DNA from: Selaginella tamariscina | Lineage: Eukaryota; Streptophyta; Lycopodiopsida; Selaginellales; Selaginellaceae | Direction: 5' to 3' | Assembly: GCA_003024785.1 (NCBI GenBank) | Contig: PUQB01000865.1 | Location: 19,522-83,521 of the forward strand | Length of the DNA stretch: 64,000 bases | Shown: one piece after another, positions 1 through 64,000 of the stretch | Layout of the letters: every line of letters starts with the position of its first letter | Numbering within the stretch: the first letter of the stretch is position 1 | The notes under the pieces: generated by a model | Databases searched by the model: none | Told to the model about the DNA's origin: nothing | What the model saw: the letters and a program-made list of their open reading frames with translations, nothing else | Position numbers and translations under genes: made by a program

Positions 1-3000
1 TTATGTGCAGCACTAGCTAATTCCGATATGAAGAGCTGACGGTGTGCTGGAACGACACTAGATAATTTCTTTAATATTTCGGATATACGGCTGTAGGCTA
101 CCGTGGACAACCTGCAAATACACATAAGTTCAATATACACCCACGTGTAAGGAAATGGACTCTTACCCGTCTTGAGCGAGAAGCCTACACATGGTACAGA
201 GCTCTTTCTTGGGGAGTTTAGCAAGAATATCAGTTTCAGTTTTACTTAATGTACTAGCGTCAAGCTGTTGTTCAGAAGAGGTGTCCTCAGTAGCACCTTG
301 TGAGCTCGCATTGGCATTGGCATTTGTATTTTCTGATGGAGCCTGTGTTTCGGCACCTTCACATGTACCCGCACTGCTTGTCACTACTTCCAGCAATCCA
401 AGCACCTGGCATAAACGGGTTTAGTACACACGCACTAAATTCTAATGCATCTGAACAAACGTACATGAATCGTATATATTTTGTCTTAAGCAAAAGGTTT
501 TCCAATCCATGTTGAAATAACGTTATAAATAAGAAAAAATATTTACCTGTTCCAAGTGTGCACTGCTTCGAGCGTAAAGCGGACGATCCAATAGTCTAAT
601 GAACAAAACAACTGGAATGTGACTCATGGGAATATCCCTGGAATCAGATGGTGCAGAGGAAGAGTTCTCAAACACCTTTTCTTTCCCTTTATCTCTCTCA
701 GAAGGTTCATGCTGCTCCAGGTACAGTAAAGATTTCGCGACCAGTGCGTGATTGCGTGCTAGGTGTGTGAGTAGTTCTAATACACGACGAGAAACCAGGG
801 GTGGAATGCCTGTATATATATCATAAGTATATACGTATGCAAACGATGATGCAGTCGTGTCTTTGGTTGTGTTTAAATTCGTCTATGCATATACGACATA
901 TACAGAACAGATGAGTATGAAGTACAAATGGACATACCGTCTGAGAGCTGGGAGCGAGCATAGACAACATTCCACTGACAACCGTAAAGCCTCTGCGATG
1001 GAGCACCATCAGCAGAGAGAGCAACACAATAACCTTCAGACTCTGGCCTGAGCATGTCCAGCAAAAGGCGTAAAAGTGCAGTCCGTGTCGCACTGTGCAC
1101 ACATAAGTTTGATAACAACCTCTGTAGCAACCCTTTCCCCAATGGCTACACGCAAAAGCAAATAAGTCACGCACACACACACACTTTATGTCACATTTTT
1201 CTTTCTATATGCATAAAATCCCTGCCTCCCTCGACAGACCATACCTGTGCCAAGCGTAATAGCCGAACTAGAGTTTTAACAGCTTGCTCATCCACCAAAG
1301 GCTTTCCTTCGGGCTCTTTACCACTTACGGAAGACCGGTTCGAGCTTGCTCTTCTACCTCCTGAAAATAATCAACGTTGTTATCAACATGTACATACTAC
1401 ACATATATGTCCTGATGATATACACACATTATCATCGCCACCAACAACAACTACACATTTATTTTTCTTTTCTTTACTATGTCCATTGCAGGGGCAATAA
1501 ATGCGCACACGCACACACACGCACCTTGGAACAATCCACCGGTTCCACTAACACTACGATCAATAGCATTGTTTCTCCTAGCAACGAGTCGCGGACCACC
1601 AAAGAGGCTACGAGACTGAAACTGGTTCATGGCTCTCTCACGCAAAAGCTGTGCCTCAGCAAGCAGAGCAGGTGACAACGCAGCTAAGACTGCTTCTGAC
1701 GATGTAAGAAGCACCTGCAGAAGCACATATACGATATATGAACTACTGTATAACATATTAGGAAACACGTACCTCCTCTCTTAGTTCCGCAGGGAAAGTG
1801 GCAATAATGGAAGCACTGTCCATGTCAACTGGTTGGCCTTCAATCTGTTGATTCTGAAAGATTCTCTGAGCTTGCTGCTGTGCAAGAACTTCTTGTTGAA
1901 TATCAGGAGGAAGTGCAGCAAGGAACTCAGGATCAATTTCCTCATTCGCGGAAGGCAAGTGATTCGCAACACCCCCACGATTATTCTCATTGTTCTCATT
2001 GTTTCCTATTAAACATAAACATTTATCAGATATATAGACACGCATACACAATATAAATTACATATACACATCTACAGACACATATTGCATTAACATATCT
2101 AATGCTTACCTTGAGCTTGCTGCTGGGATGCTAAAACTTCAGCTCTCAGATCCTCGGGAAGGGCTTCCAGGAACCGTGGATCTATATTGCTTGCCTCATT
2201 ACCGCTTCGTCCTGTTATCTCCTCTCCACCCTCTTGTTGCAAGCTCCCATCTATGGCTTGTGCCTGTACTGAGTCCTCCTGTTGAGCGGGCTGTGCATGC
2301 TGGCTATCCTCCAAATCCTCCTCATCGACTTCCATATGAACCTCCCTGCTAGCATAAACGCATTACACATAAATACTGGTTCGTACCAAAACCCCAATAT
2401 AGTAAACAAGCACACACATATGCATACATATTACTCATAGCCTAAAACAGAAGTGTATGTATGCACACACTCACCTGCGAGCTTCTTCAGTTCTTTCAGA
2501 ATGCCCAATTACAGTGTTCTCTTCACGTCCGTCTGCGCTCCCAATCTCGACTTCCAAACTTCTGAGGCTCTCACCAAGTGTGGCCCCGCTTCCTCCACTA
2601 TCCTGGCTCCTCTCCGAGTTTTGTCCCGCGGGCACGTCTGGACCGCCATCTACAAACATTTAAGCACGTCAATACACAGATAAATGTACTCCAATTCACT
2701 ATTATGGCCACTACTTCTAATAGTTGCATTGAAAATATAAATGCATACACAACTTGTATTTCTGCAAATAACAAATGGATGGATGCAAATGAATGTACTA
2801 TATACATAAATACAAAGTATAAACTACATACACAGGTATTATACCAACCTCTAAGTCCGTCTGACATGCAATTCCCGATTCTTCTCTTTGGTCGGATTCT
2901 ATTCTTGGTTCAGCAGCAGGCGCTTCTGCTGCCTGTGCAGCTGCAGCAGCGAGGACGTCTCCTATGGTTTCATCATCTCCCACAGAACTTGGCTCTGGCA

Positions 3001-6000
3001 CAGGAACTTCTGTACATTAAGTGTTAATGGACTATCACATTATACGTATGTGCACGTAAAGTATAACTAGCTCATTATTTTATGGCATCTATATACCTGT
3101 AGTAGTCTGTGGGAGTTGCTCTTCAGACGGAGAAGTTAAAGCCTGGAGACGAGCAACAAACGGTGCTTCGACAGCGTGTACCAACGTCGATGATTGAGAT
3201 CCTGGCTGCTGCTGACCATCGTCCGTCCAAGTGCTCATTCGGGACTCACCACGTGCCCCCCTTCGTCCCATTAAGAGTACCGGATCTAAAGGTGCGTCCA
3301 AAACTTGTGACGGTCCCTGTAAGCTCCTGTCTCCAAACAGTGCATCACCGACCTGCTATAATATATATTATCAATAGATATAAACGACAATCAGATGCAT
3401 AGATGCATGAGCTCTGTACGTACTGAAGGCGTGTATATACATCGGTTATGGCAATTTTTATATCTTATATATACGTGTACAGACGTATATAAATGTAGAC
3501 ATGGATGTATGTATGTTTACCCCGTCTGTCATGAAAATACGAGTGGCGCCATCAGAAGCGCCAGTCAGCAGGGCCTCAACATCACGTACAAGGTTGTTCC
3601 CTGCCCAGAGTGAGCTGCTAGAAACAGACTGCGAAGGACGGACTAAAAGTGGATGCCTAAACGCATTTCCACGGGGCACAGCTGACGATGGAACCTATGA
3701 ACAATTAAAACTGTGTCAATATAACATACAAAGAAATACAAGTAAGTATGTATGCAAGTTCATTTCATGTATCTAGGTGTTTTATCTAAATTCGACTATG
3801 TTTATATTGTATATTATGTAGCGTATCTTATAATCATACTATATACTTTTACAAATTTATGTACTATTACATCAAAATCCATGTTCTGTAAATTCTAAAT
3901 AATCTAATATCTAACAATACAAAAATTATATAACTAATTTATATTATATAGTGATTACCCATCGATATATACATGTGATCTCCACATATATGTTACTGGT
4001 GTACATATTATACATAGACATACACAAATATATATATTCTTACCGAGCGGTATGTGCTACTGGTTCCCCTTGAACGTTCTCCAGCACCTCTTGGTTGCCT
4101 AAAGGATCCAAAAATGTCGTCCATGCTCATATTCTACAATGTACAAACAACAGTTTAGCCTTTACATGAACATAGTATATTCTCTTACCTCTATAACAAA
4201 GAATATACATATACACAGCACACTTCTTTATATTCTGGCTTCTATGTCTGATCTACATGTTCCACAGTACAATGCTTATATGCGCACGGATTGACACATA
4301 TACACAGAATTACGAATGTAGATGTACCTGAAAAGTCTCTACATGCAAGTCAACAGTGTTTCTTGTATTGCTTGTCCAAGGACTTGAACATGGTTAAGGC
4401 CAGTGAGTCCATCGGTCCACCGAACTTCAATCACTCTGTCTCCTTGCCAACCTCCCTCTAAATCTCCCATGTCTTCAAATTCATCACTCAAGCTATTATC
4501 CTGAAATTGAAAACACGATTAGCATACAAAATGTAATACCGCATATATTACACACGTCTGCATATTAAAAGTACTACAGTGAATATGAACTCCATCAGTG
4601 ATACTAATATATCTTAATTATCAGTTATAACTATGTACCTGGTCTTCCACGTCTGTGTCTGGAGGGGACATATGAGGGACTCCATCATCATTTCCTTCTG
4701 CATCTTCCTCTTCTTCTTCTTCCTCTTCTTCCTCCTCTTCTTCTTCCTCGTCCCCTGCTTGTTGAAATCACATAAATCATATACCAAGCAAACAACAAAA
4801 CACACTTCATAGAAATCAAAATACAATCTGAATTTGAAAATACATCAACGCAAGCACACAGAGCATCTGTATATATATCTGTCGTGTGGTTATGAATATA
4901 CCTCCATCGTCAACTTCCATTTCATCCTCCTCCTCTTCCTCCTCGTCTCCTATTAACAATGACAATGTTTTAGCTTATATAATGTATTTATCGATTACAT
5001 GACTCTGTGTTTTAAAGTTTCATAATGAAATTACATATCTTATTCGTCCACTACATGTGTACATTACTATATATGGATGTAGTATATGTAATCCCCCCTA
5101 ATAGATGATCTCTATAGATGGGTTTCTGTACAGAGATATAATGCAGTAAAATCATGTATTACCTCCAGCATTCATCCTAAAGACCATACCCCGACTAGCT
5201 TCGTTAAGAACTTCGCCGACTTCTTGCATGAAAACCTCAGCCTCGGAACGTTGATTCTCGTTCTCCTGCCCAGCATCTTCAACCATTGCGTTATTTATCT
5301 GCTCCTGCTGCTCAGCGTTATGGGACATCAAATTGTCCCCACCATCATTTTGCAGGCTTGTCGGATTCTCAGTGGCCGTCCGATCTGTATCACCTTCCTT
5401 TTGGTTCCCGCCTGCACCAATTTTAGACACCAAGATTTAACATACATACATTATCTCAAGGAAATATTATATTAACACAGATACATTACGAGCTTTTACC
5501 TGATGAGGCAGGTTCTGCACTACTACCAGCCCTGGAAAGCACCTCAAGGGCTCGAAGTACAGCATTGACAATCTTAGTGGCGTCTGGATGATCCAAGTCA
5601 ATGACTTGAAGACTGTTCGTAAGTGATTTTATCATCCCGACATCCACCATTGCCTTTGACATGTCCGTCGAGAATCCAAGCGCCTGTAATATATCTAGTA
5701 TAAGTATGTGCACACCTTATGTGCACTAAGGTATGCGTATATGTGCTGCATAGGTATAAAATTACAATCCCTCTCTCTCTCTCTCTCACACACACACCAC
5801 ACACACACACCTGCGGGTTCCCAGCTGAAGGAGAGAGCAGAATGGAAAGAATCAAGTTGACAAGCGCATGAATACGCTTAACAGTGGGTTGAACGCTCGG
5901 GATAGAGCTTGAAGCCGATCCACAAGCCATGTTTAAGGCCTTCACTATTTCGCTAAGCACCCGCCGTCTTCCTTCACCAGATCGCACACAAACTGCTCTC

Positions 6001-9000
6001 AGAAAGGCAGTCGCTCTCTCTGGAACCTTTGCTACCTCCACCATATCCAAACCTGCATAATAAACATACAGAATCATGCGATAAAAAGACTCAAAAGGAG
6101 GATTTGAATTTAGGTCAAATTACATGACCACAGATAATCTTAATCAGTTCAGGTTTATACTGTATAAGCTACTTTGTAATGTACAGTACGGTAAAAGTAA
6201 AATGGTTTTCCAATACCATTAGTACACATTAATATACATATATAATAAATACCTGCGGAAGGTGTGAGGTGGCATCCTTCGGGTAGAATTCTGTGCAAAA
6301 CGTGGTATAAGAGTCCATGTCCGCCTTGACTGCTCTCTGAATCCCTCCGTAACACGACACTAACACTTGGCGAGTACATCAGCAAAATCTGTTAAAACAC
6401 ACATATTGTAAACTTGTATGTACATATATAAGCATCTGTGTAATACCTCAGTCATAAGCTTCAGGATGAAGCTGACTTTGGCCGCAGCTGCTGTTTTGTC
6501 TTTTGAATCGATTTCCATCGAAGTTCCGTCTCCGTTCTTCGCAGATGGATAATACAGAATAACCTGCAGAAAACGGTCACCAATACACACAATTTATGGT
6601 ATGCTTATTTATATATTCTACACCATAGATACAATGTATTTAGTATCATAAAATGAATTCACAGTAGATACCTCCAAAAGCTGGTCAATAACGCGGGAGA
6701 AGCTATGAGGGACTCTTTTGTGTCCTTTACCCCCTTTATCTTGAACTCTGCCTGTTTTCTCCGCAGATTTATCCTTTGGTTTCTCTGCAGACTTTTCTTT
6801 CTCCTTCTCTTTTTCTTTGTCCTCCTAATCAGATTTATCACGTGTTGAGAACAATAGGATGCATATAATGATATACAATATGTCAGTAGTTTACAGAGTA
6901 GTGTTATGCACTACCAATCCATGCATGTCTACATATGTATGAAGGAAGACGTCTATTATGTCTGACGGTGTAGTTACAGTATAGAAAGTAAAGTTTGATC
7001 TATCGTTAGTAAGATATGAAGGAAATACTCACTTTTGCAAGAACTATAGAGACCCTTCCTCCGACTGTCTCAACCTGGAGAGTGTTGGCACAAGCCTGCA
7101 TGAAAGCCGCAGGATCCCTAGTGAGGACAGGCGCCATACTCGTCAAGAATATCCTCGGAGACACTACATGGCAAAATAAGAACGTGTGCATGTATAGACT
7201 TCTATATATATGAGTTGTGAATATGGTAGTAATGACACAAACACACGCCCACCTCGTCCAGCGTTTCGACCCACTGTGAAATGGTGACGAATTTCTGACT
7301 CCATTGCCAAGAGGAGCGTCTGAGGGTCCTCAAGCAAATGTCGAATAATTGCTCCGACAACGTCGTCAAAACCAGTCCTAAGAAAATCAATATTCAACAT
7401 TAATTAAAATGATTTAGCCATATATAGGTATAATGCATATCGAATACATTTTATTATTTTATAGACACTCGTTTCGATATCTATTAGCTTACAGAACACA
7501 TGCATACGACACGCATATGTAAAACTCAAACATTTAATACATGTCCACTGTATAGACATCACATGGATTAGTATATCATAATAATCCATATGATGAGTAT
7601 ATCATTTTTACGTATTATATTTGGCAAACAATATGGCGTTGTCTTTAGTAAGTTAACAACATTACCAGTTTGTCGGGGGAATCTCTAGCAACGTATTAAG
7701 TCCACCAGCTTCCAGGAACTGTAGAGCTATTGCATGAACTTTAGTTAACCTCGCACATAGCTGAAGTACTGCTTGTAAAGGCATTGACCCCAAAGGCATA
7801 TGAAGCAAATGGCAAACCACCTATAGAACAACGTACAACAAGTAAATGCTTTATGTAAGTATAAATTTATCTCTGTTACCTGTAAACATTTTTCTTGCCT
7901 CCTCCGACATATATCCTGCAGGCTTCCCAATGATCGACGCAAAAGGATTTTGTTGGTGGGATTCTTCACTCGTACTAGCAGCATTGCTTTCCGTATTAAT
8001 CTAATGATTAGAATACCATCGTCAGTCACAAACAAGTAATTGTTACATACATAGTTCCAATTAAATAAGAATTTACCTTATACTGTAGCATCTGGTCGAG
8101 TACCAAACACAGTGCGGTTACCCAGACAGGAACATCCCCAGAACTTGGAAATTCTCTAAACGTGGAAAGAGTTTCTAAGGCAACTCCAACAATGCCACCT
8201 ACACCAGATACATGAACCGTGTTAGTGTGTGAGTGCGCATGTGTATATATAGTAGCTTGACGAGCTTAATGTACCTTTGGCAGCGGCCTCCCGAGCAAGA
8301 TTATCTTCACTGATAATGAGAGCCAACAAGTGAGCAATTGTAGAAAGCCTGTTCGAATCTGCGAATACACAAGTTAAATTTGGTACATGTAAATACATTT
8401 GTACATGAATACACATATTTAGACAGTCAACTATTATGGTACAGACCTAAATAGAGATCTACTAAAAGAATTACTCAAATATCATATATACGTATATTAC
8501 GCAATCGGAGACTGCATGTGTGTGTGCGTTAAAAACATATCTTTGAATTTGATACTATGTTAGTACCTTCGATGTGACAATGTCTTAGTTGCTCAACAAG
8601 GAAAAGAATAACCACCTCACGATCTTTCCCGTTTGCATGGTTCAAGATGGTCACAAGTAGATCAGTAAGCGTAAATATGACTCCATCCTTCATCTGCAGC
8701 ACATTGATACATGTGCTGACCATCTTCTCCACATCCGGTAACTGGAAAGAAGATTATACAGCGTTACACAGAGGCACACATATGTATAAGGTTAGCCAAT
8801 GAGTTTAATGTTGTCACGTTCACTGATTAGCCTTAATTAAGTAGTCAATTTGAGGCCCACACACACCTGCGGCATGGTTTCCTCAGATGCCATTTCAATC
8901 GTTTTTCCTGTCTCGGCTTCGCCATCTGCGTTACCAAGTGATAAGGCTAAAGCACGAGCAAGTTCATCCTCCTCCTAAAATTAAGAAAAAAGAAATGTGA

Positions 9001-12000
9001 TTGAGTATACATGCTATTCCATACTATAATGTCATATATATGAATTCCAAAAAACATAATGCATATAACAATTTGAATCTTATAACTTACCATCCTATTA
9101 GAAATACGGCAGGCGTATAATGTACACCTATATACATTATAGAACAGAAACAGACAAACAATATGCATTACCTGGTTTGCCTCTTCGGGATGAGTGAATA
9201 GCCATCCATAGCCATCTCTACACTGCTGGTTTCAACATGACGTAAAGCTGCTTCTGCTCTTGCACGAGGAAACCCCATCTCAACAATTGTTTGTATCAGT
9301 CCCTCGTCTGGAGCTGGCCCAAGCCGAGCATTTACACCTGCATATAAGCAATTTGTCTATATTATACAGATACGGATGAGATGCATACATATACACAGAT
9401 ATAATGCATATGTATCCATGTAATTGCAAAAAAATAAGCATATCGTGAAGCCACACATAACGTACCTGATGATCCTCTATTTCTTGCATCTCCGACTCCA
9501 GTGTAGACCTGTTTTATGATTCCCGCAATTGAAGTGATAAAATTCGTGTTGCATTCGGCAAAACTAGGATGGTTCCATACAGGAAGAACAGCACTCAGCG
9601 TCTGCAATTAAAGTTATCACAACTGTTGTATATGGTACATGTACATATGCATGTAAACGCATACGTATATATGCACCAGCATTAATATAAACTCAACATA
9701 GGGATATGTGCGCGTATCTTTACCTGCATTTGCAAAGTTTGAACGAATACATCCACGTCTTTGGGGGCCGATATGGGGCGTCAGTAACCGGCTGGACGAG
9801 CAAATGAGTAGCAGACATTGGACTTAGCAACGTCGAAGACGTAACCAGCTGCTCAAGAAGCTTCACATAGCTGTGTAACGTGGTCCAAAGCCATGAATGG
9901 TTTTCTGACTTCTGTAGAAGTACATAATTAGGTGTGACATAAGATTTTTACATACTATTGAGTATAATTACATACCTCTACTCCGTAATCGACATCCTTG
10001 CCATTCTCAGCCTGCATACTTCCAAATCCAACTGTCCATAGCAGCTCGCTAGTCTCTTCAAACGTTGCAAGAAGCTTTGCAAGAGCACCATGAACAAAAA
10101 GTCTGTTCACCAACACTGTATTCCATGACTTCCTTCGGCTGTCAAATAGCACCGCAAGTATATCCTCCACTACCTGGAGTAGAACGTATTAAACACGTCA
10201 TCACATAGCATATGCAGGCAGATGTCTGCCCACACGCACACACTATATCATATGCACATACATAACTATACAAATAATTAAATTACTTACCTTCCCCAAA
10301 TAACGGCACCGAACACTAGGATTTGCCCCTCCAGAAGCCGGATCAAACGCTAAGTTTTCCAAAAACACCTTAGCGATTCCCGAAGCCACAGACTACATAA
10401 ACACACAAACCATGTTACTATTTTAATAGAGCTTCACATGCACACACACATTCACGGACATGTGTCTATATGTGTATGCAAAGCCATACTATATAGAATA
10501 TATAACGTATAGTCTATATAGCGTAACATATATGAATATACGTATACCTTAGCAGGAGCACTCAATGTAGCAACATCATCACGTCGCCGTGAAGGAATAA
10601 CCATAGCTTTGCCAAGAGCTAAATACAGACTCCGAGCAGCATATACGAGTTTTGAAACCATTTCGTAATTCAGCATCTCGGGACTCTTCCTTTTCACAGA
10701 ATCCGTTGGATGCCCGGGATCCAACGCATCGTCTACTACCACATTGTGCCTAGCTAGCCGTCCCAACCTTGCTATCTGCTAAATATATACACAAACATCA
10801 TACACATGCACATATAAACAAACCGTACGAGCGTGTATGTGTTTTGTTATGATCAAGTGCAAACTCAAACAAGTGCATACATAATAATGCATCCCATCAT
10901 ATAATACATAAATAACATCTATGCAGACAATACGTATAAATACTATTATACCTGAGTGAGAGCTTCGGCAGTGGTGATATGGTCCCTTCGAGAACGACGA
11001 TGAATCCCATCTCCTGTGCGTACTGGAGCAAAGAACTCCCATTCAGAAGTTGTAGTTCCACCACGAACTGCCAATGAGCTTCCACCAAACAGTCCCTCTT
11101 CTGCATCTTCTGCAACACGAACTAAATGTAATGTTATAACAATAAAAATATGAATGGCACATAAGAATCCGGTACATGTTTTTGTTGTTGTTACATTCTA
11201 CTATATAGAAATATAATATAATATAAAAGAAACAGCATAACAGATAAACGCATACATATACATACATACCTGCAGGAGCCGAGGAACTAGCTACACCAGA
11301 AGTTTCATCAGCCTCCTTTTTACTTGCTTCAGGCTTTCCTTCTGAAAATAAACAAACTTGCCAGAGAACTTCACGATGGACACGTCCAATGTCGTTGAGA
11401 ATTCCGCATCTCCATTGCTCAGCTCCGCTAGCATAACTGGAGAACTCCTCACCAGGACCGAGGAGAGTGATAAAAAGCATTCAGTAGCCGACAAACTTCT
11501 CAAAACCTGCAACAGTAGAATAGTTATGCGTCTCTCCGTGTATAAATACAACAGGTTGTATATTAAAATATACAACTATTCACCTTGTTACGAAGACCAT
11601 TTTCCAAATCGAATATACGGCTACCGGATATGGAATCTAGAAGCCCCAATGTAGTTATCAAATGCTCCTTAAGAACTCCACATACTGCTTTTGTCAAAGT
11701 TGTTGCGTGTTGTGGTGGGAAGGCTCGAAACGTAATCGACATATTATGTGCAGTTGATGATCCTCCAAATGAGACTACAATTAATGGAGTTATACGTTAT
11801 AATGTGCAATTAATCATTTTTATTCGTTATCGTCTGCAATCATTATTTAGTTACCAGGTAATTCTACACTCGTTATATAGTTACCTGGTAAATCTGGTAG
11901 AGTGTACAATTGCAGCAACGCCTCAATACCCCCTTTTTCAATGAACAGCCTACTCGTGTCACCATTTTGAAGAACAGTTTCCAGAAGACGAACCGCATTA

Positions 12001-13430
12001 TTTATATACTCCGGAAGTGAATTTTCCACTGCAGAGTTGGAAGATGGCTCAGCAACTGAAAAAATTACAGAAAGTCATCTACACAATGCATAAATACTGA
12101 CTCTCCATATATATAGACACACACACACATCCATGCCCATACATGCATGTAAAGCACGTAATCATATACACATGACAATTGTACACACTCAGATACATTT
12201 ATATAATAAGACCAAACCTGTATCTTCGGGGGGCGATCTTCCCCTCCATCCGTCTCCATTGGAACAGGCGTATCAACATCAACAGCCCCGCCCATGGAAG
12301 CAATGGTTCTGAGAATTTCAATACACACTTCGATACCCAGACCTCGAAGAGCAGGCACGTGACGCATTAATTCGTCCAAACTAGAAGCAAGTGAACCAGG
12401 TGTATCGTTCGCTAGAGCCTTAAGGTACGTTTTGGATGTAAATATCTGCAGTATGTAACCAATTAGTACATGCATGCATTATAGACAGGACCGTACATCC
12501 ACATGTTCACATATACATACATAGACAATTTCAATTATATCATACATCTGATTCGTTTATACATATACACTATGTTACCTTAACGAAGCACCGTAAGGCA
12601 TCACGTTCTTTGACAGCTTCGAGGCCAGCGTTGTTGAGGCAGATAGCATCAAGGCTCGTAGGTATGCAGCAGATTGCCTCTGACGAGGGAAGTACTCCTG
12701 AATTTACATTAAGTTATAGTCCGTGTGCATATATTTTGTTTGTATTTTATATATCCTTCTCTTATCCATACACACACACACACACACATACACATATAGA
12801 CACACACTATTTCCGAACTCTTGGTACATGACGGCTACACGCACTCACCAGTAGTGATTGCATCCAAGAAAGCACCGGGTAGACCAGCTTTGTCGAGAGA
12901 TGGGAAGCATGTGGGATCACGATGAATTAAATCGCTCATCACAGAGGCCGCGAGTGAGAAGACACCACCACCAAAGAGTTTAGCGTGCTTAAAAATGGTG
13001 CTTAGGCAAAAGGGGAGTGAACTCTCCTCCGAGCCATGGAGCCGTGCATTACCACCGGAGCATATGTGCCAAGAGAAATCGCTCGCAAAAGTGCCTGAGT
13101 AACGATGTGTAAGGAGATCCGTAAATGGTAGCTATGTATATGGTATTGTGCATGTTAATGAATAGCAATGCATATTATTTATAAAACACTTCATGCTCAG
13201 CTACCTTAAGAAGGACCCTATTCTGGTAGGGAACCGAGACTTCATGGGAAGAACTACCAGCTTCGTCAGTGACAGGAGCCTTGCCTTTAGATGAAGACGG
13301 TTCTTCTGTAGAAACATTTCCACTTTCAAAAGCACTTACCTGTGGAAACAAATTATACAATGAAATAAAGATAATTAAGTAGAGATATAGAATGAATCTG
13401 TTTACATATGTTGAATATGCATCTTAATTG

Positions 13431-13470
<40 letters not shown>

Positions 13471-15454
13471 CAGTTACTTCGTATTTGAGACGGAAGATGG
13501 TATCGTCGAGGCCACCTAAATCTCTGAACAGTGTTCCCGCAGGGTTGCTGTAGTCCATAAAAGCCTCTAGAATATGAACAGCTAGTATTACAAGATGAAT
13601 ATGCTTCTTGTTGGTGTCCTGTAACATGACCTAATTAGATTCTCTAATTTACATAAATGTAACAGTTATCATAGTATTATAGCATAATATACAAACATAA
13701 CAATACAGCACCTTCAGCAGCGGAAGTAGTATGGGAATCAGACCCGCCTCTCTTAGTGCCCCGCAGCCTGAAGAAGAAGAGACGAGGGAGGATACGAGCA
13801 GAAGAAGCGCCTACAAAGAATAGAAGCGTCACATCATAAATTCTATTCCCACATAATACATGATCGTTATTACCATATTGTACTATTTATACATAAAAAA
13901 TATAATGCAAACATAAAGTAACAAAATACTAAATAGTTCCAAGTACTAATACAAATAAAGAATATTAGTAAAGATAACCGACAACAACAATATGTTTAGT
14001 TTATATACATCTAGATAAATATTAGTACATTACAATGTGTATACCTCGACGAATAGTAGGGAGCAGCCCGATGCTTTGCCTAATAATGACCCAACAGCCT
14101 TCTGAACCAATGTTGGGATGATCCCGCAGTTCCCTCCCGCAGTTAGTACTATATTCAAAAGAAAACATTATCAAAATGCATAAAATACAGTCACTGTGTA
14201 TGTATGCGTAAGAGAATTGAGGTATGCACGTCATCCATTGTACGTATACAGTATATCTGCCGTATAGATACCTGTCAAAACGTTCGTCTGACGAGGTCGG
14301 TCCTGAGATTGAGCAGCCAAAGCAACAAGAGCCAAAATGCGGATATCCTCAGGAACATCATCCTCGTGGTAAAGTAGAGAAACGAGTTCATTCACAAACT
14401 CGGGCTCATTCACCTGAGCAAATATTGACATTAGCTTCCTAGATTACGTAAATATATATGCGTTTAATTATATAACCTATACATTTAAATGTATACATGA
14501 TATATCAAGATATACGTATATAAGAAACTCACATAGAAAGCTGCAAGGTCCTCGTGATCCGGATTCGATTGTATAAGAACAGTGAATGCCAGGAGTCGTA
14601 TTCGGACATACTGTCTCCTGCTCGCCAATGAGGAGAAGGCACGTGCAAAACGGATCCTAGTCAGCAGTGAAAATTTCAAGTTGTCCGGGACTTTGTACTG
14701 CTCCACCAAGCTGTTCAAATGCATATTAGTACAAATACAACGCATAAGTCCACATACAGTTAACACAGTTGTAGTTTAATTTTGTTATGATAACAACATA
14801 GTATCATTAACAGTATATTGCATATTACAACAGCATAACAGCTGTAACTGTGTTATTGCATATAAACATCTATGAAGTACCTAAAAAATACGATATGTAT
14901 ATATGTATAGCTATGACGTCTGTAGTGTGTGCATATGTACAGCTATATACCTTTTAAGAATTTGCAGATCGTTTCCAGGACGCTGGTGGAGATTTTCGAC
15001 GTGAATGACCTGGAGACCCGACGGGCTCGAATCGCTTGATTCACCCTCTTTATAAAACTCAAAATGCAGACAGCACCCTAGCATGCTTGCCTCTTCATCA
15101 CAACCGCTGTCACTTGCACACGCTAGAAGTCCCAAGCCTTCATTAACCAACACAAAAGTAAGCAACATAGAAGCGTATCGCTCTGGTATATTTATAGGTA
15201 TATAGTAGACATTATACATTAAAACTCACCTTCCTCTTTCCCCCCCATCCTTGGGATAACGAGAAAAGCTTTCCATTTAATATGGCATCTCTGTGCCACC
15301 TAAAAGGCCTTGTAGAAGACTGCCCTTGTTTTCTTACGAATGCCGCAAACGTCTGTAAAGCGTCGAACACAATCTCTGGATCCGTGGAAGATAGAAGCAC
15401 AGATAAGTGCTGCAAAACAAGTACACATTAGCACACACACACACACACACACAC

Positions 15455-15485
<31 letters not shown>

Positions 15486-15491
15486 TATATA

Positions 15492-15544
<53 letters not shown>

Positions 15545-16383
15545 GTGTGTGTGTGTGTGTGTGTACATATATGAACCCCAACATACATCTAAAGAATTGT
15601 ACAAATACTTGTTGACGCAGTTATCTAGTATACACCGAGTAACCCTAAGAACTTGCAAAACGGCCTCTCTGGGGAAAACTGATTCGTCACAATTCTCTAA
15701 TTCCAGCTTCAAATCGCTTCTGGATGCAACCACCTTTTCCAGGAAGGAATCAAAGTAATTGATGAGGTCCACCCAGTGGTAAAAATCCCCCTAAAGTAAA
15801 CACCATTAGCTTTCAATTGGGTGACTATATATAAAAAGTACCTTCTCAAAATCCCATGTAAAGCCCCTCAAAGCTGCTTCTATATTTTCTAACGGGGTGC
15901 TTGTCACGCTCGTGATGAAAGCTTTCACTCTCGGAGGCTGTCATTTGCAAAAGAAACGAGCATTAGCTCGATAAAAAGAACGTAAGATATAATGCAAACC
16001 AATAATATTTCAGTCCCAAAACAGATTTTTGGACATGAAATACATCATTAATTCAGAAACTTCAGTTCAACCCTAAAAGCGAATGAATTCCAGCTGAAAC
16101 ACAACCCTAAGAGCGGAAAACCATGCCACAATCGGATCAAGAAAAGGACTTAATAATCGGAGATTATTAAAGAAGCACAACAAATCGGAGGTTTGAATAA
16201 TTTCAAAGAGTACAACACAAAGAAAAAATGAATCTAAAGCGATTTTGGGAAAGCGCAGGACTCAAAAACACAATCTAGCAGCAAGAGCATGAAATCTTGA
16301 AGAAAAGCATGAAATCGAGAGACAAACACAGCGGAAAACATGAATCTTACCGGCTCAACGCCGCGCTTCTTCTTCGCCTTCAT
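1..16383 (-). CDS. UPL1/2-like: UPL1/UPL2-type HECT E3 ubiquitin ligase, 3' part outside window
   Basis: Giant E3 ubiquitin-protein ligase gene with many exons; only the N-terminal and middle parts are in the window, read on the minus strand. The start is at 16383 (MKAKKKRG..., as in plant UPL1/UPL2, which begin MK plus basic residues); exon 1 ends at 16351 with a GT donor. Exons at about 15.9-14.5 kb encode the helical N-terminal armadillo-like region (DUF908), and those at 14.1-11.8 kb the DUF913 region. A UBA domain (MGFPRARAEAALRH, DWLFTHPE) lies at about 9300-9190 and a UIM-like stretch (EEDELARALALSLG) at about 8977-8930. DUF4414 repeats (DPRFLEALPEDLRAEVL; DPEFLAALPPDIQQEVL) lie at about 2220-1900. 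Acidic low-complexity exons are at 4.9-4.6 kb. The catalytic HECT domain must lie beyond base 1. Every exon I checked reads cleanly. The family ubiquitinates nuclear and cytosolic substrates. Confidence 0.93.
13431..13471. repeat. (GT)n-(GA)n microsatellite in a UPL intron
   Basis: A run of GT dinucleotides passes directly into a run of GA dinucleotides inside an intron. On the minus (gene) strand this is TC then AC, placing a pyrimidine run just after the donor of the exon ending near 13479. Similar GT-GA compound runs occur near 18520-18546 and 52240-52262. Confidence 0.85.
15433..15564. repeat. Compound (CA)n-(TACA)n-(TA)n-(TG)n microsatellite in a UPL intron
   Basis: An intron of the UPL gene carries about 130 bases of CA repeats, then TACA repeats, then a long TA run, then TG repeats. 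The left CA arm and the right TG arm are complementary and the TA core is self-complementary, so the whole tract can fold into one long hairpin. It begins a few tens of bases from the exon ending near 15412. Confidence 0.9.
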
Positions 16384-17565
16384 GCCGGCAGCTCAGAAAC
16401 CCTGGCGCTTTGCCTCCTGCACCTCTGAATCGGATCAATGGAACGTTATAACCCTAGAAACGAGCTGCGGCAGAAGACGATGCAAAACCTAGAAGCAGAA
16501 GCGCTTGCTGATAGTAGCCCTATACGGCGCTGCTCTGCTGTATGTAAGCATTTTGCCCTTAGCAGAATATTCGTTAGGGATATCCCTTTCTGCCACGTGG
16601 TCCGCATATTCTCAGGTATTAATATATAAATTTTCTTTCTATTCAGGTCAATTTTGAATTGAGTTAACAAATAGATATTTTAATACTTTATAAATATACA
16701 TGGAATTTTTTGGATGTGTAATTTATTAATATTATACAACCATTCTAAACCTGAAATAATATTAAATAAAAGTAATCAATTTTTATATTCACTTAATTTG
16801 ATAAATGTGATTTTATTAAGTATAATGAAACGAAGTTAATTTAATAGCATTTAAGTAAAAAGCTATATCATAAATAAGAATAATAACATGCTATGCCAGC
16901 TGGCTGTTTACGTAATTGCGGATCCTGACCGCTGAAAATCACCGGCTAAGATTTCCTTAGCGTTTGGAGAAATGTAGAACAAATAGGAAAAATTATATAA
17001 CTTCCATATAATAAAAAAAAAATCATAGGTATAGATGTAATTTCCCTATATATAATTATTATTAATAAATGTAGAACATATTTATTAAGTTAAATTATTT
17101 CTATATAAATAATTTTAAACAAATACATATGAATATTCCAGGAATATTCACATTTGAAAATATTTTCCAAAATACTAATACATGTACACATACATATATT
17201 GTATACACATGCTTATGTGTATGCTTATACTCAAACACAAATACAACCTTGTGAGTGTACACACAAACATATATACGAATCTTTAAAACTATTGGAGGAA
17301 TCTTCACCGTATATTTATACTTTTAAACTTCAATTTAAAACCTTATGCATTCCAAAATTAAAAATTTAAATGATATCAGTCAAAATTTATAAGCATGGTA
17401 TTAATAATTACACAAATCAGAATTAAATAAATAAGAACTGAAATACCATGAAGATTTATATTGAAATTTGGGAGGTATAGATATGGATATATCTATAAAT
17501 TTGAGGGGTATTTATATGTGATTTCCAATTAAACATTACCACAGTTACAAACAAGGAGATTTGCT
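16384..17565. other. AT-rich upstream region of the UPL gene, no gene seen
   Basis: This stretch holds the 5' flank and probably the 5' UTR of the UPL gene, followed by very AT-rich sequence with scattered CA/TA runs. Open frames on both strands are short, low in complexity and match nothing I recognise. Confidence 0.6.
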
Positions 17566-17783
17566 TCAATCCTGGGAGATCTTACTGGGAGCGATCCAGT
17601 GGCCCAGATGGCGGCAGAAGAAGGCCCAATCTGGAATAATTACCAGCAAAGTAAAGATACCAGCCCGCAATACACAATCAGCATTGCCTTGAACGAACCC
17701 ACGAGGAGTCCGCTCACAATTGAAGCCGCCGCCGCCGCAACCAACGCATACCGTAGCACCTGCTCAGCCAAGCTTGTATCCAT
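17566..17783 (-). pseudogene. Signal peptidase complex subunit 1 (SPC12)-like, one frameshift
   Basis: The minus-strand frame starting at 17783 reads MDTSLAEQVLRYALVAAAAA and then a second hydrophobic segment (KAMLIVYCGLVS). After a one-base frame change at about 17650 it continues TLLVIIPDWAFFCRHLGHW and stops at 17566-17568. Two membrane helices followed by a (P)xWxFFxRHxxxW motif and a length of about 72 residues fit SPCS1/SPC12, the small non-catalytic subunit of the ER signal peptidase complex, although plant family members usually have a lysine-rich tail that is absent here. It has no introns and sits about 100 bases downstream of the B3 gene. It could be a processed or truncated copy, or a real gene with a sequencing indel. 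The identification rests on motif resemblance only. Confidence 0.5.
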
Positions 17784-17884
17784 TAGCGGTTTAGATTCAC
17801 ACATGGAAGATCTAACGACACACATTTATTACAAAAATGTTGTAGGGTTAGGACTTAATCTAAACCCCCATGGGGATTAGTGCA

Positions 17885-19513
17885 CTAAACAGTGGTAGCA
17901 GACAAGTCCACCAGGTCCAGTATCTCATCGATGGCAAGCTCACTGGAATCAAGCAACGGAAGATGCTCGAGGGACGTCATATCAAACCCAGTCGGACCCT
18001 CGTACACAAACGCCGCCTCCTCCGCTTCCTCGTGTTTAATCTCCATTGACGATATAACACTCTCGGGAGTAGCAGCAGCGCTACTTACACAACTTGGCCT
18101 GGAAGCAGTGTTGGCGACTGATGGGGTGTATCTTGCGACCCGGCTCTCGCAGCTGTCTAGAGATTTTCGCTCTCTTCAGCTTTAGTTCGCTTGGTGTCTG
18201 CTTTTGTGGGAGCCCCCGTTCTCCCTACTTGTTCCCTCTGTACCTTGCGTCTTCTTTCCATATATCACCTATTATAACAATGTTTTATAACTGTATACAC
18301 ACGCACTCTTAAGTAAAAGACTTACATAGTTTCCATTTGAAGCATCCTTGTACAATAGCAAATAATCTCCCTCCACATAGCCTGTGAGACTTCACAAATT
18401 CACCTGTCAAGACATCACATTTTATTTATTATATAATTATTTATCTATATACTGACTGTGTTTCTCCAGTAAGTACATTCTGCTCTTGTTGTTTGGCCAA
18501 AACCTGTACACTCAAGTTAAGTGTGTGTGTGAGAGAGAGAGAGAGATTGATTATCTCACCTGTATCTTAAGTTCCATTTTCTGGAATTGGTCATGTCTTC
18601 CATGACCAGGATTATCCCTTCCCTCACTGTTAAGTATGGCAGTCTACTCTCTGCCTCTTTCTAATTAAGAAAACATTAGTCTAATATAATCTTAAAAACA
18701 CAAATGCATATTAATCATGTTATCTATCCATATGAAGGTTAATAATATATATATATATCACCTTTGGAAGGACAATCCTGCCTAAGTTTCCCACATCGCT
18801 GGGCTTGAGTTGCTTCTGCAGGAGGAACTTCAGGTTTTTGTGTTGCTGCTGTACGACCACCTGTATGATATTGTATAAACCCTCTCTCTACACACGCGCA
18901 CGCACACGCATGTACACACCTGTGACTTATTGTTATCGTTGTTGGTGATCATCTCTGCCGATGCACTCACAGAGGAGGTATCAAGAGCTGCAGGGAGCTG
19001 CTTAACCACAGACCTCCTCTTCCTTGCCATCCGGCTCTTCCGTGCAGCACGAGTACTAGCGGCAGCAGGCGTGGACGGCCTCACGCTCACCATGGTAGCC
19101 GCTCCGGCAGCAGCCGGCATGGGCATCTGCATGGGGAAGCTCGGTACGAACGCAGCAGACGTGTCGTAGAATCCCGTACCCACGTCCATGTCCGAACCAC
19201 AGGAAAAGAAATGCTTGTTGCCGCTCGCGCAACTCTCAGCAAGATGGTCATCGGCACAGTAACCATCTGGATCCCATACAGCAGTGGCAGTGACTGAGTT
19301 TGGGTTGGGATCATCCTGCTGGAGATAGAGGCATCCCGGGATGTCCATGTCCCACGAGGACATACCATTCAAGTACCCGTCCATGGTAACGTTGTCAAAT
19401 GTAGCTTCAGAGTCCTCCAGTGGACGGTTCAGATTCTGCCCCTGCATTTCTCTACTGCAGATGAGCATTCCCTGATGCGCGAGAACGACTGTGGTGGTGG
19501 CAGCCATAGCCAT
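17885..19513 (-). CDS. B3-domain transcription factor of the ABI3/FUS3/LEC2 group, frame irregularities
   Basis: Exon 1 (19513-18920, 198 codons) starts [10 protein letters not shown] and encodes an acidic N-terminus and a basic [11 protein letters not shown] stretch. Exon 2 (18860-18762) encodes [20 protein letters not shown] and exon 3 (18660-18560) [16 protein letters not shown]...NLRYR. Exon 4 (18503-18457) encodes [13 protein letters not shown], exon 5 (18403-18326) EFVKSH...[17 protein letters not shown], and exon 6 (18268-17885) VIYGKK and an acidic tail ending [11 protein letters not shown]. This is the DNA-binding B3 domain of the ABI3/VP1-FUS3-LEC2 group, which binds RY (CATGCA) elements in embryo and maturation programmes. 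Introns are GT-AG. The expected reading needs about one-base shifts at the exon 4 end, within exon 5 after KSH, and in exon 6. The gene is therefore either decaying or carries assembly indels. Confidence 0.75.
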
Positions 19514-21482
19514 GAAAGAGAGAGAGAGAGAGAGAGAATTATGTGCTTTTAGTTGGCTGGTTGTGCTTCGTCCATGGGAAAAAAATGGAAAAAGAAAATA
19601 ATTAAGTATATATATATTCTTTCATTTTCTTAGCTTAACTGCTAAAATTAGCGGCAGGACCGAGGCTTCTAATTTGGTTAAGTGCCACGGGGATGTTTCG
19701 TAACCATCCAAATTAAACTTTTTACCCGTGCATGCTTGCATTAACTAGTAGTTTAACGTTAATCCTTGTGAATATTCTGGAATCTTGAGTTTAATAATAT
19801 ACATCTAAGTCGGCACCTTCTATTTTGGCTAAAGATGTATTTCTCTCTCTAGGTTATTAGACGAAGATATATAATCGTCTGCATACTGTATGTATAACAA
19901 CGTATTATCTAATTATACTTCTTAATGAGACTTGTTTTACTTAAAATTAAAATTAAGAAAAAGTTCGTGAGTGATTTAAAAAATTCCATATTAATTTATC
20001 AAGTTAAATTAAAAATTTAATTTTAATGAAGGCATCTTAAAATAGTTAATTTAATAATTAATGAAAATACATATACACTTTGTAACTAAAAGCATATGTC
20101 TATAATCCCTTTTTTTAATAATATTAGTAATTTTAAATATTTAATTAACATTTTTTAAATTAAAAAAAATATTCTTTAAAATAATGTATGTTTAAAGAAA
20201 GATTAAATATATATTTATTAAATAATTATTTAAGAATTAAATTTAAATATTAATTAATATTTATTTTATATTCCCATTTTCACATACCATGGCCATTTTA
20301 GTTGGTTGAAATGAAGAGCAACAAGCCGCATCATACTTGTGTGTGGAATAGTATAAAGTATGGATCTTTATATATATACAATTAAACATACAACCTTATT
20401 AGAACTTGTCTGCAGAAAGATGCAGCATATATTGACTATTTATGTGTGTGTGTGTATAACATATTATTAATCTTCATACAGACACAATATGTAATATAAC
20501 AATAATAATATAGATTTGTATATACAAACTGTTTTAAATATAAATTAAAATAAGATTTTGTTCAACCTGCTTTTAGGAATATACTGGTGATATTTTAAGA
20601 ATCTGATTAATTAGTTATGCCAAGTATATGTTTACTTTGATTTTATAAAATACATTAAAACTTAATTAAATTGAATATTATGTAATATAATATAAAAAAT
20701 TATCTTAAATTATACTACTAATTTTTTAAAGTTTCTCTTATGAATTTATTTATACACAAAAATTAAATTTAAGCTATTATTATAGTCCACATTGCACACC
20801 CACGTGGATCCTATTTGTACGTATACAGCAAAAACCATCTCTTCCTCTTTTTTTTCTTTTTTTTTTTTTTTTTACAATTTTAATATTTCTTCTTTTGATG
20901 GTTAAGATTTATTCTGGTAGATCTAATAATAAATATGTTAAAATTTGAATTTATAATGTGGTTTAATACATAATATTATTATATAGTTAATTATAATTGT
21001 GATATGTATCACAATAATCTTTTTGTGGAATATATTGTTTTTTACATTGAAATGTATATTAGGATATACCTTATTATTTACATTATTAAATAATTTTAAA
21101 TAAAGTAATTTCATAATTAGATAAAAGCAAAAAAGCTTATAGTTGTCAAGCAGTGGCAGCCATAGTCATAGTATACAAATTAAGCGTGTGTATATGTAAA
21201 TATTTATATGTTTATATATAACTATATATATACATATATTTTTTACGAGGCTGTGCGTTGATCATACAGAGTTATGTATAACTATATGCGCACCAAACAC
21301 ACATGATGGATTAAAAGTGTTCCCGTTGTATTGTCAAACTGTAGACTATATATTGTATGATATTTTGTACTGTTTATTTTTGCTGTAATTCTATATATGT
21401 TATATAATTAATTAACTGTCGTGTGTGATATATATATATATATATATATATATAACTATGTGATACGTCCAGGATAAACATA
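19514..21482. other. AT-rich intergenic region
   Basis: Upstream flank of the B3 gene: a (GA)11 run just before its start codon (19518-19539), then about 1.9 kb of AT-rich sequence with homopolymer T (20848-20872) and TA runs (21429-21463). RY-like CATGCA-type motifs occur near 19730. I see no coding potential. Confidence 0.6.
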
Positions 21483-21668
21483 TCCTGGATAAAATTACAC
21501 AACTTTTTAGTTAAACATACTCAGTTCAACCACATCTATCATTGGATAGAATTAAGTATATTAAGTAATAATCGTATAGTATATATATATAAGTATAATT
21601 ATAACTAAGTAGTTAAATGTGTGTGTAAGTATATTTAACTAAAAAGTTGTGTATTTTTCTCCTAGAAT
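21483..21668. mobile_element. MITE / fold-back element with ~40-bp inverted ends
   Basis: The left end (about 21483-21523) and the reverse complement of the right end (about 21628-21668) align over roughly 40 bases, with a perfect 19-base core around ACACAACTTTTTAGTTAAA. About 100 AT-rich bases lie between. There is no coding capacity, which fits a miniature inverted-repeat element. I could not fix a target duplication. Confidence 0.6.
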
Positions 21669-21924
21669 GCACCAAATTCAAAGGCGATACACTCTTCTAC
21701 AGCTGTTGGAGAGCCACCATTGTTCTTGGCAGCTTCAGCGTTCTTTGCATTTAAAGCGGCTAAAGGCAATACACCCGAGAATGGGAGTTTCACACCTTTG
21801 GACTTCAACCGAAGATCAGTGTTTAATAATACTATTTACACATAATGATCATGCACACATGTTTATAGATGATTAATTAAGATACATAAACATTAAGCTT
21901 TGGTCTTGACTTAGTTCATGAGAT

Positions 21925-22124
21925 TTACATGCTGTACATAGTTCTTGAGAAGCGTTTACGACGCACACCGAAAATGATTTCCCATGGTTTGTTCCAGAAT
22001 GCTATAATATATAGCATCAAAGAGAAACTAGTCACTGCAACCAATGCAAATGCAGGCAGCGACATAAATTCCTCAATCCTTTGCAGCATGCCATAATGAA
22101 CCACCGGTTCTGAACGACTTGAGC
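21925..22124 (-). pseudogene. LRR receptor-like protein gene, 3' piece (membrane anchor and tail)
   Basis: The minus strand from 22124 reads SSRSEPVVHYGMLQRIEEF, then a transmembrane helix (SLPAFALVAVTSFSLMLYII), a short basic cytosolic tail (VRRKRFSRTMYSM) and a stop at 21925-21927. This is the typical C-terminus of a plant LRR receptor-like protein without a kinase. The reading frame continues exactly from the 30127-31800 piece once the intervening Mutator-like element and one target-site copy are removed. Confidence 0.75.
22116..22124. repeat. Target site duplication, left copy
   Basis: GACTTGAGC, identical to 30127-30135. One further base (C) on the left also matches at 22115/30126, so the duplication could be counted as 10 bp. 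It falls in LRR-gene coding sequence (SSR codons on the minus strand). Confidence 0.85.
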
Positions 22125-22148
22125 GAGTCCCGACAAAAAGAGGGCTTC
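22125..22148 (+). repeat. Left terminal inverted repeat of the Mutator-like element
   Basis: Starts GAGTCCCG, includes CAAAAA and ends GGGCTTC. It aligns without gaps to the reverse complement of 30103-30126 at 17 of 24 positions. It is followed directly by about three further copies of an 8-base unit, GGCTTCCG, up to about 22170. Confidence 0.75.
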
Positions 22149-22179
22149 CGGGCTTCCGGGCTTCCGGGCTTGGACCCGG

Positions 22180-22236
22180 AATATTCTAAAGAATCTACCA
22201 GAATATTCTTAGAATATTCCTAAATATTCTTAGAAT
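22180..22236. promoter_or_regulatory. Left subterminal GAA/TTC blocks, heat-shock-element-like
   Basis: A cluster of alternating GAA and TTC triplets spaced by 2-3 bases, including GAATATTCTTAGAATATTCC at 22201-22220. This fits the nGAAnnTTCn heat-shock factor binding pattern, with one 3-base gap. The same type of block is present at the other element end. It could equally be a transposase binding site. Confidence 0.5.
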
Positions 22237-22250
22237 TTAGGATTTTGGCT

Positions 22251-22259
22251 CAGTCGGCA
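22251..22259 (+). promoter_or_regulatory. Left subterminal half-site of the palindrome array
   Basis: CAGTCGGCA, identical to one arm of the palindromic unit repeated at 25755-26286. It lies between the left GAA/TTC blocks and the end of the methyltransferase gene. Confidence 0.6.
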
Positions 22260-22349
22260 ATTAACAACAAAAAATATTTAATCATAGCCATGTTTATACT
22301 GTATTATTAAAGTTTTATTTCAACACCAAAGAGTACAATTCAACACTTG

Positions 22350-25300
22350 TCACTTCTTCTTACGATTGAGCAATGCTGCAATTCGTGAACCACCAGTCCT
22401 ACTTGACGTCGCTATTGGTTGGGTTGGGATTTCCTCTGGCTGGATGTTCTCTTTAATCCTGTTCATAGCAATTCTCCCGAGCTCAGGGTTCTTCTCAGTC
22501 CCAACAATGTTTCTCCCCAGCTCGATAGCTGCAAGCATTGAGGACCCCGTACCACTGCCTATATCCCAGATAAGATCACCTGGCCGGGTGAGTCGTTCTA
22601 TCACGAGCTGCATCAATCGAGTGCTCTTCGGTTGGTAGTCCATCCTGCATGTGAAGATAATGGTAAATACTTAATTGTTGAAATGAAATGCCTACCATGG
22701 TTCTTGGAACCGCTCAGGATTATCAACAAGAATTGTTGATGACAAACGCAGCGGATTATCGCGCAATCCTCTAGATGCATCTTGGAAGACAAGAAGGAGC
22801 AGGATGCTCTCCTGTTAAAACATCAAAATCATTAATGAACTTCATGAATAAAGAAAAAAGTACCTTCATCTTGTTGCGGTAGCCCCAACCACGCCCTCTG
22901 TAGATGTAGTACGTTGCAGCAAGTTGAAGGTCCACCACACTTGCAGCTCGGACAACTTGATCCCAGGTGTTTGCTGCAGCAAACACAACCAACCAACCAT
23001 TTGCAGCCATATGCATACCTGCAAACTGGAGTGCTTCATCGAACTTCACTGGATCAAGGTAGAGGTATGGCGTATCACTCGTTGTATTTCCTGGCAAGGT
23101 CCCATTTGGAAGGTCGAAGATCACCAAGTTGAAACCATATTCTCCCGCAATATGCTGGTAGCGAGTCTGGCTGTCAGCTGTATGGTACCTGGCCACCTGT
23201 GTCTGAACTTTTCTATAAGGAACCAGTCTAGCGTCAGGAACCTCCTCTTCCTTCTCATCCGTGAGCACGGCCTGTTGCATCTCCTCGATGTCATCAATCG
23301 CCAAGAAATTATCACCTCGAGTTGTAGCAAGTGAAGGGACGAATGTGACCAAGTCATCCTTGATGTCCATGGTTCCCTGCGATGGTAGCACTTCAGATAA
23401 ATTGAAGAAGGCAGCTGGATCGCGAGTAGTGGAGGTGCCAGCTACTGTATCTGAGGTCTTCTTTGACTGCTGCACAGGCTGACGCCGCTTTGCCTTGGCC
23501 TTTGTCTTCTTAATGAAGTCGACCTCTGCCGGATCCCATGAGATGCATGGGAGATCTTTTGAGTGTTCATTGTAGAGATCCTTCTCCCATGTTGGTGGTT
23601 GCCCAGGTGGATAATCAAGCCAGAACGGTACGTGTACACGCTCGAACTCTGTCAGGCCAGATCTTGTCTTCGACCACATGTGTGGTGCTTCCATGTAATC
23701 TGACCAGAATACCATAGTCTGTGTGTGAGGCACCTTTCTCGCTGCGACATACCTGTAATGAACATATAGTAGTGTCAGAATGTAACAATGTCAAGAAGAT
23801 CATCCTTACCTCCAAATCATCCTTCTTGCTGTCTCTTCGTGTTCGAGGAACTCTTTCGGCTCTATGGAGTAAGTGAACTTCACACACTCATGGAATGGCT
23901 GGAACATCACGTTCTTGCATTTTACCCGCACTTCATCGCACCAAGTCGTGAAATCTGTAACCGGCCTGCTCCACTCGCCATCCTCGATGAGTCCCGTGAG
24001 AATCTGTACTGCCTCCTCTCTGATTGCCCGCCAATACAAATCGATAGTAAACCACCTTATCCACTCCTTATCCTGAACACCCGGCAATCCAAGTGTCTCT
24101 TGCTCTCTCTTCAGATCGAGACGTACCAGTTTATTGAAGTACATGATTCTCGTCTCGTTTGGAATTCTCGCCCTTGAAAGCGCGTACAGCTTTTCCAACC
24201 CCATCCATCTGCATTGTTTCCATGTGATTTGGGTCACCTTGTCGAACCACTCTTCACCCAATGCAGGATCGATGATGGCTAAGATCTTCATCATGCGCTT
24301 GTCATGCTTAATGTAGACCTGTTGTTGCTCCTGGTATTTGTTGCCTTTGGATGCCCTTGCAGCCTTCTCAAGATCATCCTCAATCTCACTCTGTAATTCA
24401 CAGACGTAATCAACTAAGTGATATAAGTGTGAGACATGGTACCTCAAAAAAGATCTTTGCACAGATCAAATTCGGAAGTGGATGCCAAGCTTGTTGTCCA
24501 GTCGCGCTTTCCTTCCACTTTCTTATGTCATCTCGTTCCTTGTCACTGAGCCTGGCCAAGATCTTCGCTGTGCCCTCCTCACTGGTGCAACATGTCTTCA
24601 CAGATAGCAGAAGATGTGGCAGTGTGGTTTGCACTGCCGTTGCGGAGGAACTGCATATTTGAAAAGCTCGAAGTTAGTTAATCCTATGATCTAGAGGTCA
24701 CTATGTTTACCTATTAATTTGCTGAAACATTGTCACAAGCTGAAGATTATCCATGACCCCAGCACGGATGAAGCCTGAACGCACTCTCACTGCCCACTGA
24801 ATCTTATCTTCCGTGTCTTCTGTGTACAGCTTCTGAAGCACCTTTAGCCTGTGATTACCATCCCAACAGATGAACTTCTTCATCGAAAGCATTGGTGCCC
24901 ATTGCCGGAACATGTCGGACTGAAGCTCCTCCTCAAAAGCCAAATGCTGAGCATACATCGCTTCATCGCTTCTCAATGCTGCCAGATCTGCATCTGTCAT
25001 GGGGTCCCCAACTTGAAGGATGAACTGAGTGGTGTTGCGCAAATAACCAACTGCCTTCTTGAAACTCCTAGTCAAAGATTCCAGATCCGCTGGATTGACT
25101 CTCCGCACCTGCTCATTTCCCAGAATTCGGCAAATAGGGACATCCGGTGCCTCTCCATATTCTCGGATTGTGATCTTCGCGAGAAGACGCACTGCACTCT
25201 CCGAATGCATGCTGGCTGCAATGTTGTAAACTTCCTCATTATCTGGCACTTCTGCTTTCCCCTTCTTCTTCTTCTTAGCAGCCTCTGAATCTCCAGCAGC

Positions 25301-25669
25301 TTTGCGTCGTCTCTTCTTGCTCTTGGGTTCATCCTCTTCGTCACTCGACAAAGTCACTGCGCATGAGGCTTGTGTGCCTTCTGTCTGCTCCTGTGTCTCC
25401 TGTGGTAAGACATCATCCTCAACTTCTTCAACAAAGTCTGATTGTTCTTGTTGGGGTTGAACTACATCCTCTTGCTCTCCTGACCAGTCCTGCTGGCTTG
25501 CCTGTTCAACTGGAGCATCACTTGAAGGTCCTTGTTCCTGAACCACAGCCAGCTTCCTACTTCCTCTCCCACGACCCCGACGCCCTCTCTGAATTGCAGC
25601 TCTAGCTTCTGCTTCTCTCTCAGTAGGCTCCTTCATCTTCTTTTCTTGTAAACGTTGTGAAGAGCGCAT
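22350..25669 (-). CDS. ParB-like domain plus permuted DNA amino-methyltransferase, six exons, 1015 aa
   Basis: Exons: 25669-24711, 24650-24443, 24390-23810, 23752-22864, 22811-22696, 22644-22350. All introns are GT-AG and the frame is uninterrupted. Residues 28-39 are GRG-rich (AT-hook-like); nuclear-localisation-like lysine/arginine clusters lie at about 116-138. A ParB/Srx-like domain spans about 165-280, with PICRILGNEQVRR and the DGNHRLKVL box (270-278). The C-terminal part is an N6/N4 amino-methyltransferase in beta order: motif IV first (NLVIFDLPNG; DLPN at 796-799 in place of DPPY), then motif X and the SAM-binding motif I (GDLIWDIGSGTGSS; GSGTG at 947-951), then AAIELGRNIVGTEKNPE. It is divergently transcribed from the transposase gene across the palindrome array. 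I infer a chromosome-bound protein that methylates adenine or cytosine in or near the array. The changed motif IV could mean altered or lost catalysis. Confidence 0.85.
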
Positions 25670-26754
25670 CTACAAAAGCAATAAGGTTTAACAAAAAACT
25701 GTAATAAATGTTCAAAGATGTTTAATAAAAATTAAAAAAACATACTAGCCCTCACAGTCGGCGTGCCGACTGAGAGAGCAGTTGCTGTAAGTCCCAGTCG
25801 GCATGCCGACTGGGACTGGCAACAAAGGGAGCCCAGTCGGCATGCCGTGGGTGGCACAAAGGGAGTCCCAGTCGGCATGCCGACTGGGACTGGCACAAAG
25901 GGAGTCCCAGTCGGCATGCCGACTGGGACTGGCAACAAAGGGAGGCCCAGTCGGCATGCCGACTGGGACTGGCAACAAAGGGAGCCCAGTCGGCATGCCG
26001 ACTGGGCGGCATCGCAACAAAGGGAGTCCCAGTCGGCATGCCGACTGGGACTGGGCCTGGCAAAAGGGAGGCCCAGTCGGGCATGCGACTGGGACTGGGA
26101 ACGAAACAAGGCCCAGTCAAAATGCTAGGTGGGACTAGAACAGTCAACCCTAGTCAAAATGCTGACTGGGGCTGGAACAGTCAACCCCGGTCAAAATGTT
26201 GACTGGATCTGGAACAGTCCACCCCAGTCGGCCTGCCGACTGGGACGGACAACGAAGTCAGTCCGAGTCGGCAGGCCGACTCGGATTTCTTGCAACTGTG
26301 AAGAGATGTAAAAAGATGAACAGATCATGAAAAGATCATGAGCAGATCATGAAGAAATCAGAAAATACTCACCCCCTCAATGGAAGCCTATTGTGATTAA
26401 TCCCTGGAGCCACACTTGCTCCACGCTATGCCCCCAAATGCGCCGCTGCTCCACGAAAACCTAGCCGCCCTCTGCCCTAGCCGCCCTAATTGCAAAACCC
26501 TAGCCGCCCTAAATCAATTAAAAACCAACCTAATTTCTGTAAACATATTGCATGCATGATCGCCACTTGTACATAGTAAAACTTTTTAATTTACAAAAAA
26601 CCTACCCAGACGCAGTAAATTAATTTCACTCTTCTACCCAGACGCACGCAATTAATATTATTTTTAATATTTGTCAATGAAATGATTGCCTCACGACTGA
26701 CAAACACATGTGTCATTGTCTTTGAATTTTAACTTTTGTTTGTTCCATTTTTAC
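25670..26754. promoter_or_regulatory. Divergent promoter region between the two Mutator-like element genes
   Basis: About 1.1 kb separates the two start codons. It holds the palindrome array (25755-26286), then a short GATCATGAA-type repeat (about 26318-26352), a repeated CCTAGCCGCCCT motif (about 26460-26510) and AT-rich sequence. Both genes must be driven from here, so any protein bound to the array could control both. Confidence 0.6.
25755..26286. repeat. Array of about 14 palindromic units, ~39-bp period
   Basis: The consensus unit is CCCAGTCGGCA followed by its reverse complement, a 22-bp perfect palindrome with GCATGC at the centre, separated by spacers like ACTGGCAACAAAGGGAG. Good units start at about 25793, 25867, 25905, 25946, 25984, 26027, 26223 (CCTG centre) and 26263 (CAGG centre). 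The unit at 25755 has GCGTGC; those at 25832 and 26072 are damaged; those near 26111, 26151 and 26188 are diverged to GTCAAAATG arms. The flanking genes encode a ParB-like protein and a methyltransferase, which suggests a parS-like binding array. Each unit has CpG and CATG sites for methylation. Confidence 0.9.
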
Positions 26755-29700
26755 ATGGCAAGAATCAGCTACAATGGTGTTGACAAGGACTTCCCTGCAG
26801 ATGAAGATGGTATTGCATTTGTCTTTGAAACAGATCTCAGGTCTGCATTTGACATTCCACCTTGGCAATCTTTTAAAGTGCTGCATTTGATGTCTGTTGT
26901 TGGTGGAGATGCTGCGAATGTTGAGGTAGAACCAGAAGGGGCAAGAGCTAGCAGTTTTGTGTATTACACACTTCTTCCTTCCAAAGGACCGCTATTCCGG
27001 TTGGAGACAACAGATCGGGACAATTCTATGGTAACAATACTTCGCAATAGTCAGAGATGTAGGATTGGGAAGCAACTGGTGGTCTCGTCATCGATTCAGC
27101 AAGTTGCTGAGGTCCCAGAAGATTGCAACGGAAATGTGATTTACGAGTTGCCAGCACACGAAACAATGAAGGACAAGTACAAAGGGATGAATAGGAAGGA
27201 TGGGTGTGATTACTGGACTCAACGCTGCACAACACATTGGAATGTTCCAGCTCGTGTTAGTCGCAGTTCATGTATTGGCCACATGAAATGCGTAAAGGAA
27301 ACATGTCCGTTCATCAGCTTCAGTAAGAAAGCAAATGACTGCCAATTTAAGGGCACCATTGATAAAGTCCAGTTATCTTCAGATGGTAGAGTGCTTGGAA
27401 TGAAGTGTGTGCATTGCAACAATGAGCCCCTTCTAGTGCAGACATGCTCCGTTGTTGCATATTACATAATTCCAGATGATATCACATGCACGAGGCTTTT
27501 CATCCATCTTGGAGAACATCAACACCCACGTAGACCACCCGAATCCATGGTCTCTAAAGACAGAGCTAAGGAGACAATCAACAAAGCAGTCGCTGCAACC
27601 CCAAGAACTAATCAACGTGTCATAGAGTTTCAAGCAGCACGCAATATAATTTTGGAAAAACTGGTAACAGATTCTGGAGATGTATCATACGACAAGGTTC
27701 TGTCAGATCTACTACCACTCACAAATCACCGCCGGTAAGCAAAAAAATTATTATTTCCTTTTGGAGATGCTTAACCTTTCCAATGTAGAACAAGAGAATG
27801 GATATCTCAGGCTAGAACAACAGACACTCGTTTCAAAGAAGGTTACGAAGGACTTCTGCAGTTAAAGAAGAAGCTATCAATCCCATTCATACATGTTATC
27901 CACATACCCGGAATGGACCTCAACGGAGCTGAAGAGCAGCCTTTAATCTTCAAAATGACAGTTGCCGGCCCAGGATCCGGAATAGACTACATTAGAAGGT
28001 GTCAATCTGGAGGTGATCTCGAACAGCAGTGGGTGGTGCTAGACCACACATATCGTATTGATGATTGGTGTACACTGGGAATACATCTCTATGATCCATT
28101 GTAAGTATTAACATATCTATGTTTTAAAATACTTACTAATATAATGCACTTATGTTTGTGCAGTTTAAGGTCGATGGTGACACTTGCTTATGGTGACATG
28201 ATCAGGGAGGATAGTGTGGCGGTGATCAAATTTTTGAACACTATGCTTCAAGTGTGCAGCAAGCAAGGACTTCATAATGTGAACTTTGCGGGGTTCATGT
28301 CAGATGAGTCAGGTGCAATTTGGTTAGCATTGCGTCAAGTTTTCAACAATGGGTCAAAGATGAGAGGAAGAGAAAGGAGTTGTTTGTTCCATTACATGCA
28401 GTCAGTGCGTCAAGTTACAAAGAAGTGGATACTTGAGGAACACAGGGAGGAGCACATGAACCTTGCACGCTCATGGCCTGCAGCACTAACCAACCAAGAT
28501 AAGTTGGAACGACGAGTAATGTTGGAGTCATTTTGGGAAGGCAGGTCCAGTAACGTTAGCGCTTTGCAAACATGGCTGTCATGGTGGGCAAGACATGAAG
28601 ATCATATTTCCATGACAGAGATAATTGACTTGACAGAAGATGGTGTTGCGAATGTGCCTACCACTAACAACTCCGAAGTTGTTCATGCAAGAGCACGAAG
28701 AGCAAGGCTGACGAAGCGTGTTCCTTTGTTGGAGGCAACAATGTTAGATTTAACAGATGCTGTTTTCCAAAGTGCAAAGGTCAAGGCATCATTTGAAGGG
28801 AGATATTCAGGCACAGGTCCTTCCATGGAAACTCTTCTGAAACGTGCACAGCAGAAACTTTCAGCGGGAAAATCAGTGTCTCCAACAACTTTTGCAAATC
28901 TTGTTAGTGATGAAGAGCATCTTGCAAGTCCAGAGTTTGCCTCTACAACAAATGTTCGTGTTCGAACCGTTCGTCAACCGTCAACTGGGGACCATGGGAT
29001 TGATGCACTTCGTACACATAGACATGACACACAATATGCAGAACAAGTCATCCCAAATGCACGCAGGAAAAAACTCAAGTTTCAAGATGTCAATGTCACT
29101 GAAAGAGAGACGTTGATGACTCAGTGGGCCATCAGACGCATTGGGGAGGCAAGTCAGGTGAAATGTCTAGGTCTCACTCAGGACGGTAACAGCAAGTGTG
29201 GCAGACCCATAGGATATCCACATCGTGTACCGGCACCAGGATTTCACGGTAGACGGCAATATACAAATGCATTTGGGAACATTGAGTTCACTCATCAGAT
29301 GCTATGGTTCTGCCCACGCGATTCTTGTTGCTTCAGACGACCATATGCAGGGATTCCTCCTGAGAGTATTCCAGAAGTTCCAGAGGTTTGGCCAGTTCAA
29401 AAAGGAACAAACTTGAATGCAAATGAGGTTGAAGCTCTTCTGAAAGCAGGATTCAAGTTGGAGGGATTTGAAGAAATGGTAGACGACAGTAGTAGCCGAA
29501 TGGATCGAACACCATCACCACCAAGAGGAGAGGGAGCACATAGAGTACCAACATACCATGGACGGAGTGTGCGAACACCAACAAGAATGTCCAAGGAACA
29601 TGAGAAACATTACAACCAGGCAAAGATTCTTCAAGGTCGGATCAACAACGTGGAGGTGGTTCAAAGAGGGAAGACTGAGGCCTTCATTGTCTCTGCAGGC

Positions 29701-29928
29701 ATGCAATCTGCTAAGGTAACAATTTCTGCTGTTCCGTCATGCACTTGTGCAACTTTTCAGAAAGCCAAGAACTGGAGCCCCTGCCAACACATGTATTTTG
29801 TGTACACTCATGTTCTTGGATTAGACCCAACGATTACTTACTTCTTACAGAGGCGGACCCTTACTCCAGCAGAAGTGCATCGGTTATTGGTTGGTTGCAA
29901 GCGCAATGTCGAACCTGCGACTTTTTAA
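26755..29928 (+). CDS. Mutator-like transposase with WRKY/GCM1-like zinc region and SWIM finger, three exons, 1018 aa
   Basis: Exons: 26755-27734, 27789-28100, 28164-29928, with GT-AG introns and one clean frame. The start MARISYNGVDKDF is chosen as the ATG nearest the conserved part; another ATG lies in frame at 26710. Residues 151-257 are cysteine-rich and end in HLGEHQHPR (HxH at 255-257), like the WRKY-GCM1 zinc fingers found in MULE transposases. The DDE core shows D412 (WVVLDHTYR), D478 (FAGFMSDESG) and a CLFH motif (504-507), in MULE order; I could not place the third acidic residue. The C-terminus has a SWIM finger (C957, C959, C971, H973). It would cut and join the element ends. Its domain order also resembles other SWIM-bearing transposase families, so the class call rests on the 9-bp target duplication as well. 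Confidence 0.87.
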
Positions 29929-29931
29929 GTT

Positions 29932-29991
29932 TAGTCGGTATAGTAAAGTCTAGTCGGCAAATAATTAGCGTTTTTCACTTGTTGGTCGGCA
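29932..29991 (+). promoter_or_regulatory. Right subterminal half-sites of the palindrome array
   Basis: Three near copies of the array half-site follow the transposase stop codon: TAGTCGGTA (29932), TAGTCGGCA (29951) and TGGTCGGCA (29983). They lie inside the element, between the gene end and the right GAA/TTC blocks. Confidence 0.6.
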
Positions 29992-30026
29992 TTTTATAAT
30001 GAAAGTTAAAGATAATCTACTTGGCA

Positions 30027-30077
30027 GAATATTCTAGAATATTCCCTTTTATTTGACAGAATATTCCTGGATATTCG
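30027..30077. promoter_or_regulatory. Right subterminal GAA/TTC blocks, heat-shock-element-like
   Basis: GAATATTCTAGAATATTCC at 30027-30045 is four perfectly phased GAA/TTC units (GAAnnTTCnnGAAnnTTC). Further GAATATTCCTGG and GGGAATA pieces follow to about 30083. This mirrors the left end. Confidence 0.55.
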
Positions 30078-30102
30078 GGAATATGCGAAAAGCCCGTTGT
30101 AC

Positions 30103-30126
30103 GAAGCCCGGTTTTTGCCAATCCTC
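30103..30126 (-). repeat. Right terminal inverted repeat of the Mutator-like element
   Basis: Read on the minus strand it starts GAGGATTGG, includes CAAAAA and ends GGGCTTC, pairing with 22125-22148. The adjacent target duplication is at 30127-30135. Confidence 0.75.
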
Positions 30127-30135
30127 GACTTGAGC
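30127..30135. repeat. Target site duplication, right copy
   Basis: GACTTGAGC, the partner of 22116-22124. The LRR gene reading frame resumes from here towards higher coordinates. Confidence 0.85.
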
Positions 30136-31800
30136 CTGTACCGTTCACTGTTGATAAGCACTTATGTAGTAACATTGCACCGCACAACTCTGGATTGCCT
30201 AGATAGCTGTCCAAGTCAAACGTATCAAACTGGCCACTTTCTGGAACTGGGCCTTGTAACTTATTGAAGGAAACATTGAAGTAGGCAAGAGAAGTCATCT
30301 TGGACAATGTGGTTGGAATTATCCCACTGAATTGATTATAGGATAAGTCGAGGCTCTCCAGTTTTGTTAGGTTGTCCAAATTCGGTGGAAGTTGACCGAG
30401 AGCTTGTTATTTGAGAGATCCAGAAAGCGAAGATTAAAAATGTGACTCCCAATGGCCTCAGGAAGCTCTCCAAACAATTCATTTTGAGATAGATCCAAAA
30501 AGCCCGTGTCTGATCGAAGGGGTCGATATGCCATTCTCGCCCTTTCACATTGATATTAATCGTAGAAGCCACTACCGTCCACTATTACCGGACCCTAATC
30601 TGAGATTCAAGTTAGATGGAATCCTGCCCCGGAGCTGGTTGTGTGAAAATCTAGAAAATAAACACATTGAAGATTCCAGATCCAACTAGGTATGCTTCCA
30701 ATGAACTGGTTTCTTGCTGCAGAAAGTATCTCCAATTTGTCAATTGTATCATTTGTAGCCAGGGGAAATTGACCGGAGAATAAGTTGTTTGATATGTTGA
30801 GGATGACAAGATTTTGTGATAACCTTGGAAAGCTACCAGTCAAGAGATTTGATCCCAAATACAAGGAATCAAGCGAACTGTTGGGATGGAGATTGACATG
30901 TCCAGTCAAACGGTTGTTGTCAAGGTTTATAGCGAAAATCTGTGGTAGTTCTGCAAAGCCCACATATAAGCAAGAGCAATTATTGATTTTTAGAGCTTAC
31001 CAGTAATGCTGGTCGGTATATGACAATAAGTTGATTGTTGTCCAAGCGAAGATCAACTAAACCGCTACAATTCCCCAATGTGGAAGGTATTGTACCATGC
31101 AATGTGTTGGAACCTAAATGTAAAGACCTCAAGTTTTGTAGCAATCCCACCTCCGGAGGTATTTCACCAGTTAACATATTGTTGTGGAGATATAAATGAA
31201 CCAAATTCTGCATCATTCCCAAGTTTGAAGGAAGAGGGCTTGTCAAACTAGTGTTACTAAGATTCCAACATTCTGATGCTCTTCATCTCACACACTGATA
31301 ACAGTATGCTTCCCACTGAGAATGAATTGGATGACAAACAAGCTCTTGTAAGTGCGTGAGTTGAGAAATCTGTGGTGGATGGAACTGTTGAGTCGGTTGG
31401 CACCAAGATATAAATTTGTGAGGCTCCTCAGTTCCCACAATGGCAATGGTATGCCTCCTGAAAGTGAATTCCTTGCCAAATCCAACACTTCCAACTTTGT
31501 AAGTTGAGAAATCAATGGTGAGATGGAACCATTGAACATGTTATCGCTAAGATACAAAACGCTTGAGGCTCCTCAATTCCCACAATATTAATGGTATGCA
31601 CCTGAAAGTGAATGCCTGTCAAAGCCAATACTTCCAACTTTGTAAGTTGAGAAATCAGAGTTGAAATGGAACCATTGAACGTATTAAAACCAAGATCCAG
31701 ATGCCTAAGGTTTTTTTAGTTCCCACAATGGCAATGGTATGCCTCCTGAAAGTGAATTCACTGCCAAATCCAACACTTCCAACTTTGTAAGCTGAGATTG
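30127..31800 (-). pseudogene. LRR receptor-like protein gene, main LRR part, broken
   Basis: The minus strand encodes many plant-type LRRs (for example LTKLEVLDLARNSLSGGIP, MQNLVHLYLHNNMLTGEIP, LTKLESLDLSYNQFSGIIP). The LRR block ends with the typical cap (PESGQFDTFDLDSYLGNPELCG) and juxtamembrane sequence up to the Mutator-like element at 30126. The frame changes several times (for example near 30400, 30620, 31000 and 31290), and the LRR-rich DNA near 31290-31800 repeats a ~150-base unit. No signal peptide or intact N-terminus is seen. Such proteins sit in the plasma membrane and act in defence or development. The copy looks dead both from internal breaks and from the insertion. Confidence 0.8.
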
Positions 31801-32094
31801 GTGTGTGTTTATATGGTGTTATATATATATATATATATATTATATAGCCCTACATAAGTACTTAATAGAATAGAAACTCACTTGAAGGTGTAAACTCCAG
31901 TGCTTACATTCTATCTAAAATCGTACTAAAGTTCTTCCTAAGTTCAATCTGATAAGCCAAGTATATTATCAGCTATATATATGTATGTATGTATATAGCT
32001 TACTTGCCAACGCGCATCATAGCTAAGTAATATATCAATATATTACCAGCTCTCTCCCCAGACACACACACGCGTATATATACACAAACAAACA

Positions 32095-32304
32095 TTATTC
32101 ACGGGGATATGGCATTTCTCTAGCCATTTCTTCTATTTCTTCCGATCCTGAAACGCTCAATCCATATAAACTCCTCCGTTCTGCAGCTCGGTCTCTATAA
32201 ACTGGCTGTTGAGTGTCCTGTGAACCTTCATTTTTGCGAACAACTGCGATTTGTTGTTGTTGAACCATGATCCGACGTCTTAAATGAAGTTGAGACTGAG
32301 TCAA
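32095..32304 (-). pseudogene. Short fragment with YRDRAAERRSLYG motif, RBM5/SUA-like
   Basis: A 69-residue minus-strand frame contains VYRDRAAERRSLYG followed by an acidic tail (SGSEEIEEMAREMPYPRE). The YRDRAAERR motif resembles the region near the G-patch of RBM5/RBM10-type splicing regulators (SUA in plants). No RRM, OCRE or G-patch sequence is seen nearby, so this is at most an exon-sized remnant. The identification is tentative. Confidence 0.3.
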
Positions 32305-32751
32305 TAGTTTGGAGCTTTTGATGATGTACCATTGTTGGCATGTCGAGCTCTACTGGGTTCTTCATCAGAAAACTTAGTATATAAAATATGTTTGAGCATA
32401 TATTTTATATATACAGCTTATATAAAAGTGAAAATTATAATGTATATATGCACATAGAACTGTAAATCTATGTAGATACGTACAAACTCTATACATAAAA
32501 CTCTAAGTATATATCTATCTCTTCAAATATGTATATATGTGCCATATATGTGTCTGTATAGCGCTCATACTCTTGTACAAAGTCTTCGTCATGAGCTGAA
32601 AGCGTTAGCCATCATTTTCTTGTTGAAGCCTGCACTCTTCAATAACATTCTAACTTCTTTTTTCCCCTCTATACCAGTAGGGATTTCTTCTCGTTAACAT
32701 CGTTATTGTGAACTGCTAGGGAATATATATGTACAGAAAGTCCAATCTCTG

Positions 32752-33002
32752 ACTTGAACCCTGTATGGATATCTTGTGGAGCGAGGTTGACTGTGGTTGA
32801 CGAGTCCACTGGAGTCAAACGTGCCTTACCAGTTCTTTATCGGATACCGCAAAGTTGCAATGAGGAAGAGTGAGGTTTTAACGACGGTGTTTGTAGCGTG
32901 GTTAAGATCGTTTAAGCAATCGCACAGACGGTGGCGATGATATCACCGTAGTAAACGCGGGGTTCAGGGTTTTTCTTGAGAAAAATGAAGACGAAAAACT
33001 GG
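32752..33002 (+). repeat. Direct duplication, copy 1
   Basis: About 250 bases strongly resemble 33908-34177 in the same orientation (shared blocks include TTTATCGGATACCGCAAAGT and GTTCAGGGTTTTTCTTGAG). It carries a short ATG frame (32860-32940, 26 codons) beginning MRKSEVLTTVFV and cut short by an early stop. Confidence 0.8.
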
Positions 33003-33907
33003 ATAGTTAAAAGAGGCGGATATATGAAAACTAGCCGGGCAACCTTGGGTACGTTACATATATATAAAAGTAGTAAGACCAATATGTATATACTGTACAT
33101 ATATTACTTAATATATAAGATTACTATTCATACAGCATTAATACATACATACATTATGTTATCAGCATATTCCACAAAATATATTATATTCGTTATAATT
33201 TTAAGCTGTACATATCACATGTATATACTATTAATATATATGTATTATAATCATTATAATACAAAAAAAAAGCTTAGAAAATTTGTAATATTATTTAAGA
33301 CACACACAGACAGTGTGTGTGCGTCTGTGTGTGTGTAAATTTAATTAATCAACACGGACTTTGCACCCTCATTTAGAAAAGTAAAACATTCTAGTATATA
33401 CTCAATATTAATCAGATTCTTAGAATAGCCTTGGTATATACTAAAAAAGTGATTTAAACAGGATTCCATAAGTTTTTTTACACCCTTAGACAGCCAGCGA
33501 GGTGAAGATTCTTCAGTTATTCCCAGGAATCTTTGCAAATAGACTAGTCGGTGCCCAATGCGGATGGTGTAGAAGGAATATTTGTTTATTAAAATTTTAT
33601 TCGATTTTGAGTCGTGCGTTCTTTATATCTTTTCAGACATGGAAGATATTGAGATTGGTAGAGTCAATTCTGAGCAGGAGCTGCATGCTTCCCCCAATAT
33701 GATTGCCAATTGGGTACGCTTCTGTCTTGTGTGTGTGTACGTGTTATATATAAAACACGTATAAATTAGATTTTTATAATGATTGAGCAGTAAGTTTTCG
33801 AGAATGCAATATACATACACACATACACATATAAACCCACGTCTGTGTGTGTGGCTGCATGCTTCCCCCAATATGATAAGGCTTGTATATACGTGTGTGG
33901 TAATAGA

Positions 33908-34177
33908 CTTGGACCCTATATGGATATCCAGTGGAGCGTGGTTGACTAGTCGACTGGAGTCAAACGTGTCTTACCAGCCAGCCAAGGATTTCTTTATCGG
34001 ATACCGCAAAGTTGCCAATGAGGAAGAGTGAGGTTTTAACAACGGTGTTTGTACCGCGGTTAAGGAGGCTTGAATTCGTTAAGGGGTTTAAGCGATGGCA
34101 CAGACGGGACGATGATATCGCGGTAGTAAACGCGGTGTTCAGGGTTTTTCTTGAGAAAAATGAAGACTAAAACTGGA
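33908..34177 (+). repeat. Direct duplication, copy 2, with a 50-codon ORF
   Basis: Partner of 32752-33002. Here the shared frame MRKSEVLTTVFV continues to 50 residues (34018-34170), rich in arginine and ending VFRVFLEKNED. Just upstream, a CATGCTTCCCCCAATATGAT block (about 33858) also repeats a sequence at about 33685. I recognise no family. Confidence 0.75.
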
Positions 34178-37100
34178 GCCTTTCATTATCCATTATATAA
34201 GATTACTATTCATACATTAATAACATACATATATATATATTATATTATGTATGTCTATAATCAAACAGATTAATTATTATTTTTATATGTTACAAGTAGG
34301 TTTGCTACGTATTTTTATATGATATTTTTTAATTTAAGATGATAATGATACTGACAGAATAAATGGTGTATATTATTAAATCATATATATATATAATATT
34401 GAAATATTCAGCTACATTATTTAATATATAAACTGTATACTATAAATACCGGGTACTAATAGAATTGGACACTGTAAAAGAATATAAGAATAAGCTAAAA
34501 CATTAGATTATATTTATATGGCTATATTGTTAAATGTTAGGTTACGTTATCACACACACACGCACACATTAATTATAATCAGTCATGATTCATACGTACG
34601 TACCATTACACCATACACATATCTATATATATATACAATACTACGAAGCATATAATATTGAAGTGCGTCAATAAACGCAAATGAATTATGTTTATTGTTT
34701 TACTAGGTGAAATATAAACAAATGTTAAATAATTTATTAATTTTTTAGAACAAAGCATTTATATAAGTTAAACTTAGTAATTTTTCTTTTACTTAAAAAG
34801 TTATGTATATACACACAAACATATTTGTGTGTGGGTGTACATACATGTTTACATTAACACAACACATATTATACACATTCAGCCATATATAACAATTAAA
34901 CATACAACCTTATCAGAGAACAAATCAATAACTTAATGGATTTATGTACAAATGTACATTTATAAAAAATAAAAATTAAATAACATAATAATTATGAATA
35001 TATAAATTATATTTTACAACACCCAACTAACACATATATATATTAATTGAGGGTTCTTTATTTTATTTGTTATACCCTCAGATAAGACGTCTATTCTCGA
35101 TCGGTTAAGGGTATTTAAAAATTAAATTGTAAAACATTTTTGAATAAACATATTTTCTTCTTTATGTAAAAATATGGTAATGAAGAATATTCTGATCGTT
35201 GAACTGATATTAATAAATTATTCATCATATTTATACCAAGTTTATGTATTTAATTATGTTTATTAAAATTAATTATTTTTGGCATTTGCAAATACATATA
35301 TAGAGAATTTTAATGTCATGAACATGTCCATGTAACACCCTGGGCACGTAGGATAGCATTTTCTTTAATGTCAAAGAAAACTATACCGAATTGTGTATTA
35401 TTTTAAATAAAATAAAAAAAGAAATAACTATATAACGTGTATATATTGTTTAGATACATATTTGTCATTTATGTGCATGCATTAATGTTTTTATACATCC
35501 ATAAAAATACACTTAATAAATATAAAGATATTCATTGGCATATAATTTTATGTTGTGTGTGTTTTCATTAATTTAAGGACATTATTATATATTTTATTTC
35601 ATAGAGTATTATTAGTCTTTTATAGAGTATATACATTGTTAAGGTGCTGTGGTGTAGTTGGTCATCACGTCAGTCTAACATACTGAAGATCTCCAGTTTG
35701 AATATGTTTCATATTATTCATACTAAATTATGTGTGTGCGTATATATATGTAGAGATGTATTTGTTTTTATATCATTAATATAGATTATATTAATATTGA
35801 TATAAAAATATTATTATTAATACTAATTATTTTGGTATATATTAAATTTCTACATATTATGTATATTTAGTTAGCACTTTCTTGGTTTTGAGTTTAATAG
35901 AAAGGCTTAAGAAATACGGGTTCACATGTAAGAAGTCAAAACACGCACACGCACATACATATGCTCGCATGTGTATATAATAATAAGGTCAAGAGCCATT
36001 AATTACATTATATATTTTTAATATATATATATTTGATAGTAATACATATAGCATACCTATTACTGTTAGTTTTATATATGATATACTGTACACACAAACA
36101 TATACATATATATTATATATTGAATTAAATTCATATCCATAGAACATTAAGTCAATCTTGAACTATATAGATAGAAATTGGCATTTTGATGGTACTTTAT
36201 ACATAAAATGCATATATATAATATGTGTTGTGTGTGTGTGTGTGTGTGTGTGCGTGTGCGTGTGCGTGTACAAATGTATTTATATTTGAAGTAGAGTTGA
36301 AGTCCATATAATAAGAAAAACATGATAAATGATTTGCAACATTTTTCACAAAATTGTACAATAATCAATAATGATATGAAATCACGTTGTGTGTTTATAA
36401 TTTCTATATAATTCATTAAAGTTTAAAAAGTATAAAACAATGATTTTATATACACAATTGCATGTTTATAATTTTATATAATGCAAAAAATTATATGGTA
36501 CATTCTCATTTTTGCCAATGCATGGTGTATACGATGGTATTAACACTAAGTAATCACAATATATAAATATATGTTTAGATCGGATTAAACTATGACATAT
36601 TCTATATTGAATGAGATTGTTATATTTTTAAAAATATAACTATAAGAGATTTATGTGTATTTTTGGCTTTTTATGTTGCTTCAAGACTTATATATATATA
36701 TATATATATAAAATAATCTGAGTTAGAAGATGTTGTTATAAACAGTATCAAGGTATATTCTTACCTTTTGTCTATTTATTAGTTGATTTAAAAATAACCC
36801 CGATAATTTAAATTGATTTGTGTTAAACCTCCACATGATTAACTATGGGAGACCATGTTCTTTATCGATTACTTACATAGTGCGCCCGCCTAGTATTATA
36901 TATATATACAGACTGATATGTAATATATAATATAATATTAAATATATATAATATATGCAGCAAAGCTCATTAATTATCTGAATTTACACTAGACTCCTAA
37001 ATAAAAATGAGCATGTACATATTCATATATATTTGACGATAGTTACAACACAGACACCAACGCACATCAGATATGTGTGTCCGTGTGTGTGCGCTCATGG

Positions 37101-37547
37101 TTTATTAATGATTATGGGAAATAGTCAAGAAAATAATATGGTACCTGCAAATTAAGTTAATTCTAGGTTCAAGATTATTAAATATTACTATTATATATTC
37201 ATATATCTTTTAGTTAAGTATTATAATATGCAATTATTAATTATTAATATATTTAATAATTTTTGCTATAATAATATACTATATACATGAACTTGGCGTT
37301 CATCAAGGCGTTCGAAAGTTGAAAGTTTGAAGTTGTAAGTTAACCCCGTCAAAATTAATTATAGTTAATATTAATATTAAGTGTGTATATTAATTAATTA
37401 ATTAATATTAATATATTAAGTAGTTAATAAATTAAATTATGTATATTATACTTTAATTATATAAGAATATTGTGAACTACTTTGCAATATTTATTTAATA
37501 TTTTCATTAATAAAATGCGAGCCTATAAAAACTGTTAAAATGTTAGA
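34178..37547. other. AT-rich spacer, no gene seen apart from a tRNA relic
   Basis: About 3.4 kb of AT-rich DNA with TA runs (36690-36711), a GT/GTGC run (36228-36268) and CA runs. Open frames are short and low in complexity. The only recognisable item is the tRNA-Val relic at 35643. Confidence 0.65.
35643..35710 (+). pseudogene. tRNA-Val(AAC) relic
   Basis: The D-arm block GTGTAGTTGGTCATCACG and the anticodon arm CAGTCTAACATACTG (anticodon AAC) match the plant tRNA-Val pattern, and the variable region is AGATCTCC. The T loop reads TTTGAAT instead of TTCGAAC, and neither the T stem nor the 3' acceptor strand pairs. It is a degraded copy, not a functional gene. Confidence 0.6.
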
Positions 37548-37666
37548 AGTGAAGGCCAGTTTGATATTCTTATTGTCCAAGCACAAGAGTGACCTTGAGC
37601 TTTCAACCTCTTCGAAGGACCACTTGGGCAATACCTCCTACCTGGAACGGATCAACCAGTACAAGC
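37548..37666 (-). pseudogene. Fragment of the P-loop NTPase gene 3' end
   Basis: About 119 bases (GAAGGCCAGTTTGATATTCT... to GGATCAACCAGTACAAGC) match 42914-43041 in the same orientation with a few substitutions and indels. That region is the 3' end of the broken PP2C-NTPase gene, so this is a detached partial copy about 5.3 kb away, on the other side of the gypsy insertion. Confidence 0.75.
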
Positions 37667-37881
37667 AAAACTATATAATTAGAGGATTAAAATTTTCAAT
37701 ATGTATCATTTGATAAAAACAAACCTTTATAAGGTACCTACGTATTTACCGTAGGTTACCTTACAGCTTCATTTTCCTCAAGTACGGATATATTATATGT
37801 GTGTGTATGTGTGTGTGAATAGTCAACAAAAATGGTCAATATTTAATAATATTTATTTCATATTTCATTATAAATATAGAC

Positions 37882-38040
37882 TGTAAGATCCATGTGTAGC
37901 GCTGCTGTGCACATACTATTATTAGCGTAGTGGATTTTATAGCCGTCGGATTGGATTCAATCTAGACCACTCGCTCTTGTATATAAGTTAGGGTTTCTGA
38001 ACTAATGGATATACACATTTCTATATTCCGAGCTCTCACA
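37882..38040 (+). repeat. 5' LTR of the gypsy element
   Basis: TG...CA ends; a TATATAAG box at about 37979. The following bases TTGGTGGATGAGGGGC should be the primer-binding site, but they do not match the usual initiator-Met site TGGTATCAGAGC and I could not assign the tRNA. Confidence 0.9.
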
Positions 38041-38174
38041 TTGGTGGATGAGGGGCACCTCTAATTGTCCCTACGGAGTGCTCGGATTTGTGTCTTTTTT
38101 CTTGTCTTCTTAGGTCTAGCTTTTCCATTGTCTAGATCTATTCCTTTCTTGTGGATTTTGTCTCTTCTTCATCC

Positions 38175-39110
38175 ATGAATCCACAACAGACAAATCCCTT
38201 GTCTGTGGAGCAGTTACTCATGCAGTTGTTGGATGCCATGCGTGTGCAATTGAACAATCATTCTCAGTTGATGGCAGCATTCACAGGCCAGGGTACTCCT
38301 CCTACGCATGTTGCAAACCCCCGTGTCCGACCGGATTTCTTTCGCGGAAATCCTGGAGATGATGTGTACCATTGGTTTGACCACTTCACTGTGGTTGCCA
38401 CATATCATTCGTGGGACGGTGCTCAGTGTTTGCGCGAGTTTCCTACTTGTCTTCAAGGGACGGCGTTGCAGTGGTACAATGGTCTGGACGTTGCAACTCG
38501 TGGCGATTGGAATATTCTTCCAGAGATCTTCAAACGTGCATTTGGGCATGCGGACGACTGTGATGATGCTTTTCAGCAGTTGCATCGTATTCGTCAGGAG
38601 CCGTCTGAGTCGGTGATGCAGTTTGGTGTTCGCTTTCGAAGCCTTTTGCTGCGTGCAGAACCTAACATGTCGGAACGCATCAAGTTAGGTATGTTGTGGC
38701 CAGCACTTCGTCAAGACCTTGTGGGGCTTGTGCATGCACTAGCTCCAGTGACTCTTGACGATGCTTTGAGGCTGGCACAACGATATGAGTCGTCACCTCT
38801 CCCACTTGTGCCTTCACGTGCTCTTGTTCCACTCCATGTTGGGGATGGACCTGCTCCGATGGAGGTTGAGGCTGTTGCCGCTCGTGTACCAGCACAAGGT
38901 GGGGCCCGTGGACGAGGACGTGGACGTGCAGTTCGTTGTTGGGCATGTGATGAGGTTGGACACACGTATCGGCGCTGTCAACGGTTTCCCGATTGGCGTC
39001 CCCCATTTCCAGGATGGAGGCCATGGCGGCAACAACGTCCGGTTGGTGCTGCTGCAGTGGAAGGTTGTGATGCGGTGGATCTTCCGGGAAACGACGAATC
39101 GCACGAGTAG
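38175..39110 (+). CDS. gag: Gag polyprotein of the gypsy element
   Basis: 311 residues from ATG at 38175 (MNPQQTNPLSVEQ). It holds the plant gypsy Gag core (FFRGNPGDDVYHWFDHF; LQGTALQWYNGL; residues about 40-190) and a CCHC zinc knuckle (CWACDEVGHTYRRC) near the C-terminus. It forms the cytoplasmic particle and packages element RNA. A stop at 39108-39110 separates it from the protease frame. Confidence 0.85.
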   Translation: MNPQQTNPLSVEQLLMQLLDAMRVQLNNHSQLMAAFTGQGTPPTHVANPRVRPDFFRGNPGDDVYHWFDHFTVVATYHSWDGAQCLREFPTCLQGTALQWYNGLDVATRGDWNILPEIFKRAFGHADDCDDAFQQLHRIRQEPSESVMQFGVRFRSLLLRAEPNMSERIKLGMLWPALRQDLVGLVHALAPVTLDDALRLAQRYESSPLPLVPSRALVPLHVGDGPAPMEVEAVAARVPAQGGARGRGRGRAVRCWACDEVGHTYRRCQRFPDWRPPFPGWRPWRQQRPVGAAAVEGCDAVDLPGNDESHE

Positions 39111-39136
39111 AGGAGGGTCCTCGTGCGAATAAATTA

Positions 39137-42100
39137 GTGACCCCTCCATCTTTCTTTCGGGAGTATCATCAAGGGGTTCACTCGGCACCAAATCATCCGG
39201 TTTTCACTTTTCAAGCTCGTTTCAATCGCACACCTCATCCTGTTTTCCTTTCAGTGTTGGTGGATACAGGTTCAAGTTTGTCCTCTGTTTCTCAATCTGT
39301 TGCTACACGTTGCAGCCTTCATTTGCGTCGTGCGGTAGAACCAGTCTTCATTCTGTACGGCAACGGACATACTCATGCTTGTTCGCGGGATGAAGTGGAC
39401 ATTGTTGTTCGTGTGGATGATTGTGAGCTCGAGCTTCAATCTTTGCGGGTGGTGCCGAGTCAAGCTTTTCACCTTATTCTTGGTATGGATTGGTTAACTC
39501 GCAATCATGCCAAGTGTGACTTTGAAAAGTCTCCCCCTTGTTTGACTCTCCCTCGTCTTTCTTCCATTCCTCTTACTTCTATTCCACTTCGTCCATCTGC
39601 TTCCACCTCTGCTTCCATCACTTTTGTCTCACCCTTATTTCCAACCATTTTCCCTTCATGCTCTTCCTTTTTTCTTTGGATCCATCAGATGATTCGTCGT
39701 GCTGTAGTTGTTGATCAACTCAAGGAAGGAGTATGCTGATTCTTTTCAACTTCACTTGTCATCTGGGGCCAAGATTGCGACACGCCACCCTATTCCAACT
39801 GGAGAAGCTAGGCCAATCAAGGTACCTGTTCGGCGTCGATCACCAAAGGAGCTCAAGATCTTACGAGCGAATGTCAAAGAGATGTTGGAGAAGGGTGTTA
39901 TCCGGAAGTCTCGAAGTCCTTGGGCGTGCGAACCTCACCTTGTGACGAAGCCTGATGGGAGCGTTCGATTCTGCATTGATTATCGCCCGTTAAATGAGGT
40001 AACCGTCTCAGATGTGTACCCACTTCCTCATACTGCAGACCTTTTGGATCGACTGGGGCGGAGCCGTTGGTTCACCAAGTTAGATCTCGCATCTGGATAT
40101 TGGCAAGTTCCGATGGCTGACATGGACATTCCCAAGACTGCTTTTCGAACACCATTTGGCCTGTACGAGTTCCTGGTGATGCCTTTCGGTTTGAGCAATG
40201 CTCCAGCAACTTTCCAGCGTATGATGGATGAGGTTCTTTGCGACATGCCGGAGGTGACTGCCGATTTCATCGATGATGTTTTGATCCATTCGGATGGAAC
40301 GTGGGAGGAGCATGTCGGTGATGTACGTAAGGTTTTGGATCGACTGCGGGAAGTTGGTTTGAAGTTGAAGCCATCTAAGTGTGTGTTTGGATCAAAGGAC
40401 ACCACTTATCTGGGTTATCGCATTTCACGTGAAGGTTTGCAAGTCGATCCTGACAAACTAGTTGCAGTTTTGAAGTTCCCTACGCCAAAGTGTGTGAATG
40501 ATGTGCAACGCTTTCTTGGCAAGGTACAATATCTGGGTCGTTTTGTGGATCATCTTTCAGATCGTACTGCACCGTTGCGCGCGTTGTTGAAATCGTCAAT
40601 GACTTCTTTTGTTTGGTCTAAGGATTGCAAGCAGGCATTTGCAGATCTCAAAGAGTTGTTGACGACTCCTCCAGTTTTGGCGTACCCGGATTACACTCGT
40701 CCTTTCATCTTGCGTGTAGATGCTTCTGACATCGGCCTCGGGGGTGTATTGATGCAGGAGAGTACAAGTGTTCCTGGCCAACGACATCCCATTGCATACA
40801 TCAGCCGTACATTGCAGCCAGCAGAGGTGAATTACTCCACAACTGAAAAGGAGTGTCTAGCAGCAGTTTGGGGTTTTGAGAAGCTCCATGCCTACTTGCA
40901 TGGTTCGCGGACGTTGTTGGAAGGTGATCATGCAGCAGTCACTTCGTTGTTGAAGCGAAGAATTTGATTGGGCGTACTGCTCGGTGGGCCTTGAAACTTC
41001 AAATTTACGACTTTGAAGTTGTTCATCGTCCAGGGAGTTCCATGGCTGATGCTGATGCTCTTTCTCGGGCTCCTCTTCCACCTTCTCTCTCTTCTGTTGC
41101 CCCAGAGGAACCAGTTGTTCCAGCTTCAGTGGACTTTTTGGATGAAGATTCCGTACCATCAGCAGTTGCTGTGCTTGACGTTCAGTGTCCGCAGAATGCA
41201 GAGTTAGATTTGCCGTCTTTGGATGAGGTTCGGGAAGCTCAAAAGGTTGAGCCGTGGATTCGAAGGCTTCGTGATGGGTTTGAGAATCCTGCATCACTTG
41301 CTGATGACTTGCCTTTCAGGCATTTACATTCACAGTATCGCCTTCAGGATGACCTTCTTTATTTTGTGGGGACTGATCCAGATGATCCTTTGCGGTTGGT
41401 GGTGCCTTCAATCTTCATTCCACGCTTCCTCCATGCTTACCATGACTCTCCTATTCTTGGCGGGCACATGGGACATCGTCGGGTGATGGAGAAGCTGCGC
41501 AGATCTTTCTATTGGCCGGAGTTGCGAGGAGATGTGATTCGGTATGTGCGTAGTTGTGTGTGGTGCCAAGCTCGCAATACTCCCCCATGTGCTTCGGAAG
41601 GACGGTTGGAGTCAATTGCAGTTTCTCGTCCGTTTGAATTGGTGGCATTTGATTTGATGGGACCTTTTCCGCGGTCAACTGCTGGTAACGAGTACGTTAT
41701 TATTGCTTCTGATTACCTAACTCGTTGGGTAGAAGTTGGTGCTCTTGCTAGTGCGACTGCTTCTGCTGTTGGTCAGTTTCTCCTGAATCGGGTCGTGTTT
41801 CAGCATTCTTGTCCGGAGCGAATTCTCTCGGATAATGGTCCCGCATTTATGGCTGAGGCATTTCATGTTTTGACATCTCGATTAGGGATACGCCACACTT
41901 TCACAAGTGCTTATCATCCTCAGACAGATGGTTTAGTGGAACGGCTTGTTAGAACCTTCAAGGGGATGATCGCAAAGTATGTGAACTTTCAACATTCAGA
42001 TTGGGATGGTTATCTGCCGTCTCTCCGATATGCTTATGTCACTGGAGTTCAAAGTTCCATTGGTACTTCTCCATATAAGCTTTTGTATGGTCATGACCCG

Positions 42101-42563
42101 GTGTTGCCAACGGAGTTGGGTTTGCCTTCTCGGTTACCGCGAGCTGCTGATGCTAGGTCTGGGATCGGTATCTGACAGCATTCTTCCATTGGTTCGTGCG
42201 GAGTCAGCAGAACACTTGGGCCGCGTACAAGTAGGACAACAACAACGCTACAACTCGCATCATCGTCCTCCTGCGGAGTACAAGGTTGATGAACTGGTGT
42301 TGGTTCGTTTTCCCAAGCTTACGGTACGTGGTTTAGCTAAGAGTCTCCTTCCTCAATGGAAAGGACCGTATCGAGTGTTACGGCAAGTAGGGCCACAGGT
42401 TTATGAGGTTCGGCACGACATTCAACCCGATCCTCCGGAGATTGTACATGTACAACGGTTGAAGCATTTTGTGCAACGGGAACAAGTTGTGCCGCCTACA
42501 GATCCACCAGTGCCTCCTCCTGATGTTCCTCCAGATCCGGGCCCGTCTACAAGAGAACCCTAA
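39137..42563 (+). pseudogene. pol: Pol region of the gypsy element (PR-RT-RH-IN), frame-broken
   Basis: Protease at about 39140-39520 (LVDTGSS active site; LILGMDWL). Reverse transcriptase at about 39820-40480 (FIDDVLIHS catalytic box). RNase H at about 40680-40960 (RVDASDIGLGGVL; TTEKECLAAVWGFEKL). Integrase at about 41400-42160, with an HHCC zinc region (C..C in SCVWCQA) and DDE residues in AFDLMGPFP, SDNGPAF and TDGLVERLVRTFKG. The GPY/F-like C-terminus (PQWKGPYRVL) lies at about 42350, followed by a proline-rich tail. Changes of frame at about 39.73, 40.96 (single base) and 42.17 kb split the polyprotein, so this copy is probably not autonomous unless they are sequence errors. Confidence 0.85.
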
Positions 42564-42595
42564 CCAACTTACACCCTTCCGAGAGGAGGGGATGA

Positions 42596-42756
42596 TGTAA
42601 GATCCACGTGTACGGCTGCATGTGCACATACTATTATTAGCGTAGTGGATTTTGATAGCCGTCGGATTGGATTCAATCTGGACCACTCGCTCTTGTATAT
42701 AAGTTAGGGTTTCTGAACTAATGGATATACACATTTCTATATTCCGAGCTCTCACA
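42596..42756 (+). repeat. 3' LTR of the gypsy element
   Basis: Nearly identical to 37882-38040. Differences are a few substitutions and single-base indels near its start (ACGGCTGCATG against AGCGCTGCTG) and middle. It is preceded by a purine-rich tract. Confidence 0.9.
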
Positions 42757-42879
42757 AGACTATATAAATGTTAAATTATATAGCACCGATGGTGAATATA
42801 AGTATATAAAAATAAATTATATAACTAGAATATTATTATTGATGTTTCACGCAAAAGCGTCTGCAAAACAAAAAGTGAT

Positions 42880-45109
42880 TACATGTATCTCTCACTACTT
42901 CGACCTCTGCTTGAGTGAAGGCCAGTTTGATATTCTCATTGTCCAGCACAAGAGTGACCTTGAGCTTTCCAGAGGCAACCTCTTTGAAGGACCACTTGGC
43001 AATCCCTCCACTACCTGGAACGGATCAACCAGCACAAAGCAGAGGTAAACATCTGAACCAATCCACTCCGGGTTCCAATCTCTACAAGATGACCAGTGTA
43101 CTTATCAGGAAAGTGAAGGTGATGGAAGTAGCCAACAGTCATGTCAGTGCCATCAAACACGATCCTCCCTGCTGCACTTGAAGTGGACAAATCCTTGGCC
43201 ATCCACTGTAGAAATGTGCACCTGGGCTGCTCATCACAGAAGAAGTCTTCAAGTTTCAGCTCCTCGCTCATTGGTAGCACATTGTTCATTGTTCTCCAAG
43301 AAAGCACTCCTGGACTTGGACAGGACTTTCAGCTGCATCGGGCACTTGTCGTCCTCTAGGAGTCCTTTGAAGACGGGCATGTCTTCTAATACCCCTTATA
43401 CTCCTTCCACATTCTTAGGAAGAAGAAGGGAACCAAGTCATACTTTTCGGCCGATTTGGGTGGCCTCAGCCCCGTCCCTCGGGTTGAACCGGTCGCATCC
43501 ATTCCATAGATGTGACTCCGTGCATGTTTTCGTAAGCCTTGCGAACCAGGAATTCGTCACAGATAGCCAAACACGCTTCCCTCTCACCAGCACCCAGTCT
43601 CGCTAGCCCGACTCAACCACTTCCCGGACTTCAGCTTTGGGCCAATTATTGCGCCAATCTCCAAAGACAATAGGCCTCCTCCCAACACGGAATGCTCGAA
43701 GAAAGCCCAGCCGATGGTAGCCCGGCAAGCCCTTGACAAGGACGCGATGCTCTTGCAGAAGCTAGTCACCTCAGGGACACCATCTTCCGTGGTGGTATAT
43801 CCTTTCTCAATGTACTCTGCCGCATCTCGCAGGTTGACGTCCCTCGGAAAGCATCACCTCCAACATAGAGACGAAAGGCGTGAACCTGCCTTTGAACCTC
43901 TCAAACACAAAAGTCCTCATAAAGTCTGCTTCATCCTTGCTCATCTTTCGCCGCAGCACCTGCTCACTGTACTCGATTGCCTCGTCTGCTGTCCGCCAGC
44001 ATCCCTTGGCAAACACTTGCACGATCTTTTCTTGCTGTAGTTCTCAAGCAATTCACGGTCGCCAGCCGCCCCAGAAAATACAACTCTGCTACCAAGTTCC
44101 TGGAAAAAGGCTCCCAGTGCTCTTGCTAACCCCAAGCCCACAACGTCACCCCTCTCACTGAAGCACCCGTGTAAAGCCATCCGGCATTGCTCAATGTCGT
44201 CTATCACACAAACGGGCATCTTACTAACAACTGAAGTAAACCTCTCCTTCAGCCTCCAGTGGTCAAGGAGCTTATCCTCCTGCTTGCAAATCTTGGCCAA
44301 GAAGATTTTGAACACGTCTCCTGCTTCCCCAATTGGTGTACCATCTGAGTAGACTAACGCCCTGCATGCGCCTGTGCACCAGCCACTGCCTGCCACTCAG
44401 CCTGTGTCTGCAGTACTTGTAAATCCTCATCCTCGCAGCCAGCAGCAGCTCCATTTGGTCTCCAACCTCAGAGAAGGGAGCGAGCATGAATACGAATGCC
44501 TTCGTCGGCCATCTGGCCTAATCGGTCTGAGCAAGCCCGAAAGAACCTCCGTCACCAAGTACTCAAAGTCAGATGATCCCCAGTGCTCTTCTGATTTGCG
44601 AGCAGTCAAGTACAGGCCACCTCTTCCTCCCTTGCTACACAAGTATTGTAAAGCAGCCTTGTCTTTCCAGAACCATGTCCACCCGCAAGCATGACCATTG
44701 AATTTTGCAGCTTTTCTTTTAGGACACCCAAGTTCTCCTCAGTCTCTTCGCCCAGACGACTGAGGAGCAAACATGGCTTGCCTTCACAGCTCACAACTTG
44801 CGCATCACCCTTGTACTTGACAAGACTCAGTTTCCCACTGGCATAGTCGTCCAACACCTGCTTTACTTCAACGGTAGCTCAAAGTCTGGCTCTTCCGTCT
44901 TCTGACTCGTCAACGAATCATTATCGAGGAAAGTCTCGTACACCATCTCCTCGAGCTTACTTTTCAAGGCATCGTCGTCTAGCCCACTAAAGTATCTCTC
45001 TTCTCCCATCATCTGCAGCCTAAGCAGGACCGATAAAACGTGGTCCTCCGGCCTATCAAAGGAAAAGGGGGCTCAGCTCTCAATTTGGCTGCGATGTCTG
45101 AACCGAAGG
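42880..45109 (-). pseudogene. P-loop NTPase part of a PP2C-NTPase fusion gene, multiple frameshifts
   Basis: Downstream of the PP2C part on the minus strand, without introns, the sequence encodes a helical linker (about 45050-44880), then MVMLAGGHGSGKTRLLYN (Walker A, about 44700), ELLLAARMRIYKYC (about 44440), a Walker B-like MPVCVIDDIEQC (about 44210), SRVVFSGAAGD (about 44090), RFKGRFTPFVSMLEVML (about 43890) and a further C-terminal region to about 42880. At least five frame changes break it. The motif order and the RxRF..F block resemble the Crinkler/RHS-type NTPases described from oomycetes, fungi and some plants. That assignment is inference; a STAND or AAA ATPase remains possible. The 3' end was copied to 37548-37666. 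Confidence 0.5.
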
Positions 45110-45857
45110 TCAACACTTTGTCGACCCACGACTGTGGTCCGAAATAGAAACAGTCGAGTCATCCACAACGAGTGACACCACCACCGTTATGTCATCTTCC
45201 TTCCATCCATTAAGCCCCAGCAGCACGAGGATCTTGGCCAGAGTTTGTGGAGAAGCTCCATCTCGAGCAAAGCCACTGGACACTACCACCACCTGCTCCA
45301 GGGTCCTGCTATCGAAGAGCCCTGACAATGTCTCCTGACTGAACTGGCACCCTGAGCACCTCACCGAGCATGACAGGGTCCATGGCACAAGATTTATCCT
45401 GGGGTCTCTGCGAGTTGCAAACCTGGTAAGGAAAATTGATGCCAGCCGTCTGGAAAGAGGACTTGGCAAGCAGCTTGCCATTCCGAATGACCAGACAGCC
45501 AGAGTCGCCCATGTTTGCGATGTGGAGGACGTTCTTGCCGTCTGCCAAGCCTCCGGCAAGTAGCACTGTCGACGAACCAATGGACTTCGTTTGCCGCGTA
45601 GCCTCTTCCATCACCTTGAGCAAACCATTGTCTTCGTCCTTGAGATGTGGCTTCAGAGCCAGAATTTCCTTGCACTTGGTCATCAGCTCCCTTGCAAAGT
45701 CGCCTGCATCGATGCGTTCTTTTGTGTACCAGGAACCCACGCCATCGGCAACCCCAACCCAGTCGCTGTCGATGAAGTACGCATCCTCGCTGCGCCTGCC
45801 CTGGTTCTTCGCTTCTGCGGCTGCTCCCGACCATAGAAAAGTGCTCCGTTTGGCCAT
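45110..45857 (-). pseudogene. PP2C-type protein phosphatase (PTC7-like), N-terminal part of the fusion
   Basis: ATG at 45857 gives MAKRSTFLWSGAAAEAKNQG, then SEDAYFIDSDWVGVADGVGSW (metal-binding DGVG), GSSTVLLAGGL, LHIANMGDSGCLVIRNGKLL (GDSG) and the PTC7-typical FPYQV. At about 45325 the frame shifts by one base just after VQSGDIV and resumes GLFDSRTLEQ, ending with WKEDDITVVVSLV (the second metal-binding DD). These are the PP2C motifs of the PTC7/BIPP2C branch; such enzymes remove phosphate from Ser/Thr with Mg/Mn. The frame then runs on towards the NTPase region without an obvious gene boundary. No intron is seen over the whole 3 kb. Confidence 0.75.
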
Positions 45858-46369
45858 CGCTCGCTCCTAAACCCTAACGCTAATTCGTGGAACCCTATGG
45901 TTGAAAGTATCTTGCATATATTATTTATTTGATCAAGTTCGTTTGATATATGTATATATGAACTAAACTGTATTAAAATCTTAGATCGCAATATATTATA
46001 TATTTATAATATATATATTGGTCATTTTGTGTTTTACAGGTCAAGTTCTTAAACTTCCCTAATTTTACCGCTAAACCTGCTTTAGTCTATGTTATATATA
46101 TAGAGAGAGACATATATATGGAATAATAATAAGTATATGCTTCAGAGTTTGTATATAAGCTTAATATATGTATATATACGTAGCTATAGCTCAATATATG
46201 TATATTAATATAATATTCATATTATATATATTATTATGGTGTCATGGTTTTGAAACTGGCAGGATTAGCCAGCATTTATACCGCTTGGACGAGGTGATAT
46301 TTATATAGAAACTCAATTATTGACAAACTAAAGTCGCTGTCCCTCAAGTTTTGTTAATCTTAATTATTC
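45858..46369. other. AT-rich spacer
   Basis: 5' flank of the PP2C gene, dominated by TATA-rich sequence. It contains no coding frame or RNA gene I can support. Confidence 0.6.
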
Positions 46370-48370
46370 AATCAATTAATATATATAGGTTGCTAAGGTT
46401 ATTGGTAGATATACTTGGATAAGAAGGAACATTGAGAGGAGCACCAATGGATTTGTAGGAGTCACTAGTGAATCCATAGATGGCATAATTTGTTTTTAAC
46501 CCCCTTGCATCAAATGCTTTAAGCACTGCACATGTATAATCTAAAAAGATTGGGTTGAATGTCATGTTAAACTTTATAAATATGTAGCCTATTTGCCACA
46601 ACAGTAGATATGAGCGAGGGAGACCCGTGGCCAAACCACATATTATAAACTTGGGAAATCAAATTAACACTAGTTCACTTTGTACTTCACAAGTGAACAA
46701 TGATGAGAGTTGTAACATCATTGTTGTCCCACTTGTACACGGTTTAAGTGTTTTATAAACTCTGCTCAAATTAATAGAAGAATACTCGTCAAATATCGAT
46801 TCCAAGACCTAGCATCAGCACCTTGTGACAAGTGTGAAAGTAGACTTCAGTGACATAAGTATATCAGAGAGATAACAAATAACCATAATCCAAATGTTAA
46901 AAGTTTACATATTTTTCAATTATCCATTTGCAAATCTTGAGGAGATGATCCACCAAATCATAGTCTGAGGATGATAAGCACCCCCAGTCGAGATGTTAAA
47001 ACATGAAATGCCTCAGTCATAAATGCAAGACCATTATTCAAGAGAATTTGCTATAAACAAGAATGCTAAAACACTATCCAATTAAGGAGAAAGTGACAAA
47101 TAGTAAAAGCAGTCACACTAACAAAAGCACTAACTTTCACACCCAACAAGTAAGTAATTAAAAGCGATAGTAACGTACACATTGCCAGTAGTCAACTATT
47201 AAAAAGGTCCCATTAAATTAAATGCCATCAACTCAAACAAACCAATTGACTTTAACTATCCTTCCAAAGTACAAGGGAGAGTATTGCAAGCTTGGCACTA
47301 TACACAACTGTGCACATATTAAATTACATCCCTTCACAATTCTGGTCAATAGAAATACCTGCACAACTTCTCAATCACATGATGATATCCCATGTGCTTA
47401 CTGAGAATAAGAGAGTTATGATATGCATGGAGGAAGTGTGTAATAAAAACCAAATGCATCACCAATTACAAATAATCATATGGATCAATCTCCACAAAAT
47501 AAAGGTCATCCTAAAGGCAGTATTGAGAATGTAGATGCCTAAATGGTAAATCATCAGCAAGTGATATAGGATTTTCAATTTTATTACGAAGCCTTTGAAT
47601 TCACAACTCAACTTCTTAAGCTTTATAGATCTCATTCAAAGAAGGCAAATCTAGTTCTACACCTTATGAACATTAAATGTCAAGCACAACAACTGCTGAT
47701 GGTATTAAATCTTCATTCAAAAAATCCAATGATGCTGGAACAATTAGCTCTTTAGGAACAAAAGAAGAGAGAGAAGGTGGAAGAAGAGCTCAAAGAAGGT
47801 ATGATCCACAAAAACACCCAAGATATTGTACATTGCTAAGAAAGTGTTACACATTGTTCAAACTTTAGTGTAGAACTGTGATAAGTTTGTCAAGATCGAT
47901 TTGCAAACCTTCACAGGAAATGTGATAGCTAAAATAAGTGGTATCTTTAGATCCAAAAACATACTTAGATTGCTTTAGCTTCTTACCAACTTCTCGCAGT
48001 CAATCCTTGTGTACATCAAAAACATGCTCCTCCCATCATATCCCCTCTAAATGGATTAAAACATCAATAATGAAGTTAGTAATCACCTTTGACATATTGC
48101 AAAGAATCTCATCCATTATGCTAAAAAAAATGTTAAAGCATTGTTCAAACCAAAAGGCATAACTAAGGATTCATATAAGCCAAATGGTGTCCGAAAAAAA
48201 CAATCTTGAAAAATATTCATGTCAGACATTAAAACTTGCCAATATTTAAAGGTGAGATTTAACTTGGTGAACTGATAGCTCTGCCTTAGTCAATGCAGAA
48301 TTAAATGCTTTCATCTAACTTCATCATAAGATGAGGTTTACACACCCAAGGACTTCAATACTTTTGATGT

Positions 48371-48985
48371 GGACCTTTAGCCCTCCTCCATGCCATCCTC
48401 CTGCGGACCTTTGGCCTTCCTCTTGCGAATCTCTAGTTGTCCCCTTGTGAACCTCTGGCCGTCCTCCCGAGACCTTCGGCCCTCCTCCACAAGACATCCA
48501 TCCATCCTCCTATGGACATCTGGCCTTCCTCCTGGGACATCCAACCATTCCCTTGCAGACCTCTCAAGACCTCTGGCCGTTCTTCAGAGACCTGTTAATG
48601 AAGAGCACCTAGTTGTCAACCACTTGTTTGACTCTCCCTCATCTTTCTTCCCTTTCTCTTACTTATATTTCACTTCATTCTTGTGTCTACCTCTACTTTA
48701 ATCAATTTTGTCTCACCTTTGCTTCTTGTCGTTTTTCTTTATGCCTTCCATTCCCTCTATCAATCCTTAGATCATCATCGTAATGCATCGTTGATCAGTT
48801 CAAAATGGAATATGCTGTCTTTTTTATTTCAATTTGTTATATGGGGCCAAGATTGCAACATGTCACCTATTCCAAGATTGCAACATGTCACCTAGGCCAA
48901 TCAAGGTACTTGTTTGGTGTTGGTCACTAAATGAGCTCATGATCTTGTAGATAAATGTTAAGGAAATATTAAAGAAGGTGTTATT
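48371..48985 (+). mobile_element. Inverted segment within the old gypsy copy, with a short minisatellite
   Basis: 48620-48985 matches the gypsy protease-RT linker (39537-39915) on the plus strand, opposite to its neighbours. The match ends at the same element position where the minus-strand match at 48370 begins, so this is an inversion. Between them (48375-48600) lies an imperfect tandem repeat of GACCTCTGGCCGTCCTCC-like units, about 18-40 bases long. Confidence 0.65.
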
Positions 48986-49739
48986 AAGCATTATAAGCCC
49001 TAGTTATGGTAGTGATGGTTGTAGGTCATCATGAGGAAGGACTATATAGGTGGCCATCATAATATTCTATGAAGTAGGTAAATAATGGTGACATGGTTGA
49101 CTGCCAACCATTGGACCATGTGACAAGTGTCGATCAGATTATAAGAAGAGATCAATTCCAACACGAGGGGGGATCGATCCACAAAGGAACATAGGGTTTC
49201 CAATAAGCTCTCCAATAGTAGTAAGCAACATGAGCGCCCATGGTTGCACCTATAGCCAGGGAGTGCCCAATCTTAAAATAAACCAAGGTAGCATAGTTCT
49301 TAACATAGCTAAATAGGCTTTTCCCATTTGTATGGGAGGTGGAAATATTCTTTTTTCCTGAATAGATTCTAGTTCTTCTCCTTCATAATATGTTACAAGG
49401 TGATCATTGGTTGGTTGCTAACCGTGGGAGCCCACAAACAGCCATGGCATTCTATCTGCCATTAGACCCAATGAATCCAATTTGTTTGGTGGACTACATC
49501 AATGAAACTCCCTCCAAGTGCACATCCACCAAGAGGTTGGACCCCTCGGTTTTGGTGGGCGTGGGTGGGGGGGGACCCCACACATCTAGAGGTGGGTGTT
49601 GGTAATAGTGCCCTAGCGACTCCATGTTAGGGAACAAATTGGTTGAGACAACCATTTATGGCGACTTTGCTAGGGATATGGGTCGACCATGTTAGGAAGG
49701 TAATATGTATCACCTTTAAGATAGGTGTAATGAGGACAT

Positions 49740-50340
49740 AGATTTCCCACTAGCTAAAGATCTCTTAGTCAACAAGAGCTCCCACCTACATAAGATCTCC
49801 CACCATCATGGTGACAAAGCAACCTAAGGGGTGTTCTCCTTAGAATCCAGTGGTTAAATAACATAACCTCATTAAGGTTGTACATTCAAGGTTGTCCAAA
49901 TTTAACCTTAAGGAATTTGTTTATCAAAACACTCGTGTCCACCTATGACGCACACTTGTGTCTTCATTAAATACTAGACCTAAGTTTAGGATATGGCCTT
50001 AAGGGTTAATCGTGGTTTAGGGTACCATTTGTCACCCTAAAGGGCTCCCCAATGATAATGATTTCTCAAGGGGTAAGTCACGATGCCTTGGTTCTGTCAC
50101 AAGGGTATGTACAAGGTATGTCTCCTTGATAGGGTTAAAACATGAGCATGTTTTGGTCTTTTGGGTTAAAGTCTACTTAAATTTTCTTATAAGGTTCTAG
50201 GATAGTCAATATAAGGGACTTAAGATATTAAGTATTAAGGCATTAAGTGAGGCTCTTGGGATTATCTTTGAAACATGGCAACATGAGATTATCAAGTGAT
50301 CGTCCAATATTAACATTTTGTGTGAGTAACCTTAAAAATC
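49740..50340 (+). mobile_element. Degraded LTR remnant related to the 56834/62226 LTRs
   Basis: Blocks such as AACACTCGTGTC, GGGTTAATCGTGGTTTAGGG and CTCAAGGGGTAAGTCACGATG match the reverse complement of 57200-57420. Similarity is partial, and the remnant carries many C-to-T-type changes. The surrounding 49000-49740 and 50340-50750 are unassigned, probably further decayed LTR or gag sequence. Confidence 0.6.
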
Positions 50341-50935
50341 TAAGTCAAATATTTAAATAAACATGAGGTTTAGGGTCTTACCCTAATAATTGTTAGAGTT
50401 TTTGTTTGAATAATAGTCCAAAGTGGAGGGTTCATATTAGAGTACCTCCCATGCTCAATAGGACATCATGAGAATCAATTCAGTGACATGACCTAGGGTA
50501 AGGGAGCACATGGCCCGAGAACATGACAACAAATAAGTTTGAGCATCTGATTAACAATATGCAACCATTCGTTATTAACATCTTATATGAGCAATGTTAA
50601 GTTGTTGGATCTTCATATAAATACTTTGATAAAGAAAAGTATAAATTTATAAGAATGAAACAGATTTAAATAATGAAAAAATTAAATATAAAAAATAAAG
50701 AAGATATATATAAAAGACACAAATCCAAATGCTCTAAGCACAATTAGAAATGCCCCTCACTTTCACCAACATGAGAGCTCTAAATATCAAAATGTGTATA
50801 CTATATTAGCCTAAAACCCTAAATTTCATATAAGAAATTTCATATAACTAATGAGATAGTTCTCAAAATCTCATTACACTAGTAATAGTATATGACATCG
50901 TGGCCATGTACTTAAACCTTACCATACACAATAGC

Positions 50936-51903
50936 CTAAAAAGTTAACCATACACAATGCAATGCATAAATAAATAATCTACAAATTACACACGTAAATA
51001 AATATAATTAAATATAATTAAATACAATATACTTTAGCAAACTAGTATAGCGCCCTTAAAGAAAGTCAGCGTATGTATACATATAATTTATGACTTATGT
51101 TCTCACAACATTCAATAATCTGTTGAATTATTTACTATTTGATTTGCTAAGACTTATATATATGAACTTACAAAGCTGTACTAAATTTTCACGAACAATT
51201 TCATGAGCCAATACTAATTTGAAATTAAGAGTTATAATATTAACTTACCAAAACTATAATTAAAATGTAAATTAAAAATAAATAATTCATACTAAAAAGG
51301 TTTTATTTACTTTATAGATAGTGCATAAATTCTGCTTATAAAAGTTAATCTAATATAGCTCCTTAGATTGATGGCGCTAAGCTTGGATAGTCATTTCCAG
51401 AAGCATTTCACATCTGGATTAGTTTAATACATACATACAAACATACATACATACATATATATATATACACAATATAAACTCACACAGCCACACTCCAGTA
51501 CCTGAAATCAGTTTACCCATCCTTACCATTAAATAATTAAATTAATACAATTAAATATATTTAGTATGTACATAAAAACATTAAGTTTTACTTATTTTAA
51601 TATTTAATTAATATTTTACTTAATGAAATCTATTAACATGTGCAATACCAGACGAGTCTATTGGCTTTCTCGTAGTATGGAAATGGTCACTGCACATTGA
51701 ATACTTGAGTTTAAAACTGCACCAAAAGAACAAAATCTTTTTCTTCTTTTAAGTGAACTTGTACTTATATTTTAAACTGTATGTTTTCTTACAAGTAAAA
51801 TGTTTGACACTTTTGCAATAACATAATATTTTATTAAGTTAATTGCGTAAGCTTCCATAAGACTTCGTGTAATAATATTTATAATGCAAATATTTAAATG
51901 TAG

Positions 51904-51950
<47 letters not shown>

Positions 51951-53873
51951 ATATATATATAATATATTTTATACATAGAGTTACAAGATGCATTCCAAAC
52001 TTTTGTTATACAGTTGCAAAATATTGAAATGAGTCCATTGAGTATATTTAACCTTATTAAACCTAGTAAACGCTAAACAAAGTGTTTCAACTTAATAAAC
52101 ACTAAATCTGATAACTGGGTTAAGCTTAAACAACACACTAAATCTTGGTAAACACTAAATCTGATTACACACTCAACTGGGTTAAGCTTAAACATTCATT
52201 AAACCTGGTAACTGATTAAACCTGATAACACATTACAGGGTGTGTGTGTGTGAGAGAGAGAGCTTACATAAACTCGTGTCTGATACACACACACTACTAT
52301 ATAATCCACTATAATAAAGACACAAGCAATGCGAAATATCTTCTGTATTTACAGATGAAACCAATATACGCACGCACACACACACACATACATATATAAT
52401 ACAAAATCATAGGAAAAACATAATAAAGAATATCTTATATATTATTGAAAATATTATTAAAAGTCTTAATTATCGAACATGAATAACGGATATATTGTAT
52501 ATATATTATAAGGTATATGACATCTATGTATAATAAGGATAATATATATTTGGATATAAGCCTCTTAGATCTATAGATATTATATCACGTTATATAGCAA
52601 CAACCAATTAGATTCACTACATACATCTTTTATATTTATATTTATATAAATAAAATCTATTGTTATATATTAAACAACATATGTATATGGTAAGTATATA
52701 AAACATATAATGCTATGTGCGAACATTCAACACTCTTTTACCTTTGTTTGAATTTATTGTTTGAAACTTATATATATTATCCCTAGAGATTTTCTAACTT
52801 TCCGAAATGACACAATTTAACCCTTAAATTTCATGGGTATAAATTATAGATATGTTTAAAAAAGGGTTAACATCATATGAGTTTCATTTAATTATATTCT
52901 GAACTCATTTATATAATTAATATTAAACAAAGGTATACCATTCGTGTGGCATTAGCCACATTTTCAAGCATAGTATAGTTTGTTGATTGTTTATATATAT
53001 AACTTCATTATAGAATGAACTTAGATATGAAAAAGGTTAAAAAGTTTATCAATTTCAATTAATCATTAAGAAAAATTAAATTTATACTTTTGAAATTTAT
53101 CATATTTGCATATACACCGTTATATTTTCATCTTAAAAGTTTTAAATTTACATATATACCTTTCAAAAACTTTAATCACAAACATATATGTCCCAATTAG
53201 ATTTTCGATCGTAATGCGCTTATCACATGCCCTAACACCTAAATCATTAACCAGTGCACTTTATAAAATAATAAAAAAGAATTTAGGATTAGACAAATCA
53301 TTAACCAAGTGTAAATGCATTAGAATTGGAATTCTATGATAGTGCACTTTATAAAATAGAATAATAAAGAAGGTGTATGTGTGAGACTAATATGCTAAAG
53401 ACCGAGAGTGTGTTGTTCCTTAGGTTGTATTGTTAAAACATGTTCTTTTGTGCTGCCCAAACTTCCAACGTGTGGTCGCGAAAGTTTTGATTTGGTGCCA
53501 TTTTAAATTTAATATCTCATTGTATTAATAAATCTATATTAATACATACATAATTATTTAGTTTATAAACTTTAAATTCAAGTATAGCTCAGTTATTCTA
53601 TCGTAATATAGCAAATCAAAGTACCTTTTTCTACTCTTCCAGACTCCGCATCAAACATGTGTCTGAAACAGTAAACAAGTTAGACAGATATACATAGCTA
53701 CATATCATATATTGTTACATACAGTTAAGACAATAGCTATATTATTATAACATCATAACCATATATTCTAAGTACATACTACCGACCTGTATTTGTGCAA
53801 ACATCCATATACAACAACAGCTACATAACACACAATAACATCCATGCATTGTAATTTTATGTATAATTATGTA
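50936..53873. other. AT-rich spacer with microsatellites
   Basis: Holds a long (CA)n run (51906-51948), short CA and GA runs near 52240 and 52375, and a group of near repeats around AAACACTAAATCTGATAAC and GGGTTAAGCTTAAAC (52050-52230). AGTGCACTTTATAAAAT is also duplicated at 53253 and 53341. No gene is evident. Confidence 0.6.
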
Positions 53874-55970
53874 TTACTCGTCCATGGCATTAGAATCTTT
53901 CACATCGATGACCACATCGTATTCCTGGTCACACCCAAGATACGCATTACACACCACGTAAGGTTTATACTCTTTCCTCCCGGCTTCTGAATTTCCAGCT
54001 TACACTTCGCCTGACGCTGAATTGTGATCCTCTTGATTGCCATCAATGAGTTCGTTGAAGTGTCACCGATGAGCACTTACCATCCCTCCTCCCCTTGTCG
54101 TTGGAAACCTACACCAATAATAAACCCATATAAAACCCTAAACACTATTTAGCGATACCTAATATATACGTATTAATCTACAATGTATACCTCGGTGCAT
54201 GAACAGGTCCGACTTCTTCATCCTCTCCAAGTTCTCTCTCTAGCATCACCTGGATTGTGACTGTCTCTCCCACTGTGGCCTCATTCGCATCGACCACCCG
54301 TAATCGTAAATGTATGCCTGTCTGCGTGTCTGTTACTATACAGTTAGTTAGCTTATTTCGTGCGTAATGTCGATATTTGGGAAAGGGTTGCAGACGCTAG
54401 CAATTTCCATGAGCTGTGAGTCGTTCATCTGCAAGAGCTCTCTCCTGTCCGAATCCTCCATTGCCATCAGTTCCTATATAGTGTCTATGCGCATCTGTTC
54501 GCAAGCTCCCTATACATATACAAGTTAGCCTACAAAGTGTACTAAACGTCTACACACACACACACACACAATGCAACCTATATATTCACATAATTACCTT
54601 GTGAAATGAGGAAGTTGGAGGAGAGAAGAGTCTCTCTCCCACTGCCCCTGAGACACCATTTGACATATATCCATGGTCAATAGTGCAGGATTCAACCACG
54701 AGTTTGATGCAATAACATCCACCGTTGCCTGAACAAGCGCGTATTGTAACGTTATATTTATAATGCATTATAACTATGAAAGCTTATAGAATTAAGCTTA
54801 TATGCAGTATGCATATCATAATACGGTTGGTATAATACATATCATGTAGTAATAAACAAATAAACTACCTGCCTGAAGGAGTTTAATAGACTTAACAAGG
54901 ACTTCACGTTGGTCTTGTGCTAGATTTCCAGAATAAACTACCTGCCTGAAGGAGTTTAATAGACTTAACAAGGACTTCACGTTGGTCTTGTGCTAGATTT
55001 CCAGAAAGGTGGTGCCTGGAGAAATGGGCTTGCAAAAGTGCATTGGCCTTGAGGTGAGGATCCGAGAACTTTGGCCTCTCCACCGAGGACCTCTGATGGT
55101 TCACCAGCTTACGTACCATCTACACATTTTAGATATAAGTATGTGTAATATATATGTTTGTGTATATATACCGTACCTCTTCCGCCAGGCCGAATGGGAA
55201 GATCTGCATATTCGGTAGCCGTTGACAATATCTCCAGCAGACCTTTCAGCTTCGTCTTCGCCGTGAGAGAGTTGCTAAACAGCTCAATTGTCGTATTAAG
55301 TATACTTCTACAATACTTAAGTACATATTTTCACATATACTAGTAATATGAAGCAATCAAGCCAAGGTTGAGTGCAGAGACATCCGTAACCTCCTAATCG
55401 AAATGCATTTGCTGGCCTCAAGGTCAGAAAGTGTAGATTCAACAAGATCCAATAGATGATCGGAAAGGTGGTTGTGGCTAGTCTTGTAATAGTTCGGATT
55501 CTGTGTCAACCTGCATGCATATAGCAAAACAAGATTTAATATACATACATACATATATATCATGTGAAGGAAGTATACACACAAATAGAACCACATACCT
55601 TCTGTACCAGAGAGTCCAGGTGAGATAATCTACATCATCCTGTTTGTTTTCGATAGTCGTTGTCACAACCTCCGCATTGATGTGGTCGTGTAAGAAATGA
55701 TCCAAATGACTCTCCACGGGCAGCGGCTACCCAAAAACCACAATTAATATTGTATGTGTGTATGGAATATTTGAACCACTGATATGAATGCGTCTGTGTG
55801 TGATGTGTACTAATTGAACTACTCACCTCGTTAAGGAACTTCATGTAATACTGCTTGCGGGGAGTGTGATTGAATATAATACACTTCCCAGAGGTATCAA
55901 CGAGAGGCCTGCACGCACGTCCAATCATCTGGAGAAGGTCTGCAATGGGATAATCCGTGTGCCCATTCCT
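53874..55970 (-). pseudogene. BRR2 (U5 snRNP helicase) 3' part, truncated
   Basis: Minus-strand exons encode the end of the second helicase cassette of BRR2, the Ski2-like U4/U6-unwinding helicase of the spliceosome. They read DYPIADLLQMIGRACRP (motif VI; usual GRAGRP), [109 protein letters not shown] and finally YVVCNAYLGCDQEYDVVIDVK, stop at 53874-53876. That is the Sec63-like region and C-terminal Ig-like domain. Everything upstream of motif VI is missing: beyond 55970 unrelated repeat-type sequence begins. The last exon needs a frame change and contains a stop where Trp is expected. A 73-bp tandem duplication spans an exon end. It is a truncated pseudogene. Confidence 0.8.
54859..55004. 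repeat. 73-bp perfect tandem duplication across a BRR2 exon-intron boundary
   Basis: Two copies with a 73-base offset (54859-54931 and 54932-55004). Each contains the exon end (KSIKLLQA on the minus strand) and the following GT donor, so two identical donor sites lie 73 bases apart. Confidence 0.9.
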
Positions 55971-56833
55971 CTAAATAGAATCATTAAGTATCCTAGTTGG
56001 GCAAGTGCGGTGGTTAAGTACTCCTTCCAAATTGCGGTCTCTCCTCATTGTACGTCCTTGCTCTTTGGTTCCCAAGCGTTGTTCCCTTCTCCTGGGTCTT
56101 GCGGCCGTACGGTAGTGTCGTTCACCCATTCGACATCAGATTTATTTGTCTTTATGTTAGGATCGTAGTTAATCATGTAGGTGATTTCTAATCATGTTTT
56201 TTTTTTTTTTGGTATATAATAGTGTAAGGTTCCATGGTATATACTACGTATATACGCCATGTATACTCTGCCATGGAGGTGCCAATTGGCATTAGGATTC
56301 ATACACACTAATATGGGCATTGGCTAATCTGGGGGCTGGCTAATCTGGGCACCATGATTTACTTGGTACCAAGAGTGCTAATCCTAGCACAGACACTTAG
56401 TATAAATACCCTGTATCAGCCAGACCTAATTGAATCGTATTTAGTATTCACACCTCTCTCATTGGTGGAGATGCCGGGTAGTCAACAGGGATTTACATCT
56501 CCTACAATGGGTTTGAATAGGCTCGGATACCTCGCCAACAGCTCCTTGATGTCCTTAGCTCGTTGCTCTGGAGAAGGCTCTGCCTTAGGCGCCATCATGC
56601 CCTGCAATGTTGCTGCCATGCCATTTGGTGCATGTTCTGTAGCCTGCAATGGGGGCATCCTGGGATAGACAACGTGCACATTTCAAAATCACATCTTGCC
56701 TTGACCGCACGAAGCCAATTGACACGAGGATGATGTCAATGGACTTGGCTTGGCATCACCCGCAACGGAAGTAGATGATGGTATCCTCCTAACACCACAG
56801 GCACATGTGCAATTCGATGTGATCTAGCAAAAG
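55971..56833. other. Repeat-derived spacer left of the large LTR element
   Basis: Contains a T12 run (about 56199) and, at 56340-56480, a plus-strand stretch that looks like an LTR 3' end and leader (a TATAAATA box, then CACCTCTCTCATTGGTGGAGATG), comparable to the gypsy LTR/leader junction. Downstream to 56670 a minus-strand frame (MHVVYPRMPPLQATEHAPNG...) may be retroelement-derived. No host gene is recognised. Confidence 0.45.
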
Positions 56834-58593
56834 TGTCAGAGTTTTAACCCAAAGGGCCAACACGTGGCAACACGTGGCCCAGGTGGCCATTTGGCGTCAT
56901 CACCCTGTGTGAGCAACGCTAAGTTCCCAGAACAACCCCAACGACCCCTAGGGTTAGACTCTAATGCCCAAGTGGACAGGAGACTTAGGGTTTAGCCTAA
57001 GTCTCCCTAGAATGTCTGCCCCCAGAACCCTTGAGGGATAACCCTAGTTGACTTAGGGTTTAGCCTAAGTCTCCCTAGAGTGTCTACCCCAAAACCCTTG
57101 AGGGATAACCCTAGTTGACTTAGGGTCTTGCCCTAGAAGACCTAGACAGGCTCATGCCCTAACCCCCATCAAGGAGACGTGTGTTCCACACATACCCCTG
57201 ACAGAGCTAAGGCATCACTTACCCCTTGAGGAATCACCCTCATCCGGGAGTACAACCCCTTTAGGGCGACAAGGGGTACCCTGAACCACGACTAACCCCT
57301 AAGGGTTTGAGTGGCCAAGTTACCCTAGACCTAGGGCTAGTACTTAGTGAGGACACGAGTGTGCGCCGTAGGCGACACGAGTGTTCTGCTAAGCAAACTC
57401 CCTAAGGCTAGGTTTGGGATAACCCTAAGCACATGACCTTGCGAGTGCCTCACGAAAGGGCTTCTGCTAAGCTTAGGTTGTTCAACCCTGAATTCCAAGG
57501 AGAACACTCCCCTAGCCAAGTGTGCCAAAGCACACCTAGTTACGAGACCTAACCTCCCTTGAGCGGATGCCCAAGGCTTAGCACCCTAGTGCAAGCACAA
57601 GCATGTTTTTGCTAAGTATCCAACCCCTTGCGACAAGCCCATGACATAACCCCAAAGGGCGTGCCTCGGTTGTACCATGTGACGTTTAGCCCAGTGTCAC
57701 ATCTCCATGTGACACTGCCTTCCAAGATGTGGGCTATCATGCCATAGCCCTTAGATTCAAGAGTTGCACCAAGTACCACAAACGTGGTTCCTAAATGCCA
57801 ACTCTAGAACCCCTCAATGAACCCTCAGGAACCAGGTAACGTGAACCTGTCAAACAAGATCCCACCCACAGTTGGACAAGGACACGGATGTGCCTTGCTT
57901 GGTGAGTGCTACACCTAGCTTGACGTGGAGGAGGAGGCTGGAGACAAGCCTCAACCTCTGCCTCTTGGAACGTGCATCCCGACAAGACCTCCCAGGCATG
58001 GATTCGCCAACGTTAAGGGTAAGCTACCCCGAAGGTGGGACGTACCCCTGGCATCTGGAAGTTAGGGCGGCACAACAGAGGGTTGTACCTTAACGACACA
58101 AGCTGAAGCTTGCACCGGCAGAAGAGCAACGAACTCATTCATGAACCCAGGAGCTCTCCTACGTATACTCTACCTTATTTATGTGACGGAGCCCCCCCCC
58201 CCCTGTTTTCCTATTGAGTAAGTGGGCTGGCACTGAATTCTAGCCCTTAGAGAAAATGAGTATCCAATCCTAATCCTAAACCTAACCCAGGGGGGGGGTT
58301 TAGGGTGGGTTAGGGCAACCCTAGGGTTAGGTCAACCCTAGGGGTGTCCTAACCCTACTTTTGACAAGCTATACTTTGCAAAACCAACCTGGACGTCAAA
58401 AGGGGGGGTTTTCTAGAAGGAAGTGCTAGCTTCGCTAGAGTTTCTCAAATACCTAACGACACCCGGCCGGACCATCACTAGATACCCAAGTGCACTAAGC
58501 GGGCCTGTTTCTCTACATCTAGGGTTCACATAATCAGTAGGTAACAACAGTCAACGTCCAAAGTAAAAGGGAGTCATAGTAAAAACTATGACA
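56834..58593 (-). repeat. 3' LTR (in element orientation) of the LARD-like element
   Basis: Plus-strand reading starts TGTCAGAG and ends CTATGACA. It contains an internal direct repeat of about 75 bases (AGGGATAACCCTAGTTGACT units, about 57030-57130) and many TTAGGG/CCCTAA-type motifs, plus poly-C and poly-G runs at 58189-58203 and 58290. Confidence 0.88.
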
Positions 58594-61500
58594 CACTCCC
58601 CGCCTTTGAAAATGTCAACGTCCTCGTTGACGTCCAACTCCAAGACTAGATAATGTTAGAAAAAACTAACCAAAACTAACATATCACTCTATGCGGAGTC
58701 AGCCAAAAGTTCACATAATTTTATTACCCCCTTGCATTACGCGAAACCAAGTACTTCAGAACCGTCGTTCACTGAGTCGTAAACCCAGCTGCCGGAGGCA
58801 CCACCTGCGACATGAAGTCACCTGGAGACCTTTTGCACGTCTGCAAAGTCTGTCACCCGACGCACACAACACTGGTTAATTTCTTTACTTAACTAGAATT
58901 TATATTGGAGGCCTCTAGTTAGTGTTGTTGCCGGCCCCTTGGTTAACAAGAAATAAAGACTTGCTTTATTCCTTAATATTAAATGCTGTTGACGACCTCT
59001 GTCGTATACACAACAAGCACTTCTCAAATGCTTGACCAAACACCTTCGCATTTCTTTGATTTTCCAATGGTCCCACATGTTACGATATTATAGCTTATCT
59101 CTGCATCCCTCGGTGCTTCTCATTACCCCTTTTCATAAGGGTCTGCTACTATACCTATCTCTCATTAGTATATAGTTACGCAGACTAAGTATGAGACTTT
59201 TATCGGAATCAAGCTCTTTTCCGATAAGAGTACAATTCGTAAAACCCTGTTCTTTGTAAACATGTCAATCTGGCCAGAGGCGATCACAGAGGCGCATGGC
59301 TGTACACATGTATACAACAAGGTCTTGCCAACTGCCATTCATCTTTCACAACCAACTTTGTACTCTTTCATAACACCGACCAGTTCAGGGACCAGATAAG
59401 CTAACATACCTTTCTTATAAACCATGTGGAAACCAGGAAATTCAACCCATCTCTAATGCCTTAATCAACAATCTTTGTCTTAATTAGTACCCATTGTACT
59501 CATTCTCCAAAGAGCACAACATACTAGGTGCCATTCAATAATTCCTAACTCCTTATCGTACTAAGTTCAAAATACGGAATTTTAAAACTTAGTTTTCACG
59601 ATAAGAGTCTCCCTGAACTCGTAATACTGTACGCCTCCGTAACATTATATTTATTTCCAACTCTTAAACTTATTTCGTAAATGTTTTCAACACTATACCG
59701 AAGTATAGCATTTCACTAATTGAATAGTGTTTTTGATAAACATCTTTTAAAACTAATCCTTATTCTATAAATAGTCACAATTTCGATATTGATACTCTCG
59801 AATGGATAATGATCGTTTTAACGTTCAAATCCTAAGCTTATCAACTAGTTGTTATACTAGTGGATATAAACTTACAATCATATCAATTTATCGAAATGCT
59901 ACAACTACATTATAGATATGGTCTTAGTTTACATGAACCGAACTTCAATTTTGAGACGGAAATATAATGTTATGACAGTATTTCGAGGAACTTTGTTCAG
60001 AGACTAAGAGGAATCATGAACTAGTGTCTGGTTCATCTAATTGATTTAGTAAGATATAAACCTCCACATAAATGCTATCATAACACTGAAGTGTTAGATC
60101 AACTTCATGTTTTAGTCATACCTTATATTTCAATAGATCTCCCCAAACATGAATAAAATATCTAGTTCAGTACATTGAACTAAGATACATTATTCACTCT
60201 AGACACCTAGCAATCCAGAAAGTACACATTGCCCCTCAAGCAATGTATTGAGAAATGTCTCATTTCTCAACTAACTTGAAAACACGTTTCAAGTTATAAC
60301 ACTAAGGTAGTGCCTTACCAAAGTGTCAGACTCAAATCCACTTGAGTCTTTATATTATATGATTACGGCCACCTCATGTGATCATAACCAAGTTTGATAT
60401 TGAGCGCTCCAAACTCAATATTGAAGAGATATCATACTATACTTTGACAAGTCATTTATAACCAATCTTGAAAAGATTGTCACAAATTCTATCAAAGTTT
60501 AAAATATAAATATCTCCACAGATGAGGTGATAGGAAACCTCAATTCTCGAACCGGATATTGGACGAACCTTGAACTACAATCATCAAGAAGGGACACCAT
60601 CTTCTTGTGCTAATCTCGCTACACAATATCATATTATTGAACCAACTCAAGGAACACCATCAAACCTTGAGATAGAACTAACAACTAACCTAAGGAATAC
60701 TATCAAACCTTGAGTCAAGAATAGTTCTATTTTTCAATATTCCAAAGATGAAGATACCTACTTTATAAGCTTTGAGTGCCCGCATTTGCGACCATGATGC
60801 AAAGTCAAGAAACCATCTATTAAATAATTGTATTCGACTCTAAAATGAAATTGATATTGAAAACCAATACCAACTTCTAATTCCACGAATACACTATCTT
60901 AGGAGGTACATGCACTTAAACCTCCCAAAATGTATACCGACTTGTTATTGACTCATTGATAGTTCTCAACATAAGTTATCAAACTAAGCAAGTTTCCTTA
61001 CTTAGTTAATAAGCAAACTGGAGAACCCAAATCATGCTCTTCTTAACAAGGAATCACCCTTGTTCAAGAGCTTATCCCACATTGTAAACAACGTTACAAA
61101 TTTCAATATTAAAGAGTTAATAATGAAAATGTGCAAGTGTGCGCCGAACGCCTTCACTATAAGTCCTTCATTACTCAGTAAACTGAAAATGTAAACGTAT
61201 GTTTCCAACATTTCTCTTTCTGATAGATCATGCCATCTATCCCAAAACCGATATTGGTAAGATAACGAAATTCTCTAGCTATTATCCGAAGTTTCTCTCA
61301 TGATCTCTTATGAGACAACTTCATAATCAAGTTAGTCGAGCTAGCTAACTTGAATACAGAGTGCGCGCTTACAACTAACTAAGGTTTCAAGTTGTACTAA
61401 GGTTCAAATTAGGTGACTTGAACTTAGTAAACTATTCCACCTAATGTTACTTGCAGCTAGCGTCATCAAAATATTGCGAACATCAGACAATACTTTGACT

Positions 61501-62225
61501 ACATTGGATCTTCAAACCCATTGCTTAACATATTTATCATATGTCAATATTTGACATTCCATTGTATTATAAGTTCATCACTATAGTCTGCTTCTAGAGT
61601 TACACTCTCGGAACCATGCACTATAATAAGAGCTTATTTTACACTTTATGTCAAAATGTAGTGTTCATTCTTATGTTTGATATGCCCCTTCTCCCGAAGT
61701 CAAAGATGCACTTCTGAACATAAGTCTTTCCCCGTTTGAACACTACAGTTGGATCCGATATTGAATCTTGACATAAGCCAAAACTCAAAGGACATTCTGT
61801 TTCCAAATCATGTGTTATCCCAAATTCAAACACCTTAAAGAAAAAGAAAAATTTTCAATAATGGGTAAGCTTAGCATATCACATGATCCACTTCACAAGA
61901 CTTAGTTTGTAAGCCAGAACAAACTAACACACCATGTCTTGTGGAAACATATGGTAAAGTAACCTGGACAACCTTAAGTATAAAAATAACCTGGCATACA
62001 ACTTGGAAGTTGCTTCCAAGTGCTACCTTCGACATTGAGTCCATAACCCACACCCACTTATGAAGTAGTGTTTGAAGAGTTATAGATCTCAGGACCAACT
62101 CTCCGCAGAATTCAGATTAGCCGAAAGTGATAGAGTACTTCAAAAATTTAGAACTAACTAAACCCTAAAATACACTACACTTTAGGTAGTCCTACTGACC
62201 GCAGAGAATAGGCTCCGATACCAAT
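58594..62225. other. Internal region of the LARD-like element, non-coding
   Basis: 3.6 kb of moderately AT-rich sequence without a frame above about 75 codons and without recognisable protein motifs. It contains the primer-binding site at 62211-62223 and the polypurine tract next to 58594. Confidence 0.75.
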
Positions 62226-64000
62226 TGTCAGAGTTTTAACCCAAAGGGCCAACACGTGGCAACACGTGGCTGCCAGGTGGCCATTTGGCGTCATCACCCT
62301 GTGTGAGCAACGCTAAGTTCCCAGAACAACCCCAACGACCCCTAGGGTTAGACTCTAATGCCCAAGTGGACAAGGACTTAGGGTTTAGCCTAAGTCTCCC
62401 TAGAATGTCTGCCCCCAGAACCCTTGAGGGATAACCCTAGTTGACTTAGGGTTTAGCCTAAGTCTCCCTAGAGTGTCTACCCCAAAACCCTTGAGGGATA
62501 ACCCTAGTTGACTTAGGGTCTTGCCCTAGAAGACCTAGACAGGCTCATGCCCTAACCCCCATCAAGGAGACGTGTGTTCCACACATACCCCTGACAGAGC
62601 TAAGGCATTCACTTACCCCTTGAGGAATCACCCTCATCCGGGAGTACAACCCCTTTAGGGCGACAAGGGGTACCCTGAACCACGACTAACCCCTAAGGGT
62701 TTGAGTGGCCAAGTTACCCTAGACCTAGGGCTAGTACTTAGTGAGGACACGAGTGTGCGCCGTAGGCGACACGAGTGTTCTGCTAAGCAAACTCCCTAAG
62801 GCTAGGTTTGGGATAACCCTAAGCACATGACCTTGCGAGTGCCTTACGAAAGGGCTTCTGCTAATGAGCTTAGGTTGTTCAACCCTGGATTCCAAGGAGA
62901 ACACTCCCCTAGCCAAGTGTGCCAAAGCACACCTAGTTACGAGACCTAACCTCCCTTGAGCGGATGCCCAAGGCTTAGCACCCTAGTGCAAGCACAAGCA
63001 TGCCTGTTTGCTAGAGTATCCAACCCCTTGGCGACAAGCCCATGACATAACCCCAAAGGGCGTGCCTCGGTTGTACCATGTGACGTTTAGCCCAGTGTCA
63101 CATCCCATGTGACACTGCCTTCCAAGATGTGGGCTATCATGCCATAGCCCTTAGATTCAAGAGTTGCACCAAGTACCACAAACGTGGTTCCTAAATGCCA
63201 ACTCTAGAACCCCTCAATGAACCCTCAGGAACCAGGTAACGTGAACCTGTCAAACAAGATCCCACGCCACAGTTGGACAAGGACACGGATGTGCCTTGCT
63301 TGGCCGTGAGTGCTACACCTAGCTTGACGTGGAGGAGGAGGCTGGAGACAAGCCTCAACCTCTGCCTCTTGGAACGTGCATCCCGACAAGACCTCCCAGG
63401 CATGGATTCGCCAACGTTAAGGGTAAGCTACCCCGAAGGTGGGACGTACCCCTGGCATCTGGAAGTTAGGGCGGCACAACAGAGGGTTGTACCTTAACGA
63501 CACAAGCTGAAGCTTGCACCGGCAGAAGAGCAACGAACTCATTCATGAACCCAGGAGCTCTCCTACGTATACTCTACCTTATTTATGTGACGGAGCCCCC
63601 CCCCCTTTTCCTATATGAGTAAGTGGGCTGGCACTGAAATGCTAGCCCTTAGAGAAAATGAGTTGTCCAATCCTAATCCTAAACCTAACCCCTAGGGGGG
63701 GGGTTTAGGACGTGGGTTAGGGCAACCCTAGGGTTAGGTCAACCCTAGGGGTGTCCCTAACCCTTATTTTGACAAGCTATACTTTGCGAAAACCCCTAAC
63801 CTGGAACGTCAAAACGGGGAGAGTTTTCTAAATGGAAGTGCTAGCTTCGCCTAGAGTTTCTTGCAAATACCTAACGACACCCGGCCGGACCATCACTAGA
63901 TACCCAAGTGCACTATGCGGGCCTGTTTCTTCTACATCTAGGGTTCGTCACATAATCCAGTAGGTAACAACAGTCTACGTCCAAAGTAAAAGAGGAGTCA
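62226..64000 (-). repeat. 5' LTR (in element orientation) of the LARD-like element, incomplete at window end
   Basis: Same sequence as 56834-58593 apart from short indels and few substitutions. By comparison about 17 bases are missing beyond base 64000. Confidence 0.88.

Follow-up and report, generated by a model that had tools for sequence, protein, structure and literature searches.

The element at positions 22125-30126 of the window (the whole 64,000-nucleotide stretch of Selaginella tamariscina DNA analysed here) is a young, multi-copy DNA transposon, and a methyltransferase-like gene is a long-standing component of it, paired with the transposase gene in two deeply split families. A half-site, AGTCGGCA, is repeated in the promoter region common to both genes and recurs close to the ends of the element. 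Judged from these sequence features, the balance tips slightly towards an autonomous MULE-like transposon whose second gene would encode a self-targeting accessory protein, directed to the AGTCGGCA sites of promoter and ends.

Ends, genes and copies of the element

The 8,002-bp element (GAG...CTC) is bounded by a 9-bp target duplication, GACTTGAGC, which was read from the sequence at 22116-22124 on the left and 30127-30135 on the right. Its terminal inverted repeats are short and imperfect: the left one (22125-22149, plus strand) begins GAGTCCCGACAAAAA, with GAGTCCC at the start in all 21 copies (window counted), and the right one (30102-30126, minus strand) gives GAGGATTGGCAAAAA when read inward. 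Subterminal repeats of the AATATTC type lie at 22175-22236, with counterparts at the right end and in a second family of elements, family B. Joining the flanks with one duplication removed yields a single open frame of 156 amino acids from an LRR receptor-like protein, which runs across the insertion site.

The two spliced, divergent genes of 1018 and 1015 aa that the earlier note had described within the 9-bp duplication were confirmed. The gene for the MULE-like transposase (1018 aa) occupies 26755-29928 on the plus strand in three exons (26755-27734, 27789-28100, 28164-29928), and the ParB-like/amino-methyltransferase gene (1015 aa) occupies 22350-25669 on the minus strand in six (25669-24711, 24650-24443, 24390-23810, 23752-22864, 22811-22696, 22644-22350). 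The exons are predicted, with splice sites picked by us from the sequence; each of the seven introns is of the GT-AG type and measures 51-63 bp.

At each end of the element all 40 scored matches in the genome are 99-100% identical (40 of 224 candidates scored for the left end and 40 of 215 for the right). Exact target duplications of at least 9 bp surround 17 of the 21 copies (window counted) in a search that tolerated offsets of up to 2 bases; by the same search none was found at L016, L017, L021 and L023. As assembled, both frames are open only in the copy of the window and in L016 among the 21. Across 16 copies, 55 single-base deletions were counted in the transposase half, 36 of them in runs of at least 2 by plain count, and a single insertion site present on three contigs has open frames in L016 and broken ones in L010 and L014. 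Together these observations point to assembly error as the cause of some of the frame breaks among copies.

MULE transposons duplicate 8-11 bp of their target, typically 9, and their transposases have a DDE-type core with a SWIM zinc finger behind it, at the C-terminus. The assignment of the 1018-aa protein to this group, proposed earlier, holds in part. The duplication length agrees with it, the C-terminus has a SWIM-like zinc motif whose Pfam match (E 0.026) falls below the cut-off, and the motifs CxC...CxH, LDHTYRID, SDESGA and CLFH, present in 18-20 of the 21 copies, form a layout that may be that of a MULE-type transposase. However, the protein gave no hit to the MULE transposase domain PF10551 even at E 10, and none of the 77 matches of this domain in a genome search (150 of 158 candidates scored) lay at an element copy when positions were compared by eye with the places found for the elements. 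Because PF10551 gave no match, we call the transposase MULE-like only. Homologues of either protein at E 0.001 were not found in a set of 5.8 billion proteins, among the 7996 candidates of a capped set and the 7062 candidates scored.

The methyltransferase-like gene

The proposal that the transposon owns its methyltransferase-like gene would have been refuted had that gene been missing from the other copies. It was found in all 20 copies sampled via the left end, and its 3' part lay at the expected distance in all 16 sampled via the right end; the gene is thus no stray capture, and its place as a standing part of the element is supported. Family B keeps both genes as well, between similar ends. 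At its locus L065, the only one whose intergenic region was read, the genes form a divergent pair with the methyltransferase start on the opposite strand; the transposase stretches there are 49-81% identical to those of family A, to which the window copy belongs, and contain stops. Methyltransferase segments of the two families show 29-73% protein identity. Synonymous sites are saturated between the families (pS 0.75-0.94), while pN lies at 0.19-0.40 for 18 of the 19 segments and reaches 0.59 in the remaining one, of 28 codons, which indicates that both genes have been held by selection over most of the sequence read. Among family A copies, both the methyltransferase (16 of 28, P 0.010) and the transposase (27 of 42, P 0.033) show a deficit of nonsynonymous differences. 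For differences common to more than one copy, the deficit holds in the methyltransferase (4 of 10, P 0.010) and is not clear in the transposase (5 of 9, P 0.12).

From about residue 770 onwards, the 1015-aa protein contains a permuted methyltransferase domain (22350-23193, minus strand), with DLPN at the position of motif IV upstream of DIGSGTG, the AdoMet-binding motif I. This is the motif order of beta-class amino-methyltransferases (N6_N4_Mtase), and the similarity noticed earlier persists in profile searches: Pfam gives a match to PF01555 at E 7e-9 (residues 923-978), and hhalign aligns the domain with nine phage enzymes at E 1e-19 across 195 columns. The catalytic motif of amino-methyltransferases is (D/N/S)PP(Y/F/W), with the aromatic residue last. 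It is absent here, as DLPN, which has no aromatic residue, replaces DPPY in both families (in family A in all 21 copies). The protein is thus an amino-methyltransferase homologue whose enzyme activity is doubtful because of this reading in both families; of the idea that the element methylates its own DNA, the gene survives while the methylation itself is in doubt.

The replacement by DLPN also favours an alternative that carries appreciable, if minority, weight with us, namely that the 1015-aa protein partners the transposase by binding DNA or sensing AdoMet and has lost the ability to methylate DNA. VANDAL elements are themselves MULEs. Their anti-silencing factor VANC21 can work via motif binding, according to the parts of PMC5735166 available to us, and the words methyltransferase and demethylase are absent from the main text of that article on VANC21. 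On the other hand, the catalytic D and one P persist, so that an unusual live site is conceivable, and the AdoMet-binding part, with DIGSGTG kept in 20 of 21 family A copies, is the best conserved between families among the segments tested (72-73% identity).

The ParB/Srx-like domain that the earlier note had proposed in the same protein corresponds to residues 140-319 (24713-25252, minus strand), with a WDGNHRL box found in all 21 copies of family A and at the single family B locus read. In ParB/Srx domains, box I precedes a G-x-x-R box. ParB similarity was not found in profile searches of Pfam, PHROGs, NCBIfam and PDB or in a genome search with PF02195, whereas profile-profile tests are suggestive. 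In an hhalign comparison with viral ParB loci (41 extracted), box I aligns with a score of 20.4 against 18.0 for the best of 60 shuffles, at a probability of 3.6%. When a 40-residue insert is omitted, WDGNHRL pairs with a GERR box at a score of 20.0, which 2 of 200 shuffles equal, and two alternative cut points give 19.9 and 20.8. With an insert omitted at whichever of 12 places scored highest, the score reached 23.9, above all 60 shuffles (maximum 22.9); this value was discounted because the DGNHR box is wrongly placed in that alignment. A pattern for the ParB region matched 110 stretches of viral contigs, none of them a relative, and among nine phage loci fetched in search of a ParB fusion, none of the three proteins checked by Pfam carries ParB. 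A comparison set of N15 ParB was too distant for use, and a structure of the ParB exon predicted from the single sequence (pLDDT 42) was set aside. The ParB identity of the N-terminal region is only suggestive.

A palindrome array and its possible role

Between the two genes lies a palindrome array that the first reading of this DNA had overlooked (25756-26281). It comprises six exact copies of AGTCGGCATGCCGACT and three with one mismatch, mostly at a 39-bp period, where shuffling gives an expectation of 0, and extends from 87 to 612 bp upstream of the methyltransferase start and from 474 to 999 bp from the transposase start. The number of exact 16-mers per array ranges from 2 to 13 across the 20 copies measured, and a genome-wide count gives 1092 for the 22-base palindrome and 0 for a reversed control. 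The half-site AGTCGGCA is found 16 times in the intergenic region of family A (0.02 expected) and six times in that of family B (0.01 expected); by minimum count it is the top 8-mer common to these otherwise dissimilar regions. It recurs 127 bp from the left end (22252-22259) in 21 of 21 copies and near the right end (29952-29959), where it is exact in 20 of 21 copies (not in L011) and accompanied by one-mismatch versions at 29933 and 29984; in family B it lies, again subterminally, downstream of the methyltransferase gene at seven of seven loci examined. The short signs of the array look like candidate binding sites for one of the element's own proteins.

ParB proteins bind clusters of parS sites. 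In the reading we prefer, that of a self-targeting accessory protein, the AGTCGGCA half-sites would be bound by dimers or clusters of the ParB-like/methyltransferase protein, much as VANC binds its tandem motifs; the transposase is a less likely binder. The bound protein would act on the element's own promoter and ends, most likely by blocking host silencing or by tuning expression and transposition. It might do so by placing an unusual amino-methyl group on A or C; were the altered catalytic site inactive, AdoMet-dependent binding would be its sole means. Given a methyltransferase-like protein together with an array of candidate binding signs, the element may be equipped to mark or un-silence itself, and the product of the second gene is perhaps an anti-silencing factor resembling VANC of the Arabidopsis VANDAL elements. 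An enrichment of C-to-T differences among copies at CpG (17 of 410, versus 35 of 2747 other C/G positions; odds ratio 3.35, P 1.7e-4) counts against this reading, since it suggests that the element is reached by host CG methylation.

Transposases bind near transposon ends, and the closeness of the family A half-sites to both ends would suit an unlikely alternative in which the transposase binds these sites and needs them for cutting, while the methyltransferase has its role elsewhere or on the genome at large. The densest array, however, lies between the genes and nearer the start of the methyltransferase than that of the transposase, and the number of exact sites is far from constant among copies. 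We likewise assign a low probability to a parS-like self-identification, in which the ParB-methyltransferase would load onto AGTCGGCA palindrome clusters at the promoter and ends of its own element, write 6mA or 4mC at these places and thereby keep host 5mC silencing off, as a eukaryotic counterpart of phage self-modification. Plant MULEs are known to capture genes, but we give next to no credence to a passenger methyltransferase gene in the style of Pack-MULEs and rejected it, since the gene is present in 36 of 36 sampled copies in which its place was read, is common to a family split at synonymous saturation, and is constrained.

Relation to known systems

According to the parts of PMC12477816 available to us, Sola1-1_Ec32, a 21.5-kb Sola transposon of the brown alga Ectocarpus, has a ParB-like/DNA-methyltransferase accessory gene; green and red algal cases, Iyer 2011 and a Bostrychia paper are cited there, and Pack-MULEs are named. 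ParB-methyltransferase genes in transposons are therefore already published for algae, and the earlier impression that no element of this kind had been described holds only for land plants, within the literature searched. Compared by description, the 1104-aa protein of Sola1-1_Ec32 has both named domains and is encoded on the strand opposite the transposase, as here, whereas the Selaginella element is an 8-kb MULE-like transposon with 9-bp duplications and a binding-site-like array. The authors of PMC12477816 propose that proteins of this type might attach to the transposon that encodes them and alter it epigenetically, with target and role conjectural in the text available to us. Near-identical copies, a deeply diverged second family and a conserved repeated motif here provide a concrete, testable target site.

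With the beta-class N6A/N4C DNA methyltransferases of phages and bacteria (PF01555) the element protein shares the permuted order and a profile match over the whole domain; it differs from them in DLPN versus DPPY, in a long N-terminal extension and in its introns. A bacterial-type permuted N6_N4 methyltransferase that works in a eukaryote is N4CMT of bdelloid rotifers, which, unlike the element protein, is fused to a chromodomain and is not placed on a transposon in the accessible part of PMC8885841. Virus-integrated Mariner elements resemble our element in being DNA transposons with a methyltransferase gene, which adjoins the transposase; in the sections of PMC3627910 at hand, however, these cases involve other methyltransferase classes, endonuclease genes and viral genomes, and no ParB-like part is named.

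Comparable in proposed function is VANC21 of VANDAL21/Hiun, described in the available portions of PMC5735166 and PMC10398659 as an anti-silencing protein that recognises a short tandem motif in the noncoding regions of its own transposon. Its motif, YAGTATTAY, occurs in one orientation (PMC5735166, as far as available), whereas ours is palindromic and GC-rich, and the partner here is methyltransferase-like, which VANC is not said to be in those portions. Should the protein mark or un-silence its own element, it would represent an anti-silencing system unlike that of VANC, and non-canonical DNA methylation in a plant would have a candidate source in it; if the parS-like reading were true, it would be a natural site-addressed DNA-modification tool. 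The target repeats of VANC21 are gained and lost between copies (PMC5735166, same portions), and the variation in array size among copies of our element, from 2 to 13 exact 16-mers, resembles this turnover.

The transposon, its two genes and its copies

The MULE-like element occupies positions 22125 to 30126 of the window and is flanked on both sides by GACTTGAGC. When the flanks are rejoined, one open frame runs across the junction and reads as an LRR receptor-like protein with a membrane segment, which indicates that the element interrupts a gene, of a type that fits a plant genome. The last part of this minus-strand gene is split between 21925-22124 and 30136-30600; it shows LRRs, NPELCG and the membrane segment, and, once joined, its frame stays open for 156 aa. 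Within the element, the two divergent spliced genes described in the earlier note both splice cleanly in predicted models: a minus-strand ParB-like/methyltransferase gene (6 exons, 1015 aa) and a plus-strand MULE-like transposase gene (3 exons, 1018 aa), with introns of 51-63 bp throughout.

A search of the 300.7-Mb assembly (1391 contigs) returned 224 left-end and 215 right-end candidates; 40 were scored per end, all of them 99-100% identical. The 20 best-ranked left-end copies after that in the window were fetched, and the sample therefore leans to the youngest copies of this family (family A). All 20 carry the methyltransferase gene, in a sample biased toward it because the probe overlapped the last 51 bp of the gene. 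For this reason the right end was tested as well: for 16 of the 23 right-end matches that lacked a partner in the left-end list, 1.6 kb were read at the expected 3' part, and the 3' part of the gene was present in all 16 at 95-99.8% identity. Within the sampled copies the methyltransferase gene thus belongs to the element, as the earlier note had expected. Nonsynonymous differences within family A are below expectation for both the methyltransferase (P 0.010) and the transposase (P 0.033); among differences common to several copies the deficit holds for the methyltransferase (P 0.010), with no clear signal in the transposase (P 0.12).

Nineteen of the 20 fetched copies are 7.3-8.2 kb long; copy L021 measures 5.0 kb and, like L015, has lost parts of the transposase gene. 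Exact target duplications of at least 9 bp surround 17 of 21 copies (window included), and L010, L014 and L016 have one insertion site in common. Substitutions relative to the majority base amount to 0.03-0.41% in the gene halves of 16 copies (L010, L014, L015 and L021 left out). Of the 21 copies in their assembled state, the window and L016 alone have both frames open; six have an open transposase frame (window, L012, L016, L017, L018, L024) and three an open methyltransferase frame (window, L016, L023). Since 36 of 55 single-base deletions fall in runs of two or more bases, and since L010, L014 and L016 share one site, the evidence points to assembly error as part of the cause of the broken frames; some copies may have genuinely decayed.

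A diverged family and the methyltransferase domain

In a genome search with PF01555, 150 of 739 candidates were scored, namely those listed above the cut-off, and 20 loci cut out of the matches listed comprised 12 of family A and 8 of a diverged family B. At one family B locus (L065), a minus-strand methyltransferase start and a plus-strand MULE-like gene lie divergently about 1.08 kb apart; the latter matches family A in four stretches (49-81% identity) and holds stops. Beyond the methyltransferase gene, all 7 family B loci compared (of 8) finish in CACTC with differing flanks beyond, and their end, read inward, is GAGTG(C/T)CGCC or nearly so, resembling family A GAGTCCCGAC. In segments chosen by tblastn, which favours conserved stretches, synonymous sites are saturated between the families (pS 0.75-0.94). 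By contrast, 18 of 19 segments have a pN of 0.19-0.40, and the remaining one, of 28 codons, a pN of 0.59. The two genes have stayed together under constraint over a long period.

The amino-methyltransferase similarity noticed earlier survives profile searches. PF01555 matches residues 923-978 of the 1015-aa protein (E 7e-9), and five methyltransferase families of PHROGs also give matches (E <=3.1e-5). A joint profile of both families, whose family B rows include one (L054) that is in part a chimera with an adjacent family A copy and one (L045) that is partly frameshifted, aligns with nine phage enzymes over 195 columns (E 1e-19). In this alignment the catalytic DPPY of the phage enzymes corresponds to DLPN in both families, and DLPN is found in 21/21 family A copies; the AdoMet segment is the best conserved part between the families (72-73% identity). 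The protein is a methyltransferase homologue whose activity is doubtful, because DLPN stands in place of DPPY.

Repeated palindromes and half-sites

Between the two genes, at 25756-26281, lies a feature that the earlier note does not mention, an array of six exact AGTCGGCATGCCGACT palindromes and three with one mismatch, where none would be expected; arrays contain 2 to 13 exact copies in 20 elements (window included, the deleted L021 left out). Genome-wide, the 22-base form was counted 1092 times, against zero for its reversed control; the matches listed fall on nine contigs, and each of the eight examined (those other than C13) has one of the listed family A genes or ends close by. Among 8-mers common to family A and one family B intergenic region, AGTCGGCA ranks first by minimum count, with 16 and 6 occurrences (expected 0.02 and 0.01), and the repeats surrounding it differ between the families. 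In family A this half-site recurs 127 bp inside the left end (21/21 copies) and close to the right end (20/21); 7/7 family B loci have it downstream of their methyltransferase gene. Given that a short motif is kept in these places across saturated divergence, AGTCGGCA is best read as a site where a protein of the element itself would bind. Beside the main palindromes, a second tandem array (26112-26229, 37-bp period) is built of a unit that contains AGTCAAAATGCTGACTGG and is related to the first but distinct from it; this array may represent an alternative site or one that has decayed. A short way in from the ends (22175-22236 and 30025-30085), AATATTC-type repeats form a second subterminal motif shared by both families.

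The ParB-like region and related systems

Residues 176-210 and 265-281 resemble ParB boxes I and II, separated by an insert of some 40 residues; the two families have the identical WDGNHRL. The ParB/Srx-like domain proposed in the earlier note found no ParB match in Pfam, PHROGs, NCBIfam or a PDB profile search; a direct profile comparison used 41 extracted viral ParB loci, located with a hand-typed consensus. There, box I aligned in register with a score of 20.4, above 60/60 shuffles but at a probability of just 3.6%, compared with 11.7 for an unrelated phage methyltransferase profile. Removal of the insert brings both boxes into alignment, at a score that 2 of 200 shuffles reach as well. The ParB assignment of the N-terminal region is suggestive and falls short of proof.

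In Arabidopsis, VANC21 of VANDAL21 binds a 9-base motif arranged in tandem in the noncoding regions of the element and brings about the loss of silencing marks there (PMC5735166, PMC10398659), and the motif repeats vary in number between copies (PMC5735166). The repeated-motif anatomy is alike, whereas the protein here is different. By this comparison the ParB-like/methyltransferase protein would bind the half-sites and act on the shared promoter and the ends, where it might write a mark. In comparisons between copies, C-to-T differences are over-represented at CpG (odds ratio 3.35), and host methylation therefore seems to have reached them; an anti-silencing factor would have something to oppose, and its protection would be incomplete.

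The claim that no such plant element had been described holds in part. Among the open-licence papers listed, none describes a ParB-like/methyltransferase transposon that belongs to a land plant or has a transposase of the MULE-like kind, but algal cases exist: a transposon protein of 1104 aa from the brown alga Ectocarpus bears the same two-domain name, and green and red algal cases are cited (PMC12477816). Other methyltransferases occur on Mariner elements in viral genomes (PMC3627910). New here are the MULE-like backbone, probably the group of hosts, and a candidate for the target site, none being named in the passages on the algal cases (PMC12477816).

Other mobile elements were also observed. 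A Ty3/gypsy-like retrotransposon, so named from its gag-like and pol-like frames (38136-42175), lies at 37935-42756, the frames being bracketed by two 106-bp direct repeats at 37935 and 42651 (98% identical). A canonical MULE family distinct from this element carries PF10551; it is found on contigs C102, C158, C291, C447, C476 and others, with 16 matches of identical score and open frames of 433-673 aa.
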